Notes under the pieces: generated by a model
The model's input: the letters and a program-made list of their open reading frames with translations, nothing else
Databases searched by the model: none
Told to the model about the DNA's origin: nothing
Position numbers and translations under genes: made by a program
DNA from: Nitrospira sp.
GTDB taxonomy: Bacteria; Nitrospirota; Thermodesulfovibrionia; UBA6902
Assembly: GCA_016784355.1 (NCBI GenBank)
Contig: JADHUV010000002.1
Location: forward strand, 1 to 64,000
Length of the DNA: 64,000 nt
Reading direction: 5' to 3'
Part shown: positions 1 to 64,000 of the stretch, in pieces
How positions within the stretch are numbered: the first letter of the stretch is position 1
How the letters are laid out: the number at the start of each line of letters is the position of its first letter

Positions 1-28
1 AGACAATGCTTGTTTTCATAAGAGACAT
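1..28 (-). CDS. 5' end of a further gene of the glycan operon (partial)
   Basis: An ATG at 28-26 opens a frame running off the window edge; the visible residues are MSLMKTSIV. A good Shine-Dalgarno AAGGAG lies at 40-35, six bases before the ATG, and the preceding gene stops at 59, so a tightly spaced next operon gene is likely. The fragment is too short to identify. In legionaminate operons a CMP-sugar synthetase or an oxidoreductase is often found here, but that is only a guess. Confidence 0.45.
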
Positions 29-58
29 ACCTTTCTCCTTGAATGTTAGACTCCTGAT

Positions 59-1129
59 TTATCTCATTCCCTGCAGCTTTTCTACAGAGATTTTATACTC
101 CTCCCACTGACCAATATCAATGTAATCATTGCTGTTAACTGGATAAGTGATCACCTTCATATTCTTGTCTAAAAGCACCTGTATAAAATCTGTCATATCA
201 AAATACTCATCATCAGGAATATACTCCAGGGCATCTCTATTAATAACATACACACCAGTATTAATAGTCACGGTGTATTCCGGTTTTTCCTGTATCCCCG
301 TAACCTCGCCTTTATCCTTAAAATCAATCACACCATATGGTATTTTATGATGCTGTATTGAAGACAGCACCGTCATAGAGGCCCTTTGTTTTTTATGAAG
401 TTTTATAACCTCAGCAAATTCAGCCCTGACAATCACATCACAGTTAGATACAATAAACAGATCTGAATCAAGATTTTCAATCAGCTTAAGTCCGCCGGCT
501 GTGCCAAGAAATTTTTTCTCCCATACATAATTGAGATTAAACTTCTTTTCACAGCCCTTAAAATATGCCTCGATCATTTCCCCTTTATAATTAAGCACGA
601 GATGATATTTATTGGCACCCTGCCTGGAAAATTCATCTAATATCACTTCCAGTATAGGTTTATCATTTACAGGAATCAGGGGTTTCGGTAATATCTTTGT
701 AAAGGGCTCAAGACGTGTTCCCTTCCCGCCTGCCATAATAACAACCGGCACCCTGATCTTGACGCTTTTGACTGGTCGAACCTGCTCAGAAAAAGCCTGA
801 CTCCACAGCATATAATCTACAACAATGCCTTTTTGATCCAGCACAGGAATAAGGTCAAGCTTCTTTTTCAAAAATATTGCTCGTACTTCATCCATGGTAA
901 ACTTGCCCTTTTTAAGCACCGTAGGCGTTTTAAAATAAACATCATTAATGTCATCATCAAGACTCTTACCTTTCAACAGATAACTCCTGATATCTCCGTC
1001 CGTTATCGTACCAAGGAGTTTCCTGTCCTGATCCGTCACAAGCAATACCTTTTCAGCAGTATTTTCCAACTTCTTCAGTGCATCTTTTATCGACTGATGT
1101 CTGCTGACAAAAACATCCTTTTTAGTCAT
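59..1129 (-). CDS. ptmE: CBS-domain sugar-1-phosphate nucleotidyltransferase, PtmE-like
   Basis: Residues about 1-115 form a pair of CBS domains. Residues about 128-350 form a nucleotidyltransferase domain with the signature AGGKGTRLEPFTK and a downstream PKPLIPV at about 133-154. This CBS plus NTP-transferase architecture is that of Campylobacter PtmE, which makes the GDP-activated glucosamine that enters CMP-legionaminate synthesis. The protein should be cytoplasmic. It overlaps the upstream 2-epimerase by 4 bases (ATGA), so the two are probably translated together. Other hexose-1-phosphate nucleotidyltransferases share the catalytic fold, so the exact sugar and nucleotide are inferred from architecture and neighbours. 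Confidence 0.85.
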   Translation of the reverse strand: MTKKDVFVSRHQSIKDALKKLENTAEKVLLVTDQDRKLLGTITDGDIRSYLLKGKSLDDDINDVYFKTPTVLKKGKFTMDEVRAIFLKKKLDLIPVLDQKGIVVDYMLWSQAFSEQVRPVKSVKIRVPVVIMAGGKGTRLEPFTKILPKPLIPVNDKPILEVILDEFSRQGANKYHLVLNYKGEMIEAYFKGCEKKFNLNYVWEKKFLGTAGGLKLIENLDSDLFIVSNCDVIVRAEFAEVIKLHKKQRASMTVLSSIQHHKIPYGVIDFKDKGEVTGIQEKPEYTVTINTGVYVINRDALEYIPDDEYFDMTDFIQVLLDKNMKVITYPVNSNDYIDIGQWEEYKISVEKLQGMR

Positions 1130-2310
1130 TTATCTCCTCGCTCTAAATCATAAAACATCTTCTTTAAATTGATACTTTTTTTCAGTTCTTTTTTAAGCAC
1201 AGTCATAATACGGGGGGCACTTTTCCCGGAACCATACGGATTATGAACTGTTTTGCACAGTTTCATAAAGCCATCGGATAATGCATATCGTATGGCCTTT
1301 TTAATATCCCCTGCTTTAATGCCGCAGGATATTACACTCTCAGCAGTCACCCGCCCCCTCTGCCTGTCACCGATATTCACTGTGGGTATACCGAAGGACG
1401 GGGCTTCTATCAAACCACTGGATGAATTACCAATGACAAGATCAGAATATTTCATTGCTGACAGATAACGCATTCTTCCCATAGATGTAAACGAGACTGC
1501 CCTTTGTGGATTAGAGCTGACATAAGAAACAATCAAATCATTAATTACCTGTGAGCCGGGGTCAGAATTCGGCATGGTAAATATCATTTTTAGCCCTTCA
1601 ACATGATGAAGACAATCCAGCATTGCACGGAAGTGATTCTCAGAAGACCCTGCCTCAAGCGTGACCGGATGATAAGTAACAATAGCCGTCCTGCCCTGAA
1701 ACTTAAAATTAATTACCCTTTCAAGCTCTCTTTTATTCATCAGCTTTACACCATGAATATTATCCAGTCCAACTGCTCCGACATTAAAGACCCTTCCCGG
1801 ATCCTCACCAAGCTGAATAACCCTGTTAGCATATTGCTCGGTAGAAGTAAAGTGAAGCCATGATATCTTGGTGATCGAGTGCCTCATGGCATCGTCCATA
1901 GCACCCTCGGTCAGTTCTCCGCCATGAAGATGCACAACAGGAATCTTTATGAAAAAGGCTGCTGCTGCCGCTGCAAAAGTCTCATAACGATCACCCAGGA
2001 CCAATACCAGATCAGGAGAGAGTCGCTTCAACGCATCGGTCATGGATATGATTCCCAGTCCAACTGATTTTGACATTCCCTCATCCGTATTAGTTGCCAG
2101 AAGCATCTCAACCCTTTCGGATATATGAAATCCATCGCTCTCAATCTCACGATATGTCAAACCGAATGCTGGAGACAGATGCATTCCAGTCGCAATAATC
2201 CGCAATGAAAAAAAAGCATCTTTTTTCATTAGACACAAAAGCGGATAGAACAGACCATATTCGGCCCGAGTACCCGTAATTACACATATTTTTTTCTTCT
2301 TATCCGGCAA
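1126..2310 (-). CDS. legG: Hydrolysing UDP/GDP-sugar 2-epimerase, LegG/NeuC family
   Basis: The N-terminal motif ITGTRAEYGLFYPL and the C-terminal stretch with NSSSGLIEAPSFGIPTVNIGDRQ are typical of hydrolysing NDP-HexNAc 2-epimerases (NeuC, LegG, NnaA). The enzyme would release the 6-deoxy-mannosamine-type hexose that NeuB then condenses with phosphoenolpyruvate. Length (394 aa) is normal for the family. The start is TTG, with AAAGG about eight bases upstream. A consensus sigma-54 site lies about 50 bases upstream of the start. With the PtmE-like partner, a GDP-linked legionaminate route is favoured over sialic acid, but the substrate cannot be read from sequence. Confidence 0.88.
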   Translation of the reverse strand: MPDKKKKICVITGTRAEYGLFYPLLCLMKKDAFFSLRIIATGMHLSPAFGLTYREIESDGFHISERVEMLLATNTDEGMSKSVGLGIISMTDALKRLSPDLVLVLGDRYETFAAAAAAFFIKIPVVHLHGGELTEGAMDDAMRHSITKISWLHFTSTEQYANRVIQLGEDPGRVFNVGAVGLDNIHGVKLMNKRELERVINFKFQGRTAIVTYHPVTLEAGSSENHFRAMLDCLHHVEGLKMIFTMPNSDPGSQVINDLIVSYVSSNPQRAVSFTSMGRMRYLSAMKYSDLVIGNSSSGLIEAPSFGIPTVNIGDRQRGRVTAESVISCGIKAGDIKKAIRYALSDGFMKLCKTVHNPYGSGKSAPRIMTVLKKELKKSINLKKMFYDLERGDK

Positions 2311-2619
2311 TGAGATACCTTTAACTGTCTTATCTATATATAATCACATAGATTTTAATGCAAATATTGTGCCAAATTGACAATATACGCTTAAACGGAA
2401 TATTTCAAGATGCTCAATTAAACAATATATAGCTGAAAACCATTAAACAAATTCAAGTTACACACTATAACTGCTTATTATAATTGAATTTATTGCAATA
2501 ACTAGTCTAGTGAGATATACACTGCCAGTAGAGAAACACTCCAAGGACATTTAATAGGAATTTTTTTTCCGCTACCCGGCAATCATTACCTGTCAGCCTA
2601 TTGACACAGCAGGTGTGTA
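2311..2619. other. Intergenic region with promoter, no gene seen
   Basis: This 309-base AT-rich gap separates the Nudix/CgeB-like gene from the 2-epimerase gene. Besides the sigma-54-type promoter listed separately, I see only a weak inverted repeat (ACCTG/CAGGT, about 2576-2602) without a T-run in the direction of transcription. No coding frame or RNA gene is supported. Confidence 0.5.
2360..2374 (-). promoter_or_regulatory. Sigma-54 promoter upstream of the 2-epimerase gene
   Basis: On the minus strand the site reads TGGCAC-ATATT-class spacer-TTGC: TGGCAC, exactly five bases (AATAT), then TTGC. This matches the RpoN -24/-12 consensus with perfect spacing. The predicted transcription start is near 2348, leaving a leader of about 38 bases before the TTG start at 2310. 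It should drive the legG-ptmE operon and would need an enhancer-binding activator encoded elsewhere. Confidence 0.7.
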
Positions 2620-5121
2620 CTAATTACTTCTTAACATCAGTTTGTCCAAACTTTGATAGTATTGCTTTATAAAACCAATTGTTGCATCAGCTACAGCGAT
2701 ATTAGTGAACTTCTCAAGAACCACTGCTCTGCCGTTTTCAGCAATCCGATCTCTTTCACCTGGATTGTCCAGGTAATACTGAACCTTATTCAAGAGATCC
2801 TCCTTGTTATAAAACAGAACGATCTCCTCATTTTCCCGGAAATGATTTGTTATATAGTCTATATTTTCATTATTTTCAGGCTCTACATATTTCACCAGCG
2901 GAAACCCCCCGCTTGCCAGGATTTCAAAGTTCCTTTCATGGACTGGAATATTGGGGTGATCAGAAATTGAAATACTGCTGCTGCCATAGATGCCGGAAAG
3001 CTGCTCACCGTATTTTGCTAATCCCATGTGATACCTTTTAAATTTTTCAAAGTTACCCCATCCACGCCCCCACACCTGAATATTACGGGTAATACCGGAA
3101 TCGGCTATCCACTCTACGACCTTACGACGATATACAGAAAATACTGTCAGAGTGAGGAATCTGATGATGTTGCTTTTAGACTCAAGGTTTAAATCAATAC
3201 CACGTTCAGCCAGCTTGATCGCGAGCATTTTCTCAAAACTTCTGTCGAAAAAAATAAATTCTTCTCGACCGCTCATCTCGATAACCTCTGCATATAATTC
3301 ATGAGCAATACCACTTATAATCGGAGATTCAAACATGTTCAGAAGAATAGTCAGTCTGAAAAATTCATCCCCGCCTGAATTATTAACACTGACAATATCA
3401 CATTCCTTTCTTATTGCAAGCCTGGGCGATGGGGCAAAAACATTACAATCAACACCATCTGAAATATACATAGTTCTCTCAGGATCCATGCCCATATCTT
3501 TCAGGTCATCCGTCCACTCCTTTACCATAGATGAAATGAACATATTGTCACATCCCTTAAAATCCATCCCGCACATATCCCGATATCGCATTATCCACAT
3601 CATATTTTTCGTTATGTTAGATTCATCAAAGAAATGGCTGATACTATAGTTAACATGAAAAACAATATCGGGAAGAAACTCACTGATCTCTTTCATTATA
3701 TAAGATACATTCATCATCTCATAAGGTTTTTTCTCAATGCAGATCTTAGCGTTATATCCAATTGACTGAAAGGCCTTATACCAGTTCATTACAATATGTT
3801 TATTGAGATCCGTAGACTCAGAGGTCACCAATAGAATTTTAACCGCTTCTGTCGGTCCTGAGAAAAGATTACGATAGTAATCATGATTTAGTTTCCCATA
3901 ATGTTGTTCAATCTTCCGCACATGCTCCTGTGCCTTGCTCAGCCGGAATAACATAATATCGTTGACAATCTTTTTATTCTCTCCTGCACTGCTCGGTTCA
4001 AAGAATTCTTCAGGAGGTAATATTAGAACATTATTAATAAATGATTGAAAAATACTGCTTCCGGTCTCGGCAAATATAAGCAATCTACCCTTTTTTATAT
4101 ACTCAATAAACAAGCTCAAATCAGCAAACATTAAAAGATAATACAATCCCTGCATATCATTAAATTTCAGGTATACCTGAGTTAACTCACTTAAGACACC
4201 AAAGATTGACCGAGTATGGCTGAAATCGAGCAGAAAATATCTGCATTCCCTGCGCTCATAAAAACTGCGCGGAAGGTCTGCATTTGCAGGATATATTCTC
4301 AAGATGCGTTGTTTAATACTCTCGAATTCCAGATCAAGATCGGTAAATAGTACCCCGTATTTTCTTAACAGATTCAGATTCTCGTTTACCCGAACTCTAT
4401 ATACATCTTCCTCAGGCTTTATCAGATACTCGTAAACTATGGCTGAAAGGTTTTCAGTTAGAACCCCATTTTGTATAGACTCTGCGATATATTTCTGTGC
4501 GATTCGTAAATTTCCAGACTTAATCGAGCATAGAATAAGCATTTTCACATAACCGGCCGGAAAGATACCCTCTGAAGCATAAAAAGAAACAACCTGTCTG
4601 CAGATCTGGGTTTTCAAGACAATGCTGTCAACAGAGTCCAATAGCGTCTTCAATCCGGATTGATTATTTTCTGCAAGACATTTTTCAGCTTTTTCCCTTA
4701 CCATAAGCAATTCCCGAACATATTCTATGATATTGCATACGGCTTTCCGGTCATGAGGCATCATCTTAAGATCTGCGATATCGGCCTCATGGTACCATTC
4801 CATCCCCTGCCCCTCATGTAACTCCAGTTCAGTCTTATTTCCCTTATAAGGAGCTGCATAGAGATACATCGTGCCCTTTTCATTCGGCAGATCATAATCC
4901 TGCTTCAGCACTAATATATGCTGCTTAAGCACATAATTGAGTTCTTCACGCACCTCACGAACCACAGTGTCTTCATAGGTTTCGCCCGGCATAATTCCTC
5001 CGCCGAAAAATGCCCAGTATCCTGGCAGCACTTCAGCATCATCAGTCCGGTGCTGAAGCAACACTCTGTTGTCGTTATCATAAAGAACTAGAAGGGATAC
5101 CTGTTTACGGGATATAGTCAT
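2620..5121 (-). CDS. Nudix hydrolase fused to a CgeB-like glycosyltransferase
   Basis: Residues 1-150 are a Nudix hydrolase with a nearly perfect Nudix box at about 41-63 (GGIMPGE, then REVREEL); the usual Gly after EEL is Asn. The rest aligns end to end with the 705-aa product of 7418-9535: an uncharacterised helical segment, then from about residue 425 a CgeB/glycosyltransferase-1-like part (ILLVTSES, later HERNFEILASGGFPL and the closing helix with YYLDNPGERDRIAENGR). A TTG lies just upstream, but the ATG at 5121 overlaps the previous stop by one base (TGATG) and is the likely start. The Nudix domain could hydrolyse a nucleotide sugar or by-product of transfer. Function is inferred from fold. 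Confidence 0.78.
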   Translation of the reverse strand: MTISRKQVSLLVLYDNDNRVLLQHRTDDAEVLPGYWAFFGGGIMPGETYEDTVVREVREELNYVLKQHILVLKQDYDLPNEKGTMYLYAAPYKGNKTELELHEGQGMEWYHEADIADLKMMPHDRKAVCNIIEYVRELLMVREKAEKCLAENNQSGLKTLLDSVDSIVLKTQICRQVVSFYASEGIFPAGYVKMLILCSIKSGNLRIAQKYIAESIQNGVLTENLSAIVYEYLIKPEEDVYRVRVNENLNLLRKYGVLFTDLDLEFESIKQRILRIYPANADLPRSFYERRECRYFLLDFSHTRSIFGVLSELTQVYLKFNDMQGLYYLLMFADLSLFIEYIKKGRLLIFAETGSSIFQSFINNVLILPPEEFFEPSSAGENKKIVNDIMLFRLSKAQEHVRKIEQHYGKLNHDYYRNLFSGPTEAVKILLVTSESTDLNKHIVMNWYKAFQSIGYNAKICIEKKPYEMMNVSYIMKEISEFLPDIVFHVNYSISHFFDESNITKNMMWIMRYRDMCGMDFKGCDNMFISSMVKEWTDDLKDMGMDPERTMYISDGVDCNVFAPSPRLAIRKECDIVSVNNSGGDEFFRLTILLNMFESPIISGIAHELYAEVIEMSGREEFIFFDRSFEKMLAIKLAERGIDLNLESKSNIIRFLTLTVFSVYRRKVVEWIADSGITRNIQVWGRGWGNFEKFKRYHMGLAKYGEQLSGIYGSSSISISDHPNIPVHERNFEILASGGFPLVKYVEPENNENIDYITNHFRENEEIVLFYNKEDLLNKVQYYLDNPGERDRIAENGRAVVLEKFTNIAVADATIGFIKQYYQSLDKLMLRSN

Positions 5122-6203
5122 CAAACAAAATTAATGTGTTCCGGCGGATGCTTGATCTTCCAGACAAATTCATTAATGTTATGAGTCTTGCAATTGGAAT
5201 AACACTGGCGGGTATCAATATTCCTGATCTTTTCCATAATATCCCAGTAACGGTCACTTTGAATTATATCCTTGAAGGACTGCTTTGTCAGATCGCCAAG
5301 ACGAAATTCTTCTTCACGCTGGTCAAAGAAGGCGCCGCAGGGATATATTCTTCCATCGCCGCTTGAGTATAAAAGAAAAGGTGCACCCAGGCAATGAGCA
5401 TAGCTGCGCTCCCCTTTATTCGTAACTTTATCCCACTTAACAATCACGTTGTACTCACCCACACTTTTACTCTCAGCTTCTTTTAATATCGCCTCAAAGC
5501 TATCATACTCACCAAGCCGGTCATATACGCCAAGATCACTGTCTTTGGTATCACTGCACTGCTTGATTACCAGATAATCAACACCGAGTGTTTTACCTAA
5601 ATCAGCAAGTGCCAAGACCTGATCAACATTGGCAGGAACCAGAACCATCTGCATTCCTATCGTTATATCGAGCTGTTTTTTCCGCTTCTGCGCTACACAA
5701 AACCTTATCTTTTCCATCAAAGTCTCAAAGTCCCTGCTGCGGTGAACCTTCCTGTATGCCTCATCAGTAGCAGCACTGATATTAAACCGTATCCATGTTA
5801 AATTCTCCAACGCCTCCTCACCCTGACTTCCGGTATCCAGGAGCACACCATTTGTACCTAGTGAGATATCAGCCCCGCCTTTTTTACCCTCAGCAATTGC
5901 ATCATAGACATGAGGATTCATAAGTGGTTCCGCCTCACCAATTATCGCCAGGGAACGAACCCCGGCCTCCCCGGCTTCTCTCATATACTTCAAAAGCGGC
6001 TCCCTCGGAAAATATACATCCTTGCCCTTCATGTATTTGTTGCCCTGTAATTCACCAAAGCAGTATATACATTTAAGATTACATCCCTTACTTAAGCCCA
6101 CATCAATATGCAGCGGTGCTATTCTTTCGCCTTTTTCCCATGCAGACACCCGATCCAGATGCCAGAAAAGCTTATGTCCATCCATAATATATTTATCACT
6201 CAT
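5121..6203 (-). CDS. Radical SAM/SPASM-like enzyme, paralogue A
   Basis: The radical-SAM 4Fe-4S motif CNLKCIYC sits at residues 41-48. The C-terminal half carries further cysteines (CLGAP, YPCGAFF, CYSNC) as in SPASM or twitch domains that bind auxiliary clusters. The protein begins DGHKLFWHLDRVS and ends PEHINFV; both ends recur in the paralogue at 21602-22675. I chose the ATG at 6203 because AAGGAG lies seven bases upstream and the resulting N-terminus (MSDKYIMDGHK) matches that paralogue; an in-frame ATG at 6218 lacks this support. It is co-translated with the Nudix/CgeB gene. Substrate unknown; a sugar, lipid carrier or peptide of the glycan pathway is possible. Confidence 0.85.
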   Translation of the reverse strand: MSDKYIMDGHKLFWHLDRVSAWEKGERIAPLHIDVGLSKGCNLKCIYCFGELQGNKYMKGKDVYFPREPLLKYMREAGEAGVRSLAIIGEAEPLMNPHVYDAIAEGKKGGADISLGTNGVLLDTGSQGEEALENLTWIRFNISAATDEAYRKVHRSRDFETLMEKIRFCVAQKRKKQLDITIGMQMVLVPANVDQVLALADLGKTLGVDYLVIKQCSDTKDSDLGVYDRLGEYDSFEAILKEAESKSVGEYNVIVKWDKVTNKGERSYAHCLGAPFLLYSSGDGRIYPCGAFFDQREEEFRLGDLTKQSFKDIIQSDRYWDIMEKIRNIDTRQCYSNCKTHNINEFVWKIKHPPEHINFV

Positions 6204-6246
6204 AACAAACTCCTTCATATAAAGTTACACTTTAATTATCGTTATC

Positions 6247-7095
6247 TCACTTAACACTCTTTTTCCTTTCACAATACTCTCTGACCGCATCCTGCCACGG
6301 CCGCAACGCGCCGATCTTCTCAGAGCTAATAGGAGTGCAGGTATTTTTTCGGCCTAATGCAGGAAATTCTAAATGAGATACCCCGAGGATATCGAGATCG
6401 AGTTTCAAGCCTTTGGCGATCTCGGTCATCAGATCATATAGCGAGGCACTTCCCTGATTTGCAATGTGATAGGTACCATACTCCATTGATTTCTCAATAA
6501 TGTTCCTGACCTCTAAAGCAATATCAAAGGCATAAGATGGTGAAGAAATAATATCATGGGAGACTTTCAAAACCTTTTCTCCGGCCTTGACCTTTGAAAG
6601 CATCTTTTCGATGAACTGATTTTCCTTTTCTGTCTCACCAAAAAGAATTGAAATTCTGCATATATAATATCTCTTAGCTATATTTTGTATAAATAAATCA
6701 CCACCCAGTTTAGTAAACCCATAGACATTCAGAGGAGATGGTGTATCTGATTCGGTAAAATATGCCCCCGAGGAATCGCTAAATACTGCATCAGTACTAA
6801 AATGAATCAGCAGAAAGTTCAACTCATTGGCTAATTCAGCAAGATACCTGGGGTAGAGAGTATTTAACTGTAATGCATCATAAGGAGCTTTTTCGCATGG
6901 GTCAATTCCGAGATAGGCCACTGCATTGATAACAATATCCGGCCTTATCTCCTTTACAAGAAGGCTTACGCTCCTAAAGTCAGCAGCATCAAAATCTTTA
7001 CTGCTTTTTTCAATGAGATCATAGCCATCATCAAAGGCACGGCGTATTGCCCCTCCCATTTTACCGGTGCTGCCGAGAAGAAGTATTTTTTTCAA
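6247..7095 (-). CDS. RmlD-like NAD(P)-dependent sugar reductase
   Basis: This is an extended short-chain dehydrogenase/reductase of the dTDP-4-dehydrorhamnose reductase type. It has the N-terminal nucleotide-binding motif LLGSTGKMGG, the segment STDAVFSD, and the catalytic YGFTK. It would reduce a 4-keto-6-deoxy nucleotide sugar in the cytoplasm. Length (282 aa) is normal. The start codon is TTG (7095), giving MKKILLLGSTG, with AGAGA some eight bases upstream. It is the first gene after a sigma-54-type promoter and probably heads an operon with the radical-SAM gene and the Nudix/CgeB gene. The sugar it reduces is not known, and no RmlA/B/C genes are nearby. Confidence 0.82.
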   Translation of the reverse strand: MKKILLLGSTGKMGGAIRRAFDDGYDLIEKSSKDFDAADFRSVSLLVKEIRPDIVINAVAYLGIDPCEKAPYDALQLNTLYPRYLAELANELNFLLIHFSTDAVFSDSSGAYFTESDTPSPLNVYGFTKLGGDLFIQNIAKRYYICRISILFGETEKENQFIEKMLSKVKAGEKVLKVSHDIISSPSYAFDIALEVRNIIEKSMEYGTYHIANQGSASLYDLMTEIAKGLKLDLDILGVSHLEFPALGRKNTCTPISSEKIGALRPWQDAVREYCERKKSVK

Positions 7096-7417
7096 TAGTT
7101 AATATCTCTTAATTAGTCAAAAGCCGTTTGGCGATTGTAATTACATTGTTTATTCCATCACAGAGCTCTTGTATTTATATATGCAATACGCTATGACCTC
7201 CAATGCCATACATATTATTAACCTATTTTAAAGGATGCAAATTCAGTGCCTGAGTTCAACTTCTCTCCCGCAGCAAAAAACTATAAATCAAAAACTCCAT
7301 AACCAGCTGCAATCATGCATTTTATTTGTACAGAATCTAAATCCTTCCAAGGGAAGCACCATTGTTTCCATATATTATATATGTGAAAAAAATTCAATAT
7401 CGTCACTGAATTGACAT
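7096..7417. other. Intergenic region with promoter, no gene seen
   Basis: This AT-rich gap of 322 bases lies between the CgeB-like gene and the RmlD-like gene. It carries the sigma-54-type site listed separately. I found no convincing terminator, coding frame or RNA gene in it. Confidence 0.5.
7237..7251 (-). promoter_or_regulatory. Sigma-54-type promoter upstream of the RmlD-like gene
   Basis: The minus strand reads AGGCAC, five bases (TGAAT), TTGC, followed by AT. Only the first base of the -24 box differs from TGGCAC, and the spacing is exact. Predicted start of transcription is near 7225, giving a leader of about 130 bases before the TTG at 7095. Confidence 0.6.
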
Positions 7418-9535
7418 TTATTCATATAAACTTCTAACGAATTTCATAGTTTTATCCGCTATAGCCTCACATGTAAAATCACGATGCACAACGCCCCTGC
7501 CCTTTTCAGCTACTTCCATTCGCAATTCAGGATTATCAAGATAGTATTGAAACTTATTCAGAAAATCATCGCGACTGTGAAAGAGCACTATTTCCTTATC
7601 TTCCTTGAAGAAATTCGTTATTCGCTGCTTTTCCTCTGCCGCCCCCATATCCACGCTCCTTATCATCGGAAACCCGCCGCTTGCTATAATCTCAAAGTTC
7701 CTCTCATGCAGTGCCCATGGATTATCAGACAGCGAGATATTACTGCTTCGATAAATCGATGCAAGCTGCCCTCCGTAACTGGCCGTACCCATATGATATG
7801 GAGCGAATTTCTCATTGTTAGACCAGTACCTGCCCCAGAGTTTAATATTGCGGGTAATCCCTGAATCAACAACCCATTCCATGATTCTCGTGCGGCAGAC
7901 CATATCAATCATATGCTCAAAAAAGTCCCGCAGTACCCGTCTGTCATGATCTGACATCTCATTGCCGGACTGATAGCTTAGCTTCTGATCTATGCGGTTC
8001 AATATAGTATCCAGCACATCAGTGCACACTGGAAGTACAAATATCAGTTTTTCATCATCAAGCAACTCATTCAAGCTGATCATTTCCTTAAGTACCAGTT
8101 CTTTTAATACCGGCGTAGAAATCATCCTGAAATAATGTTCGATTTTTTGATCTTTACTTCCGACTGAATTACTGACACATGTAAGATCACAGGCATATTC
8201 AGAATTAATGTTTTTACTCTTTGTAAATATACTGATATCGACACCTTCAGAAGTGGTCAGTATTCGTTCGGGCGGTATATCAATCCTTTTCAGCCTCTCC
8301 TCCCATTCAGCCAATACAGGGAGAATAAACATATTGTGGTAATTATAATTTGAGGATATTTTGTGAAGATCATTCCCTGCCTTATCACGATACCTGTTAA
8401 TCCAAAGAATATTATTTCTCAGGTTCCCCTTATTCAACGAACTAGCACCGAAATTAATATGAAAGATTATATCAGGCCGATACTCATTTATTTTCCAATG
8501 CACCGAATATTCATTAACTATCTCAAACTGCTCACGCTCAATCAATAATTCCGCCCGATAACCAAGATCTAAAAAAGCTTTATACCAGTGTTTTACAATG
8601 AACTTGTTTAACTCAGTATGTCTCGAGGTTATTAAAAGCACCTTGATCTCTGATACATTCCCCTGGAAAAGCTTTCTGTAATACTCCTGGTCATAGGAAG
8701 CATAATAATCATCAAGAACGCCCTTGAGTTCATTATAAGAATCCTTCCGAGCTTCATTTATCCTGGTTATAAATTCTACATACCCTGCATTTACAGAATG
8801 CTCAAGACTGTATTGCGGAGGTCTTACAAGTATATTCAAAAAGAATTTCTCCATAAGTCCCTTCGCCTTTCCCTCAAACATTAAAATTCTTTTTTTACTG
8901 ATGAAAGAAAGAAATTGATTAAGGTCCTCGAAGAGCAGCATATAATAAAGATACTGCATGTCATCATAAACAAGGTACAGCATTTCTGTCTTGCTCAGTG
9001 CGTAGAGAATTGTCTTTACGCTAATAATATCGACAAGCATCTGAGGGATAGACATTTCAAAACAATCAATCATACTATCAGGGACACTTGACTGATACTC
9101 TGATATTACAAGCAGTTTCTTTGTAATAACATTAAAGGAAATATCTGAATCGTTAAACAGAACTCCATTCGTCTTCAGCAGTTCCATATTACGATGATAA
9201 CGCGCACTGAACTCTGCCTCACGCGGCTTTATAAGGGAATTATAAATAAAGGCTGAAATCCGTTCATCATCAACCCCTAACTGCCGTATCTCCCGCAATA
9301 GTTTCATAGCCTCACTCAGATCGTCCTGACTTATGAGCCACTGAGCATAGAACATCATATAGCCGACTGGCGCAGCAGCAGATTCCTTATAATATGCTAT
9401 AATTTTTTTAAAGCCTTTGCTCTTAAGTTCGGGGGTCTCAAGTGAACCAAGAACAGATTTGACCAGTTCATGGTCATTGTCTTTACATGCACTCTCAAGC
9501 TCTGTCATCTTGTCATTAAGCACGGTATTATTCAT
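7418..9535 (-). CDS. CgeB-like large glycosyltransferase
   Basis: This 705-aa protein is paralogous to residues 150-834 of the Nudix fusion at 2620-5121. Residues 1-290 are a helical part of unknown function (shared patterns NGVLFND and YLYYMLLFEDL). From about residue 300 it resembles CgeB/DUF3880 and family-1-like glycosyltransferases: ITSRHTELNKF, IIFHINFG, then HERNFEIIASGGFPM and a C-terminal FQYYLDNPELR segment. It probably transfers a sugar of the glycan, in the cytoplasm or at the membrane face; no signal peptide or membrane helix is evident. It lies just downstream of a radical-SAM and a methyltransferase gene. Donor and acceptor are unknown. Maf-like flagellin transferases are an alternative comparison that needs structure prediction. 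Confidence 0.75.
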   Translation of the reverse strand: MNNTVLNDKMTELESACKDNDHELVKSVLGSLETPELKSKGFKKIIAYYKESAAAPVGYMMFYAQWLISQDDLSEAMKLLREIRQLGVDDERISAFIYNSLIKPREAEFSARYHRNMELLKTNGVLFNDSDISFNVITKKLLVISEYQSSVPDSMIDCFEMSIPQMLVDIISVKTILYALSKTEMLYLVYDDMQYLYYMLLFEDLNQFLSFISKKRILMFEGKAKGLMEKFFLNILVRPPQYSLEHSVNAGYVEFITRINEARKDSYNELKGVLDDYYASYDQEYYRKLFQGNVSEIKVLLITSRHTELNKFIVKHWYKAFLDLGYRAELLIEREQFEIVNEYSVHWKINEYRPDIIFHINFGASSLNKGNLRNNILWINRYRDKAGNDLHKISSNYNYHNMFILPVLAEWEERLKRIDIPPERILTTSEGVDISIFTKSKNINSEYACDLTCVSNSVGSKDQKIEHYFRMISTPVLKELVLKEMISLNELLDDEKLIFVLPVCTDVLDTILNRIDQKLSYQSGNEMSDHDRRVLRDFFEHMIDMVCRTRIMEWVVDSGITRNIKLWGRYWSNNEKFAPYHMGTASYGGQLASIYRSSNISLSDNPWALHERNFEIIASGGFPMIRSVDMGAAEEKQRITNFFKEDKEIVLFHSRDDFLNKFQYYLDNPELRMEVAEKGRGVVHRDFTCEAIADKTMKFVRSLYE

Positions 9536-9622
9536 TACTACTGTTTGAAGGTATGAAATCTAAAGTTCTCCTATAAATAAGCTGCCAGCTCCAAGCGTAT
9601 TAATAAGTAATCAGGATTACAT

Positions 9623-10693
9623 TTATACGAACCCAGCATGTTCGGGATCTGCGTTAAGATAATCAAGTACGATATTATTCTTTATGTTTGATACGCAGTG
9701 ATGATTACAAACCATCGACGGGTTAATATTAAAGAATTTGTTTTTATCGCTGAACCAGAAGTCCTTAAAACGCTGATCCTTAATAGATCCGATCAGACCT
9801 TCGTCAAGATTATATGCCTTATCCTGGCAGGAGTATATATTTTGATCAGCACCAATAATAGGTAAAATCTGGAGATAGGGGCACCAGGTGTACTCTTTCT
9901 GAAATTTGTCATTCATGGCATGGTAAGAATCGTATATCTCAAAATTCTCATCCTTTAACTCTGTGACCGCGCGGTCAACCTGCTCCCTGACCTGCTTATA
10001 AAAAGGCTCATGATAAAGATCATTCTCCGCGCAGTCATTACTTACTATGCAGGGAGATACCTTAACGCTATTAACACCGATACCTTTAAGACGCTCAATA
10101 AAGCCATAAACCTCGGGAGCATTAAGTTCATCTATAACAAGAGACACACCAAGGAAGCACTTTCCGTCAAGTTTACTGAAGTTTTCCATATTCGCCATGA
10201 CTCGCGTAAACTCCCCTTCCGGAACCTGCCGATACTGAGAGTAACTCCTGTCATCCCAGCCGTCAATAGATACTCTCAGCCATGTTGCATGTTGAGCAAA
10301 AACTTCAGCTATTTCCCCATGCAGTCCAGAGCCGTTGGTAAGTGAGGCAAAACGGACAGGACTTCCAGTAAGTTTCTTCACGGTCTCAAGCAGATATGGA
10401 TAGTAAAAAGGATCACCTCCGCCGCTGAAAGTGACAGCCTTTACACCCATCTCAATAACATCATCCATAATCTCCATCATCTTTTCACGCGGGATGTAGT
10501 CACCGGTAAACATATCCTTGCCAAGCTGAAGCCGATCTGAACGATAAGCACAATAACTGCATTTATGAGAACAGACATTTGTCGGCTTTATCCTTATATG
10601 CAGCGGCGCCATAATACGAGCATCACTCTGAGTAAGAGAATCAATCTTCTCCTTAAACTGGAATATCTTCATATTAGTATATATATTTCCCAT
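9623..10693 (-). CDS. Radical SAM/SPASM-like enzyme, paralogue C
   Basis: Radical-SAM motif CSHKCSYC at residues 41-48, preceded by the family-typical IRIKPTNV. The glycine-rich SAM-binding segment TFSGGGDPFYYP follows. Late cysteines (WCPYL, YSCQDK, MVCNHHC) suggest a SPASM-like auxiliary cluster domain. It ends DPEHAGFV, echoing the PEH-x-x-F tails of the radical-SAM proteins at 5121-6203 and 21602-22675, though its N-terminus differs. It follows the methyltransferase gene after 12 bases and precedes the CgeB-like gene. Reaction and substrate are unknown; dehydrogenation or epimerisation of a sugar or aminosugar are typical reactions of SPASM enzymes acting on carbohydrates. Confidence 0.85.
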   Translation of the reverse strand: MGNIYTNMKIFQFKEKIDSLTQSDARIMAPLHIRIKPTNVCSHKCSYCAYRSDRLQLGKDMFTGDYIPREKMMEIMDDVIEMGVKAVTFSGGGDPFYYPYLLETVKKLTGSPVRFASLTNGSGLHGEIAEVFAQHATWLRVSIDGWDDRSYSQYRQVPEGEFTRVMANMENFSKLDGKCFLGVSLVIDELNAPEVYGFIERLKGIGVNSVKVSPCIVSNDCAENDLYHEPFYKQVREQVDRAVTELKDENFEIYDSYHAMNDKFQKEYTWCPYLQILPIIGADQNIYSCQDKAYNLDEGLIGSIKDQRFKDFWFSDKNKFFNINPSMVCNHHCVSNIKNNIVLDYLNADPEHAGFV

Positions 10694-10705
10694 TATGCCC
10701 GGCCC

Positions 10706-11368
10706 TTACTCAAAATATATAAATTCATAATCTCCGCTATACCCAAACTCCTGAAACAGCCATTCCCATTCTTCGGGGCTAAAGAATGACTCGCACGTCA
10801 GTGCCCAGCACTGCAGGTTAAACAACTCAGACTCATTCCTATAACTTTCAAGTACGATATATTTATTGCGACCAACCCTCTCTATCTCTGCAAGTGCCTT
10901 TTTCACATCATAGATATTCAGATTAAAAACTACATTGAGCGAGATAACCAGATCAAAGGCATTATCCTCATATGGATAAGGATCTTCAGCCCTGCCACAG
11001 TATAAAACATCTCTGATTTCTTCTTTAGCGGTTTTCAGGGCATGCTCTGAAATATCAAAACCTTTTATCTGCGCATCGGGCAGAAGTTGTTTCAGCTCGT
11101 ACAGCAGAAACCCTTTTCCACACCCCGCATCCAGGATCTTTGCATCGCTGGACAGATTGTATTGCCTGACAAGGTCTTCAGCAACTACCTTCCATCGGCC
11201 GTCGTATTTATAGCCTCCATAACCATACCTACGATCACCATCCCAGTAATCATATTCGTACTGCTTGCCTGTCTTCATGCATTCGACCTTGTTATCCGTC
11301 ATCCGGCCGACATAATCACGTTTTGTATTTTTGTGCAGCTGATTGAAAATATTCAACAGATTACCCAT
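10706..11368 (-). CDS. Class I SAM-dependent methyltransferase
   Basis: The Rossmann motif I ILDAGCGKGFLLYEL at about residues 75-90, an acidic motif II (IKGFDIS) and the later NAFDLVISLNVV identify a class I SAM-dependent methyltransferase. An upstream in-frame GTG exists at 11377, but the ATG at 11368 has GGAG eight bases before it and is preferred. The enzyme would O- or N-methylate a sugar or another small molecule of the glycan pathway in the cytoplasm. It is separated from the upstream GT2 gene by about 150 bases containing a hairpin and is closely linked to the downstream radical-SAM gene. Confidence 0.82.
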   Translation of the reverse strand: MGNLLNIFNQLHKNTKRDYVGRMTDNKVECMKTGKQYEYDYWDGDRRYGYGGYKYDGRWKVVAEDLVRQYNLSSDAKILDAGCGKGFLLYELKQLLPDAQIKGFDISEHALKTAKEEIRDVLYCGRAEDPYPYEDNAFDLVISLNVVFNLNIYDVKKALAEIERVGRNKYIVLESYRNESELFNLQCWALTCESFFSPEEWEWLFQEFGYSGDYEFIYFE

Positions 11369-11414
11369 AGATTTCACTCCACTATCTCTGACACTTATAG
11401 ATCAATATCTGATT

Positions 11415-11446
11415 GCAGATTACTAATTTCTCAATCAGCAATCTGC
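11415..11446. repeat. Imperfect 14-base inverted repeat between GT2 and methyltransferase genes
   Basis: Arms GCAGATTACTAATT (11415-11428) and AATCAGCAATCTGC (11433-11446) pair at 12 of 14 positions around a 4-base loop. There is no T-run on the minus strand, so it is not a classical terminator. It may stabilise or process the mRNA, or be an operator. Confidence 0.4.
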
Positions 11447-11526
11447 TGCAGTATAACAAATCATTCATAGAGTCATCTATATGAATCATACCAATTTTCC
11501 CATATAACCGGCACTGTCTGAAATAT

Positions 11527-12570
11527 TTATACATCATCACCTAATTTATCTAAAATACTGTCCATTGCCTCCGATGCTGCCATACCGCTTTCCGGATCAA
11601 TCATCTGACTTTCATTTAAATGCCTGCGATAAAATGAAAGTCGATAAAACTCCTGCAGAAGCCTGAAACTCCCTCCTGTTACATCCCTGATCCAGGACAA
11701 TTCAAACCGGTCTGATGAGTCAAAGTAATTTCGGTGATGGTCGTTAAGAATATGCACTGCATTGCTGAGCGCAGAATATCGAAACCTGCAGGTTTTAAGC
11801 GCTCGCTCTATTCCCATCTTGACCTTTAATTCAGAATCCTCAGGGTATAAACTACTGAAATGAAGGGCAGCACTTGTAAAATGCTCAAAACTCAGAAGCC
11901 AGTTTTTAAAGACCACCTTGTGTTTATGATAGGAGCGCGCATCTTCTAGGTAGTGAATTACATGACCATACTTCTTTTTCAAACGGTAGCCAAGCTCACG
12001 GTCCTCATAACGAGGATAATAGAAGCTCTCATCAAAAGGATTATCTCGAAGCATGCGTGTCGGTGTAACAATATTACTTGTATAAAAATATTCATCACCG
12101 GCATCAAATCTCTCCTCCTCAGTTATCCGGTAATGCGCAAACTGAGAGCCGCCATTGCTGCTCCAGTATTCAAAGGCGCTGATGCCCTCTGGATGCGGTA
12201 TAATATTTCCAAGCATTGAGGCATTCTCAGATCCATGTTGTTCAATATGCTTATGAAATACCTCGATGGTCTCAGGAAACAATATAACATCATCCCCCAT
12301 AATGAGAGTATATTCTGACTTTGCTTCTTTGATCCCCTGATTACGAGCGGCCGCGGGTCCCCGGGCTATATCATTTCTGATAACAGTAATTATCCTGCTG
12401 TCTCCCTTCAACTGGTTCAGATATTCGGTGGTATCATCTACTGAGCCATCATCAACCACAATAATATCCTGTATCAAATCAGCTCGTTTCGAATCAAGGA
12501 TAGCGTTTAGACACTCCTGCAGAATCTCGTGGCGATTACGGGTTGTAATGACAATACTTAAGTTACTCAC
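11527..12570 (-). CDS. Family 2 glycosyltransferase
   Basis: The N-terminal GT-A fold signature is clear: SIVITTRNRHEIL, then VVDDGSVDDT, NDIARGPAAARNQG and the DxD-like IMGDDVILF. The protein (347 aa) would use a nucleotide sugar to extend a glycan in the cytoplasm. It overlaps the upstream B12-type radical-SAM gene by 4 bases (ATGA), indicating co-translation. About 150 bases then separate it from the methyltransferase gene. Donor and acceptor cannot be predicted. The C-terminal third (about 220-347) is helical and not recognised. Confidence 0.85.
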   Translation of the reverse strand: MSNLSIVITTRNRHEILQECLNAILDSKRADLIQDIIVVDDGSVDDTTEYLNQLKGDSRIITVIRNDIARGPAAARNQGIKEAKSEYTLIMGDDVILFPETIEVFHKHIEQHGSENASMLGNIIPHPEGISAFEYWSSNGGSQFAHYRITEEERFDAGDEYFYTSNIVTPTRMLRDNPFDESFYYPRYEDRELGYRLKKKYGHVIHYLEDARSYHKHKVVFKNWLLSFEHFTSAALHFSSLYPEDSELKVKMGIERALKTCRFRYSALSNAVHILNDHHRNYFDSSDRFELSWIRDVTGGSFRLLQEFYRLSFYRRHLNESQMIDPESGMAASEAMDSILDKLGDDV

Positions 12571-14639
12571 TCTGAAACCTCTTGAAAAGATCGATAATAG
12601 TAATCTGCCGGATTTGCAGCAATAGAGTAATATAAAATATTGCGCATGCCATGAATCGGGTCTTTCTTGGCACGGTAGAGTCTGGTCATTTCTTTTGCTA
12701 TATCAGACTTATGCCGAAAACATAACTGCTGCGGCTTTGCTAGCTTATGACTCAATGGATCTATGCTGAACTTTTCTTTATGCAAAGCAGGAAAATCATA
12801 ATTAAACTTTTCTAACTTTACTATAGAAGTATCAAGAAGACTGTCCTTGCGACTAAGGCTGAACATCAACATCTCATCTACATACTGTAGTAGTTCCTTA
12901 TCATTTATCTCCTGCATCTGCAGCAGATTTTTCAGCGCCCTACGCGCAATTACATGAAGTGTTTCTGCACAGCTGAAAACCCCTATTGCCCTGTCCGTTG
13001 CAAGACTGTTTTCATGTTCTATTTCTGCATATTTTTGTATACTTGCAATATCGTTAATAAAGTCATGAATCTCTTCTTCAGTTTCCCAGGTATATTTCAA
13101 TATTGAGTCAGCCAGACCCTCATAAATCCGTTTCAGGTCTGCCGGATATTCGGACATGAGATCGTGACAGACCTTAACAAACTCAAACATCGATATTTTC
13201 AGGAAAGAAAGCAGTCCCTGTATCTCAAGAAAATATCCGTCATTATAAAATAGCTCAACAGAGAGATCAAAAAGCCTGCAATATACATAGTCATCAAATG
13301 TCATGGAGCTCGTTTCAATAACCAGTTCACTCACTTCAGCACTGGAAAATTCCTCTCCGCCAAATTCATACATGCCGTAGGTTCGCGGAAAGATACGAAA
13401 CCGAGACTTAATCTGAAACTTCTTACGATCAGCAGGTGATTCGGCCTCTGTGCCGGGCAGTAATACCAGCGGATACAGTCGAATACGGGATATACCGGCA
13501 TCCATGACAGTTCGCAATGTGTACAGGTGTCCCTCAACAGTATCTCCCGGTAAATTTAAAATAACTTCTGAATTTGAACCACGCTGATATTTAGCTGATC
13601 GCTGAGCCGCCTCAAGAAGCAATTCAGAAGAAATATTTTTTCTCCGTATATTTTCCAATACGGTCGGATCTGTTGATTGAATGGCAGCGCTGTACCAGAG
13701 CGTTCCGTATTTCAGTCTGCTGATGCCCTCTAGAATATTATCAATATTATTCTTACCTAAAGACGCATCAACCCTTCGCGGCCAGTCATATTTATCCTGC
13801 ACTCGTGCAATGATTTCACATATCTCAACATCTCGCGGAAACATCCCAAAATTAGCATCACCAATATGAAGAGTCAATTCCTTGTGTTTGATTCGTTGTG
13901 CAATATACTCAAGTTCCTCTTCAAACCTGCTGAGTTCAAGCCGCGCAATAGTCGCGTGATAAGGCTGACCTTCGGTGCAGTAGGTACAGGTAAAAGGACA
14001 ACCCCTTGTCGGCTGAAGCAGAGGATCCAGATAATCCTGCAAAAAATCATCATAAAAACCCATAAGATATGGCGATGGAATCCGGGTCAGATCATCAATC
14101 CTCGGGAGAGTCTTCCCGCTTATAAATTCTCCATTGTTCAGATAATGACATCCATCGAGCTCGATTCCTGATTGCTTAAGCTCAGTCACATCGCATTTAT
14201 ACTCAATCAATGTCCTGATAAAAGGCGGGAATGTTTCCTCTGCATCCCGAAAGAAACAGAAATCAACGAGAGGATGACTTTCAAGAAACTTTTTCTGATC
14301 TTCAGGATCAATTGGATAATTGGGTCCACCAAACACAATTATGACTTCCGGATATATAGCCTTTATTTTCTGTACGAGCGTATAGGAAAGGTGATGATTC
14401 CAGATACCGTTTGTCAGGCCTATTACGTCAGGGATTCCATCCCGGCATGCATCTGAAAATGCAGCTACTCTTTTAAAGAATCTGAACTCAACAGCATCCC
14501 CCAGTTCTTTTTTTGTGCAGGCAGCAATGCAACCGATTCCCAGGGGTATTGTCTTAAATGTATTACTGTCATGAGCGAGATCGGCAAGCCATATTTCAAG
14601 CGGTCTGCTATCAAGCGCCTGCATATTAGAATCACTCAT
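12567..14639 (-). CDS. B12-binding-type radical SAM enzyme with long C-terminal extension
   Basis: Residues about 15-150 form a cobalamin-binding-like Rossmann domain (VIGLTNGIW, IVFGGPNYP). The radical-SAM motif CPFTCTYC is at 214-221, followed by LHIGDANFGMFPRD. This is the BchE-like class, which includes C-methyltransferases and ring-forming enzymes. Residues beyond about 440 form an unusually long, unrecognised helical extension, making the protein 690 aa against a usual 450-550. It sits in a translationally coupled run with the radical-SAM gene upstream (overlap 14636-14639) and the GT2 gene downstream. Substrate unknown. Confidence 0.83.
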   Translation of the reverse strand: MSDSNMQALDSRPLEIWLADLAHDSNTFKTIPLGIGCIAACTKKELGDAVEFRFFKRVAAFSDACRDGIPDVIGLTNGIWNHHLSYTLVQKIKAIYPEVIIVFGGPNYPIDPEDQKKFLESHPLVDFCFFRDAEETFPPFIRTLIEYKCDVTELKQSGIELDGCHYLNNGEFISGKTLPRIDDLTRIPSPYLMGFYDDFLQDYLDPLLQPTRGCPFTCTYCTEGQPYHATIARLELSRFEEELEYIAQRIKHKELTLHIGDANFGMFPRDVEICEIIARVQDKYDWPRRVDASLGKNNIDNILEGISRLKYGTLWYSAAIQSTDPTVLENIRRKNISSELLLEAAQRSAKYQRGSNSEVILNLPGDTVEGHLYTLRTVMDAGISRIRLYPLVLLPGTEAESPADRKKFQIKSRFRIFPRTYGMYEFGGEEFSSAEVSELVIETSSMTFDDYVYCRLFDLSVELFYNDGYFLEIQGLLSFLKISMFEFVKVCHDLMSEYPADLKRIYEGLADSILKYTWETEEEIHDFINDIASIQKYAEIEHENSLATDRAIGVFSCAETLHVIARRALKNLLQMQEINDKELLQYVDEMLMFSLSRKDSLLDTSIVKLEKFNYDFPALHKEKFSIDPLSHKLAKPQQLCFRHKSDIAKEMTRLYRAKKDPIHGMRNILYYSIAANPADYYYRSFQEVSE

Positions 14640-15787
14640 GAAGAGGTTTCCTTTTTTCTGGGGGAGCGTTCATACTGTTCCTCTTTCATTATAAAGGGAC
14701 CCGGGTACTCATAACGAAAGTGTACTACATCCTTTATCTGTTCTCCTGCTAAAGGCTCAAACTCATCCCATCCGTGTCTGGCAACATAATCACGGTCTAC
14801 CCCGTCACAGATGGGTCGAACCGCACACTTCTCGCATTTCTCGGAAAAAGCAAGATTATAGGCGGGATCGCTCTCGAAAAGCGGAATTCTTTTTGTATAG
14901 TTGTCCTCTTCTGTAATGCATTTAAGTAAAGGCTCACCCTCACTTGCTGCCTTTGTACCATTTCTCCATTCATATGGATCCATGGCAGCACCCTTGAAAC
15001 CCACGATGTGTTTTTCATACCCCTTAAACATACAGTAAGGAGCATAACGGATATTGACTGCAATGTCTGCAGCGACAAGAATATCAGTGGCCTCTTTTAT
15101 ATATTTATCGATATCATTGTACTTTGCCTTGTACCCGACCGCCATTTCTTCCCGCATATTATTATTGGCCCAGCCCCAGTCCAGTCTCATTATCAGAAAG
15201 TTGTGATACCTTGTACCGGAAGATACAAGATAACGTGCTGTGTCAGGCAGAGTTTTATAATTATTAGCTTCAACAACCGTATTCGTACAATAAGAAAATC
15301 CGCGATCATCCAGAGTCTTCATGACACTCTGCAGTTTTCCAAGATCAGCACCGGTCAACTTGTGAAACATTTCTGCATCTACCGTATGAAATGAAAACAG
15401 AAAGTCATTAAGGCCTGCCTCCAAAAGCCGGTCAAGCAATATTTCACTGCTGCCTCCGAGTTTAGTTCCAAGAAACTGCCCCATCGTTATCATTCTACCC
15501 TTAAGCCCAAGTTCTTTGTGAGCATAACGGGTAATCTCTACAATGTCCGGATGCAGTGATGGTTCCCCACCGGTATACTCAAAATGCGTAAGTCCCCACT
15601 GAGCAAAATAACGCAGAAGGTTTTTCAGAGACTCCGTAGAAAGATACTCGGCAGTGCGCAGATAGTTAAACTGCTTTTCAGATTTATCATAAAAACTGTA
15701 GAAGCAAAAGCAGCATGAATGCGGACATTTTCTCCCAACATCCAGAACTCCCATAGGACTGAGCTTTCCGGCAGGATGCACCCTCAA
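14636..15787 (-). CDS. Radical SAM protein with C-terminal cysteine cluster
   Basis: The motif CPHSCCFC at residues 21-28 carries the three cluster cysteines plus an extra Cys at 26. It is followed by FEYTGGEPSLHPDI, the SAM-binding GGEP motif of the classical radical-SAM fold. Near the C-terminus, CEKCAVRPIC looks like an auxiliary-cluster (SPASM/twitch) binding site. The start is TTG at 15787, supported by AGGAGG eight bases upstream. It overlaps the next gene by 4 bases. It is not obviously a close paralogue of the PEH-tailed enzymes. Reaction unknown. Confidence 0.82.
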   Translation of the reverse strand: MRVHPAGKLSPMGVLDVGRKCPHSCCFCFYSFYDKSEKQFNYLRTAEYLSTESLKNLLRYFAQWGLTHFEYTGGEPSLHPDIVEITRYAHKELGLKGRMITMGQFLGTKLGGSSEILLDRLLEAGLNDFLFSFHTVDAEMFHKLTGADLGKLQSVMKTLDDRGFSYCTNTVVEANNYKTLPDTARYLVSSGTRYHNFLIMRLDWGWANNNMREEMAVGYKAKYNDIDKYIKEATDILVAADIAVNIRYAPYCMFKGYEKHIVGFKGAAMDPYEWRNGTKAASEGEPLLKCITEEDNYTKRIPLFESDPAYNLAFSEKCEKCAVRPICDGVDRDYVARHGWDEFEPLAGEQIKDVVHFRYEYPGPFIMKEEQYERSPRKKETSS

Positions 15788-15834
15788 TGTATAATCCTCC
15801 TCTTAGTTATCACGTTCTGCAACATTCCATATAC

Positions 15835-17277
15835 TTAAAAATATACTCCTGCATTCAGCAATGTCTTCTTGCGATGCTGCTTTAGTTCATCCATCGTAAA
15901 ATCATACATACTGGCAACCTTGGCTGTTTTTTCCGGGGTACTGAAATTAATCCTGTCCCACTCATAGGCACGCAGTATTTTCAATTGCTCGGCCGTAAAC
16001 TCATCAGTCGATATAAACGCATTGCCGAATCCAAAAAAACGCTCATCAAGAAAGCTGAAATCATCAGGAAGCACTCCACTTTCTTTAGCCAGCGTATACA
16101 GATCCGTCTTCGGAAGCGGTGTTGCTACATGAAAATGCACAAGATCAAAATCGCACTCCTCGGCAAAACGAAAACTCATACGCAGATCTTCCCAGGTCTC
16201 CCCGGGAAAGCCGATAACAAAATTGGCGGAAACATCAATTCCAAGTTCTTTACACTTACTCACCAGCGGGGGAATAATTTCCAGCTTCAGCGGTTTTCTA
16301 ATAATATCTTTCAGGACATGCGGACTACCTGATTCCACGGACATGGAAATTTGCGCACATCCGCTCTTTTTCATAAGTTCCAGCAAAGTATCATCGAGGT
16401 CCCAGGCTGATGATCCTGAATTCCATGTAAGGTTGTACTTACGGTCAATCATCGATTGAAGAAGCTCAGTTATCCGTGATCGTTTAGAAAGAAAAAGGTC
16501 ATCCTGAACAGCCAGATCCTCAATATTATACCGATCCATTAGAAACTCGATCTCCTCAAGCACGTCTTCAACAGGACGATATATTACTCCTCTTCCACTT
16601 ATAGTCCGTGTAGCACAAAACAGACAGTTATGAGGACATCCGTATGTCGTAATAATTGGGGCAGAACGAATACCCCTGGAGTTTACCTGATAATCATGTG
16701 TATCCCTCATAATGTACGGCTCAAGATCTATCAGGGAATAATCCGGCTTCTGCAGTTTCTTCACATCTGCTATATAAGTCTTAACCGGATTAATAACAAT
16801 CTCTCCTCTTTCATCTCTGAATCCTACCCCGGCACAGGCACGTGCATCCTCTGAATTGTTCAAGAAATGAATGAACTCCGGTAAGCGCTCCTCAGCATGA
16901 CCTATAAAAATATAATCAACATTCTTATCTCTTAAAACTTCTTCTCCCAGCACCGTAGGGTAAACACCTCCGACAACAGTAACTGCATCAGGACATTCTT
17001 TTTTGGCAATAGCAAGTAAAGCATGAACCTGGCGATGATATTCGACTGAAAGCGCGGAGATTAATATTACATCAGGGCGACTCTGCGCAAGCATCCGGGC
17101 ACAATCATCCTCAGATAAGTCCTGACCATTAGCATCTATGAAACTGAGCTCAAACTCATCCTTTAAAAGGGCTGTCAATATTAAAGCAGCAAACGGTACA
17201 GAGACCCATGGGCGCTTACCGAACCATCGTGAATTAGGATTCACTAATGTGAGTTTCTGTCGAGAACTAATGTCCAT
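15835..17277 (-). CDS. B12-binding-type radical SAM enzyme
   Basis: The N-terminal cobalamin-binding-like domain (PDVILISALSVEYH, VTVVGGVYPT, VDYIFIGHAEERLPEF) is followed by CPHNCLFC (residues 214-221 from the ATG) and a full radical-SAM barrel ending in GFPGETWEDL. Members of this class methylate unactivated carbons or rearrange their substrate. A TTG at 17304 extends the frame, but the ATG at 17277 (MDISSRQ) with AGGGAG upstream is more likely. A sigma-54-like site lies about 75 bases upstream, so this may begin an operon running to the GT2 gene. Substrate unknown. Confidence 0.83.
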   Translation of the reverse strand: MDISSRQKLTLVNPNSRWFGKRPWVSVPFAALILTALLKDEFELSFIDANGQDLSEDDCARMLAQSRPDVILISALSVEYHRQVHALLAIAKKECPDAVTVVGGVYPTVLGEEVLRDKNVDYIFIGHAEERLPEFIHFLNNSEDARACAGVGFRDERGEIVINPVKTYIADVKKLQKPDYSLIDLEPYIMRDTHDYQVNSRGIRSAPIITTYGCPHNCLFCATRTISGRGVIYRPVEDVLEEIEFLMDRYNIEDLAVQDDLFLSKRSRITELLQSMIDRKYNLTWNSGSSAWDLDDTLLELMKKSGCAQISMSVESGSPHVLKDIIRKPLKLEIIPPLVSKCKELGIDVSANFVIGFPGETWEDLRMSFRFAEECDFDLVHFHVATPLPKTDLYTLAKESGVLPDDFSFLDERFFGFGNAFISTDEFTAEQLKILRAYEWDRINFSTPEKTAKVASMYDFTMDELKQHRKKTLLNAGVYF

Positions 17278-17350
17278 ATATCTGTTTCTCTCCCTGACGA
17301 GCAATATTACTGGTTAAATTTTGACGTTTCAACTTTATTCAGGTTAATAC

Positions 17351-17365
17351 GCAAATAATATGCCT
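17351..17365 (-). promoter_or_regulatory. Sigma-54-like promoter upstream of a B12-type radical SAM gene
   Basis: The minus strand reads AGGCAT, five bases (ATTAT), TTGC. The invariant GG and GC dinucleotides have exact spacing, while two -24 positions deviate. It lies in the 217-base gap after the 17522-18889 gene and about 60-75 bases before the next start. The rest of that gap contains no coding frame or clear terminator. Confidence 0.45.
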
Positions 17366-17521
17366 AAATTACCATCTATCTTATATTTAATAATACTGTT
17401 TAATATTAACCAGTTGCGATTGAAACGCGATATCTGTACAAAGTTCAGTATTGAAAAACGTCATCAATTTGACAATTAAACCAGTGAAAGCCCAGTATTA
17501 CAACGTCTTAAGTCCACTGTC

Positions 17522-18889
17522 TCATTTTTCTTTCCATTTCAAAAACTCATCTTCAATCATACGCGCATCCCCTTCATCCTTAGTGATCGCACGATGTACC
17601 TCATAGATCTTCTTCATGGCAAATTCAAGATCATCAGACTTCATAGAACCAATTTCAACGTTATAACCATGTCCTCCGAATGTGTTGATATCAGAATTCT
17701 TAATCCAGTTATTTTTCACCGCATCCTCATAAAAAAGAGTTCCAGGATAAGGCGTCACTGTTGTTACTCCGATATAGTCCGGCCTGGTACTCTTTACCAG
17801 TTGGAATGTGTGATACAGAGACTCCCTGGATTCTCCAGGCAGGCCAATCATTAAAAGAAAGCGAAGGATTATATCGTTGTTTCTGCAATACTCCGAGATC
17901 TTCCGTACGCTATCAAGTGTTATTCCCTGCTTTGCACTTCTGCTGAGAAGCTCTTCATTTCCGGTTTCAACGCCGATATTCAATCCCCGACAGCCAGCAT
18001 CTCTCATCAGAGATAAAAGCTCTGTGCTGAGCACATTGACACGGGTTTCACACCACCAGAACACCTGTAAATTATTTTTAATGATAAGATGGCATAATTC
18101 CCTGATTCGCTCCTGATTATATGTAAAGGTTGCGTCCCTGAAAAAAACATGGTTAATCTTATCGCAGTTGATGATATGAAACAGCTCAGTATAGATTCGC
18201 TCTGCACTCATAGAACGCCAGCGCTCTCCCTGCACAAGAGGATACGGACAATAGTAACCGCAGGGAAACGGGCACCCTCTGCTGGTCTGCATCGTTGTTA
18301 CACTGGTGCCAAACGGGAAATATGAATAATCACTGTTATGCAGAAGTGATCTATCCACAACCGGAAGACTATCGAGGTCTTCGAGCAATATCTCATCCTC
18401 AATAGTATATTGTCCGTTAAGTATTTCTGCCGTACCCATTCTCTCTGTTCTCTTGAGAATTTCATCAATGACAAGGTCACACTCCCCGATTATGCAGAAA
18501 TCACAACCAGATTCCAGAAGTATCTTTTCAACAACAGGTTGAAGGCGTACAGCGGTCTTACAAACTAATCGGCTATTTGCGGGCAAAATTTCCCGAATAG
18601 CCTGCGCGTAAGCAATATCATTATCAACAGTCGGCAGTGATGCAGTAAATACAAGTACGTCCGGACGCTGTTCAGCGATAACAGTCTTAAGAGCATCATT
18701 ACTGAACCTTCCGGCCTGACCGTCTATTAAAATTACATCATGAGATTTTCTCTTAAGAACCGCTGCGTAGTTTAAAAGGTCAAGTGGAGGCAGCAAACTG
18801 CTTTTACTTCGGTCAAATCCCAAGCCACCGGCCATATCCCGATTAACCGGCCTGTCAGGATCAGGCGTGTTTAACAATATTACTCTCAT
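17522..18889 (-). CDS. B12-binding-type radical SAM enzyme with Cx3Cx3C motif
   Basis: The cobalamin-binding-like domain spans about 1-150 (VILIDGQAG, PDVLVFTASLPT, CDFCIIGECDLVIDEIL). The radical-SAM site reads CPFPCGYYC at 206-214, that is Cx3Cx3C instead of the usual Cx3Cx2C. The codons TGC, TGC, TGT are unambiguous. The rest of the barrel is normal (VFFRDATF, GLNIGVETGNEELL, LMIGLPGESRESL). It follows the split transketolase genes after 15 bases, so it is probably the last gene of the operon that starts at the aminotransferase. Its reaction is not predictable. Confidence 0.82.
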   Translation of the reverse strand: MRVILLNTPDPDRPVNRDMAGGLGFDRSKSSLLPPLDLLNYAAVLKRKSHDVILIDGQAGRFSNDALKTVIAEQRPDVLVFTASLPTVDNDIAYAQAIREILPANSRLVCKTAVRLQPVVEKILLESGCDFCIIGECDLVIDEILKRTERMGTAEILNGQYTIEDEILLEDLDSLPVVDRSLLHNSDYSYFPFGTSVTTMQTSRGCPFPCGYYCPYPLVQGERWRSMSAERIYTELFHIINCDKINHVFFRDATFTYNQERIRELCHLIIKNNLQVFWWCETRVNVLSTELLSLMRDAGCRGLNIGVETGNEELLSRSAKQGITLDSVRKISEYCRNNDIILRFLLMIGLPGESRESLYHTFQLVKSTRPDYIGVTTVTPYPGTLFYEDAVKNNWIKNSDINTFGGHGYNVEIGSMKSDDLEFAMKKIYEVHRAITKDEGDARMIEDEFLKWKEK

Positions 18890-18904
18890 ACAGGAATATG
18901 TGAA

Positions 18905-19813
18905 TTACAACTCTTTGACTGCACGTGCAATACCCTCGGCACAAATTCCGTAATGACCCCTCATGCCCGACTGCGTTCTTACCTCATGAATGAAGGCGTA
19001 CGGTATCCCCATCACCCTCAGACTCCATGAAGGACGCCGTTCGGCAAAGTGCCCCGCAATAATATTACCAAGACCGCTATTTTCAAAATGCTCTTCAACG
19101 CAAAGAACTTGCTTTTTGCCATCCAATATATCAAACAGTGCCTCTGTATTCAGAGGTTGGACGACCGGCACTGATACAAGCGTCACATCTATCCCTTCGC
19201 TCAACAATTGCTCCCTGGCAGCCATAACATCAAATGAGACAGTTCCATGAAAAACAATCGCTATGTGACCGCCTTCACGTATAACCTGCGGGACTGTTAT
19301 ATCAAATGTATCCCTCGCATGCATGACAGGTTCGCCTCTCTTTGCAAGCCGCACATACACCGGCCCTTCTGACCGTAAGGCATATTCTGCAGCCAGCCTA
19401 GCCTCAACCGGATCAATCGGTGATATTACCGTCAGGTTCGGAAGTGTCCGTGCAATCCCGATATCTTCAATAGAATAATGAGTCATACCGCCCGGTGCAT
19501 AGGTTACTCCGCTGCCAATACCCACAAGTGTCACCGGCAATTGCTGATAACAGATATCATTTCTTACCTGCTCATAATTTCTGTATAAAACAAAGGGGAT
19601 AATATTGTAGATAAATACTTTAAAGTCAGTCAGGGCAAGACCTGCCGCATGACTTGTCATATTCTGCTCAGCCACACCCATATTGATAAATTGTGCCGGA
19701 TGTGATTTTTGAAAATCATCAAATACACCAAAACCGGCATCTCCGCTTATGATAAAAACATCTTTTCTTTCACTACAGGAATCTATTATTGTATCTACAA
19801 ATGTATTTCTCAC
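18905..19813 (-). CDS. Transketolase, C-terminal subunit
   Basis: This 302-aa protein corresponds to the pyrimidine-binding and C-terminal domains of transketolase (IISGDAGFGVF, MGVAEQNMTSHAAGLAL, APGGMTHYSIEDIGIARTLP, then VCVEEHFENSGLG). The glutamate in GVAEQN is the residue that activates thiamine diphosphate in this family. It starts with GTG, overlapping the stop of the N-terminal subunit by 4 bases (GTGA), so both subunits are translated together. The pair would move a two-carbon ketol unit between sugar phosphates. Its place in a glycan operon suggests a biosynthetic role rather than central metabolism. Confidence 0.88.
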   Translation of the reverse strand: MRNTFVDTIIDSCSERKDVFIISGDAGFGVFDDFQKSHPAQFINMGVAEQNMTSHAAGLALTDFKVFIYNIIPFVLYRNYEQVRNDICYQQLPVTLVGIGSGVTYAPGGMTHYSIEDIGIARTLPNLTVISPIDPVEARLAAEYALRSEGPVYVRLAKRGEPVMHARDTFDITVPQVIREGGHIAIVFHGTVSFDVMAAREQLLSEGIDVTLVSVPVVQPLNTEALFDILDGKKQVLCVEEHFENSGLGNIIAGHFAERRPSWSLRVMGIPYAFIHEVRTQSGMRGHYGICAEGIARAVKEL

Positions 19814-20592
19814 TTCAGATCCTCCAAAGCTCTGTCCCTTCGCTCATCAGTAACCACAAAGTAGTGCCATTCCATTTTATCTTCCATAAAGGTGACACCT
19901 TTCCCCTTTGTAGTGCAGGCTATAATCATTTTCGGTTTCCCTTTTGAATCCGCATCAAGTGCCGCTTTCAACTCTGCATGATCATGACCATCTGCTTTTA
20001 TAACATACCAGCCAAATGCCTCCCATTTATCTGCCACGGGCTCAAAACTGCATAACTCTGTTGCTCTTCCGTATCCCTGCAGATTGTTATAATCCATTAT
20101 TGCAGTAAAGTTGTCGAGTTTAAGTTTAGGCGCAAAGAGCGCTCCTTCCCATATAGAGCCCTCCTGCGATTCACCGTCACCTATAATGGCATACACTTTT
20201 CGATTACTATCTTTCATCTTAAAGCCATGTGCCATTCCAAGACCTATATTAAACCCGTGGCCAAGCGAGCCCGCAGATACCTCCACGCCTTTTGCAGCAA
20301 ACCTGTCCAGGTGTGCCGGCAGAGTTCCTTCATTCATGTGGTAACCCATAAGCAACTCTTCGTTGACAATGCCACGCAAGGCTAGTGTACTATACAATGC
20401 ACTTGCAGCATGTCCCTTGCTTAATATAAATATATCTCTTTCATCCCAGTTATCCAGGCGAAGTGTATCAAAATATAAGGTGGCTAATATATCTACGCAT
20501 GAAAGAGATGAACCAACATGAGGGCTTCCGGCCCTGTGCGCCATCTCCAGTATTGTCCTGCGAATTTGCATTGATATTTGCTTCAGATCCAT
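19810..20592 (-). CDS. Transketolase, N-terminal subunit
   Basis: This 260-aa protein is the thiamine-diphosphate-binding half of transketolase. It has the conserved SKGHAASALYS segment, GSLGHGFNIGLGMA, and the cofactor motif beginning IGDGESQEGS and ending DYNNLQG. It carries no pyrimidine domain, which the overlapping next gene supplies. The ATG at 20592 has GGAGAAT just upstream. Split transketolases recur in secondary-metabolite and surface-sugar clusters, where they make unusual ketoses or branched sugars; the substrate here is unknown. Confidence 0.88.
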   Translation of the reverse strand: MDLKQISMQIRRTILEMAHRAGSPHVGSSLSCVDILATLYFDTLRLDNWDERDIFILSKGHAASALYSTLALRGIVNEELLMGYHMNEGTLPAHLDRFAAKGVEVSAGSLGHGFNIGLGMAHGFKMKDSNRKVYAIIGDGESQEGSIWEGALFAPKLKLDNFTAIMDYNNLQGYGRATELCSFEPVADKWEAFGWYVIKADGHDHAELKAALDADSKGKPKMIIACTTKGKGVTFMEDKMEWHYFVVTDERRDRALEDLK

Positions 20593-20627
20593 AATTCTCC
20601 TTAAAAAAACCCGATTCTACTGAGGTA

Positions 20628-21593
20628 TTACCCTGCCGCTGAAACTTTACTAGATTCAAGAATTTCCGTTACAGCATCTACTGTTTCTTCCAAATCAATA
20701 TTTTCAATACAAGTTAGCCCGGTTGTGCAGACGGGGCTGTAACAGGGCATGAGATGACACTCCTGCTTAGAATAAATTGCCCGGCCAAAGTTATGAAAAT
20801 AGACCTCCTGAGGATCAGTAGGTCCGAATAAGCCAACTATTTTCTTCTTCAGTGCAAGTGCGATATGAAGACCAAGGCTGTCCTGAGTCAGAAATAATTT
20901 ACATGAATTTATCCAATCCATATATTCATTAAGATCTTTCAGGCCCTCCTGCCATGACACTGAGTATCCCTTCTTCTGCAGGCGCTCTTCAAGCTCTCTC
21001 CATTTCTTAATATCCATCGCCTTAGTCGCCCATTTTTTCCCTACATTAAAATTAAACCCGATATCATATTTTTCCTCATTTAAAGGTTTATAACCTAATA
21101 TATACCCCTGACCTCTCCACTTTACACCTACCATCTCAATAAGCACCTGCTGCCAGTAGTGCCTGCTTTTCTTACCCTTCTGTTTATTCTTTATATATTC
21201 TATAAAATTCAGTCCCTTCTCATAAGCATGATAGGTTCCATCCACACTTTCAAAACGAAAACCGTATTTCATCCAGGCATCGATCATGTCAGAAAGTGCA
21301 CATACACCCGGTATCTTTTCAAGATTTACAAGCACATCAAACTTCTCACGCATAAGCTGAAATGGAACAAATTCATCCCATGTAATCAATCGGTCGATGA
21401 GCTCATTACCAATAAGAAGCGGCTCTGCCTCACGAGATACCAGCCATGTTATCTGACTGTCAGGATATTTTTCCTTGAATGCCCACAAGATAGGAGTGGT
21501 CCTCAGAACATCTCCGAGACTGGGAATTCTTCCAATCTCCTGGTCCAGCGTCTCAGAGTATCCGAGCTTTATGATCAATATTTTTGTTGCCAC
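20628..21593 (-). CDS. Family 9 glycosyltransferase (heptosyltransferase-like)
   Basis: The start LIIKLGYSETL, the segment GDVLRTTPILWAFKEKYP, and the donor-binding part FLTQDSLGLHIALALKKKIVGLFGPTDP are typical of ADP-heptose:LPS heptosyltransferase-like (GT9) enzymes. The usual GIGD pattern near the N-terminus is replaced by the longer IGRIPSLGDV. The GTG start at 21593 has AGGAGG five bases upstream. The protein would act at the cytoplasmic face of the inner membrane. Four cysteines cluster near residues 275-295 (CHLMPC, CTTGLTC), which is uncommon and might bind a metal. Acceptor unknown. Confidence 0.82.
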   Translation of the reverse strand: MATKILIIKLGYSETLDQEIGRIPSLGDVLRTTPILWAFKEKYPDSQITWLVSREAEPLLIGNELIDRLITWDEFVPFQLMREKFDVLVNLEKIPGVCALSDMIDAWMKYGFRFESVDGTYHAYEKGLNFIEYIKNKQKGKKSRHYWQQVLIEMVGVKWRGQGYILGYKPLNEEKYDIGFNFNVGKKWATKAMDIKKWRELEERLQKKGYSVSWQEGLKDLNEYMDWINSCKLFLTQDSLGLHIALALKKKIVGLFGPTDPQEVYFHNFGRAIYSKQECHLMPCYSPVCTTGLTCIENIDLEETVDAVTEILESSKVSAAG

Positions 21594-21601
21594 ATGCCCT
21601 C

Positions 21602-22675
21602 CTAAATAAAATTGACGTGCTCTGGCTTATTATTTACCGTATGCAAAAATTCGTTAATTCTGGCCATTCTGCAATTAAGCCTGCATTCATTTTTTAAAAC
21701 GAGTTCACTCTCTCCAAATTTCAGCGAACAGGCCCTTCTCTCTCCGAAGAGAATTTCATTCATATCATCCTTATATATATTTCCAGTCTTAAACCTCTCG
21801 TCTCCAATAAATACACTGCACGTATAGAAATCACCCTTGGATGAAATATAACCCCAGAAAGGAAGTGCACAGCAATGATCAAAGACGCGGCTCTTCTCCA
21901 TATATTTTGTTAATGCCTCTTTTCTGAATACGATATTCATACCAGTTTTACTTCGGTAATGCTCTACGACACTATCTATTTCCCCTATCACTTCATCAGT
22001 GTAAACAGTTTCCTTCTTATCTATCATTTGAGGATGAAGAGAATAAGGTTTCAGACTAAGATAATCAACTCCGATTTCAGAAAAAAGCCTCAATGCGTTT
22101 TCAATATCATTTATATTTTCCTCAATTATAAGATACTGAACCCCAAGAGTCACTTCCAAACCAAGCTCTTCCTTAACCCTGACAGCCTCCTGAATACTCT
22201 TTATGGTCTTTCCAAAGACACTTTCCTGTACATTATGCACTCTGGAATGCACTGCAGCAGTGCCTGCATCAACGCTGAATCTTATCCAGGTCAGATGCGG
22301 CAGAATGTCTTTCCACAACTCATAAGTACCAAGTGTACCGTTAGATGTAACTGATACATCCATACCGGATGAGCGCGCCACTTTTATAAATTCCGGCAAA
22401 TCATTATGCAGCAGAGGTTCTCCTTCGCCAGCAAACATTACGCTTCTGACTCCTGCCGCTCCCATTGCCTTTAAACTTTCGACCAAAACATCCCTTTCTA
22501 GACGATCGCCCTTATCTCTGGCAAAATCTATGCCGCAAAAAATGCATTTATGATTACAGACAGACAGCGGACTTATCTCAACATAGACAGGCGCTACTAC
22601 TTTCTTTTCCTGCCATTGAGAAACACGATCAAGGTGCCACAACAACTTATGTCCATCAATCATATATTGATCCAT
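21602..22675 (-). CDS. Radical SAM/SPASM-like enzyme, paralogue B
   Basis: Radical-SAM motif CNHKCIFC at residues 40-47, then VMFAGEGEPLLH as the SAM-binding segment and VTSNGTLG. C-terminal cysteines (CCALPF, YTCSVF, ECRLNC) fit a SPASM-like domain. The N-terminus (MDQYMIDGHKLLWHLDRVS) and tail (PEHVNFI) are those of the enzyme at 5121-6203, so the two are recent paralogues with probably related substrates. The ATG overlaps the upstream stop by one base (TGATG), so it is coupled to the NeuB-radical-SAM gene. Substrate unknown. Confidence 0.85.
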   Translation of the reverse strand: MDQYMIDGHKLLWHLDRVSQWQEKKVVAPVYVEISPLSVCNHKCIFCGIDFARDKGDRLERDVLVESLKAMGAAGVRSVMFAGEGEPLLHNDLPEFIKVARSSGMDVSVTSNGTLGTYELWKDILPHLTWIRFSVDAGTAAVHSRVHNVQESVFGKTIKSIQEAVRVKEELGLEVTLGVQYLIIEENINDIENALRLFSEIGVDYLSLKPYSLHPQMIDKKETVYTDEVIGEIDSVVEHYRSKTGMNIVFRKEALTKYMEKSRVFDHCCALPFWGYISSKGDFYTCSVFIGDERFKTGNIYKDDMNEILFGERRACSLKFGESELVLKNECRLNCRMARINEFLHTVNNKPEHVNFI

Positions 22676-24636
22676 CAGTCCTTACGCGCGGCATCCGTCA
22701 CTGCCGGCTTACCTCCTGTGCTCATCTCATTAATGTTCTGAATTTCAACACTGGTATGACCAAATATCTGGTGCCTGTTTGTCTTGACCTTCACATCACA
22801 GGGATTGCAGTTGCCATAATAATCACAGGGTCTGAAAATATCCATACTACTTACACTAAAGTCCTCATCAAGTATATGGGCAAATGGCACACGACCATTA
22901 TAAAGATCAGAATGACACTTATAGATATACCCGGCGGGATCAACAATTATCTCCGATGTCCTGCATTCACAGTGTTTCCTTATCTCCCCGTTAACAGATC
23001 CATCATACTTGAAATGTCCATGCATGCCCCCCTCGTACTCGCCCAGAAATTCCTTAGTCCTGAAATCAATACCAAGTTTCAAACACTTCTCTTTAACTTC
23101 ATTTATGTGCTTAATAATAGAAGGATGTTCAATACCATAAATCCCGACTCTGAACCCGGCATCCTGCAGTTTAAAGGTCTTTGTTATCAGATCATGAATC
23201 TCATTCTGTTTTGGATGATAACTAACTCTTATTGATGCATATGGCGCTTCACGCGTAAATCTTCCAAGAGGAACATTTTTTATAAACTCATCAACATCAA
23301 ACATCATATTGGTCAACAAGTCCATCTTAATTTCACTTTTGACCTCATTTACAAATCTATAAAAACCCTTATACAGAGTGGCTTCACCTCCCTGCAACGT
23401 CAACGGCAGATCCTCTCTAAGCGTAAGGCGGTTAGCCGCTATTATCCAGTCCTCTACCTCCATGTGTTTCCGCTTAGCCTTTGAGTACCTGGATCCTCCA
23501 TCATGCAGATTAATGCAGTAGTGGCATCTGAGATTACATGCCAGAGTTAAAAAAAACGCTACATAATTATGATCATCTTTCAGTTGTATCGGCTTCAAAG
23601 TATCCTGCATCTTATGCTCCTTAAACTTATATTCTTTTATCTCTATCATCTCATCGATGATGTAATCCCTGACTGCAACAGAACCTACAACACTATCCCA
23701 TTTCATAGGACTTACCCCCGTACCTGGACGCTTAGTCGTGATATCAGTTTCCGTAATCAGTGCACCCTTAATTATGTCCCTTTGCGCAACAATACTCTTT
23801 CTTACTACGTCCCTGTTTTTTAATTCAGCAGAGGTTGGTTTTTTTATCCCATTACCAAGAGACTTTTCTATTTCTCTAATATACTGAACCATTAACCTTA
23901 ATTCCGCAGGCTCCAATGAAACCATGTGATCAGGTCCCTTCATATTACGATCAAGCGTAAAATGTTTTTCAATAACAGATGCACCTAATGCAGCTGCCGC
24001 AACAGGTACACTTATCCCCTCAGTATGATCTGAATACCCTACACTGACATTAAAGCGATCTCTTATCGTAAGCATGGCCTTAAGATTAACTTTTTCAAAA
24101 GGAACAGGATATTCAGTGTTACAATGCAGTACGGTTAACATTGTACGCGTGATACCCCCTTCTTGCAGGATTCTTAAAGCCTCCTCAATTTCGAGCATAT
24201 TTGCCATTCCTGTAGACAAAATTACATCCTTACCGAAACGGCTTACTTCTCGCAAATATGGCAGATTGTTAATCTCTCCTGAGGGAATTTTAAAAATCTT
24301 CATACCAAGGCTATCAAGAAAATTGAGCCCTCCAGAATCAAAAGCGGTTGATATAAACTCAATACCCCTGGCCCTGCAGTACAGTGAAAGTGCCTCAAAT
24401 TCCTTCCAGCTTAATTCAAGCCGTTTAAGCATATCGTACTGGGATTCTTCTGCCCCGCTATTGCGGACCTGATATTCTGCCATAGGAGCATCCCGGCTTA
24501 CGATATTATCAGCCTTGAAAGTCTGAAATTTTACAGCATCCGCTCCGGCATCAACGGCTGCATCCACCATTTTTTTTGCAAGATTATAATCCCCATTATG
24601 ATTCACTCCCGCCTCTGCAATGATAAAGGTCTTCAC
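22675..24636 (-). CDS. Nonulosonate synthase (NeuB/LegI) fused to a radical SAM domain
   Basis: The first ~340 residues are a complete NeuB-type synthase: IIAEAGVNHNGDYNLAKKM, VKFQTFKADNIVS, FKIPSGEINNLPYL, GYSDHTEG, EKHFTLDRNMKGPDH, and a C-terminal SAF (antifreeze-like) domain. It condenses phosphoenolpyruvate with a mannosamine-type sugar. The frame continues without a stop into a radical-SAM domain with ACNLRCHYC and later cysteines (CECR, YKCHSDLY, CDYYGNCNPC). I place the start at GTG 24636 (GTGA overlap with the previous gene). An in-frame ATG at 23610, six bases after a perfect AAGGAG, could make the radical-SAM part separately. Family-length NeuB proteins end near residue 345. Confidence 0.88.
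   Translation of the reverse strand: MKTFIIAEAGVNHNGDYNLAKKMVDAAVDAGADAVKFQTFKADNIVSRDAPMAEYQVRNSGAEESQYDMLKRLELSWKEFEALSLYCRARGIEFISTAFDSGGLNFLDSLGMKIFKIPSGEINNLPYLREVSRFGKDVILSTGMANMLEIEEALRILQEGGITRTMLTVLHCNTEYPVPFEKVNLKAMLTIRDRFNVSVGYSDHTEGISVPVAAAALGASVIEKHFTLDRNMKGPDHMVSLEPAELRLMVQYIREIEKSLGNGIKKPTSAELKNRDVVRKSIVAQRDIIKGALITETDITTKRPGTGVSPMKWDSVVGSVAVRDYIIDEMIEIKEYKFKEHKMQDTLKPIQLKDDHNYVAFFLTLACNLRCHYCINLHDGGSRYSKAKRKHMEVEDWIIAANRLTLREDLPLTLQGGEATLYKGFYRFVNEVKSEIKMDLLTNMMFDVDEFIKNVPLGRFTREAPYASIRVSYHPKQNEIHDLITKTFKLQDAGFRVGIYGIEHPSIIKHINEVKEKCLKLGIDFRTKEFLGEYEGGMHGHFKYDGSVNGEIRKHCECRTSEIIVDPAGYIYKCHSDLYNGRVPFAHILDEDFSVSSMDIFRPCDYYGNCNPCDVKVKTNRHQIFGHTSVEIQNINEMSTGGKPAVTDAARKD
23608..23622 (-). 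promoter_or_regulatory. Internal ribosome-binding site and ATG at the NeuB/radical-SAM junction
   Basis: The minus strand carries AAGGAG (23622-23617), six bases (CATAAG), then an in-frame ATG (23610-23608). It lies exactly where the SAF domain ends and the radical-SAM domain begins. It would allow internal initiation, or marks the ancestral gene border. Confidence 0.6.
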
Positions 24637-25262
24637 CGGTTTACCACCCCCCAAACCCTGGCTCCATCAGGCACATCTACAAGCACTACAGACCCGGCTC
24701 CTATAACCGCATTCCTACCCACGCTTATACCTTGAATAACCGTGGCACCGGCACCAATAAAGGCACCGTCTCCTATATTGCTCCCTCCGCAAATAACCGC
24801 ACCAGGACATATATGCACGTGTTTGCCGATATTGCAGTCATGCTCCACTACCGAACCTGTATTGATGATACAATTAGCCCCGATTATTGCCCCGGCCTGT
24901 ATTACTGCACCGGCCATGACCTGAACACCCTCCGATATTGTCACGTCTGATATTGAAATAATAGCAGCCGGATGTACAAGTTCAGGCAGTCTGAATCCAT
25001 GTTCTTTCAGATACAAATATAGCTTTATCCGTTTACTGTTATCACCGGTACTGCCAAAAGCAATACTGGCACAATCGATATTATCATTCCTAATTCTCGC
25101 AAGAACAGCATCATCGCCTAATACACGCATACCATAAATGAGGGTCCCCGGCTTCACTGCCGGATCAACAAGCCCGGCAATCTCATATTCACCATTTAGA
25201 ATAACTGCCTCAGCTACAACCCTTGAATGTCCACCGGCACCAATAAGTATTATTTTTTCCAT
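24633..25262 (-). CDS. NeuD/PglD-family sugar N- or O-acyltransferase
   Basis: The N-terminal Rossmann-like part (IILIGAGGHSRVVAEAV) followed by left-handed beta-helix hexapeptide repeats (VTISEGVQVMAGAVIQ onwards) identifies the NeuD/PglD/LegH family. Such trimers use acetyl-CoA to acylate the 4-amino group of a UDP-amino sugar made by a DegT-type aminotransferase, or sialic-acid hydroxyls. As it directly follows the aminotransferase gene, N-acylation of its product is most likely. It overlaps the next gene by 4 bases. Length (209 aa) is normal. Confidence 0.88.
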   Translation of the reverse strand: MEKIILIGAGGHSRVVAEAVILNGEYEIAGLVDPAVKPGTLIYGMRVLGDDAVLARIRNDNIDCASIAFGSTGDNSKRIKLYLYLKEHGFRLPELVHPAAIISISDVTISEGVQVMAGAVIQAGAIIGANCIINTGSVVEHDCNIGKHVHICPGAVICGGSNIGDGAFIGAGATVIQGISVGRNAVIGAGSVVLVDVPDGARVWGVVNR

Positions 25263-25338
25263 AAGTATATGCTCTACTCCGCCCTTATCGCATAATGACT
25301 AGCTGCCTTTAGCAACACTGATAAGACGCACTTTTTTA

Positions 25339-26475
25339 TCAGCATTGAAAGAATCTCTTTATCACCTGGCATACATAATCAATACCTTCTTCACTGTTTA
25401 AAGTGGAGCTTGGAAGACAAATCCCCCTCTTATAAAGGGTCTCCGCATTATCACCACCCGAAAACCTGCAATCCTTAAATGGCGTAAACTTATGCACCGG
25501 ACTGAATATTCGTCTGAAAGGAATCCCACTTATTTGCAACAGGTCCTGCAGCTGCAATCGGGCACGCTCATCATCCATTAATATACAGGTAAACCACCAG
25601 GAACTGTCTCCTTCATCATATTGCGCCTGCAATTTAATATTACTTATAGAGCCCAGCTCTTTATTATAAATATGATGAATATTTTTCTTAATCTGCAGAA
25701 ATTCTTTAAGTCGCTGCAACTGCGCAATACCCAAAGCAGCAGAGATATTAGTCATCCTGTAATTAAACCCAATCTCCGAATGATACATCTCAACTCCGTA
25801 ATCCTTGGCCTGATTTACAAGATACTTAATGTGCTTAAGTCGCTCTCTATATTTTGAGATTACCAACCCGCCCCCTCCGGTTGTAATGGTCTTATTCCCA
25901 TTAAAACTAAAGCAACCCATATCACCGATCGTGCCGGTATACATATCATGATACTTTGCCCCCAGGCTTTCGGTTGCATCTTCCACGACATAAAGACCAT
26001 GTTTGTCAGCAATTCGCATAATTTGATCCATATCACAAGGATTTCCATATAAATGCACAGGAATAATAGCCTTAGTCTTAGCGCTGATCGCCTTTTCCAG
26101 TGCTGTTATATCCATATTCCATGTCTTTATATCTACATCAACAAACACTGGCTCAGCACCACAATAAATAACAGGGTTGACACTCGCAACAAAAGTGAGT
26201 GTTGGCACAATGACCTCATCTCCACGTCCTATACCCAGTTCATGCAGCGCAATATGAAGCGCAGAAGTACCTGAATTGGTGGACACCGAGTTTTCAACAC
26301 CGAGATATTTAGAACAATTCAATTCAAATTCATCGACAAAGGGCCCAACAGTAGATATGTAGGTACTCTCAACAGCCTGATTCAGGTAGTATTTTTCAAG
26401 ATCACCGATATTGGGTGCATCAAGATACAATTTCTCAGACATAGTATATCCCGGTCTTATATTGTCCCAAATCAT
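25339..26475 (-). CDS. DegT/DnrJ/EryC1 aminotransferase, LegC-like
   Basis: This PLP-dependent sugar aminotransferase has the lysine motif FSFNGNKTITTGGGG, the conserved VEDATESLGAKY, and the N-terminal pattern STYISTVGPFVDEFE typical of LegC and related 4-keto-6-deoxy-hexosamine aminotransferases. It would form the 4-amino group needed for a 5,7-diamino nonulosonate such as legionaminate. The ATG at 26475 gives a 12-residue lead before an alternative ATG at 26442 (MSEKLYLDAPN), which fits family N-termini equally well. It heads the longest run of glycan genes. The 4,6-dehydratase it needs is not in the window. Confidence 0.87.
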   Translation of the reverse strand: MIWDNIRPGYTMSEKLYLDAPNIGDLEKYYLNQAVESTYISTVGPFVDEFELNCSKYLGVENSVSTNSGTSALHIALHELGIGRGDEVIVPTLTFVASVNPVIYCGAEPVFVDVDIKTWNMDITALEKAISAKTKAIIPVHLYGNPCDMDQIMRIADKHGLYVVEDATESLGAKYHDMYTGTIGDMGCFSFNGNKTITTGGGGLVISKYRERLKHIKYLVNQAKDYGVEMYHSEIGFNYRMTNISAALGIAQLQRLKEFLQIKKNIHHIYNKELGSISNIKLQAQYDEGDSSWWFTCILMDDERARLQLQDLLQISGIPFRRIFSPVHKFTPFKDCRFSGGDNAETLYKRGICLPSSTLNSEEGIDYVCQVIKRFFQC

Positions 26476-26608
26476 TTCCCTTAATAATAACTTTGATCAC
26501 CATCAAGATTGAATTATCCAAAGCTAAGTAAATTAGATTCATTGATATATTTCAGCAATAAAACTGTTTTCCTCTATGAAATCAGCCATGCATAGCATTA
26601 ATATAAAA

Positions 26609-26645
26609 TTAGCAAGTATCATGCCTACTTAATGATACCTGCTAA
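26609..26645 (-). terminator. Hairpin terminator after fliW, overlapping a sigma-54-like site
   Basis: Arms TTAGCAAGTATCAT (26609-26622) and ATGATACCTGCTAA (26632-26645) pair at 13 of 14 positions round a 9-base loop. On the minus strand the stem is followed by TTTTATATT, so it may end the csrA-fliW transcript. The same bases contain AGGCAT-N5-TTGC (26626-26612, minus), a sigma-54-like arrangement that could start the aminotransferase operon. The remaining 278-base gap shows no gene. Confidence 0.5.
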
Positions 26646-26753
26646 CATGCTATTAATTAAAGATATTTACCATTATAACATCCGGTAAAAATCATATTAC
26701 ATTGTATTAGGAAGTGTTAACGTCAGATGTTTGACAGAAAAAATTCTTCAATA

Positions 26754-27200
26754 TCAGGATTTTTCTGTTTCAGCAGTTGACGAGTCGATATGCAGTGGTG
26801 TCTGACAGGAGTATCTTGGATCATCATTGACCAATTGTAATCCCTTCTTACTGAGTGAATTGATCAGCAAAGGACCCTGCAAATTAGCGGTTACATTCTC
26901 TCCGTCCACTCTGAGCATAGTCAGAGTCACGACATCATCAATCTCCTGAGTTTCCAGAAAATCCTTTAACGCGGCATCGAACTTGAAAGAGTAATCAGGA
27001 AATATCTCAAATGGGGTCATTACTATAAAGGCGATATCAGCCTGGTCAACAGACTGAAGCCATTTAAGTGATGTATCTTTATAGTCCATAAGTATAAAGC
27101 GGGTTGCTTCAGGAAAACCAATCAACCCATCAGGAAAATGTATAAGTTTATCAACAGTAGTTTCAAGCCTGCCGAATCTTGTTGTCTCAAAGCTGATCAT
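26754..27200 (-). CDS. fliW: Flagellar assembly factor FliW
   Basis: FliW binds flagellin and, when free, the translational repressor CsrA, coupling flagellin synthesis to secretion. The sequence shows the family core [16 protein letters not shown], the segment [15 protein letters not shown] and [19 protein letters not shown]. Length (148 aa) is typical. It overlaps csrA by 4 bases (ATGA), the arrangement seen in many bacteria. It is the last gene of the flgM-led operon and is followed by a hairpin terminator. Confidence 0.95.
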
Positions 27201-27424
27201 TTCTTAACAGCCTCCTTGATCTTTCCGAAGACATCCACGGGCAAAGAAGATGAGAGCTTATTTTCAGCCTGGATCCTTTCATATATCTCTTCTCTGTATA
27301 TCGTAAGGTCTGCAGGAGCCTCTATTCCAATCTTCACCTGCTTCCCCTTCACATCCACGATCTTGATAGTTATCCCCTGCCCTATCCTTAAAATTTCTCC
27401 CAACTTCCTTGTCAAGACAAGCAT
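27197..27424 (-). CDS. csrA: Translational regulator CsrA
   Basis: The 75-aa product starts [15 protein letters not shown] and has the RNA-binding beta-strand region [18 protein letters not shown]. CsrA binds GGA-containing leaders and is antagonised by FliW in this gene arrangement. The usual HREEIY is YREEIY here, a conservative change beside the RNA-contacting Arg. The ORF extends about 15 residues beyond the core, as is common. It lies 143 bases after flgL, with GGGG close to the ATG. Confidence 0.95.
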
Positions 27425-27567
27425 GAATTCCCCTCTCTTCGCGGTACCTTCCGATATTTAATAATATAATACGACTTATAGGTATATATATTAGATTATA
27501 TTGGATTTTTTTTATAGCATTTATTTTTAAGTCAGGAAAAATATCCATACCTGCTGCAGTAAACATA

Positions 27568-29133
27568 TTATCCAAGGAAATCAAATAATGACTTCGAGAA
27601 AGTCTGAATAGAGGTTATTCTCATTGCTTCTAATGCAGTTTGTATTTTAGCAAACTCTGATGCAGCATCAGCAATATCAGCATCTTCAACATTACTGAGA
27701 TTCTGAATGTATGCAATCTCATTATCCTCAAGCCTGTTACTATGATCCTGAAGATAACGCATGCGTGAACCAGCATCAGCAGTTGTATCAATAACCGAAT
27801 CCATTGCACCATCTAAAAGCATTATACTGGTCTGTATCCCTTTAGTATCGTTATTGGATAGAGAGTTTGAAAAATGATTCATAATCTGAAAAAATGTTAT
27901 CGAACTGGACAGATTTGTTGTCGTGGAAGATGCATGATAAAGAAGCGATAAGCCTGTTGCATCTGTCTCTGCTGTCTCATTAAACGTAGCATCTGCATCC
28001 TCATCTACTCCGATAGTAAAACTGGTACCTTTGACTACAGGCTCAAACATAAGCCGCTCTTCTGTTCCATCATTAATGACAAATGCCTGCAGGCCATGCG
28101 GGTTTTCTGTCAGATTTGATTTTATATCCGTATGAAGCAGCGCTGAGAGACCGCTTGTATCATTGTTGTTACCGTCAGTGTCTGCGACATCCACTGAAAA
28201 CCCTTCTCCTGCTGTAGTGGGGTATAGAAACATCCTGTAAGTTGCAGGAGACCCATTGACAGTTGCAATCCTGGCATTCACAGCCGCGTTGGAACTGTTA
28301 ATGGCGTCCCGAACACCCGCAAGCGTATTTGTTGTCGTCGAGTCAAAGGTGATCGTCACTGGATCATTTGTTCCAACATTAATCGTGAGCGTCCCCGTTC
28401 CGACGGCGGTTGTACCGGTATCAGCATACGCCTTGGTCATTGGAGCATTAATATAGTCACGGATTTCTGCCGGCGTGGCCGCAGTTGAACCGTCCTTGAG
28501 CGGAATGTCCATCGAATCACCGGATCCCACTGCAACCTGCAACGTTCCCGTGAGGGTCGCACCAGTCAAATCAGCAGTCATATATTTAGTAGTATCACTG
28601 AATGCGGTATTGCCGTTTAAATTAATGGTTTGAGTAACACTTTCATCAATATAAACATTCATATCATTCGTATCGCCCTGCCAGGCACCAGTTGAACTAA
28701 AGGCAGCGGTGTTAGTACTGAATCCGGAAAACATGTATTTATTATTAAACTTGGAGTTTCCAATATTCAGCATCTCGTTGAAAAGATTCTGCGCTACACT
28801 GGAAGCGGCATCCCGCGATTCATTAGATTGCGTAGCATCACTTCCAGCAATTGCAAGCTCGCGGGCACTTTGCAGAACATGCTCCACAGAACTCATCTGG
28901 TTTTCTGCAAAACCAAGCCGGCTCATTCCCTGATCAACATTTCTCTTATATTGATCTATCGAGTTAAGTGAGACCTTATAAGCCATTGCTTCTTTCATTG
29001 AGATAGCATCATCAGATGGCTTGGTAAGCCGTTTACCAGAACTTATCTGCGATGAAACCTTGGCAAGTTCCTCAAACTTCTTCTTGAGTGAAGAAGTAAA
29101 CTCATCAAAAAGCATAAAAGAAGTAACTCTCAT
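27568..29133 (-). CDS. flgL: Hook-filament junction protein FlgL (large form)
   Basis: The flagellin-like N-terminus (MRVTSFMLFDEFTSSLKKKFEELAKVSSQISSGKRLTKPSDD) and C-terminus (ALEAMRITSIQTFSKSLFDFLG) pair as coiled coils in HAP3/FlgL. At 521 aa it is clearly longer than the usual ~300 because of a Thr/Asp-rich central insertion (about 180-400), presumably surface-exposed. It overlaps flgK by 4 bases. It is secreted by the flagellar export apparatus and joins hook to filament. Confidence 0.92.
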   Translation of the reverse strand: MRVTSFMLFDEFTSSLKKKFEELAKVSSQISSGKRLTKPSDDAISMKEAMAYKVSLNSIDQYKRNVDQGMSRLGFAENQMSSVEHVLQSARELAIAGSDATQSNESRDAASSVAQNLFNEMLNIGNSKFNNKYMFSGFSTNTAAFSSTGAWQGDTNDMNVYIDESVTQTINLNGNTAFSDTTKYMTADLTGATLTGTLQVAVGSGDSMDIPLKDGSTAATPAEIRDYINAPMTKAYADTGTTAVGTGTLTINVGTNDPVTITFDSTTTNTLAGVRDAINSSNAAVNARIATVNGSPATYRMFLYPTTAGEGFSVDVADTDGNNNDTSGLSALLHTDIKSNLTENPHGLQAFVINDGTEERLMFEPVVKGTSFTIGVDEDADATFNETAETDATGLSLLYHASSTTTNLSSSITFFQIMNHFSNSLSNNDTKGIQTSIMLLDGAMDSVIDTTADAGSRMRYLQDHSNRLEDNEIAYIQNLSNVEDADIADAASEFAKIQTALEAMRITSIQTFSKSLFDFLG

Positions 29134-30791
29134 AAATTTATAACCAGCTCCAGTAGTTCGTCTGTAATATTAATCATCCTGGCCCCTGCCTCAAATGCAC
29201 GCTGAAACCGGATCATATTAGCGGCTTCTTCATCCAGAGATACTCCAGAGACAGATTGTCTTCTGCTTTCAAGCTCCAGCATTAGATTGCCATTAAATGC
29301 CAAACTGCCCAGTGCGGATCTGCTCAATGTGCCAGACTCAGTAACTATAGATGAATAAAAGTCCTCCATTGTCACAGAACCAAGGGATGAGATGTTAGAC
29401 TTCATCTTGTCAGCAATCGCAAGAGCAGTAACATTATTGCCTGTCTGAGAAGTTGTTGCAGAATCAGATGCCGCAATATCATCGGTATCCGTAACCGTCA
29501 CTCCAAAATCTGCAATTGCATTTCTCAGAGGGCTTATCAAAAATGTTGATCCTGAAGTAGCCGTAGAGGCATTAAAAGAGATCGTTATTCCGTCAAACGT
29601 ATCAGTAGTCGACGATGACAGATCTCCAGTTACAGAAACACTTGCACCAGTACGATTATTGGTAACAGAATATGCTGTACTAGATGAAAATGTGAGAGTA
29701 TACTCATCATTTACCAGCGATCCCTGTGATGCATCAACTATTGAAGCCGTCATTGTCACACCAGAGCTGGCAGTAGAATTATCTCTTACATACACTGCAG
29801 ACTGTACATCAAAGAAATTTCCAGTTGTGTCACCATCACGGTCGTAACCTGCATAGTGCAGAGCATTCGTTTCACTTACGACTGTTGCTACCAGCTTTCT
29901 TAAATCATGTAATGAGTTATCTTCAATATCGGAACGTACCTCAATCAGACCGCCAAGCTCCCCTTTAGTTATGGATGATGTTATATTAGTGCCATTCAGG
30001 TAGACTGCATTCGATCCTAAAGCAGTATCCCCGGTTGCATCAATCTGCGTTGAAAGATTATAAGAAGAATTTCCACTTACAAGACTCTGCCCACCAGCAA
30101 GGACAAAAACACCCCCGTCAGAATCTTCATACCAGTCATAATCCATTAGCTCAGCAAGATCACGCATAGCCTCTTCCCGCTGATCCCTAAACATACTTGC
30201 GCTTCTGGAATTCGCTCCTGCCTCAACAGAAATTATTTTATCATTCAGTTCTGCAATATTGGATGTAAGAGTATTCACATCAGAGGCTACATCCTCTATA
30301 CGTCCCTTAATTCTTTTAACAAGATCAGTTATTGAACCTTCTATAGACTGTGATGTCTGCACAAGAGCCTTAGATTTCTCCAGCAATGCAGTTCTTGCGG
30401 CTTTACTGTCAGGGTCCGATGTCAGATCCTGCCAGGCATTAGAATAATCGTTCAACGAATTAGAAAGTCCTAGGCCTTGCGCTTCATTAAGCACCTGTTC
30501 TACAAATGAGAGGCCCTGCTCAAGAGTCGTAGATTTACCATAATTATTTTTCTGACTTATAAGCTGTTTGTGAATAACAGAATCAAATGTTCTCCTTATC
30601 CCTCCGGTATGAACTCCCCTGCCTATAAAATCTCCTCCCGATTCAACAGGATTCGTTATCTCCATTATAATTTCCTGGCGACTGTATCCAGGCGTATTGG
30701 CATTTGCGATATTATTACTTACCACGGTCAATGCCTGCTGGCTGGTAGCAAGAGCGGATTTACCAATATCAAATAACCCTAATAATGACAT
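29130..30791 (-). CDS. flgK: Hook-associated protein FlgK
   Basis: The N-terminus has SLLGLFDIGKSALATSQQALTVVSNNIANANTPGYSRQ, the rod/hook-family ANTPGYSRQ signature, and the C-terminus VSLDEEAANMIRFQRAFEAGARMI. Length 553 aa is normal for HAP1. It forms the first junction zone between hook and filament. It follows flgN (its export chaperone) directly and overlaps flgL. Confidence 0.96.
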   Translation of the reverse strand: MSLLGLFDIGKSALATSQQALTVVSNNIANANTPGYSRQEIIMEITNPVESGGDFIGRGVHTGGIRRTFDSVIHKQLISQKNNYGKSTTLEQGLSFVEQVLNEAQGLGLSNSLNDYSNAWQDLTSDPDSKAARTALLEKSKALVQTSQSIEGSITDLVKRIKGRIEDVASDVNTLTSNIAELNDKIISVEAGANSRSASMFRDQREEAMRDLAELMDYDWYEDSDGGVFVLAGGQSLVSGNSSYNLSTQIDATGDTALGSNAVYLNGTNITSSITKGELGGLIEVRSDIEDNSLHDLRKLVATVVSETNALHYAGYDRDGDTTGNFFDVQSAVYVRDNSTASSGVTMTASIVDASQGSLVNDEYTLTFSSSTAYSVTNNRTGASVSVTGDLSSSTTDTFDGITISFNASTATSGSTFLISPLRNAIADFGVTVTDTDDIAASDSATTSQTGNNVTALAIADKMKSNISSLGSVTMEDFYSSIVTESGTLSRSALGSLAFNGNLMLELESRRQSVSGVSLDEEAANMIRFQRAFEAGARMINITDELLELVINL

Positions 30792-31247
30792 TTATGTCTC
30801 CTTTGAGAGCAAAGCACCTTTCTGACGGGGGCTTTTATCGGAAATAAATCTATTGAGAAAGGTTGTATTGACCTTTACATAATTTATAGATCGCTCTATC
30901 AATATCGCATTAAACTTATTCATCTCATCAATGCTCTGCAATAGTGAGAGCAATTTTGAGCGAAGACTAATAAGTCCATCATTACCAGTTATCTGGGATA
31001 TGATTGCGAGATTTACTTCACCATCAATACCATTATCCTGTACAAAAATACTGGTAAGTCTCTGCCGCTCCTCTTCAAGCAGACGTAACCTCATTAGAAC
31101 GGTATCTTTTTCCTTTGATAACTGCTCAACCGTTTCTGCATCTATTCTAATGAGGCATTCTCGTTCTTGTTTAAGAAGTTGATCGAGAATTTTATACGCC
31201 TTTATCTGCTCCAGCAGAATATTTTCAATAGCGATTTCTGTACTCAT
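30792..31247 (-). CDS. flgN: FlgK/FlgL export chaperone FlgN
   Basis: This is a small, helical, Leu/Glu-rich protein of 151 aa with heptad-like spacing (ILLEQIKAYKILDQLLKQERECLI, LRLLEEERQRL). It stands immediately before flgK and after flgM, the conserved place of flgN. FlgN-type chaperones bind FlgK and FlgL before export. The family is weakly conserved, so position supports the call as much as sequence. Confidence 0.85.
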   Translation of the reverse strand: MSTEIAIENILLEQIKAYKILDQLLKQERECLIRIDAETVEQLSKEKDTVLMRLRLLEEERQRLTSIFVQDNGIDGEVNLAIISQITGNDGLISLRSKLLSLLQSIDEMNKFNAILIERSINYVKVNTTFLNRFISDKSPRQKGALLSKET

Positions 31248-31262
31248 AACACTCTTCCCGTT

Positions 31263-31290
31263 ATGCGCAGAGATCTTATGCTCTGCGCAT
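31263..31290. repeat. Perfect 10-base hairpin between flgM and flgN
   Basis: ATGCGCAGAG (31263-31272) and CTCTGCGCAT (31281-31290) pair fully round an 8-base loop. No T-run follows, so it is not a standard terminator. It could protect the 3' end of flgM mRNA, direct processing or modulate flgN translation. Confidence 0.55.
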
Positions 31291-31324
31291 TCATGTACTA
31301 ATATTCACTCGTTGCCGAAAATAC

Positions 31325-31621
31325 TTATATTTCTTCAAGCACTCTTTCAGCTACCTTCATCGAATCAAAATTATACAATCCGCTGTCAATAGATTTAGTT
31401 AAGGCTTCAACCTTGTCAGTCCTTACATCGGGCAACTGCTCTATCTGTGCCTTTAGACCTGCCATACCCTTAACTCCACCAGAAAGACTCACTTTATCCT
31501 CACTAGAACCAGATTTTTCGCTATCTGTTTTCTTTGTCTCTACATTGCTCTTTCCAACTTGCTGAAGCTTACTTTTTAAAATCTCGCTGCTGTCGACCTG
31601 ACTACCACCTTGTATTTTCAT
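31325..31621 (-). CDS. flgM: Anti-sigma-28 factor FlgM
   Basis: The 98-aa protein shows the FlgM pattern: a disordered N-terminus, then SEDKVSLSGGVKG and the sigma-binding C-terminal segment VRTDKVEALTKSIDSGLYNFDSMKVAERVLEE. FlgM holds FliA inactive until the hook-basal body is finished and it is exported. Here it is the first gene behind a near-consensus sigma-28 promoter located in the end of flgJ, giving feedback as in enterobacteria. A strong AAGGAGG lies some 47 bases before the ATG, too far for initiation. Confidence 0.92.
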   Translation of the reverse strand: MKIQGGSQVDSSEILKSKLQQVGKSNVETKKTDSEKSGSSEDKVSLSGGVKGMAGLKAQIEQLPDVRTDKVEALTKSIDSGLYNFDSMKVAERVLEEI

Positions 31622-31688
31622 CTTACGACCCCCGTTTCTTTTTTTTAACTGCTAGTTGCGGCTTCCTACCCTCCTTTATGTAATTTAT

Positions 31689-31718
31689 CTTTACAGTAAT
31701 ATGTAAAGATACTTTACA
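31689..31718. repeat. Alternating inverted 7-mers in the flgM leader
   Basis: CTTTACA (31689-31695), TGTAAAG (31702-31708) and CTTTACA (31712-31718) alternate with 6- and 3-base spacers. They lie at the start of the predicted sigma-28 transcript of flgM and include the flgJ stop codon. They could form alternative RNA hairpins or bind a dimeric regulator. Confidence 0.45.
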
Positions 31719-32082
31719 TATCGGCTTTATCTCTTATATCTTTAATTCCTTTTTCAGCTCCCTCAGATATATCATTTGTCTCTATGCCCTGCATTGTCTC
31801 GAGTGACGCAATAATTGAATCCTGCAACCCCAGACCACGCTCAGCGAGCAATTTTGATATCTCAACATCAAACATACTCATATAATTATTATAACCAGTT
31901 CCCTTCTGTTCATCAGATAAACCTGCGGTAGATTCTCTCATAACTTTCATCAACTGCATGGCAAATATCGACTCAAGTTCCTTGGCCACCATCTTAAGAT
32001 CCTCCCGATTGTTGCCAGTTACATCGGATGACTCACTGATTTTGCTATTAAGCATATTCATATTTATAGGTAAATCCATCAT
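31714..32082 (-). CDS. flgJ: Rod-binding protein FlgJ (N-terminal domain only)
   Basis: The 122-aa product contains the rod-scaffold domain (AKELESIFAMQLMKVMRES, GYNNYMSMFDVEISKLLAERGLGLQDSI). It lacks the C-terminal muramidase domain of enterobacterial FlgJ, as in many other phyla, so a separate peptidoglycan hydrolase must open the wall. It overlaps flgI by 4 bases. Its 3' end also holds the sigma-28 promoter for flgM. Confidence 0.93.
   Translation of the reverse strand: MMDLPINMNMLNSKISESSDVTGNNREDLKMVAKELESIFAMQLMKVMRESTAGLSDEQKGTGYNNYMSMFDVEISKLLAERGLGLQDSIIASLETMQGIETNDISEGAEKGIKDIRDKADM
31718..31744 (-). promoter_or_regulatory. Sigma-28 promoter for the flgM-flgN-flgK-flgL-csrA-fliW operon
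   Basis: The minus strand reads TAAAGATA (31744-31737), 11 bases, GCCGATAT (31725-31718). This closely matches the FliA consensus TAAAGTTT-N11-GCCGATAA with correct spacing. It lies inside the last codons of flgJ, and downstream genes are the classical class-3 set. Confidence 0.75.
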
Positions 32083-33287
32083 ATTATCTCCAACTCTGCG
32101 TTAAGCGCACCTGCTGTTTTAAGCGCCTGTAATATCGATATTAAATCACGTGGTGTAACTCCAAGTGCATTCAGAGCCCTAACAACCTCACCAAGTGTTA
32201 CCCCTGAAACAGGAATAAGCGAAGCCTCCTGCTCTTCTACGACAATGCCTGTTCTCGGCACAGTGACCGTCTGAGCGCTTTCCGGAGCAAAGGGTGAAGG
32301 CTGTGAAACAATGGGCTCCTCCTTAATTTGTATCGCCAGAGATCCATGAGCAATCGCTACAGAAGCAATCATTACGTTATCACCAATAACAATTGTGCCC
32401 GTTCTTTCATTGATAACAACCTTAGCGGGCATATCAACGGTTACATCCATCAATTCAATTTTACTAATTAAGGCAACCAGACTGCTATGATACTTATCAG
32501 GTATCGTGATATTAATTGATGATGGATCAACTGCAACAGCATATGCACCTTCAAGTCCGGAATTAATCTTGGTTGCAACTTCTGTAGCAGTAACAAAGTC
32601 AGCCTTCCGTAGAAATAACCTGATACTCTCTCCGCTACCCAGCACAAACAGCGGTTCTCTTTCTATAGTTACCCCTGATGGTATCTTTCCGGCCGTTGGA
32701 TGGTTTTTCTGAGAAGAATCTCCGGCGCCTTGTACAGCAAAACCGCCGATAGAAACAGGACCCTGAGCAAGGCCGTACACCTTACCATCAGGGCCCTTAA
32801 GGGGGGTAAGAAGTAATGTTCCTCCCTGAATACTCTTTGCATCACCAATAGTAGAAACGAGTAGATCAATTTTCATTCCGGGCTTTGCAAACGGGGGCAG
32901 CGTAGCCGTGACAACAACCGATGCAACGCTCTTTGAAGACAGATCACCTGGATTTACGGTCAAGCCCATACGCTTAAGCATATTAACCGTACTCTGAACA
33001 GCGGCCTGACCCTTATCTCCCGTGCCGTCAAGTCCAACAATTAGTCCATAGCCCATCAACTGATTTTCACGTACACCTTCAAAATTAGATATATCCTTTA
33101 TTCTTTCCGCTGATGCAGTACCGGACACTAAAAGCATGCAAAGCATCAATACCATTATCAAAACACTTATTCTGCTGACTGAGTTGTCTATGACATCCGG
33201 TGCACAGAGATAAAAACTGTCATCTTTAACAATATGTTTATTTAACACTTTTCGTATCCTTTCTATTTCAATATTTAAAAAGGCCAT
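32079..33287 (-). CDS. flgI: Flagellar P-ring protein FlgI
   Basis: The mature part is a clear FlgI: ERIKDISNFEGVRENQLMGYGLIVGLDGTGDK at its start and GVTLGEVVRALNALGVTPRDLISILQALK near the end. A hydrophobic signal (VLIMVLMLCMLLVSGTASA) is present but begins only at about residue 44 from the ATG at 33287. Either the signal peptide has a long n-region or translation starts at an internal codon. The frame overlaps flgH by 13 bases. The protein is exported to the periplasm and forms the P ring. Confidence 0.95.
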   Translation of the reverse strand: MAFLNIEIERIRKVLNKHIVKDDSFYLCAPDVIDNSVSRISVLIMVLMLCMLLVSGTASAERIKDISNFEGVRENQLMGYGLIVGLDGTGDKGQAAVQSTVNMLKRMGLTVNPGDLSSKSVASVVVTATLPPFAKPGMKIDLLVSTIGDAKSIQGGTLLLTPLKGPDGKVYGLAQGPVSIGGFAVQGAGDSSQKNHPTAGKIPSGVTIEREPLFVLGSGESIRLFLRKADFVTATEVATKINSGLEGAYAVAVDPSSINITIPDKYHSSLVALISKIELMDVTVDMPAKVVINERTGTIVIGDNVMIASVAIAHGSLAIQIKEEPIVSQPSPFAPESAQTVTVPRTGIVVEEQEASLIPVSGVTLGEVVRALNALGVTPRDLISILQALKTAGALNAELEII

Positions 33288-34036
33288 ACCTGATCAAGTC
33301 CTCGTACAAGCCATCCAGGCTTTTGCTTTTCATTAATAACTCCCTTACCAACATAAAATATACGAGCATCGGCAATCTTGTTGCTTGCAATAGTATTACT
33401 TGCATCAATATCATCCGATCTTACCATGCCCTGCAAGACAAGAGTCTGACGTTCTTCGTTAATTGTCAACTCTTTTCTTGCCTCGAGTACTAAATTGCCA
33501 TTTGGCATAACCTCCATTACCCTGGCAGTCACAGTCGCAATTAAAGAGCCTTCTCTCTTAGTATCTCCAGCACCCTTAAAGTCGGAATCACCTTTACCCG
33601 CAGCTTTTGGTTCAAATACATTACTACCCTTAAATAAATCTTTCAAAACTTTCATATTTTGTACGTTGAAGTCCAAATTTGCCCCGAATATGTTAGTCGC
33701 ATCAAAATCTGCACTGGATGCCCGACTAGTATCAGTTTCCGCAGTCTGTGACCCTGAAAGACTCTCAACAATATTAACTGTCACAAGATCATTGACACGC
33801 CGGGCCTTTCTATCCTCAATAATATTGGAATAATCATTCCATAATGAATTAGCAGTAGGAAGGCTGGCTGCAACATCTGATTCAACATTGTATACATAGC
33901 TAGGCGGTGGCTGCGGCAGGCGAGCTGATGGAGATGCACAAGATGATAGCATTATCATGATCATCAATAGCAGCAATATATTCCCCGCCGATAAATTCAT
34001 ACCCGGCAACGTCACAATATTCTCTTGATATCTCAT
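33275..34036 (-). CDS. flgH: Flagellar L-ring lipoprotein FlgH
   Basis: A signal peptide ends in a lipobox (MLSSCASP, Cys about residue 33). The body has the FlgH features SLWNDYSNIIEDRKARRVNDLVTVNIVE and GNLVLEARKELTINEERQTLVLQGMVR. The ATG at 34036 gives a slightly long n-region; an internal Met 13 would also work. It forms the L ring in the outer membrane. Presence with FlgI shows a Gram-negative envelope. Confidence 0.95.
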   Translation of the reverse strand: MRYQENIVTLPGMNLSAGNILLLLMIMIMLSSCASPSARLPQPPPSYVYNVESDVAASLPTANSLWNDYSNIIEDRKARRVNDLVTVNIVESLSGSQTAETDTSRASSADFDATNIFGANLDFNVQNMKVLKDLFKGSNVFEPKAAGKGDSDFKGAGDTKREGSLIATVTARVMEVMPNGNLVLEARKELTINEERQTLVLQGMVRSDDIDASNTIASNKIADARIFYVGKGVINEKQKPGWLVRGLDQVWPF

Positions 34037-34037
34037 A

Positions 34038-34715
34038 TTATAAATCCACCCTTACTGTATTGGCATCTACAAGAATACCCTCTACTTCATTTCTTGAAGA
34101 TATATTTACAGCCTTTACCGGCATTCCAATATATCCCTTTTCTTTTGTCTTACCTGCAGCCGTCATACTCATTCCGTTATAATCAATAACAAGAGTTACC
34201 TGTTTGCCGCGCTTAATAGTTTGATGCTGCTGCACGATTCCCTCTACCAGGGGGAAATTAGCACGTATAGATCTCTTAAGCAATTTACCTATAAGAGGCT
34301 GAATTTCTCTATATGCACCATTCGGCATTCTCCTGATATCCATATTTGCAAGATACAGATCATCAGCACTCATCACATGACCTTTTTTAAAGGGCCTTCT
34401 ACTTTTTACGATCTTATCAAAAGCCTGCACATTTGCCTTGGCAAATAACTTGCGTCCATCGCTAAACATCATTGCAAATACAGCATTCCCAAGAGGACCT
34501 TTTTCTACATTGATCATTTCAGGTGCTGACTCAGGAAGTTCCCCTCGAATTAATATACCACTTACCTGAATCTCCTCCCAAGGAAAATTCTCTTGTAAAA
34601 AGGAGACAAGAACCGGTTCAGGATCCCAAGAGTCACCATAAGAGGTGCTGCCTGTACCAAGCAATGCAATCATAATCATAAGGATCGATATTGTTATGTA
34701 TCTTTTAGTTTTCAT
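34038..34715 (-). CDS. flgA: P-ring assembly chaperone FlgA
   Basis: An N-terminal signal peptide (residues about 1-27) is followed by a SAF-type domain (FKKGHVMSADDLYLANMDIRRM) and the C-terminal region VTLVIDYNGMSMTAAGKTKEKGYIG typical of FlgA. It is a periplasmic chaperone for FlgI. It lies between flgG and flgH with only 1-2 bases to each neighbour. Confidence 0.93.
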   Translation of the reverse strand: MKTKRYITISILMIMIALLGTGSTSYGDSWDPEPVLVSFLQENFPWEEIQVSGILIRGELPESAPEMINVEKGPLGNAVFAMMFSDGRKLFAKANVQAFDKIVKSRRPFKKGHVMSADDLYLANMDIRRMPNGAYREIQPLIGKLLKRSIRANFPLVEGIVQQHQTIKRGKQVTLVIDYNGMSMTAAGKTKEKGYIGMPVKAVNISSRNEVEGILVDANTVRVDL

Positions 34716-34716
34716 C

Positions 34717-35505
34717 TTATCTCTTTATGTTGTTTGCCATTGAAAGCATTTCATCAGATGTCTGCACAACTTTTGAATTCATTTCATATGCTCGTTGACT
34801 GACAATCATATTCACCATTTCCTCAACCACATTGACATTACTCAACTCCAGAAAACCCTGGTTTATAGTACCCAGTCCACCAGAACCAGGACTGCCGGTT
34901 GTTGCTGTTCCGGATGATCCAGAGGGAAGATACAGATTTTTACCAATGGCCTCCAGTCCGCCTGCATTAACAAACTGAGCAAGTTGCATCTGACCTACAT
35001 CTGTAGGAGTAGAACTCCCGGATTGAAGTACAGAGACAGTTCCATCAGGCGTAATAGTAATTGATGTAGCATCCTCGGGAATCGTAATTGCGGGCTCCAT
35101 CTGATATCCATCAGAATTCACAAGATTACCACTACTATCGAGCTTAAATGAACCTGCCCTGGTATAAGCAGTATTACCCTCAGGGGTAGTAACCTGAAAA
35201 AAGCCCTTGCCTTCAATTGTCATATCGAGATTGTTACCAGTGCTAACAAAATCGCCCTGCTGAAAAAGTTTCTGAACGGCCGCAGGCTTAACACCGAGTC
35301 CTACCTGAATACCGGTCGGAACTTCAGTCCCGGATGCTGATGCAGCGCCGGCTGACTGTATACCATGATAAAGCAGCTCCTGAAAATCTGCCCGGCTTTT
35401 CTTGTAACCATTAGTATTAACATTAGCAAGGTTGTTAGAGACTACATCTATATTAAGTCTCTGAGCCTCCATACCTGTTGCTGCTATAAACATTGATCTC
35501 TGCAT
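34717..35505 (-). CDS. flgG: Distal rod protein FlgG
   Basis: It has the rod-family N-terminus AATGMEAQRLNIDVVSNNLANVNTNGYKKSRADFQELLY and the C-terminus QGFLELSNVNVVEEMVNMIVSQRAYEMNSKVVQTSDEML. Length 262 aa matches FlgG exactly. It forms the distal rod of the basal body. It follows the FlgF-like gene by 24 bases. Confidence 0.96.
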   Translation of the reverse strand: MQRSMFIAATGMEAQRLNIDVVSNNLANVNTNGYKKSRADFQELLYHGIQSAGAASASGTEVPTGIQVGLGVKPAAVQKLFQQGDFVSTGNNLDMTIEGKGFFQVTTPEGNTAYTRAGSFKLDSSGNLVNSDGYQMEPAITIPEDATSITITPDGTVSVLQSGSSTPTDVGQMQLAQFVNAGGLEAIGKNLYLPSGSSGTATTGSPGSGGLGTINQGFLELSNVNVVEEMVNMIVSQRAYEMNSKVVQTSDEMLSMANNIKR

Positions 35506-35529
35506 GCAATTGCCTCCTATATTATGCTA

Positions 35530-36222
35530 TTAGGGCTCCACCGATTTCATTTCATCAAGCATTTGTATCATTTTCTGATAAGCTTCAAACTCTCTAAGAT
35601 TTGAGAGCATCTGAACCATCTCTCTTACTGCCTCGACATTTGAAGACTCCAGGTAACCCTGCATGATACCCGCATCAGAGGGTTCACCTGCACCAGTAGA
35701 TTCAAATAAATTATCGCCTATATTTTTCAGCTCTGTCTTGTCCGTAAAGTTATCCAGACGTATAGTTCCCACAAGTACGGCATCAACAAATACTTCTCCT
35801 TGCGGATTAATGTCAATTTTCCCACTACCTACAGTCAACGTACCGCCTTCTCCCAGCACCCTGATACCATCACTCGTAACAACCTCACCCTCAACATTGA
35901 CATGAAAACTGCCATCTCTTGTGTACCTGTTTCCTTCAAGAGCAAAAAAACCTTCCCCATCAATAGCGAGGTCCAATTCGTTGCCTGAACTTATCATTGC
36001 ACCTTGTGAATGATCTGTATAAACGCTTGAAAGTTCAGACATTGTACGTCCATTATTCACAGGAGCAGGCCGATTATCAGGCTGAATAAGATGATCTTTA
36101 AAGGACACTCGCTGCTTCTTATATCCGGTAGTATCTGCATTGGCTATGTTCTGCGCAAATACATCGTTATATCTACTTCTTAGAACTGCGCCTGATAATG
36201 CTATGTACATTCCTTTGCTCAT
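35530..36222 (-). CDS. flgF: Proximal rod protein FlgF
   Basis: The N-terminus MSKGMYIALSGAVLRSRYNDVFAQNIANADTTGYKKQRVSFKD and C-terminus YLESSNVEAVREMVQMLSNLREFEAYQKMI identify a flagellar basal-body rod protein of the FlgF/FlgG class, shorter than FlgG (230 aa). Family N-termini support the ATG at 36222. That start lies only about two bases after the transcription start predicted from the consensus sigma-54 site, and there is no Shine-Dalgarno in place, so translation may be leaderless. Confidence 0.92.
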   Translation of the reverse strand: MSKGMYIALSGAVLRSRYNDVFAQNIANADTTGYKKQRVSFKDHLIQPDNRPAPVNNGRTMSELSSVYTDHSQGAMISSGNELDLAIDGEGFFALEGNRYTRDGSFHVNVEGEVVTSDGIRVLGEGGTLTVGSGKIDINPQGEVFVDAVLVGTIRLDNFTDKTELKNIGDNLFESTGAGEPSDAGIMQGYLESSNVEAVREMVQMLSNLREFEAYQKMIQMLDEMKSVEP

Positions 36223-36235
36223 GGTATGTATTAAT

Positions 36236-36250
36236 GCAATCTTCGTGCCA
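36236..36250 (-). promoter_or_regulatory. Consensus sigma-54 promoter of the flgF operon
   Basis: The minus strand reads TGGCAC, five bases (GAAGA), TTGC, in the wider context CTGGCACG...TTGCAT, a perfect RpoN -24/-12 element. Its -12 C is at 36236, so transcription should start near 36224, directly before the flgF ATG. It should drive flgF-G-A-H-I-J. Confidence 0.85.
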
Positions 36251-36364
36251 GCTATATCAATAGATGAAATTACTTTTTTCTTTTATAAACAGGCTAGTTA
36301 AAATGGTGGGATTTGAGAGTGCAGATAAACTTGGGAAATATTTTCCTACATGATCAAAAATACC

Positions 36365-36532
36365 CTATACCCGGATATCAATAAGGCCTTCTTTTTTCTT
36401 AAAAGGCTCTTCCGGCTTTTTCTTTTTCTTGCCGGTTTGATCTTTTTTCTTTCTATCAGAGTTTAATACGGTTTTTTGCTCTTTGATTACAGGAGGGATA
36501 TTAACTGAATTTTTTAAACCATCAATAGCCAT
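36365..36532 (-). CDS. Small lysine-rich protein between fliA and flgF
   Basis: A 55-codon frame starts at ATG 36532, 16 bases after fliA. It reads MAIDGLKNSVNIPPVIKEQK, then a Lys-rich middle (RKKKDQTGKKKKKPEEPFKKK) and ends EGLIDIRV. About a third of residues are lysine and it should be disordered. Small Lys-rich ORFs ending in a hydrophobic IDI(R/K)V tail occur after fliA in other bacteria as far as I recall, but I know of no function. An untested possibility is binding to DNA, RNA or the acidic FliA/FlhG proteins. Confidence 0.65.
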   Translation of the reverse strand: MAIDGLKNSVNIPPVIKEQKTVLNSDRKKKDQTGKKKKKPEEPFKKKEGLIDIRV

Positions 36533-36547
36533 TGACTACCTACTAAT

Positions 36548-37273
36548 TTATTTACTGACTTTTGTTTTTAACTTACTGAGAGCCTGACTGTGGATCTGAC
36601 AGACCCTTGACTCTGTTATCTTTAAAACACGTCCAATTTCCTGCATTGTCAACTCTTCATAATAATACAGTGCAAGCACAAGTTTCTCTTTTTCAGGCAA
36701 GGTATTTATAAGCAGAGCCATCCCTTCTTTTACGTCTTTTTCTTCCAGGAGGCTCAAAGGACTCTTAGCCTTGGGATCTGGGATACATTCTGAAATATTC
36801 AGACTGCTGTCAGCGTATTTAATAGTTTTAAAATCCTCAAGGCTGATAGGATTAGATGATGTAGCATACTGCATTGTATTGTAATATTCTTTAATAGTTA
36901 TCTTAAGGAATTCAGCAACTTCCACTTCATCAGGCACCTTGCCGGTCTTTTTTTCGAGCTGAATTTTGGCCTTATTGATATCATCAATTTTTTTCCTCAT
37001 GGATCTTGGAATCCATGCGGTAGCCCTTAATTCATCAATCATGGCGCCACGAATGCGGAGTTCTGCATAAGTTTTCAGCTTAACGCGTCCAGGTTCAAAC
37101 CTGTCAACTGCATCCATAAGACCCATTAAACCTACACTTATAAGGTCATCCAGTGTGATATGAGGAGGAAGTTTCCATGAAAGCCTATATGCCGTATACT
37201 TAATATATGGCAGAAAGTCCTTAATTATCTCTTCCTTTGTTTCCTCTTTGACGGGCGATTGATACTTTAACAT
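36548..37273 (-). CDS. fliA: Flagellar sigma factor sigma-28 (FliA)
   Basis: It carries sigma-70-family region 2 (YIKYTAYRLSWKLPPHITLDDLISVGLMGLMDAVDRF), region 3 (WIPRSMRKKIDDI) and region 4 (LPEKEKLVLALYYYEELTMQEIGRVLKITESRVCQIHSQALSKLK). The 241-aa length and ETKEEIIKD lead fit FliA/WhiG. It recognises TAAA-N15/16-GCCGATAA promoters, several of which occur in this window. It overlaps flhG by 7 bases and is inhibited by the FlgM encoded downstream. Confidence 0.95.
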   Translation of the reverse strand: MLKYQSPVKEETKEEIIKDFLPYIKYTAYRLSWKLPPHITLDDLISVGLMGLMDAVDRFEPGRVKLKTYAELRIRGAMIDELRATAWIPRSMRKKIDDINKAKIQLEKKTGKVPDEVEVAEFLKITIKEYYNTMQYATSSNPISLEDFKTIKYADSSLNISECIPDPKAKSPLSLLEEKDVKEGMALLINTLPEKEKLVLALYYYEELTMQEIGRVLKITESRVCQIHSQALSKLKTKVSK

Positions 37274-38088
37274 TTTGCCTTTAAAAGTCCTCCAAAAAAG
37301 AACTGCAACGTTCCCTTTATATTATCATTTTTTTCATTTGATATCTTCTCCGCAATGTGAAGCAAACTCTTAGACACTGCACTATCAGGATAAATATCTA
37401 ATACCGCCCTCTGTTGGCGTACCGCATTCGGTAATGAAATATCATGAGGTATATAGCCAATATAATCAAGGGATATGCTTAAAAATCTTTCCGCTGCCAA
37501 TGACAGGCGCCTGTACACATCCGTTGCCTCATTCACGCTTCTCACTGAATTTACCAGAATTTTAAAGTTTTTTTCTTGATATTTTGTAAATAACACCTTA
37601 ATAAGTGCATAAGCATCCGTTAAAGCGGTAGGTTCTGGTGATGTTACTATCAGTATTTCCTGGGCGGCTGTGCAGAAAAAAGCAACATTTTCTGATATGC
37701 CTGAAGAGTTATCAATAAGCAGATAATCTATATCTTCACTATAGGCCTCAAATTCTTCAATCAACCGCAACCTCTGAAACTCGTCCAAAGTTGTTAATTC
37801 CTGTATACCGGAACTCGCAGGAAGAATCTTGATGCCCTCTGGCCCATCAACTATAAGATCGGAAAGTGTCTTTTCTCCGCTAAATAAGTGATGAATATTG
37901 TACTTAGTAACTAAGTTAAGAACAACATCAATATTGCTCAGACCAAGGTCTGCATCTAAGATGAGGACTTTTTTATTAAGCCTGCTCAATCCAATCGCAA
38001 TATTTGCGGTAATATTTGTTTTCCCTACCCCGCCTTTACCGCTGGCTATAGCGATAGTTCTAACATGTTTTTCTGATGGAGATTTCAT
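37267..38088 (-). CDS. flhG: Flagellar number regulator FlhG (MinD-like ATPase)
   Basis: A ParA/MinD-type ATPase with deviant Walker A KGGVGKTNITANIA and ILDADLGLSNIDVVL. FlhG restrains FlhF and sets flagellar number and position. The N-terminal DQAxxLR motif that stimulates FlhF GTPase in Bacillus-type FlhG is not visible; the protein starts MKSPSEKHVRTIAIASGK. It abuts flhF (shared base, TAATG) and precedes fliA. Confidence 0.92.
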   Translation of the reverse strand: MKSPSEKHVRTIAIASGKGGVGKTNITANIAIGLSRLNKKVLILDADLGLSNIDVVLNLVTKYNIHHLFSGEKTLSDLIVDGPEGIKILPASSGIQELTTLDEFQRLRLIEEFEAYSEDIDYLLIDNSSGISENVAFFCTAAQEILIVTSPEPTALTDAYALIKVLFTKYQEKNFKILVNSVRSVNEATDVYRRLSLAAERFLSISLDYIGYIPHDISLPNAVRQQRAVLDIYPDSAVSKSLLHIAEKISNEKNDNIKGTLQFFFGGLLKAKC

Positions 38089-39161
38089 TAGGCACTCCCT
38101 GCTTTCAATATAAGATTAGTTAGCTTTTTACTATCAACAAATTCCAAATTCCCGGGAACTCTTTGCCCTGTGGTTATGTAGACCACGGGTTTCTGATATA
38201 ACCGAGTCAAGTTATATATTGATCCAAAGTTCACTGCTTCGTCTGTCTTTGTAAATGCAATATGGGTTATTGGCAAATGTCTGTAGTGCTTGTGAGTATC
38301 CATAAGAAAATTACAATCACTGGAGGCACTTAAGAGTAATTGTGTTTCAATCGGCAATCCGGAAGCATAAATTTCCTTAAGGTTATTTATATACTCCTCA
38401 TCATTAGGATTCTGTCCAGCCGTATCAATCAGGATAAGATTTTTATCTGCAAATCTCTCCACACTTTTTTTCAAACTATCAATGCTGGAGACAATACTCA
38501 AGGGGATTCCCATCATCCTGGAATATATCCTTATCTGCTCAGTTGCGCCTATTTTAAAGGTATCCATGCTGATCATCCCAACCTTTTTACCTTCTCTAAT
38601 AGCAATTGAGGCCAACTTTGCTAATGTTGTAGTTTTGCCTACTCCTGAGGGACCTATCAGCATCGCGATACGCTGGAGAGGAGAGTTGGAATTATTTGTG
38701 AGCGAACTCGAGTTATTATCAGTTCTGGATATATTCATGTCTTCAGCAATCAATACGGGAAGATCATCTAAAACCTGGGCCCTTTCAACAAGTTTATATG
38801 CAAAATCATCTTTTATTGACCTTTCCTTAAGAAAGAAATAAATATCACGACTTTCTCCGCTAAGTTTAAACTCAAAGCCACTGTTTCTCATAGAGTCAAT
38901 GCTCAACTTCAAACCCCTGATTTCATCCTTTAATTCCACAAGGTCACTGACTGAATTGGTACTGGTTTTAGGGATGGCCTGAGCATAGTTCACACTGTCA
39001 TCAGTCATCATGTCATAATCAACTGCAGCTGTTACTTCAACAAAAGACTTTCCAGCAGATTTATCATCTGAGGACAGGATAACAGCGTCCGGACCCAATT
39101 CCCTTTTAACTATTGCAAGAGCTTCTGAAAAACTTTTAGCACGTATTTTCTTAATTTTCAT
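38088..39161 (-). CDS. flhF: Flagellar placement GTPase FlhF
   Basis: The N-terminus KIKKIRAKSFSEALAIVKRELGPDAVILSS is typical of FlhF. The SRP-type GTPase domain follows, with GPSGVGKTTTLAKLA, DTFKIGATEQIRIYSRMMGIPL, DTAGQNP and FTKTDEAVNFG. FlhF directs the site of flagellar assembly at the membrane. At 357 aa it is slightly short, mostly in the linker between B and N domains. It overlaps flhA by 11 bases. Confidence 0.95.
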   Translation of the reverse strand: MKIKKIRAKSFSEALAIVKRELGPDAVILSSDDKSAGKSFVEVTAAVDYDMMTDDSVNYAQAIPKTSTNSVSDLVELKDEIRGLKLSIDSMRNSGFEFKLSGESRDIYFFLKERSIKDDFAYKLVERAQVLDDLPVLIAEDMNISRTDNNSSSLTNNSNSPLQRIAMLIGPSGVGKTTTLAKLASIAIREGKKVGMISMDTFKIGATEQIRIYSRMMGIPLSIVSSIDSLKKSVERFADKNLILIDTAGQNPNDEEYINNLKEIYASGLPIETQLLLSASSDCNFLMDTHKHYRHLPITHIAFTKTDEAVNFGSIYNLTRLYQKPVVYITTGQRVPGNLEFVDSKKLTNLILKAGSA

Positions 39162-41187
39162 ACTTGACTATCCCCCTTACATCAAGGTTAGTAGAAGGTA
39201 CTATTTCAGAACTTGAAAGTATTACCAGTGAAGATGAGATTCTCTCTGCAACCTTTTTAAGATATTTTCTTATACTTGCTGAACAAAGAATAACAGGTTG
39301 TGCCCCCTTAAGCTTTCCGGAAGACATAATACTCTCCATACTCCTTACGAGTTTATTAAGAATATCAGGCGTTACACCGCCTCCATCACTTTGAGAAAGC
39401 AGTCTTTCATAAGTCGGATCCATTGTAAAGACAGGGAGTTTACCGTCATCATTGAGATATTGTTTCGTTATAGTTCTGGATAATGACTGCCTTACATATT
39501 CAGTAAGACTCTCAGGATCCTTAATGGCAGGTGAATAATCTAAAAGAGTATCAAGTATGGTAACAATGTCCCTCACCGGCACTCTTTCTTTTAAAAGATT
39601 CTGCAACACTCTCTGGACAACACCAAGAGTGAGCATGCCAGGAATAAGTTCTTCTACAATCTTTGGATAAGTCTTAGAAACATTATCCAGAAGTTTCTCT
39701 GTTTCAGATCTGGTAAAAAGCTCCCAGGCATTACCCCTGATTAATTCAGTCAGGTGAGTTCCTATAACCGTAGCAGTATCAACTACCATATATCCGGCAA
39801 CCTGTGCATCTTCAATATCTCTTTCTTCTATCCAATACGCTGGAAGACCGAATGCTGGTTCTTTGGTAGGAATACCATTTATCCTTCCTACTTCCCCGGC
39901 TGCAACAGCAAGCCAATATCCCATCATAACTTCACCCTTTACTATTTCATTACCTCTGATTAGAAAACTGTACTCATGCGGGCGCAATTGAAGATTATCC
40001 TTGATATGAATCGGAGGTACAACAAAACCCAACTCTGTAGCCAACTGCCTTCTCATTGCCTTGATCTTTCCGAGCAGCTCTCCAGTACTTTCATCCAGCA
40101 TCTGAATCAATCCATAACCTATTTCCAAACTCAGGGGATCAAGTTCAAGATAAGCTTCAATTTTAGGTTCCTCAACAGGGGCCTCTGCAGACAGCTCCGG
40201 GACTGCCGCTTCGACCTGCACTAGCTGCTTATTAAGATAATAGGACAAAATACCTGCTATCGTTGCGATTAATAAAAAGGGAATATGAGGTAGACCGGGA
40301 ACTATTCCAAGGGTAAACAAGACTCCTGACACTGTCATAAGCGCTTTGGGATTAACAAGAATCTGATTAGAAATAGCCTTACCAATATCATTTTCAGAAC
40401 CAGCTCGACTGACTACGATACCGGCGGCCGTTGAAATAAGCAGCGCGGGAAGCTGTGATACCAGTCCATCACCAATCGTCAAAATTGTATAGGTTGTTGC
40501 CGCTTCAACAACCGGCATACCATTTTGAAGTGTCCCTATAATCAAACCGCCAATTATATTAATAGCTGTAATAATTAAGCTGGCAACTGCATCCCCTCGA
40601 ACAAACTTACTTGCACCATCCATTGATCCATAATAATCCGCTTCCTGTGATATTATCTCTCGCCTTTGACGAGCCTGAGCCTCATCAATTAACCCACTGT
40701 TAAGGTCCGCATCAATTGCCATCTGTTTTCCGGGCATCGCATCAAGAGTAAACCTGGCGGCTACTTCTGCAATTCTTCCTGAGCCCTTGGTTATAACAAC
40801 AAAATTGACTATAACCAGAATTAAAAAGATAATAATACCGACTGCATAATTGCCGCCCACTACAAAGTTTCCAAAAGAATTAATAACCTCACCTGCAGCA
40901 TTGACACCCTCATTTCCCTTCAACAGGATAAGCCTGGTAGTCGCTACATTCAGAGAAAGTCTGAACAATGTAGAGATCAAAAGGATAGACGGTAAAACTG
41001 AAAACTCAAGCGGTTTCTTAATATAGATCGCTGTTATCAAAATAGTTATAGAAAGAGATATTGAAAGAGTCAAAAGAATATCAAGCAGCAAAGGCGGCAG
41101 AGGCAGCAGCATAATTCCGATTATACCCACCATTACCAGTGCAACAGCCAGATCTTCTCGTTTATCTAAAAATTTTATTGGGTTCAT
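39151..41187 (-). CDS. flhA: Flagellar export gate protein FlhA
   Basis: Eight hydrophobic segments fill the first ~330 residues, with the signature GNYAVGIIIFLILVIVNFVVITKGSGRIAEVAARF. A large cytosolic domain follows, ending with DILNKLVRSMESIMSSGKLKGAQPV. Length 678 aa is normal. It is the main export-gate component and binds substrate-chaperone complexes. It overlaps flhB by 4 bases. Confidence 0.97.
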   Translation of the reverse strand: MNPIKFLDKREDLAVALVMVGIIGIMLLPLPPLLLDILLTLSISLSITILITAIYIKKPLEFSVLPSILLISTLFRLSLNVATTRLILLKGNEGVNAAGEVINSFGNFVVGGNYAVGIIIFLILVIVNFVVITKGSGRIAEVAARFTLDAMPGKQMAIDADLNSGLIDEAQARQRREIISQEADYYGSMDGASKFVRGDAVASLIITAINIIGGLIIGTLQNGMPVVEAATTYTILTIGDGLVSQLPALLISTAAGIVVSRAGSENDIGKAISNQILVNPKALMTVSGVLFTLGIVPGLPHIPFLLIATIAGILSYYLNKQLVQVEAAVPELSAEAPVEEPKIEAYLELDPLSLEIGYGLIQMLDESTGELLGKIKAMRRQLATELGFVVPPIHIKDNLQLRPHEYSFLIRGNEIVKGEVMMGYWLAVAAGEVGRINGIPTKEPAFGLPAYWIEERDIEDAQVAGYMVVDTATVIGTHLTELIRGNAWELFTRSETEKLLDNVSKTYPKIVEELIPGMLTLGVVQRVLQNLLKERVPVRDIVTILDTLLDYSPAIKDPESLTEYVRQSLSRTITKQYLNDDGKLPVFTMDPTYERLLSQSDGGGVTPDILNKLVRSMESIMSSGKLKGAQPVILCSASIRKYLKKVAERISSSLVILSSSEIVPSTNLDVRGIVKYEN

Positions 41188-42224
41188 ATCTTTCCTCTCA
41201 GTTGATAAACATGCGCCAATATCCTGGCAACTGCAACAAACAGCTCCTCCGGGACGAATGAGTTAAGATCAAACTTAAAGAGTGACCTCGCAACCGGCTT
41301 ATCTTCAATTATAGGTACACCATGCGCTGCCGCAAGTTCCCTGATTTTCTTGGCAATCTCGCCGGCACCCTTTGCAACTATCTTAGGGGCTGACATGCCA
41401 TTCTCTTCATATTTAAGGGCTACTGCAAGGTGCGTCGGGTTAGTAATAACAACAGAGGCTTCAGGCACCTCCTGCATCATACGTTTACGGGCCGCCTCAC
41501 GCTGTACTGCCCTTATCCTGGATTTAACTATGGGATCACCTTCGACCTGTTTATGCTCTTCTCTGATTTCCTGCTTACTCATTTTCATCTGTCTGTCAAA
41601 CTGCATCCGGTCCATTATCAGTCCGATAATTGCGATTATAAAATAAAACCCGAAAGCAATAAGCAGGGCCTCCGTTACCATACTGCCGGCTACTTTTGCC
41701 AGAGCAGGCAACTCCATAGCGGTCAGGGATGGAAGGAGAATAAAATCTTTTTTCAAGACATAATAAACAACCCATCCGCCAATTAAAAACTTAAAGACGC
41801 TTTTAAAAAGTTCTGTCAAGCCGCTCATCGAAAATATCTTTTTTATACCTTTCAAAGGATTGACTTTACTTACTTCAAATTTCAAAGGCTTGATTACAAC
41901 TCCGCTCTGCACTACATTGGAAATAACACCAAGAGCCATTGCTGACAATACAAAAGGGGCTAATATCTGAGCACCGCTGGCAATCATAATTTTAGAGACA
42001 TTTATAGGATCTGTTCCATAAGCATTTGACAACGAAGCACCCATTAAATTAGCCAGAGCAACCACAAAATATTCTCCACTCATATAAAAAATCATCACTA
42101 TGCCACTCATTGACATAATGGATGAGAAATCGCGACTTTTAGCAACTTCGCCCTTCTCTTTAGCTTGCTCCAATTTTCGCGGAGTAGCTTTCTCAGTTTT
42201 ATCTTGACTATCTTCTTCAGCCAT
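41184..42224 (-). CDS. flhB: Export switch protein FlhB
   Basis: The N-terminus EDSQDKTEKATPRKLEQAKEKGEVAKSRD and the autocleavage motif TNPTHLAVALKY (Asn-Pro-Thr-His) define FlhB. Four membrane segments lie between. Self-cleavage at NPTH allows the switch from rod/hook to filament export, together with FliK. Length 346 aa is normal. Confidence 0.97.
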   Translation of the reverse strand: MAEEDSQDKTEKATPRKLEQAKEKGEVAKSRDFSSIMSMSGIVMIFYMSGEYFVVALANLMGASLSNAYGTDPINVSKIMIASGAQILAPFVLSAMALGVISNVVQSGVVIKPLKFEVSKVNPLKGIKKIFSMSGLTELFKSVFKFLIGGWVVYYVLKKDFILLPSLTAMELPALAKVAGSMVTEALLIAFGFYFIIAIIGLIMDRMQFDRQMKMSKQEIREEHKQVEGDPIVKSRIRAVQREAARKRMMQEVPEASVVITNPTHLAVALKYEENGMSAPKIVAKGAGEIAKKIRELAAAHGVPIIEDKPVARSLFKFDLNSFVPEELFVAVARILAHVYQLRGKI

Positions 42225-42267
42225 TACCTTCTCGCTCCTGATACGATTTCTATCAATGTCAGCTGTT

Positions 42268-43053
42268 TCATGATACCTTTGCCATCATCATTAAGCGGAT
42301 CAGATCTTCCCGCATATTACTAAAATTTATACCGATTACATTTTCCATCACAGGAAGACTAATAATAATTATCGAAAAGCCGAGAAATATATTGAGAGGC
42401 ATCGTTATAAAGAAAATGTTCATTTGAGGTGCAGCCTTGTAAAGAAACCCTGTAAGCACCTGAGCCAGAAATATACCGAGCATTACGGGAGCGGCAAGCT
42501 TAATAGACAGTACAAAAAGACCTGCTCCAATCGATATCATCTCAGGAACCAGCGGCAGCACATTAATACTTCCAGCGGGCAGAATCTTAAAGGATTGCAC
42601 TACCACATAAATCAGATCATGATGTGCATCAAGAGCTAGAAACATCAGCATCACCATAGATCCGAGTATTTCCGCGAGATGGGTAGTTGATCCCATTTCA
42701 GGATTAAAAACCCGACCCATGGACATACCAACAGCAAAACTGATAAAGACACCCGCCATATTAACGGCATTAAACACAAACCTGGCAGCATAACCAAGGG
42801 CCATACCAATAAGTATTTCTTTAACTATAATTAAAGGAATCTGGTTCTCTGAAATTTGAAAATTCACAACCGGAGTCAATATTAATGCTATAAAAACTAC
42901 GAGGCCTATTTTAAATTGTACCGGCAGTTGACTCCCGCTAAAAACCGGCAGCATAGATACCAAAACACTGACCCTGAGCAAAATAAGCATAAAATTAATT
43001 ATTTGCCCTGAGGCCAACTCTGCATTCAATGTATCTGCCATTAACTCTTGCAT
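42268..43053 (-). CDS. fliR: Export gate protein FliR
   Basis: A polytopic membrane protein with the FliR features LLRVSVLVSMLPVFSGSQLPVQFKIGLVVFIALIL and FAVGMSMGRVFNPEMGSTTHLAEILGSMVMLMFLALDAHHDLI. Length 261 aa is typical. It belongs to the FliPQR export gate and sits between fliQ and flhB as usual. Confidence 0.96.
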   Translation of the reverse strand: MQELMADTLNAELASGQIINFMLILLRVSVLVSMLPVFSGSQLPVQFKIGLVVFIALILTPVVNFQISENQIPLIIVKEILIGMALGYAARFVFNAVNMAGVFISFAVGMSMGRVFNPEMGSTTHLAEILGSMVMLMFLALDAHHDLIYVVVQSFKILPAGSINVLPLVPEMISIGAGLFVLSIKLAAPVMLGIFLAQVLTGFLYKAAPQMNIFFITMPLNIFLGFSIIIISLPVMENVIGINFSNMREDLIRLMMMAKVS

Positions 43054-43060
43054 TGCACGC

Positions 43061-43330
43061 TCATTTTATATAAAAAGGGATTTGCCTGAATAAATTTTCA
43101 GTAAAAGAAACAAGTTTACCGGCCATCCACGGCATCAATAAAAAAATACATCCGAAAACCCCTATCATCTTGGGGACAAACGTAAGTGTGAATTCCTGGA
43201 TCTGAGTGACAGTCTGAAAAAAACCGACCATGAGACCAATCACCAGACCAACTATCAACGATGGTCCGGCAACCTGAATAATGACCTTAAATACCTCGGC
43301 CGTTATGCCCTGAATAACATCTGTTGTCAT
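43061..43330 (-). CDS. fliQ: Export gate protein FliQ
   Basis: An 89-aa protein with two membrane helices and the conserved VGLVIGLMVGFFQTVTQIQEFTLTFVPKMIG. It is part of the FliPQR complex. It overlaps fliP by 4 bases and precedes fliR by 7. Confidence 0.97.
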   Translation of the reverse strand: MTTDVIQGITAEVFKVIIQVAGPSLIVGLVIGLMVGFFQTVTQIQEFTLTFVPKMIGVFGCIFLLMPWMAGKLVSFTENLFRQIPFYIK

Positions 43331-44052
43331 GAAAAGCTCCTTACGAGGGTACCCATAATTAGATTCCAGCCATCTATAAGTACAAATAAAAGCAGTTTAA
43401 ACGGCAATGAAATCATGACAGGCGGAAGCATCATCATACCCATACTTAAAAGTACACTGGCCACTACCATATCGATTATAAGAAAAGGTAGAAAGATCAA
43501 AAAACCTATTTCAAACGCAGTCTTCAACTCGCTTATCGCAAATGAAGGTATAAGAATCGACATCGGCAGATCCTCAGGAGTAGCAGGAGTTTCATTTTTC
43601 GATAGGTTTACAAAAAGATTAATATCCTTCTTTCTGGTCTGCTTCAGCATAAACTCCTTAAACGGCGGAGTACCTCTTTTTACAGCCTCTCCAAAATTGA
43701 TCTGTTCATCTATATATGGCGTTATTGCTCTATCATTGACTTCATTAATTGTCGGTGCCATAACAAAAAAAGTTAAAAACAAAGACAGGCCGATAATAAC
43801 CGGAGTCGGCGGCACCTGCTGTCCTCCAAAAGCATGACGAAGAAACCCAAGCACGACAACAATACGGGTAAAAGAAGTCAGCATAATAAGGACTGCCGGA
43901 AGAAAAGACAGAAAACTTATGATGAGAAACATCTCTATCACAGGATTATCAATTTCCCTGAAATCAATTGCATGTGCAGAAGTCGCAGACATCGCAACTA
44001 TTAGAAAACTGCATAACATCGTAACAATTAATGTCTTTACTTTCGTATTCAT
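43327..44052 (-). CDS. fliP: Export gate protein FliP
   Basis: A signal sequence (cleavage after SAHA, about residue 28) is followed by LSFLPAVLIMLTSFTRIVVVLGFLRHAFGGQQVPPTPVIIGLSLFLTFF and the C-terminal FEIGFLIFLPFLIIDMVVASVLLSMGMMMLPPVMISLPFKLLLFVLIDGW. Length 241 aa is normal. It forms the core of the export gate. Confidence 0.97.
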   Translation of the reverse strand: MNTKVKTLIVTMLCSFLIVAMSATSAHAIDFREIDNPVIEMFLIISFLSFLPAVLIMLTSFTRIVVVLGFLRHAFGGQQVPPTPVIIGLSLFLTFFVMAPTINEVNDRAITPYIDEQINFGEAVKRGTPPFKEFMLKQTRKKDINLFVNLSKNETPATPEDLPMSILIPSFAISELKTAFEIGFLIFLPFLIIDMVVASVLLSMGMMMLPPVMISLPFKLLLFVLIDGWNLIMGTLVRSFS

Positions 44053-44360
44053 TAATTCAATGCTCCAGGCCTTTTAAATTTATCCAGGCGGCTTTTAAAG
44101 CTATCCGGTGACTCAATCTCCAACTCACCTTCTTTAATAACCTTCAGCAGTCTCATATCATTCTGAGTAACACCGATCAGCAGTATTTCACCACCTACTT
44201 TCAAGGCAGTTACTCCTTTTTTAGGTCCGAGAGGCTGATACCCTACAACGCTCATCACTCCGAATCTATCCTGTTTTTTTCTCATAACATATCCAACAGC
44301 ACCAATAATCAATATCACAAAAATCAGCGCCGCAAACATCTGTATATATATTGCTGTCAT
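44052..44360 (-). CDS. fliO: Flagellar biosynthesis protein FliO
   Basis: A single N-terminal membrane helix (FAALIFVILIIGAVGYVMRKK) is followed by a small cytosolic part with YQPLGPKKGVTALKVGGEILLIGVTQNDMRLLKVI, the typical FliO/FliZ pattern. It helps assemble FliP. Position between fliN and fliP is conserved, with one shared base to fliP and a 4-base overlap with fliN. Confidence 0.92.
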   Translation of the reverse strand: MTAIYIQMFAALIFVILIIGAVGYVMRKKQDRFGVMSVVGYQPLGPKKGVTALKVGGEILLIGVTQNDMRLLKVIKEGELEIESPDSFKSRLDKFKRPGALN

Positions 44361-44683
44361 GTCAGTTGAGTTATCCTTTCATCAGGATTAATAATATCTG
44401 TAAGTCTAACTCCAAATTTTTCATTAACTACTACGACCTCGCCTTTGGCAATTAACCTGTGATTGGCCAGTATCTCCATAGGCTCACCAGCAAGCTTTTC
44501 AAGCTCAACAACTGATCCCTGCCCAAGGTGAAGCAAATCCCTTATCAGCATCTTTGTACTGCCGAGCTGCACAGTAATTTCTACCGGTATGTCGAGCAGG
44601 AATTCTATATCCCTGGTTATACCTTCCGGTCCGCTCTCATCCTGCAGGTTATCGAATCCCGGGTTATTAATATCTTCTGCCAT
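44357..44683 (-). CDS. fliN: Flagellar switch protein FliN
   Basis: The SpoA domain is clear: DIEFLLDIPVEITVQLGSTKMLIRDLLHLGQGSVVELEKLAGEPMEILAN and KGEVVVVNEKFGVRLTDI. Length 108 aa is typical. It forms the bottom of the C ring with FliM. A 98-base gap with no visible signal separates it from fliM. Confidence 0.96.
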   Translation of the reverse strand: MAEDINNPGFDNLQDESGPEGITRDIEFLLDIPVEITVQLGSTKMLIRDLLHLGQGSVVELEKLAGEPMEILANHRLIAKGEVVVVNEKFGVRLTDIINPDERITQLT

Positions 44684-44781
44684 TTAAATCCTCCTCATTC
44701 TGATCTGCACCATACTGGTTATATAAGACAGACGGAAAACATCAGTACGTTTTTCAGTTATCATATTTGCATGTTTATACC

Positions 44782-45756
44782 TCATGGTATTACCTTGGTT
44801 ATTTTAATTGCCTGATTCCCCCTGCTCACGCCTGGCAGACCTTTAAACTTAGTTGTACCTTCAACCTTAATATCAAGTTCATCAGTCACCGACCTGTTCA
44901 ATTTAATTATATTGCCAACCTTAAAATTCAAGATATCCTGAAAATTAAGCATACGTTTACCAATTTCAACACTGATATTTACATTCGTATCACTCAAAGC
45001 CTTCTCCATAACCTGCATCCACCTCTTGTCAGTCTCAAACTTATCGCCATGAATACCTGAATACAACTTCTCTTTGACCGGTTCAATAATGGAATAGGGT
45101 ATGCAAAAGAAAAGTTTCCCTGCAAAATCCTCAATCTCTATCAATATCTCTATATTAATAACGATTTCTGCCGGGGTCACGATCGTTACAAACTGGGGAT
45201 TAATTTCTGAACCTATAAATTCAGGTTCTATCAGAGCAATTCCGGCCCAGGCTTCTGCCAGAGATTCAAGTCCTATATTTACAACCTTCTGAATAACCTT
45301 CTGTTCGATTGCAGTGAATGCTCTCCCCTCAGACTTGATATGCTTCGCACTTGACCCGCCAAAGAAAAACTCAATTATCGCAAAGACCAATGGAGCCTCA
45401 AGTACTAGCAACGCGTAACCTTTCAGAGGTTTCATCTTAAATATATTAATACTGGAAGGGACAGGAATTGTCTTGATAAAGTCACCAAATTTAATAACAT
45501 CAACATTCTGTATGCTGATGTCTATAAACTTCATAAGTAGAGTAGATATATGGCTTCTAAAAATCCTGGCAAATGATTCATTGGCCATTTCAAGTCCCGG
45601 CATCCTACCTCGGACAATACGCTCCTGACTGGTAAAGTCAAACGGTCGCACGCCGGACATTATCTTTTCCTTCGCTTCCTCCGTATCAATATCCCCGGAT
45701 GCAACCCCTCTCAGTAGAGCATCTACCTCATCCTGTGAAAGTACTTTATCGCTCAT
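44782..45756 (-). CDS. fliM: Flagellar switch protein FliM
   Basis: The N-terminal peptide VLSQDEVDALLRGV is the CheY-P-binding motif. The CheC-like middle domain and C-terminal SpoA domain (ISVEIGKRMLNFQDILNFKVGNIIKLNR) follow. Length 324 aa is normal. It receives the signal of the CheY proteins encoded in this window. It overlaps fliL by 4 bases. Confidence 0.97.
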   Translation of the reverse strand: MSDKVLSQDEVDALLRGVASGDIDTEEAKEKIMSGVRPFDFTSQERIVRGRMPGLEMANESFARIFRSHISTLLMKFIDISIQNVDVIKFGDFIKTIPVPSSINIFKMKPLKGYALLVLEAPLVFAIIEFFFGGSSAKHIKSEGRAFTAIEQKVIQKVVNIGLESLAEAWAGIALIEPEFIGSEINPQFVTIVTPAEIVINIEILIEIEDFAGKLFFCIPYSIIEPVKEKLYSGIHGDKFETDKRWMQVMEKALSDTNVNISVEIGKRMLNFQDILNFKVGNIIKLNRSVTDELDIKVEGTTKFKGLPGVSRGNQAIKITKVIP

Positions 45757-46244
45757 TGCATTACAAACTCAGTAAAATAAAGATTTTTAAAAATATCATT
45801 TTCAAGCCCCAGTATCTGATTAGCCCGGAAAAGGATCTCATCTTTCAGCTGAAACTTGCCCTCCGGACTGGCAATAGAATTCAGTGGCTTGCTGCTAACC
45901 AGGGTAATTATGGTATCCCGCAGTTGAGGTGTTTTTGTCTGCACATCCTCAAGCATAGACTCCTCAGCAATTTCAAACTGAATTGAAACCTTCAGATACC
46001 TGCCCTGATCTTTCAGATTTAAAACAAAAGGATCAAGCGCCATAATGGCCGTCTTTGACTTTTTCTTCTCTGACTCTGCTTCCTCAGTCTTTTCTTCACC
46101 ACCGGACATCAGCTTAAATCCTACAAACCCTCCAGCAGCAAGCACGATTACTACTACAGCAATAATAATTATCAACATTTTATTGCCCTTTTTAGGTGGG
46201 GCCTCTTTAGTCTCTTCCTGAGACTCCTCATTTTCCTCTGCCAT
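45753..46244 (-). CDS. fliL: Flagellar basal body protein FliL
   Basis: A short charged N-terminus, one membrane helix (MLIIIIAVVVIVLAAGGFVGF) and a periplasmic domain with LDPFVLNLKDQGRYLKVSIQFEI and VQTKTPQLRDTIITLVSSKPLNSIASPEGKFQLKDEIL match FliL. It supports stator function. It is the first gene of the long fliL-to-fliA run behind a sigma-54-like site. Confidence 0.95.
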   Translation of the reverse strand: MAEENEESQEETKEAPPKKGNKMLIIIIAVVVIVLAAGGFVGFKLMSGGEEKTEEAESEKKKSKTAIMALDPFVLNLKDQGRYLKVSIQFEIAEESMLEDVQTKTPQLRDTIITLVSSKPLNSIASPEGKFQLKDEILFRANQILGLENDIFKNLYFTEFVMQ

Positions 46245-46317
46245 TCCTGTCTCCTCCCTCGCTATTATTAATGCATTTTCAGATTATATTCACAGCCTTC
46301 TATCTTTCTCTTTGTAT

Positions 46318-46332
46318 ACAAATATCGTGCCT
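46318..46332 (-). promoter_or_regulatory. Sigma-54-like promoter upstream of fliL
   Basis: The minus strand reads AGGCAC, five bases (GATAT), TTGT, about 75 bases before fliL. Both -24 G bases are kept and spacing is exact; the -12 GC is GT. The 323-base divergent gap also contains the sigma-28 site of the plus-strand gene and no coding frame. Confidence 0.5.
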
Positions 46333-46478
46333 GCTGTAACTCATTGATTATATGGAGTTTATACAGACCAGATAGCGTCAACTATCTGACTCAAGGTGGG
46401 TTTTATTGGCATTACCGTCGTTTTATCGCCGTATTATGGATAAACATTAATAATTCTAATCTTACGAAACTATGGAAC

Positions 46479-46505
46479 TAAAGAATTATGCCCGTAATCC
46501 GATAT
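46479..46505 (+). promoter_or_regulatory. Sigma-28 promoter upstream of the first GGDEF gene
   Basis: TAAAGAAT (46479-46486), 11 bases, TCCGATAT (46498-46505) matches the FliA consensus well in both boxes and in spacing. It lies about 60 bases before the ATG at 46568. Confidence 0.65.
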
Positions 46506-46567
46506 TACATAAGTAAGAAGTAATAAGATAAGCGAATTTAGAAGTAAATTATTTTCATGGAGGTATA

Positions 46568-47902
46568 ATGAGCACAAATTCAGATCTTGACGGACTAGAT
46601 TATAATATTTCATCTCTAGAGAAAAAAATATATATCATAGCGGATGAAGTTCTGGATATCCTTAAAAATCTTTCACATGAAAACCAGCAGCAGCTCAACA
46701 CTAAATTAATTGCAGAGAGAATGTTTATTAAGGATACAGTAAAGAAAATGTTGTCTGAAACTGGAACTGCGAGCAATGATCAAAGTGAATTTATTTTCAT
46801 GAAGGAAATCGCAAATAATGTACTGGACAGGTTCTCACAACTTGCCCCCCTGACCATGAACCCCGCTCTTAGTTCAATTAAAGACCGCCTCCATGACAAA
46901 TCTTATGTCGAAGATACGGCAGCATGGCTTGACTCGACAATTAAAATTGTAAAGAAATACTTCAACGATCTTGCTGATCGTAATACAGAGCTTGCAAACT
47001 TTATTGTATTAATTATGAAACACCTTGAAGACACTGAGTTGCACCTGGCCAGTGAACTATCTTTCCACCAGAGTAAATATACTGAGGATAGAACGTTTGA
47101 AAATGAAATATCCGTTAATATGAAAATGCTTAAACAAGACCTCCACAACACTAATGATATTGATGATCTGAAAAATGCAGTTATGGGTAAAATCGAAAAT
47201 ATTAATGTAGGTATTGAAAGAAAAAGAGAGCAGGATATGCTACGACTCAGAGAAACAGAAAGTACGCTTAATTCTATGGGAAGCCGTATAAAATCCATAA
47301 AATCAGAAGCAGATCAAATAAAAAAGAAGGCTGAAGAAATGGAAAAAGAATCCTTCACAGACAAGCTAACAGGACTGCAAAACCGCAAGTCATATGATCT
47401 GAAGTTACTTGAAACAATTGCGAACCTGAAAAGGTACGGAGTGAACTCTTCTTTGATGATCTGCGATATTGATTTCTTCAAAAAAATCAATGATACATAT
47501 GGGCATAAGGCAGGAGACCTTACCCTGAAGAAACTAGCCCTTCTCTTAAATGAAAAACTCCGAATTAATGATTTTATTTCACGCTACGGCGGGGAAGAAT
47601 TTACCGTAATACTTCCTCATACAACGCTGGAAGTCGCAAAAAAAGTTGCTGATGGCATAAGAGTTTATATTGATCAAGCCAAGTTTACTTATAAAAATGA
47701 ATCAATTCCAATCACTATTAGTATTGGTGTCAGCCAGTTCAGTAAAGACGATGATATAAATACTGTATTTGAAAGAGCTGATTCTGCCTTGTACCTGGCA
47801 AAAAATTCCGGCAGGAATAATGTAAAGACAGAGCAGGACTCATCACCGAGTGAAGAACACGCACATAAAACAGTGATATCTACCATACAAGGAACTAATT
47901 AA
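46568..47902 (+). CDS. Diguanylate cyclase (GGDEF) with long helical N-terminus
   Basis: Residues 1-260 are helical, ending in a coiled coil (about 215-262), with no signal peptide or membrane helix. Residues 262-425 form a GGDEF domain with DKLTGLQNR, the metal-binding ICDIDFFKKIND, the active-site GGEEF at 341-345, and the inhibitory RxxD (RIND, 332-335) five residues before it. It should make c-di-GMP and be product-inhibited. GGAGG precedes the ATG. A paralogue with a degenerate active site follows. Coexpression with flagellar and chemotaxis genes through sigma-28 suggests a role in motility control. Confidence 0.92.
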   Translation: MSTNSDLDGLDYNISSLEKKIYIIADEVLDILKNLSHENQQQLNTKLIAERMFIKDTVKKMLSETGTASNDQSEFIFMKEIANNVLDRFSQLAPLTMNPALSSIKDRLHDKSYVEDTAAWLDSTIKIVKKYFNDLADRNTELANFIVLIMKHLEDTELHLASELSFHQSKYTEDRTFENEISVNMKMLKQDLHNTNDIDDLKNAVMGKIENINVGIERKREQDMLRLRETESTLNSMGSRIKSIKSEADQIKKKAEEMEKESFTDKLTGLQNRKSYDLKLLETIANLKRYGVNSSLMICDIDFFKKINDTYGHKAGDLTLKKLALLLNEKLRINDFISRYGGEEFTVILPHTTLEVAKKVADGIRVYIDQAKFTYKNESIPITISIGVSQFSKDDDINTVFERADSALYLAKNSGRNNVKTEQDSSPSEEHAHKTVISTIQGTN

Positions 47903-47910
47903 TACTAGCC

Positions 47911-47938
47911 TAAAGGAATTATTTTTTATTACCGACTA
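47911..47938 (+). promoter_or_regulatory. Possible sigma-28 promoter upstream of the second GGDEF gene
   Basis: TAAAGGAA (47911-47918), 12 bases, ACCGACTA (47931-47938). The -10 box is weaker than the others, but the spacing equals that of the sites at 49430 and 57654. A hairpin lies between it and the gene. Confidence 0.4.
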
Positions 47939-47966
47939 TGATTGTAACAACAATACCATTCAATTA

Positions 47967-48010
47967 CCGGATTTTATATTCACCCAGAATTACAATTCCG
48001 GCATTTTTTT
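47967..48010 (+). terminator. Imperfect hairpin with T-run before the second GGDEF gene
   Basis: CCGGA (47967-47971) pairs with TCCGG (47997-48001), with partial pairing of the inner arms, followed by T7 at 48004-48010. It may end transcripts of the first GGDEF gene or attenuate entry into the second, whose ATG is only 30 bases downstream. Confidence 0.5.
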
Positions 48011-48039
48011 AGATTGGAGAAAAGGACGACTGGTTTATA

Positions 48040-49383
48040 ATGGGAAATACAGATAAAGATACCGCAATAGATCTTCATCCTGAGTTTATGGATAAAATTT
48101 CCATAATTGCTGATGAAGTACTTCAAATACTTAAAGAACTATCTGCCGAAAACAAGCATAAGATAAACAGTGCCCTTATTGTTGAAAAGATGGTAACTAA
48201 GACCTCTTTTAAAACACTGTTAAATACACTTCAGGAATCTCCTGAACTTGCCCCGCAAAAAACCTCAATCAGTCAGGAAGATAAAAATATAATATATAAG
48301 CGTGCCTTGCGAGATCTAGAAAAAACTGCTAAAACAAAGATTGCAACAATCCTGCCGCCCTTCCTGATTGATAAGTTAAGTAACTTAAATGATGGGGTTT
48401 CTGAAGACAACATCTCAAGCTTTCTGGACTCTCCTGTCAAGGTAGTCAAAACGTACATTGATTCCATACTCAGCAAAAACACAGAACTTGAAAATTTCAT
48501 GAAACAGACAATGACATATCTTTCCGAAACTGAAATGCAGCTTACTGGAGAGCTGAATTCCCAGCAGCAAAAATTCCAGGATGACAGCCGCTTTGAACAG
48601 AGTTTAAATACGAATATGAATATGATCAAAAAAGACTGTGTAGCATCCGCAAATATAGACAATATTAAAATAGCCTTAGTCAGTAAAATAGAAAATATTA
48701 ATACCGTAATAGTGCAGAAAAAAGAATGGGATACCATCCGTCTTAAAGAAACAGAAAAGACTTTGGAATCCATGAATAACCGTATGACAGAAATAAAACA
48801 GGAAGCTGACGATATAAAAAAGAATGCCTCGGAAATAGAGTATGAATCTGTTCGCGACAGCATGACAGGACTTTATAATAAAAAAGCATACGAACAAAAG
48901 ATAGAAGAAGTTCTTAGTGATGTTAAGCGATATAATGTAAAAGCTTCTTTAATTATATGTGACATTGATCGTTGCAAGTCAATTAATGATAATTTCGGAC
49001 ATAATGTAGGCGATCTGGCACTTAAGAAAATTGCGGCGCTTCTGCGCGAAAGATTAAGGGCAAATGATTTTATTGCACGATATGTGGACAATAAATACGT
49101 TGTAATTCTCAGACATACAGAAATAAAAAAGGCAATCAAGGCCGCCGACAGTATACGCGAGTATCTTGATAAAGCCATCATCTCATTCAGTCAAAAAAGA
49201 ATTCCCCTGTCACTGAGCATCGGCATAAGCAGCATTGAAAAAACTGACAATAGCGCTTCTGCTTTTGACCGGGCTGAAAAGGCCCTGCTACTTGCCAAAA
49301 AATCTGGAGGTAACGTGGTTAAATCTGAAAATGACGTTATCACCCGTAGCCGTGCAACAAGCAATAAAGCGGTGAAAATATAA
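48040..49383 (+). CDS. Degenerate GGDEF protein, paralogue of the upstream cyclase
   Basis: The 447-aa protein matches its neighbour over the whole length (ADEVLQILKELS against ADEVLDILKNLS; DSMTGLYNKKAYE; ICDIDRCKSIND). The signature GGEEF is replaced by VDNKY at 349-353, so cyclase activity should be lost. The allosteric RxxD motif is kept (RAND, 340-343). It may therefore be a c-di-GMP receptor, or a partner of the active copy through the shared N-terminal and coiled-coil regions. The gap between the two genes is 137 bases. Confidence 0.88.
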   Translation: MGNTDKDTAIDLHPEFMDKISIIADEVLQILKELSAENKHKINSALIVEKMVTKTSFKTLLNTLQESPELAPQKTSISQEDKNIIYKRALRDLEKTAKTKIATILPPFLIDKLSNLNDGVSEDNISSFLDSPVKVVKTYIDSILSKNTELENFMKQTMTYLSETEMQLTGELNSQQQKFQDDSRFEQSLNTNMNMIKKDCVASANIDNIKIALVSKIENINTVIVQKKEWDTIRLKETEKTLESMNNRMTEIKQEADDIKKNASEIEYESVRDSMTGLYNKKAYEQKIEEVLSDVKRYNVKASLIICDIDRCKSINDNFGHNVGDLALKKIAALLRERLRANDFIARYVDNKYVVILRHTEIKKAIKAADSIREYLDKAIISFSQKRIPLSLSIGISSIEKTDNSASAFDRAEKALLLAKKSGGNVVKSENDVITRSRATSNKAVKI

Positions 49384-49429
49384 ATATATTCAAGATTACA
49401 CAATAACCTATGATTAATTAGTTATTAAT

Positions 49430-49457
49430 TAAAGTAATTAATTTAATGTTCCGATAA
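49430..49457 (+). promoter_or_regulatory. Sigma-28 promoter upstream of the HEAT-repeat/cheR genes
   Basis: TAAAGTAA (49430-49437), 12 bases, TCCGATAA (49450-49457). Both boxes are close to the FliA consensus. It lies about 118 bases before the ATG at 49575. Confidence 0.6.
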
Positions 49458-49574
49458 TTAGACAAGGCAAGCACATGCGAGAATTAACTATCTAATAAAA
49501 AAGCTTAATTTAATGATTTTTACCTGCTATTGAATATGGTATGATTCAACGATATAAGGAGCATAGCAATACTG

Positions 49575-50999
49575 ATGCATACATCAAAGTTAAAGAGCCT
49601 GATCAATAAACTGGGAAGTACAGATCCTTCAGTCAGGCGAGCTTCTGCTGAATCCCTCTCTGAAGGGGATGAGAGGGCCATATATCCGCTTATAAAAAGT
49701 CTCCGGGATGATAACTTAGGGGTGCAGGATGCGGCAATGCGTTCACTGATGGCTATCAAGGGAGAAACTACTGCGTACATGGTACTGCCGCTTCTTCGCG
49801 AAAATGCTTTACTAAGAAATACGGCTTTAATTATCCTTAAGGAGATGGGGGAAACAGCCGTTCCACTCCTTAGTATCCTGTTAAATGACAGAGATGACGA
49901 TGTAAGAAAATTCGCAATAGACCTTATTCATGACATTCAGTACTGCGACTATCCTGAAAAACTTGTTGTAATGCTTATAGAGGATACTAATGTAAACGTA
50001 AGAGCTGCGGCTGCAAAAACGCTGGGAGCTCTGCAATATACTGAGTCTATTCAACTACTAATTGAAGCATTAAAGGATGAAGAATGGGTAGCTTTTTCTG
50101 CACTTGAAGCACTCACCCTCTTTAATGATGATTCTTCAATTGATCCCATTATCAGATTAATCGATCATTTTTCCGATACTATTAGATTTGCCGCAATAGA
50201 AGCCTTAGGAAAAATCGGTAATCCAAAGGCAACCCCCAGACTTCTTGAGTTCTTAGCAAAAGCAGAGGGATTTGAAAAAATGGTCACGGTTAAAAGCCTC
50301 GTTCAGATAGGTGATATCGAAAAAGCACCCGAGGTAAAGGGTATCCTCTATGATATGCTAAAAGAAAGTGAGTGGGACGATAAAATAATAGCAATACAAG
50401 GGCTCGTAGCGCTGAATGAAAGCGCTTCCATACCCCAAATGATGGACATCGCCGGAGAACTGGATATGTCTCACCCTGACCATGAAGACTATATTTACAT
50501 GATCCGGGATGCAATTATCGGTTTTGGATGCAACAAACACCTGTTAAATATCCTGAAAAATGAATCGATGCGCTATAAGGGTAAAGTGATGGCCATAGAG
50601 ATAGCCGGAACCATAAGATGTGCAGAAGCCGTGCCTTACCTGATTAACCTTCTTAACAGTGAGTATAGAGATGTTAAACGCTCCTGTATTAAATCACTCG
50701 GTGAGATAAAAAATGATGAAGCTCAAACATACCTTATGATGGCAATAAAAGACGAGGACAGTCATGTAAGAAAATCAGCAGTTAGTGCCCTCGGCAGCAT
50801 AAGTGATATGAGTGCCTTTGAGCCTCTGATGAATATGCTCCACCAGGAAATTTACAATGATGTAATCGATGCGTTTATTTGTGCGTTAATTCATATAAAT
50901 GAAGAACTTTTCATTTCACGTATAAGTGAATTTAGTGAAAATATAAAAAACCTTGTAAGTGATCGTGTTAATGGTTTCAATCCGGAGATTTCATGCTGA
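49575..50999 (+). CDS. HEAT-repeat protein of the chemotaxis operon
   Basis: The whole 474-aa protein is built of HEAT/PBS-lyase-like repeats about 31 residues apart (for example DPSVRRASAESLSEGDERAIYPLI, DVRKFAIDLIHDI, NVRAAAAKTLGALQYTESIQLLIEAL, TIRFAAIEALGKIGNPKATPRLLEFL, HVRKSAVSALGSISDMSAFEPLMNML). No signal peptide or enzyme domain is seen. It overlaps cheR by 7 bases and stands behind a sigma-28-like promoter. Such solenoids bind protein partners; a scaffold for CheR or for the array is a guess. The other common role, bilin-lyase-like proteins, is unlikely here. Confidence 0.8.
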   Translation: MHTSKLKSLINKLGSTDPSVRRASAESLSEGDERAIYPLIKSLRDDNLGVQDAAMRSLMAIKGETTAYMVLPLLRENALLRNTALIILKEMGETAVPLLSILLNDRDDDVRKFAIDLIHDIQYCDYPEKLVVMLIEDTNVNVRAAAAKTLGALQYTESIQLLIEALKDEEWVAFSALEALTLFNDDSSIDPIIRLIDHFSDTIRFAAIEALGKIGNPKATPRLLEFLAKAEGFEKMVTVKSLVQIGDIEKAPEVKGILYDMLKESEWDDKIIAIQGLVALNESASIPQMMDIAGELDMSHPDHEDYIYMIRDAIIGFGCNKHLLNILKNESMRYKGKVMAIEIAGTIRCAEAVPYLINLLNSEYRDVKRSCIKSLGEIKNDEAQTYLMMAIKDEDSHVRKSAVSALGSISDMSAFEPLMNMLHQEIYNDVIDAFICALIHINEELFISRISEFSENIKNLVSDRVNGFNPEISC

Positions 51000-51814
51000 A
51001 AATGCTCCTATCAGACTCCACTTTCAAAGATCTGCGTAATTATATATACGATATAAGCGGAATATATATCGCTGATACAAAAAAATATCTTATTGAGAGC
51101 AGACTCTCCAGAATACTTCAGGAAAAAAAATTGACCTGCTATGAAGACTATTTTAAAATGCTAAAAGTAGGAATTAATGGCAATGAATTATCGCGTCTGT
51201 TTGATGCTGTAACAACAAATGAAACTTATTTTTTCAGGGAGCCTCATCAGTTTGAATTACTTTTAAATACTTTGTTTCCTAAAATTATGCAGGAGAGTCC
51301 GGGGAAGAAAATCAAAATATGGTCAGCTGCCTGCTCCACTGGTGAAGAACCATACACCATGGCAATGATGCTGAATGAAAAATTCCGTAACCTGAGCAAT
51401 GTGGAGATATATGCTTCTGATATTAGCGAAGGGGTACTCTCCTCTGCTAAAAAAGCCATGTACAATTCATATTCTGTCCGCAATGTACCTGAAAATTATA
51501 TGAAGAAATACTTTTCACCCAATGGACAGATGTTTGACCTTAACCCCACGATTAAACAAGCAGTTAAGTTTATGAAGATAAATCTGATAGATGATAAGAA
51601 TATCCGAAATGCCAGAGGTGTAGACATTATCTTCTGTCGCAATGTTCTTATTTATTTTGATGTCAATGCAAAGCAAAAGGTTGTATCAAACTTATATGAT
51701 AACCTAAATCCAGGAGGCCGTCTTATAATTGGTTCATCCGAAAGCCTTCATAATATTACAAGAGCATTCAGGCCGCATATAGACAATAAAGTAATTGTTT
51801 ATCATAAGGTATAA
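50993..51814 (+). CDS. cheR: Chemotaxis methyltransferase CheR
   Basis: The small N-terminal helical domain is followed by the Rossmann methyltransferase domain: VTTNETYFFREPHQFELL, IKIWSAACSTGEEPYTMAM, GVDIIFCRNVLIYFD and GGRLIIGSSESL. It methylates receptor glutamates using SAM. Length 273 aa is normal. It overlaps the HEAT-repeat gene by 7 bases, so both are probably translated together. Its antagonist CheB is encoded at 56583. No receptor gene is in the window. Confidence 0.95.
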   Translation: MLKMLLSDSTFKDLRNYIYDISGIYIADTKKYLIESRLSRILQEKKLTCYEDYFKMLKVGINGNELSRLFDAVTTNETYFFREPHQFELLLNTLFPKIMQESPGKKIKIWSAACSTGEEPYTMAMMLNEKFRNLSNVEIYASDISEGVLSSAKKAMYNSYSVRNVPENYMKKYFSPNGQMFDLNPTIKQAVKFMKINLIDDKNIRNARGVDIIFCRNVLIYFDVNAKQKVVSNLYDNLNPGGRLIIGSSESLHNITRAFRPHIDNKVIVYHKV

Positions 51815-51881
51815 TTATGGATATTTTCATATTAATCATGATGACTGCAGAAGAAATAAACATGATAGGTGAGGTTTCATC

Positions 51882-52274
51882 ATGAAAATTATGATTGTTG
51901 ATGATTGTCAAACAACAAGAAAACTCTTGGGACACTACCTTAAATCCAGGGGATATTCTGTAGTATTTGCAGAAAACGGACTTGATGCAATGGAAAAATT
52001 AGGAACAGATAATGTCAATCTCATAATGACAGACCTGAATATGCCGTTTATGGATGGTATGGAACTGATAAAAACACTAAGAGCAGATCCTAACTGGTCA
52101 GACATTCCAATCCTCATGGTGACCACTGAAAATGATACTCATGAGAAAGATAAGGCACTTAGTTTAGGGGCAAATGGTTATGTAGTCAAGCCTGTAACTG
52201 GAGATGCCATAGCAAAAAATATAAAATCAATCATCAAACAGATGTTTGGAAAAGGAGGACGGGAAAGTGACTGA
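51882..52274 (+). CDS. Single-domain response regulator, CheY-like (first copy)
   Basis: A receiver domain of 130 aa with the acidic pair DD at 7-8, phospho-acceptor Asp at 51 ([11 protein letters not shown]), a Thr in MVTTEN and the Lys in VVKPVTG. It ends without an output domain. The C-terminus overlaps the next cheY by 8 bases. The kinase is presumably the CheA encoded at 52693. Which of the two proteins binds FliM cannot be decided from sequence; the second looks closer to classical CheY. Confidence 0.9.
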
Positions 52275-52656
52275 TTTAAAGATTAAAATACTTGTGGTAG
52301 ATGATTTCTCAACAATGCGAAGAATAGTAAAGAACCTTCTTAAGCAGCTAGGCTACGAATCTATTGATGAAGCTGAGGACGGGGAGCAGGCATATATCAA
52401 ACTTCAGAACGGTAACTATGGTTTTGTTATCAGTGATTGGAATATGCCCAATCTTGATGGGCTTTCACTTCTAAAAAAAATTCGAAGTGATCCAGCTATG
52501 AAAGACCTTCCCGTGCTGATGGTTACTGCTGAGGCAGAAAAAGATAAGGTCATAACTGCAATCCAGGCAGGCGTTAATAACTATGTTGTCAAACCCTTTA
52601 CGGGGGAAGTTTTGAAAGAAAAGATCGATAAAATATTTGATAAGATTTCTACATAA
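52267..52656 (+). CDS. cheY: Chemotaxis response regulator CheY (second copy)
   Basis: The receiver domain has [20 protein letters not shown], phospho-acceptor Asp 57 ([11 protein letters not shown]), switch Thr in [10 protein letters not shown] and Lys in VVKPFTGE, all very close to classical CheY. I place the start at GTG 52267, eight bases after AAAGGAGG, rather than the TTG at 52246. It overlaps the preceding cheY by 8 bases. Phospho-CheY should bind FliM and reverse the motor. Confidence 0.93.
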
Positions 52657-52692
52657 ATCTTAATTTTTAATATGTGATTATGGAGTTATAGA

Positions 52693-54642
52693 ATGTCTGA
52701 TGAATCTGATGAAATGGAAGAGATCATATCGGAGTTTATTACCGAGGCGGAAGAATCTCTTGACAGGATAGAACCGTTATTTGTTGAACTCGAACAAGTC
52801 GGGGAAGACAAGGAAATGCTCAATGACATCTTCAGGTCGATGCATACGATTAAAGGTGCCGCTGGATTCCTAGGATATCAGAGCATTGTTGATGTTGCGC
52901 ATACATCAGAAAGCATAATGAAAAAGCTCCGTGATGGTGAAATATCAGTTTCCACGGACATGATGGATGTTATTTTACAGGCGGTTGATATGCTAAGAAT
53001 ACTGCTTGGACATCTAAAAGACCATGATGGCATTGAGGAGGATGTTTCCCCTCTTGTTCGTGACCTCGACACAGCTCTTGTTAATGCGATTTCTGCACGT
53101 TCTGATATTACGCCTACAGCACTGGACGAAGCACCAGTAAGTGCGGAAGCGCCAGACGCAGTACCAGTGGAAGCGCCGGCAACTATTGACCCTTTCGCTG
53201 CAGCTGCAGCAGAAATTGAGGCAATAGACGCAGATGAGCCTAAAGGCCCCTCTATGTCAGATGATGCACTTGAAGCCGCATTAGAGGCAGCACAGGCAAT
53301 GAGAGATGCCGAAACATCTACGGTAGAAGAGATTAAGCATGATATCCCTGCTGCTATTAAAGTAGATCCGCCCGAAAATGCACAAGCACCTCTTATTGCA
53401 AAGGCAACTGTTGAGAAAGCTCCTAAGCCAAAAGACAAACCGCAGAACCTCAGGGTTGATGTAGAGCGTATAGATAAAGTTATGGATCTTGCTGGAGAGG
53501 TTGTGCTTGTCAGAAACAGGCTCCTGAATATATCTAATTATTTTGATCAGAAATACGCAAATGATCCTCAGACTGAAATACTAACGGAAACAGTCTCTTT
53601 TCTTGACCGCGTAACATCTGATATGCAGTTAGCGGTCATGAGAATGCGAATGCAGCCCATTAATAAAGTATTGAGCAAGTTCCCAAGATTCGTGCGTGAC
53701 ATGTCAGCATCACTTAGCAAGGATGTGGAACTTGAAATTCAGGGAGAAGGTACTGAAGTTGATAAAACCGTAATTGAAAATATCGGTGACCCTCTTACGC
53801 ATATTCTTAGAAATTCCATAGACCATGGACTGGAGTCAACTGAAGACAGATTAGCAAAAGGCAAACCAGCCAAGGGAACAGTAAAGATCAACATTTTCCA
53901 AAAAGGCAACCAGGTAGTAATTGAAATCAGCGATGACGGCAAGGGCATTGATATTGAAAATTTGAAACGCCTTGCGGTTCAAAAAGGCATTATGACTTCT
54001 GAAGAAGTGAAAAATTTAACTGATGATGCGGCCACAGATATTATATTCATGCCAGGATTTTCCACAAAAGAGGTCGCTACTGAACTAAGCGGCAGGGGTG
54101 TGGGAATGGATGTAGTTAAAACAAATATATCATCTCTGAACGGTTACGTAGAAATCACTACTGAAAAGAACGTAGGAAGTACATTCCGTATATGTATCCC
54201 TCTTACCCTTGCAATTATTCAGGCCTTAATGGTTGAGGTATCAGGATTGAAATATGCAATACCGCTTTCACCTATTGAAGAAACACTTAAGGTTTCCAAA
54301 GATCAAATTGAAAATATTACAGGACAAAATGTAATAGTTATCAGAGATAAAGTTTGTCCTCTGTTTGAGCTTAACACTCTGCTTGGACTGAATTATAATG
54401 GCGACAAAAGCAGCAACTCTGATTATAAACACCTCATAGTAATATCTATGGGAGAGAAGCGTTTCTGCATCGCTGTTGATAAATTGGTTGGTCAGGAGGA
54501 AGTGGTTATTAAGCAACTTAAAGGCATCGATACTACTTCTTCTTATGTGCTTGGTGCAACCATAACAGGCGATGGCAAAGTGGTGTTTATTTTGGATGTA
54601 GGTGCCATGTCAAGAAATCTGCTGGGTAGCAGCAAGACATGA
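52693..54642 (+). CDS. cheA: Chemotaxis histidine kinase CheA
   Basis: Domains in order: P1 phosphotransfer domain with the phosphorylated His 51 (MHTIKGAAGFLGY); a long Ala/Pro/Glu-rich linker (about 130-250) with no recognisable P2; P3 dimerisation helices (VDKVMDLAGEVVLVRNRLL); P4 ATPase (HILRNSIDHGLES, EISDDGKGID, GFSTKEVATELSGRGVGMDVV); P5 CheW-like domain to the C-terminus. It phosphorylates the CheY and CheB proteins of this locus. Absence of P2 would mean direct P1-receiver contact. Confidence 0.95.
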   Translation: MSDESDEMEEIISEFITEAEESLDRIEPLFVELEQVGEDKEMLNDIFRSMHTIKGAAGFLGYQSIVDVAHTSESIMKKLRDGEISVSTDMMDVILQAVDMLRILLGHLKDHDGIEEDVSPLVRDLDTALVNAISARSDITPTALDEAPVSAEAPDAVPVEAPATIDPFAAAAAEIEAIDADEPKGPSMSDDALEAALEAAQAMRDAETSTVEEIKHDIPAAIKVDPPENAQAPLIAKATVEKAPKPKDKPQNLRVDVERIDKVMDLAGEVVLVRNRLLNISNYFDQKYANDPQTEILTETVSFLDRVTSDMQLAVMRMRMQPINKVLSKFPRFVRDMSASLSKDVELEIQGEGTEVDKTVIENIGDPLTHILRNSIDHGLESTEDRLAKGKPAKGTVKINIFQKGNQVVIEISDDGKGIDIENLKRLAVQKGIMTSEEVKNLTDDAATDIIFMPGFSTKEVATELSGRGVGMDVVKTNISSLNGYVEITTEKNVGSTFRICIPLTLAIIQALMVEVSGLKYAIPLSPIEETLKVSKDQIENITGQNVIVIRDKVCPLFELNTLLGLNYNGDKSSNSDYKHLIVISMGEKRFCIAVDKLVGQEEVVIKQLKGIDTTSSYVLGATITGDGKVVFILDVGAMSRNLLGSSKT

Positions 54643-54748
54643 TAATGTGCTGCATGCAAAATAATAAACACATATTTTACAAGGCTTTTATAAAAATGAA
54701 TACACAGTCCCTGCCCGATCTAGTCTGTTTTAATATTAGGAGAATACA

Positions 54749-55993
54749 ATGCAGCAGTTTATAGGTTTCCATATTAATTCAAGTGAATACATGATCCCGA
54801 TCCTGAGAGTGCGTGAAATCATTACTATGCCTGCCATAACCAAGATGCCACACCTGCCGGATTATATTAAAGGCATTACAAATCTTCGCGGCACTGTAAT
54901 ACCGATCGTTCAGCTTAAGAGTCTGCTTAATACTCCGGACAACGGAGAAGACGGAAATACTATAATTGTTCTTACCTTAGGCAAAATTACATTTGGTATT
55001 ATTATTGACGGCATTTCAGGCGTTCTGCAAATAGATGAAGCTAATATTGACCCCCCTGAAGGCTTCATAAATGATAATGTCGATCTGATGCTGGGAGTAG
55101 CAAAGATTAACGGTAAGCTTGTTGTCTTACTTGATACAAAAAAACTCCTTCCTCTTGATGACCTTGCAATGCTTGATGAGACAGTCCTCGATGTGCAGGA
55201 ATCAGAGGACGGCTTAAGTGTAGAGGTAACAACAGAAGTTGATACTATCGGTGGCAAGGTATCGATTAAAGAGCTAAGGGATGCAAAGGATTACTTTAAA
55301 AATAAGGACACGGAATCCTCCTCTTCACCAGATTCACAAGCGAAAATTTTCGATCTTATGTTGTCATTTATGGAAGCAATGTCCGTTCATGATTACACGA
55401 AGGTGGAAAGTCTGGTCGCTCAACTTGTCAAGGAGACCGACAGCGGTCTTTTCAAGGAAGTGGGCAAGGTAACCAGAAAACTCCATGATTCGCTCGAAGA
55501 GTTCAAGGGTTCAGTGGATACAGGCCTGGCAAAAATTACTGAAACGGATGTGCCAAATGCCGTTGACAAATTACAGTTTGTTATGGAAAAAACAGAGGAT
55601 GCTGCCAATAAGACCATGGCAATAGTAGAGAGTTATTTTGAGGAGTCAGACGACTTTCAGAAACATCTTGATGCGCTTCAGGGTAGTGAAGAGAGTAAGG
55701 AATATATTAAACTTTTCAAAGACTCTCTTGATAATAATATGACTATGATTTTGACAGCACAGCAATTTCAGGATATTACCGGACAGACTATCAGAAAAGT
55801 AATACACCTTGTGAACAAGGTAGAGACAGAACTCCTTCGACTGATAACCCAGTTCGGAATGCCTGTGACAGGTGAAGGAACTGCAGTCAGTGTCCCGACT
55901 GCTAACTATGACGCCGAGCTTGGCACAACAGAAGACCATGAGAAAATTACACAATCAGATGTAGAATCATTGCTTAATGATTTTGGTTTTTAA
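54749..55993 (+). CDS. CheW-CheZ fusion protein
   Basis: Residues 1-140 are a complete CheW domain (FIGFHINSSEYMIPILRVREI, PDYIKGITNLRGTVIPIVQL). After a linker, residues about 195-370 form a CheZ phosphatase helical hairpin: VGKVTRKLHDSLEEFK, VPNAVDKLQFVMEKTEDAANKT and the active-site FQDITGQ (340-346), with Asp 342 and Gln 346 matching E. coli CheZ Asp 143 and Gln 147. The last residues (SDVESLLNDFGF) resemble the CheZ C-terminal peptide that captures CheY-P. The CheW part should anchor the phosphatase in the receptor-CheA array. Both halves look functional. Stand-alone CheZ is the usual form. Confidence 0.9.
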   Translation: MQQFIGFHINSSEYMIPILRVREIITMPAITKMPHLPDYIKGITNLRGTVIPIVQLKSLLNTPDNGEDGNTIIVLTLGKITFGIIIDGISGVLQIDEANIDPPEGFINDNVDLMLGVAKINGKLVVLLDTKKLLPLDDLAMLDETVLDVQESEDGLSVEVTTEVDTIGGKVSIKELRDAKDYFKNKDTESSSSPDSQAKIFDLMLSFMEAMSVHDYTKVESLVAQLVKETDSGLFKEVGKVTRKLHDSLEEFKGSVDTGLAKITETDVPNAVDKLQFVMEKTEDAANKTMAIVESYFEESDDFQKHLDALQGSEESKEYIKLFKDSLDNNMTMILTAQQFQDITGQTIRKVIHLVNKVETELLRLITQFGMPVTGEGTAVSVPTANYDAELGTTEDHEKITQSDVESLLNDFGF

Positions 55994-56066
55994 ATTTTCT
56001 AATATAAGAAACTGCGGCAACGAATGATCCAGGCATCACTAGTACTATAATTTACTGGAGGAAGAC

Positions 56067-56534
56067 ATGAGCGATTCAACAGAGAAAACTACAACTGGCG
56101 AGCAGTTATTACAATTCGTTACTTTCACATTAAATAACGAGGAGTATGCCGTGGATATACTCAATGTACAGGAAATTAACAGAATAGCTGAAATTACCCC
56201 GGCACCTAACGCTCCAGACCATGTAGAGGGAGTAATTAATCTTCGTGGCAAGGTAATACCTGTTATTAATCTGCGCAAAAAATTTGGACTTGAAGACAAA
56301 AAGCGGGATGAGACATCAAGGATAATAATAATAGAGATTCAGGAGATAACGAATGGCCTTATAGTGGATGCAGTCTCTGAGGTACTAAGAATTCCATCAA
56401 GCCTTATCGAAGCAGCTCCGCCCATGTCCTCTGATATTCATGCCAATTATATTAAGGGAATAGCAAAACTTGATGGCAGACTGATCATTCTCCTTGATAT
56501 GAATCAACTTGCAGGAGACACAACCTCAACTTAA
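56067..56534 (+). CDS. cheW: Chemotaxis coupling protein CheW
   Basis: A single CheW domain of 155 aa (LQFVTFTLNNEEYAVDILNVQEINRI, APDHVEGVINLRGKVIPVINLRKKFGL, LIVDAVSEVLRIP, GIAKLDGRLIILLDM). It couples receptors to CheA. GGAGGAAGAC precedes the ATG. It is the second CheW-domain scaffold of the operon next to the CheW-CheZ fusion, so the array can be built with or without attached phosphatase. Confidence 0.96.
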   Translation: MSDSTEKTTTGEQLLQFVTFTLNNEEYAVDILNVQEINRIAEITPAPNAPDHVEGVINLRGKVIPVINLRKKFGLEDKKRDETSRIIIIEIQEITNGLIVDAVSEVLRIPSSLIEAAPPMSSDIHANYIKGIAKLDGRLIILLDMNQLAGDTTST

Positions 56535-56582
56535 TAAAAATGATTAAATCAATTTCTTATATACATTTACTGGAGATATAGA

Positions 56583-57626
56583 GTGGTTAGAATTCTCATC
56601 GTTGATGATTCAGCATTCATGCGTAATACACTGTCAAGGATGATTGCAGATGACCCTGAACTTGAGGTGGTAGGAATCGCCCGTGACGGTATTGAAGCAA
56701 TTGAAAAAGTTGCTCTATTAAAGCCAGATATTGTAACCCTTGATGTGGAAATGCCTCGAATGAACGGAATAGAGGCACTGAAGCAGATCATGGCCACAAA
56801 TCCGGTGCCTGTCCTGATGGTCAGTTCACTTACCAATGAAGGTGCTCAGGCAACTCTTGAAGCGCTGGAAATCGGTGCGGTAGACTTTATTCCAAAAAAC
56901 CTTTCTGATCTCTCGGTCAATATAGTTAAAATTCGGGATATACTTATCGAAAAAATAAAAACTATCGGTAAAATGGGTCTGAAAATTCGAAAGACTCCTC
57001 TTGTATCCAGGCCTATAAAAATGCCCACAAAGCCTACGGAGTACACATCACACAGTAAGACAGGCATCGTTTGTATAGGATCATCAACTGGAGGTCCTAA
57101 GGCTCTGCAAACTATAATTACAGCTCTTCCAAAGGATTTCCCGGTGCCCATAATTATCGCACAGCACATGCCGCCTAATTTCACAGGGCCTTTCGCCTCA
57201 AGACTTAACCAGATCAGCGAAGTAGAGGTAAAAGAAGGAGAGCATGGTGAGACATTAGAGAAAGGAGTCGTATATATAGCTCCTGGAAGGGGTCATATGG
57301 GAGTGGAGCGAAAGAGAATAACCACGACAACCATACATATAACAGAGGGCAAGGGAGATTATATATACAAGCCTTCCGTTGATGAGCTAATGACCACAGC
57401 TGTCAAACATTATTCAGGTCAAGTCTTCGGTGTGATACTCACAGGTCTTGGAAATGACGGTGAAAAAGGTATGCGTGAGATAAAGAATAAGGGAGGCAGG
57501 ACAATTGCTGAGAGTGAAGATACCTGCGTTGTGTACGGTATGCCAAAGGCCGTTGTTCTGGCCGGACTCGCAGACAAAGTAGTCCCTCTGGATGAAATAG
57601 CTGGAGAAATTATTAATGCCGTTTAA
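56583..57626 (+). CDS. cheB: Chemotaxis methylesterase/deamidase CheB
   Basis: An N-terminal receiver domain with Asp 54 (VTLDVEMPRMNG) is joined to a C-terminal methylesterase domain carrying the catalytic triad contexts GSSTGGPKAL (Ser), AQHMPPNFTGPFASRL (His) and LTGLGNDGEKGM (Asp). Start is GTG with TGGAG upstream. It removes methyl groups from receptors when phosphorylated by CheA. It completes the adaptation pair with CheR; no cheD is present in the window. Confidence 0.96.
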   Translation: MVRILIVDDSAFMRNTLSRMIADDPELEVVGIARDGIEAIEKVALLKPDIVTLDVEMPRMNGIEALKQIMATNPVPVLMVSSLTNEGAQATLEALEIGAVDFIPKNLSDLSVNIVKIRDILIEKIKTIGKMGLKIRKTPLVSRPIKMPTKPTEYTSHSKTGIVCIGSSTGGPKALQTIITALPKDFPVPIIIAQHMPPNFTGPFASRLNQISEVEVKEGEHGETLEKGVVYIAPGRGHMGVERKRITTTTIHITEGKGDYIYKPSVDELMTTAVKHYSGQVFGVILTGLGNDGEKGMREIKNKGGRTIAESEDTCVVYGMPKAVVLAGLADKVVPLDEIAGEIINAV

Positions 57627-57653
57627 TATGCAAATATTACCTTCCACTACTGT

Positions 57654-57681
57654 TAAAGTTATTTACAGTAACTGCCGATAT
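57654..57681 (+). promoter_or_regulatory. Sigma-28 promoter upstream of the two-CW gene
   Basis: TAAAGTTA (57654-57661), 12 bases, GCCGATAT (57674-57681) is almost the FliA consensus. It lies in the gap after cheB, about 50 bases before the ATG at 57730. Confidence 0.65.
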
Positions 57682-57729
57682 ACAAGAATATAGGCCACTC
57701 ACTCTTGCAAAGAAGATGGAGGTATTTTT

Positions 57730-58041
57730 ATGGCAAAGCAAAATTGTTGGGAAATAAAAAAATGCGGCAGAGAGCAGGGGGGAGATAAAAGCGAGGAGTT
57801 AGGCGTTTGTCCAGCTGCTACATTAAGTGCATGTGATGGTATTAATTCAGGCAATAATGCCGGCAGAATCTGCTGGGCTATAGCCGGCACCTTCTGCGGA
57901 GGCCGAGTACAGGGAGATTTTGCACAGAAATCAGTATCCTGCATGTCCTGTGAGGTCTTCAAAGAAATAAAGGCAGAAGAAGGTTCTCGCGACTTTGTAC
58001 TGCTGAAACCTGGACAGGGTTTTTGTGTATCAGTAAAGTAA
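57730..58041 (+). CDS. Small cysteine-rich two-CW domain protein
   Basis: A 103-aa protein with two Cys-Trp units (NCWEIKKCGRE at 5-15 and ICWAIAGTFCGG at 47-58) and further cysteines (GVCPA, SACDG, SCMSCEVF), eight or more in all. This repeat pattern is the two-CW arrangement also found beside sensor or chemoreceptor domains. The cysteines could bind a metal or cluster and sense redox state or a ligand. No signal peptide is seen. It has its own sigma-28-like promoter and is followed by a strong terminator, so it is a separate late flagellar-class gene. Function unknown. Confidence 0.8.
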   Translation: MAKQNCWEIKKCGREQGGDKSEELGVCPAATLSACDGINSGNNAGRICWAIAGTFCGGRVQGDFAQKSVSCMSCEVFKEIKAEEGSRDFVLLKPGQGFCVSVK

Positions 58042-58055
58042 ATTCATAAAAAACT

Positions 58056-58090
58056 AAAACGGGAACCTGCAATGAGGTTCCCGTTTTTTT
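58056..58090. terminator. Strong bidirectional intrinsic terminator
   Basis: An 11-base perfect stem AACGGGAACCT / AGGTTCCCGTT (58058-58068 and 58075-58085) with a 6-base loop is followed by a T-run to 58090 and preceded by an A-run. It ends both the plus-strand chemotaxis side and the minus-strand flgE side of this convergent junction. Confidence 0.9.
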
Positions 58091-58110
58091 ATTTATTCTG
58101 CATTATTATT

Positions 58111-59412
58111 TTATCGTTTAAGGTTAACGACCTCTGAGAGCAGTTCATCTGAGACCGTAATAATTCTGGAGTTTGCCTGGAATCCTCTCTGATTGACGAT
58201 CATCTTAACAAACTCCTGCGCAAGGTCAACATTACTAAGCTCAAGAGTATTAGATACAACGCTTCCGACACCCGAACCCCCAGGGGCATTAACAACTGCC
58301 TGACCTGATGCCGATGATGATGCAAAGAGATTTTCTCCCAGTTTTGTAAGTTCAGTAGGAGCAGCAAACTTTGCAAGCACTATCTGTGAGATATCCCTTG
58401 ACTGTCCATTGGTAAATATACCGGTAACAACTCCGGTCGGTGCAATAGTCACACTCTTCAGTGAGCCTGAGGAATAGCCGTCCTGTGTCAGTGCAACCGT
58501 TGATGAGGCTGCTCCGAACTGTGTAGTCCCGGCGAAACCGGTGGTCGAATCTGCTGCTATCGTTGTACCAAAATCAAATGTAATAGCCTGCCCTGCGGCT
58601 GCGCCACTGGCAAAGTCGAAACCACCAGATGCTAGAGGGCTAGTAATTGCACTTTCTGAGTATAACGCACCGCCAGACGTGAATGTAAGCGTACCACTGG
58701 CCTGAATTTCAGCAGAGCCACTAGCAGAATCACTCGCACCTACAACAGCACGCCACTGCCAATCTGTTCTTGTAGCATCAGTTGCATTATCACCGTTGTT
58801 TCTGAAATATATATTTACGCTATGGTCATTACCAAGAGAGTCATAAGCGGTTACAGATGTAGAAAAATTAGATGTCGCATCCGGTGACGATACAGAAAAA
58901 GCGCCAAGTGTACTTGATGCCCGTGAATCAAGATTAGCCGCAACAGTGACTGCAGTAGTGGGATTAGGCTGACTGTTAAGAGAGGAGACATTGATATCAC
59001 CTATAGTACTGGTCGCAGTACCGGAACTGGAATACTGAAAACCCTGAAGTATTGCGCCGTTTGCTGCAATTACATCACCAGCATTGTTAACATCAAATTG
59101 ACCAGCTCTTGTGTAAAAATCAGCACTGCCGTCATTTAAGACGAAAAAACCTTCTCCATCCACGGCCATATCCAGAACATTAGATGAACTCTCAAAGGTA
59201 CCCTGCTGAAACTGGGGCTTCACGGAATTTACCAGAACTCCTCTTCCGACCTGACCGGAAGAGAGCGTCTGACTCAGTACATCGCCAAAGGTTGCTCTAC
59301 TGGCCTTAAAGGCCGTGGTGTTCATATTGGCAACGTTATCGCCGATTACTGACAGGGCTGTGCCATTTGCGTCCATACCGCTGACCGCTGAATATAATGA
59401 GGTTAATGCCAT
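58111..59412 (-). CDS. flgE: Flagellar hook protein FlgE
   Basis: N-terminus SLYSAVSGMDANGTALSVIGDNVANMNTTAFKASRATFGDVLSQ and C-terminus NTLELSNVDLAQEFVKMIVNQRGFQANSRIITVSDELLSEVVNLKR define the hook protein. The Ser/Thr/Ala-rich middle is the surface part. Length 433 aa is normal. It follows flgD after 3 bases and ends at the bidirectional terminator. Confidence 0.95.
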   Translation of the reverse strand: MALTSLYSAVSGMDANGTALSVIGDNVANMNTTAFKASRATFGDVLSQTLSSGQVGRGVLVNSVKPQFQQGTFESSSNVLDMAVDGEGFFVLNDGSADFYTRAGQFDVNNAGDVIAANGAILQGFQYSSSGTATSTIGDINVSSLNSQPNPTTAVTVAANLDSRASSTLGAFSVSSPDATSNFSTSVTAYDSLGNDHSVNIYFRNNGDNATDATRTDWQWRAVVGASDSASGSAEIQASGTLTFTSGGALYSESAITSPLASGGFDFASGAAAGQAITFDFGTTIAADSTTGFAGTTQFGAASSTVALTQDGYSSGSLKSVTIAPTGVVTGIFTNGQSRDISQIVLAKFAAPTELTKLGENLFASSSASGQAVVNAPGGSGVGSVVSNTLELSNVDLAQEFVKMIVNQRGFQANSRIITVSDELLSEVVNLKR

Positions 59413-59415
59413 TTT

Positions 59416-60069
59416 CTAACTCCTTTCTTCTATAGATTTAATGTGGTCAAAGGGGACGTCCCTGTTCCCTTGAAGAACCACGTATGTTTTATTATCCCGA
59501 AATACTACTCCCTTCACAGTGCCGCTGGCACTGGTTGCAGCCAGCACAGATTCACCATCACTATCCTCTGCATTTATCTCAAACGTATATTCCCCTTCCG
59601 GTTGCCTGTTCCCAAAATTATCCTTACCATCCCAGGTATATACACTGCTGCCCTTGTCCTGATTACCGGCATCGATGGAACGGACATGTTTACCTGCTGA
59701 ATTGATAACTTCTATCTTGACTGACTCAGCATTAGTACTGAGGTCATAGCTGATATCGGCAGTATCATTAAGATATGTACTTGAACCCTCTACCTGTACA
59801 TTTTTGCCGATAAGGTCTGAGGCCGCTGCATTCTGTGTATCTCTCTGAGAACTCAGGACCTTATCCAGAGTCGCATTGATATTGCCAAGCTCCTCAAGGG
59901 ATGAAAACTGAGAAAGCTGAGCAGTAAATTCTGTACTGTCCATAGGTTTCATAGGGTCTTGACTATTAAGCTGCTTAAGAAGCAGGTTCATGAAGTCCTC
60001 CCTGCCAAGTGACTTCCCTGCCGCCTGCTGAGTGACACTGCTTAAACTGTCTAACGCTGATACTTCCAT
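59416..60069 (-). CDS. flgD: Hook-capping protein FlgD
   Basis: The N-terminal export/cap region (GREDFMNLLLKQLNSQDPMKPMDSTEFTAQLSQFSSLEELGNIN) is diagnostic for FlgD. A FlgD Ig-like/tudor part follows (YTWDGKDNFGNRQPEGEYTFEINA). Length 217 aa is normal. AGGAGG precedes the ATG. It guides hook subunit polymerisation. Confidence 0.95.
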   Translation of the reverse strand: MEVSALDSLSSVTQQAAGKSLGREDFMNLLLKQLNSQDPMKPMDSTEFTAQLSQFSSLEELGNINATLDKVLSSQRDTQNAAASDLIGKNVQVEGSSTYLNDTADISYDLSTNAESVKIEVINSAGKHVRSIDAGNQDKGSSVYTWDGKDNFGNRQPEGEYTFEINAEDSDGESVLAATSASGTVKGVVFRDNKTYVVLQGNRDVPFDHIKSIEERS

Positions 60070-60090
60070 ATTCCCTCCTTGATTATCAGA

Positions 60091-61500
60091 CTACGCAAAA
60101 ATATTTACGAGGCCATGATGTTCGATTCTCCGCTCAGCAACTTCCTCAACAGTGAGATCATTCTGATCGGTAGACTCTTCTTTTGTATCCTGTTCTTTAT
60201 GATTTTGATTACTCATTGAGACGGAAAATCCGCCGACTGTAAGACCTTCCTTTGAGAGACTCTGTATAATCTGCTGCATATTATTTTCTAACTGCTCTCG
60301 CACCTGTGCATCAGAGGAATTAACCTGAACTTGTAGAATTCCCTTATGCATCTTAAGGTCGATCTTCAGCTTCCCCAGAAAATCATTTTCAACCGTAACT
60401 CCAAGCTTGTTATTGCCCTTGATAACATACGAAACTTTATTTAATAACTCATGGAAGGCCCCTGCCCGGGATGTCTTAGATGTAAGCATTGTCTCCCCTG
60501 CCCTGCTGAGCTCTGAAGAAGTCTCTACTGAACGTACCGACCCTGCTGCTTCAGTCTCCGGTACAGACTTAACAGTCTTCTGTTGAGACTTTGTATAACT
60601 ATTCATAAACTGCTCACGACTTATATTACCAGCTGCCTCTACAGCAGCCTTCATAAATACTCCCTCCGATCTATCAGGCACCTCGCCCTCTACTGTTCCA
60701 TCCTCGGAGATCTCATTCAGTATCGACTGAGTATCCAGATATTCCGGTCTCTCGCTACTTTGTTTCTGAGGCTGCTCATGTTTATTCGCAATAGTATTCG
60801 CAAATTTTTCCTTTAATTCATTACTCGCCAGAGCAGCTTCATCAACAGTTTCGGCATCTATACCTTCTATAGCGGCAGCCAATTCAGGCGCAATGCTTAT
60901 CTCACTGCTATTTGGTATCTCAGAAGCATCATCAATTGCTGATATCTGCTGATTCTGCAGATTCGTTACTTCTTCAGTTTCATCTTTAGTGTTCGTTTCC
61001 TCAAGATCAGAGGCTGCCTGAGACTCGATTTTTTCAGATTCTGAATTCAACTTATTTTCTGAATCTATAGTTACTGCAGATTCATCAGCAAACCCTTCAT
61101 CATACCCGGTGTCTGGTCCTTTAGAATTCAAGCGATTCTCACGAGCATTATCATCATATTTATCCATCTCTGTATACTCTCTGGAATCATTTCTATGCTC
61201 TTTAGTCTTACTCTCAAAATCTGTCTTCCTGAATTCGTCATTAGCAGCTTTAGTGATATACCGCCCTGAATCAACAGAATGCATCTTTTCGCCTCTGCCT
61301 GCTGCCATATGTTGCATGCCAGTCTTGGCAGATCGGATCTTGGATATATTACTGTTAACTAATTCCCTGAAATCCAAGGATGGTTTTCCAGCTCTTAATT
61401 GCTCTATATTCTCAGGATTTGCAGACTGCGCTTTCCCCTGCACTGATCCATTCATTAGTTCGTGTAAACCGTTCATGCTGTACACTAAAGCAAGAGACAT
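60091..61500 (-). CDS. fliK: Hook-length control protein FliK
   Basis: The long N-terminal and central parts are acidic, Ser/Glu-rich and probably disordered, as expected of a secreted ruler. The C-terminal domain (about 365-445: LGVTVENDFLGKLKIDLKMHKGILQVQVNSSDAQVREQLENNMQQIIQSL) is the conserved FliK/FlgE-switching domain that acts on FlhB. Length 469 aa. It heads fliK-flgD-flgE, with two sigma-54-like arrangements upstream. Confidence 0.9.
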   Translation of the reverse strand: MSLALVYSMNGLHELMNGSVQGKAQSANPENIEQLRAGKPSLDFRELVNSNISKIRSAKTGMQHMAAGRGEKMHSVDSGRYITKAANDEFRKTDFESKTKEHRNDSREYTEMDKYDDNARENRLNSKGPDTGYDEGFADESAVTIDSENKLNSESEKIESQAASDLEETNTKDETEEVTNLQNQQISAIDDASEIPNSSEISIAPELAAAIEGIDAETVDEAALASNELKEKFANTIANKHEQPQKQSSERPEYLDTQSILNEISEDGTVEGEVPDRSEGVFMKAAVEAAGNISREQFMNSYTKSQQKTVKSVPETEAAGSVRSVETSSELSRAGETMLTSKTSRAGAFHELLNKVSYVIKGNNKLGVTVENDFLGKLKIDLKMHKGILQVQVNSSDAQVREQLENNMQQIIQSLSKEGLTVGGFSVSMSNQNHKEQDTKEESTDQNDLTVEEVAERRIEHHGLVNIFA

Positions 61501-61578
61501 GCCAGTAAAAATATTTTCTATAAGTGTTTGTTATTAACTGTTTTTCAAAATCTAATCTATCAATGACCTGATAGGGAC

Positions 61579-61593
61579 GCAATTATTTTCCCA
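61579..61593 (-). promoter_or_regulatory. Sigma-54-like promoter upstream of fliK
   Basis: The minus strand reads TGGGAA, five bases (AATAA), TTGC, about 80 bases before fliK. A second arrangement, TGGACA-N5-TTGC, lies at 61625-61639. Both keep GG and GC at exact spacing but deviate in the rest of the -24 box. Apart from these and the gene remnant at 61741, the 311-base gap shows nothing. Confidence 0.4.
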
Positions 61594-61740
61594 GCTGTTC
61601 GGAAACATTTTCCACTTTTTGCAAGCAAATAATTGTCCACAGAATTTAGCAAAGGCAGCCCGTCAGTGAAGACTCAAAGTAATTTAATTGACATCAGCAG
61701 GTAAGTATTATTTTCGTTTAACAAAATATGTAATACCTAT

Positions 61741-61773
61741 TTACTTCTCAATAAGCTTCGGCAGATTCTTTAG
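61741..61773 (-). pseudogene. Remnant of a gene 3' end resembling the adjacent radical SAM gene
   Basis: The minus strand encodes LKNLPKLIEK followed by TAA. The adjacent radical-SAM gene ends KKMPELFEK and TAA 71 bases upstream. About 25 of 30 bases agree between the two copies, in different frames relative to each other. It looks like the left-over tail of a tandem paralogue, mostly deleted. Confidence 0.4.
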
Positions 61774-61811
61774 GATGATATAAGGCAGGTTAATTATATA
61801 AAAATGGAAAG

Positions 61812-63392
61812 TTACTTCTCAAAAAGCTCCGGCATCTTCTTACGGGCGACCTCAAGTTGCTGATCAAACTCCATATCGCCCTTGCCCAGGAAATTAAATA
61901 AGACCTTAGCCACAGCAGATTTCCAATTGCCGGTCACTGTCCTTACAGTCCATTTAATATTGAACTTCAAACCTCTGGCTATTACGTAAAAGAATACAAC
62001 CGGTTCTATAGTGCGTTTGACGGTAAAAGAAAGAAAAGCTATCAGAAAATTATGAATACCGGTTCGGTCAATCTGCTTTCTATTGAGATAATTGATCAAT
62101 GCTCGCGGAATATAGGGAGTGAGGTACAGTAATTTATTAAAATATGTATCATCAATCTTAACCATGTAGCGCGAAAGATACGCCTCCGGGTCAGCAATGC
62201 CGTCCTTTATGGCCTTTTCTGTAAGCGTAGTACCGGGGAAGAATGTCAGGTGCGCAAGCGAGATTGTGTAAGGGCGCTTAAGACGTGACATAGCACTAAT
62301 GCATTCCATCTGATCTTCCTCTGTCTCATAGGGATTGTCGGTTATCATCTCATAATATGGAGCAACCCCGCTCTCTGAAATAACTTCTGCAGCCTTTTCC
62401 ACTGATGCAAATTTCACCTTGCGATTGTAAATCTCAAAATTAACTCTATCACTGCCGCTCTGGACGCCCATAATAACGAGACTCAATCCGGCATCCCGCA
62501 AGAGATCTAATTTCTCCCTGTCCAAAACGCCAGGGAATACCCGGACCATGAAAGGGAGATTTATATACTTTTTATACTCAGCTGAAAACTCCCGCATCCA
62601 CTCTTTGTCATGGGAGAAAAACCAGTCGTCCTCAAAATTGATATATATCACATACGGGTCTTTCCTGACGAGTTTCAGCTCTTCGATACAATTAGCAACC
62701 GATCGCTTTCTTATCTTCTTTCCAAATACCTTCATGGTATAAGCATTGGCACAGTATCCGCAGTAAAACGGACACCCACGAGTTGTCACCATCATATGGC
62801 AAGTACCGCCATACAGGGCAAGACTCCTGAAAAGCTTCGGATTATCGGCAAAATTCATAATGCGATTGTCTTTATAGACATAAAAATTATCCGGCAGATA
62901 TTCAATAATCGGCAATGTATCAAGATCAAACTCGGGTTGTGCAGGCTTCTCTGAAATCACACCCTTATGATTAACCCATATATTCGGGATATCAGCGATA
63001 CTGTCTCTATGAGAATTCCCAAGGTACTCAAGCAGTGCAAGCACCGCATTCTCCCCTTCCCCGCTGCATACATAATCAACATACTGAATACATTCATCCG
63101 GTTTAAGGATTACGTGAAGTCCGCCCCACACCACTGGGATATCGAACTTATCTTTTATAAGTCTTGTGATGTTTTTAGCAGGATAAAACTCGATAGACAT
63201 CAAGCTTATACCGATCAGATCAGGTTGAAATTCCTTTATAAATCCCTCTATCCCAGATGCAAGTATTTCCTCAAGATACCCCGGAGCTAAGAGTATCCGT
63301 ACATCATGACCGTGAGCCTGAACATTGGTGGCAATGTATTTAATTCCTACCAGTGAGGCATTTGACTGAAGAGAAAGAAGGAGCAGTTTCAT
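61812..63392 (-). CDS. B12-binding-type radical SAM enzyme
   Basis: An N-terminal cobalamin-binding-like domain (IATNVQAHGHDVRILLAPGYL, PDLIGISLMSIEFYPAKNI, VVWGGLHVILKPDECIQYVDYVCSGEGENAVLALLEYL) precedes the radical-SAM motif CPFYCGYC at 207-214 and a barrel with LVIMGVQSGSDRVN. The tail (430-526) is basic and hydrophobic, as in BchE-like enzymes near the membrane. It is separate from the main glycan island, upstream of fliK, and has its own sigma-70-like promoter. Such enzymes methylate or rearrange lipids, hopanoids, cofactors or sugars; substrate unknown. Confidence 0.83.
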   Translation of the reverse strand: MKLLLLSLQSNASLVGIKYIATNVQAHGHDVRILLAPGYLEEILASGIEGFIKEFQPDLIGISLMSIEFYPAKNITRLIKDKFDIPVVWGGLHVILKPDECIQYVDYVCSGEGENAVLALLEYLGNSHRDSIADIPNIWVNHKGVISEKPAQPEFDLDTLPIIEYLPDNFYVYKDNRIMNFADNPKLFRSLALYGGTCHMMVTTRGCPFYCGYCANAYTMKVFGKKIRKRSVANCIEELKLVRKDPYVIYINFEDDWFFSHDKEWMREFSAEYKKYINLPFMVRVFPGVLDREKLDLLRDAGLSLVIMGVQSGSDRVNFEIYNRKVKFASVEKAAEVISESGVAPYYEMITDNPYETEEDQMECISAMSRLKRPYTISLAHLTFFPGTTLTEKAIKDGIADPEAYLSRYMVKIDDTYFNKLLYLTPYIPRALINYLNRKQIDRTGIHNFLIAFLSFTVKRTIEPVVFFYVIARGLKFNIKWTVRTVTGNWKSAVAKVLFNFLGKGDMEFDQQLEVARKKMPELFEK

Positions 63393-63435
63393 AGTTATTT
63401 AATTATCTTAAATTTATCTTTTAAATGAAGTGTTT

Positions 63436-63465
63436 ATTATAGAGGAGTTTAGAGGAGACAGTCAA
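63436..63465 (-). promoter_or_regulatory. Sigma-70-like promoter of the B12-type radical SAM gene
   Basis: The minus strand reads TTGACT (63465-63460), 18 bases, TATAAT (63441-63436). The -10 box is perfect and the -35 box has one mismatch. Predicted transcription starts near 63429, about 37 bases before the ATG at 63392. Confidence 0.65.
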
Positions 63466-63547
63466 AATTGGTAATTCTAATTAATCCATAGTGACTGTTA
63501 TTTTATAATTAACAGCCCTTTTAACTGGTGTTAATATGTCCCCCCCT

Positions 63548-63666
63548 GTAGACTTCAGGATTTTTATTCACAAAAAAGGATAAGAAATGATTACTGTTTG
63601 AGGCCCGGACGGCCGAGTTTAATCATTTCCCTTTTTTGTGAATAAAAATCCGTCTCGGAAGTCTAC
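63548..63666. repeat. Long imperfect inverted repeat
   Basis: Two arms of about 46 bases pair almost fully. The outer ends are GTAGACTTC and GAAGTCTAC, followed by a perfect 22-base core beginning GGATTTTTATTCAC and ending AAAAAAGG, then GAAATGATTA/TAATCATTTC. Small insertions (1 versus 6 bases, and 4 versus 0) separate the blocks. The loop holds GTTTGAG...CGAGTTTAAT (63596-63622), which recurs at 63876-63912 on the other strand. Confidence 0.7.
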
Positions 63667-63667
63667 T

Positions 63668-63737
63668 GCGGGGTGCCCTTCTTTGATTCTTTCTTGGGCA
63701 AGCAAGAAAGAAGACGCCCGCGGGGGCGGGACCCCGC
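63668..63737. repeat. GC-rich nested hairpin element
   Basis: An outer stem GCGGGGT (63668-63674)/ACCCCGC (63731-63737) encloses an inner perfect 9-base stem TTCTTTCTT (63687-63695)/AAGAAAGAA (63704-63712). From memory, similar TTTCTT-GGGCAAGC-AAGAAA segments occur between genes in many bacterial genomes; I cannot confirm this here. Confidence 0.5.
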
Positions 63738-63875
63738 ATGTAAATAGATCATTCTATTTTGATGGAAATTATTATTGGGATATGGGGAGTCGCCCCCAAA
63801 CGGCGAGTCGAATCGACCAACAAAGACCGCCCTACGAATCCTTCCGAGCCGTTCCGATCAGTCAACCTCCGGTAT

Positions 63876-63912
63876 ATTAATTCAAACTCGCTACGCTCAA
63901 ACACGAATTAAT
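63876..63912 (-). repeat. Second copy of the GTTTGAG-CGAGTTT repeat unit
   Basis: The flanks ATTAATTC (63876-63883) and GAATTAAT (63905-63912) are inverted. Read on the minus strand, the inside is GTTTGAG-CGTAG-CGAGTTT. The same GTTTGAG...CGAGTTT core forms the loop of the inverted repeat at 63548-63666, in the opposite orientation. Confidence 0.5.
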
Positions 63913-64000
63913 ATTTAACCCTCCGGTTTCCTTCTCTCCACTAAAGGTTTCTGACGGGATTGAAAGACAAAAAGCATTTGAAAAGGGTTGTTAATTATAA

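Follow-up and report, generated by a model that had tools for sequence, protein, structure and literature searches.

In Escherichia coli, the protein CdgI combines a degenerate A-site with an intact I-site, binds c-di-GMP and makes contacts with several GGDEF domains, and its N-terminal domain is common to active cyclases of the same species (DgcT/DgcX), as described in the part of the CdgI report drawn on here (PMC5635695). PopA of Caulobacter and SgmT of Myxococcus are GGDEF proteins with a degenerate A-site in which, according to the portion of the report considered, the RxxD motif makes the protein a c-di-GMP receptor serving localisation (PMC3509222). Among the open-licence PMC papers searched, none was found that joins Thermodesulfovibrionia with diguanylate cyclase, and none that uses the term DGCcoil. 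Here we compare these systems with two neighbouring GGDEF genes, A and B, of a Nitrospirota genome.

A tandem GGDEF pair between flagellar and chemotaxis genes

The window, which is the whole stretch of 64,000 nucleotides that was analysed, holds the two genes in tandem. Gene A (46568..47902, + strand) encodes a protein of 444 aa with a helical/coiled N-terminus and a GGDEF domain carrying GGEEF and RIND, and is predicted to be an active diguanylate cyclase. Gene B (48040..49383, + strand) encodes 447 aa of A-like architecture, with VDNKY replacing the GGDEF signature and RAND kept, and is predicted to be catalytically dead. The original prediction had given A the motifs GGEEF and RxxD, and B the sequence VDNKY at the place of A's signature with RAND retained; it agrees on both proteins with the open reading frame of A, where RIND precedes GGEEF, and with the aligned column, which is the same for B. 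It had also aligned the two proteins from end to end. Their identity is 43% over 418 aa (BLASTP, E 8e-114) and the Pfam GGDEF model (PF00990, cut-off 23.8) scores 150.8 bits in A and 122.4 bits in B, values that exclude chance as the source of the homology. In both proteins the first ~265 residues are helical and the GGDEF domain follows at the C-terminus. The end-to-end alignment stands, with good identity in the long coil (125-268; 65/144 identical) and the GGDEF domain (82/162) and one weak stretch at residues 79-124 of B, where identity is 4/41.

The order of a coil followed by a GGDEF domain is also found in DGCcoil (PF20975) cyclases. With a cut-off of 26.7 bits, PF20975 gives B 15.8 bits, which is under the cut-off, and gives A no match at E 0.01; of 23 family members, 17 match it at E <=1 (lowest E 7.1e-9), and one relative of the window's proteins (L061:9996) passes at 35.7 bits. 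The gammaproteobacterial relatives measure about 600 aa and reach 82-126 bits (5/5 scanned), whereas the A/B family is shorter and its first ~90 residues lie outside the part matched by PF20975. The first ~60 residues (about 14-65 in B, window 48079-48234, and their equivalents in relatives) look like a helix-turn-helix, and 10 of 23 members give a weak match to Pfam Put_DNA-bind_N (PF06971; best E 0.0015). For B, AlphaFold predicts a GGDEF fold with confidence (pLDDT ~90). The model aligns with solved GGDEF domains at Z 20-25 in a comparison that barely covered the N-terminus; the best match is 3ign (Z 24.9, with 165 residues superposed at rmsd 1.6), and the GGDEF domain of the model matches c-di-GMP-bound GGDEF structures (3ign).

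The chemotaxis neighbourhood of the original prediction is confirmed, and flagellar genes lie on the other side of the pair. The divergent neighbour fliL (45753..46244, - strand) is the first gene of a fliL-fliM-fliN-fliO-fliP-fliR-flhB-flhA run. On the other side, a HEAT-repeat protein gene (49575..50999, + strand) opens the chemotaxis run, which continues through the conserved downstream context of cheR, two single-domain CheY genes, cheA and a CheW-CheZ fusion (50993..55993, + strand) to cheW and cheB. The order fliL(-)/DGC/[DGC]/HEAT/cheR/cheY/cheY/cheA/CheW-CheZ/cheW/cheB recurs in most of the genomes whose contigs extend far enough to show it. Several neighbours are of interest in their own right. 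The HEAT-repeat gene keeps its place at the head of the chemotaxis run throughout the family and has its own sigma-28-like promoter, while the CheW-CheZ protein (window 54749-55993) joins an N-terminal CheW domain (115.6 bits) to a CheZ-like domain (117.8 bits, both Pfam), an arrangement that recurs at the locus in most relatives. Beside the flagellar genes, at ~59-26475 of the window, lies a run that resembles nucleotide-sugar/sialic-acid-type synthesis together with radical SAM enzymes; judged by first residues only, these genes may perhaps serve flagellin glycosylation.

Sigma-28 control of the pair had been suggested as well, and the suggestion fits A better than B. A sigma-28-like promoter of A (TAAAGAAT-N11-TCCGATAT; 46479..46505, + strand) begins 89 bp before the ATG and scores 20/24, a score reached in 0/200 shuffles, and the site of the HEAT/che genes (TAAAGTAA-N12-TCCGATAA; 49430..49457, + strand) scores 21/24, being judged by score alone. 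The site before B (TAAAGGAA-N12-ACCGACTA; 47911..47938, + strand) is weak, at 18/24 and p 0.11, which is not significant. Across the family, 28 of the 39 ORFs with enough upstream sequence have a sigma-28-like site at p <=0.05 against base shuffles, and FliA and FlgM are both encoded within the window. A sigma-70/terminator scan gave fewer promoter-like sites than shuffled sequence, and none of its terminator-like sites is on the + strand in the gap that separates the two genes or downstream of B.

The family and the residues replaced in B

Relatives were sought with B as query against 61 genomes and with A as query against 47 from the order. Full-length relatives occur in 25 genomes, all from the taxonomic family of the window, in which 12 of 37 genomes are without one; G055, whose match to B is confined to the GGDEF domain, stands outside the 25. 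The matching public records are labelled as uncultured Nitrospirota of the class Thermodesulfovibrionia, largely groundwater/subsurface MAGs, and a scan of viral contigs returned only generic GGDEF domains at 25-37% identity. From 34 stretches and the window, 40 family ORFs were extracted, 38 of them full length; the fragments L093, which carries GGEEF, and L094, which ends before the signature, were omitted from the tree and the counts, and a remnant of 141 aa in G018, below the score limit, lies outside the 40. The genome of the window also holds a third full-length paralogue with an intact signature (L077:9271-10563, contig C88), away from the flagellar locus.

Among the 38 full-length members in the 25 Nitrospirota genomes, B is the sole one without GG[DE]EF, a signature present in A and in 36/36 of the remaining members, and hence in 37/37 proteins other than B. 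In its own genome, where one short contig-end fragment was omitted from 30 GGDEF matches, B is the most degenerate of the 29 domains compared and the only one whose signature is wholly lost, the modified signatures elsewhere being CGDEF, VGDEF, GADEF and GEEEF. With PleD positions derived from the alignment, B has replaced the equivalents of G368, G369, E370, E371, F372, F331 and R446; in 37/37 other members these seven columns are G, G, E/D, E, F, F and R/K. The two signature glycines have become Val and Asp and the R446-equivalent has become Gly; in PleD, the former belong to the phosphate-binding turn and the latter contacts phosphate. From this pattern of replacement, catalysis by B is judged very unlikely, and its loss is the firm step in what follows.

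The equivalents of D327, K332, N335, D344, K442, R359 and D362 are retained. The Mg Asp is thus among the residues kept, and the first five of these positions are those that contact guanine and Mg in PleD. It could be hypothesised from these five that B has become an allosteric domain which still binds GTP after catalysis has gone; we consider this highly improbable, given that Val and Asp stand at the glycines of the phosphate turn and Gly at the phosphate-contacting Arg, if the residues have the roles of their PleD equivalents.

The RxxD motif of B sits five residues ahead of the signature, and its R and D are invariant in the 37/37 other members. The Arg residues R297 and R373 are retained as well, the latter lying two residues beyond the position of PleD R390, which is part of the secondary I-site. 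At the R390 position itself B has Ser, and Arg occurs there in 0/38 family members, against 17/29 GGDEF domains of the same genome. Because this Arg is absent throughout the family, the I-site of the whole family is, as far as the alignment tells, different from the full PleD type. Retention of RxxD was considered as a signal of selection and dropped: where conserved columns are those with the same residue in at least 94% of the other members, B keeps 42 of 58 conserved GGDEF columns anyway, so that two or three kept I-site residues carry no signal. Binding of c-di-GMP by B is possible on this evidence, and RxxD by itself is insufficient to make B a receptor.

These residues bear directly on the idea, close to the c-di-GMP sensor of the original prediction, that B is a receptor of the PopA/SgmT type, which would bind c-di-GMP at RxxD and relay this via its coil to a partner in the flagellar or chemotaxis apparatus, A not being needed. 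The combination of a degenerate A-site with an intact RxxD, R297 and R373 is consistent with it, and there are parallels in SgmT and, as cited there, PopA, which bind c-di-GMP via the I-site in the portion of that report considered (PMC3509222), and in CdgI, which also binds c-di-GMP in the part of its report drawn on (PMC5635695). However, the family-wide invariance of RxxD and the 42 retained columns leave nothing special in its retention by B, and the family is without the Arg that many GGDEF domains of the same genome have at the R390 position. We regard a receptor role as a tentative possibility.

History of the pair and constraint on B

The original prediction had seen in B a duplicated cyclase. 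In the tree, A falls in one deep clade and B in the other, and a recent tandem duplication was rejected by the AU test, in which sisterhood of A and B has a p-AU of 1.8e-5. The branch of B is long (1.21 against a median of 0.28), which makes its position unsure; when placement inside the B clade was compared with placement at the base of the A side, the latter had a p-AU of 0.37. The separation of the A and B lineages seems to predate that of the genera in their taxonomic family, and a simple local duplication is not supported.

The search for the pair in relatives, which the original prediction had proposed, returned adjacent pairs in five other genomes and the dead signature in this genome only. 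In G007 a gene of the A kind is followed by one of the B kind, as in the window, in G027 the order is reversed, and in G035 and G010 both copies are of the B kind; the second gene of the pair in G018 is an in-frame remnant of 141 residues without the catalytic core. Two more genomes (G023 and G034) have the A kind and the B kind on separate contigs. Both copies keep the signature in G007, G010, G027 and G035, that is in four of the five other genomes with adjacent pairs; for this reason the dead state of B is, to judge from the genomes compared, a change that befell a single lineage within an old arrangement, and the system does not in general require a dead partner. The G018 remnant (L111:6457-6882) owes its length of 141 aa to two internal deletions, both in frame, with edges that resemble short shared words, and has sigma-28-like sequence upstream; the core may truly have been deleted, or the assembly may be at fault. 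With the A clade defined as a clade of 11 tree rows, and with 4 of the 25 genomes without a B-kind gene, presence of an A-clade gene gave no significant association with a dead B: dead or core-deleted genes occur in 2/8 genomes with both kinds and in 0/13 with the B kind only (p ~0.13, computed by hand).

The changes in B are unevenly distributed. B differs at 16 of the 58 conserved GGDEF columns and at 1 of 23 in the N-terminus (Fisher p 0.031, which is modest), while the three next most diverged members are free of this bias, with 15 GGDEF and 14 N-terminal changes between them (Fisher p 0.003 against B). The mean identity of B to the family is unremarkable for the N-terminus (z -0.95), and for the GGDEF domain it ranks last of all 38 (z -4.3). 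In neutral simulations in which 26-30% of residues were changed, with today's B as the starting sequence, indels ignored and mutation biases assumed, 0 to 1.4% of runs were stop-free. Under neutral decay the frame of B would probably have been lost. From these indirect statistics we conclude that the protein has apparently been kept, constraint having been lifted from catalysis and not from the N-terminus.

It could also be supposed that B is a decaying gene left without function after the A copy took over. Its long branch, the 16 conserved GGDEF positions lost, the weak promoter match and the core-deleted remnant at the same place in G018 would all suit such a fate, but the frame of 447 codons is intact, 22 of the 23 conserved N-terminal columns are kept, neutral change to the level of B seldom leaves a stop-free frame, and the GGDEF fold is predicted with confidence. 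We consider decay unlikely.

Possible action of B on A and comparison with known systems

A diguanylate cyclase works as a dimer, with one GTP for each GGDEF domain. We propose, with a probability of roughly 0.5, that B is a maintained pseudo-cyclase whose action runs through its N-terminal coil, A being the most likely partner. B would make no c-di-GMP itself and would act through the helical/coil region common to it and its active paralogue. A chain of B would pair with one of A via this coil, and since each GGDEF domain of a cyclase dimer must bring one GTP, such a mixed A:B dimer would yield no product; in the role of a dominant-negative or scaffolding partner, B would thereby reduce or modulate what A makes at the flagellar/chemotaxis site. 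Feedback could be added if the RxxD of B binds c-di-GMP. Both the pairing and this feedback are steps that we infer. Heterodimerisation is plausible from the common coil, the partner model fits the selective keeping of the N-terminus of B, and the conservation of the locus together with the other adjacent pairs suggests it further. As a counterpoint, A and B are old paralogues, so that the two coils could have evolved away from contact with one another, and B 79-124 has an identity of 4/41 to A.

A stronger form of the partner model would make A and B a dedicated heterodimeric and self-limiting source of c-di-GMP, in which the dead subunit sets the output of A and reads the product via RxxD; this we find doubtful. 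Such a module, tied together by the common coil and standing beside the chemotaxis proteins, would go back to two old paralogues of which one ceased to be catalytic. Should B indeed act on A, c-di-GMP signalling at the flagellar/chemotaxis site would offer here a compact example from nature of a live enzyme controlled by its pseudo-enzyme sister. The family also offers a natural comparison, as the same place holds one live gene, two live genes, a live and a dead gene, or a live gene and a core-deleted remnant.

Among the described systems, CdgI is a close precedent for the partner model, and PopA and SgmT illustrate the alternative, in which such a domain serves as a receptor. B differs from CdgI in its place in a Nitrospirota flagellar/chemotaxis locus and in its N-terminal domain, which in CdgI we take to be the membrane-bound MASE1. 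In the part of its report drawn on, CdgI resembles B in its degenerate A-site, intact I-site and N-terminal domain common to active cyclases of the same species, but is not described as standing in tandem with an active paralogue (PMC5635695), whereas B adjoins A. PopA is a response regulator and SgmT a hybrid kinase, as far as the portion of the source considered goes, while B has a helical coil as its N-terminus and is without the secondary-site Arg; among the features of the PopA/SgmT/CdgI type, B has the degenerate A-site and RxxD and does not have Arg at the PleD R390 position. Dead partners are already known from other bacteria, and the dead GGDEF paralogue beside a live one described here is a new example.
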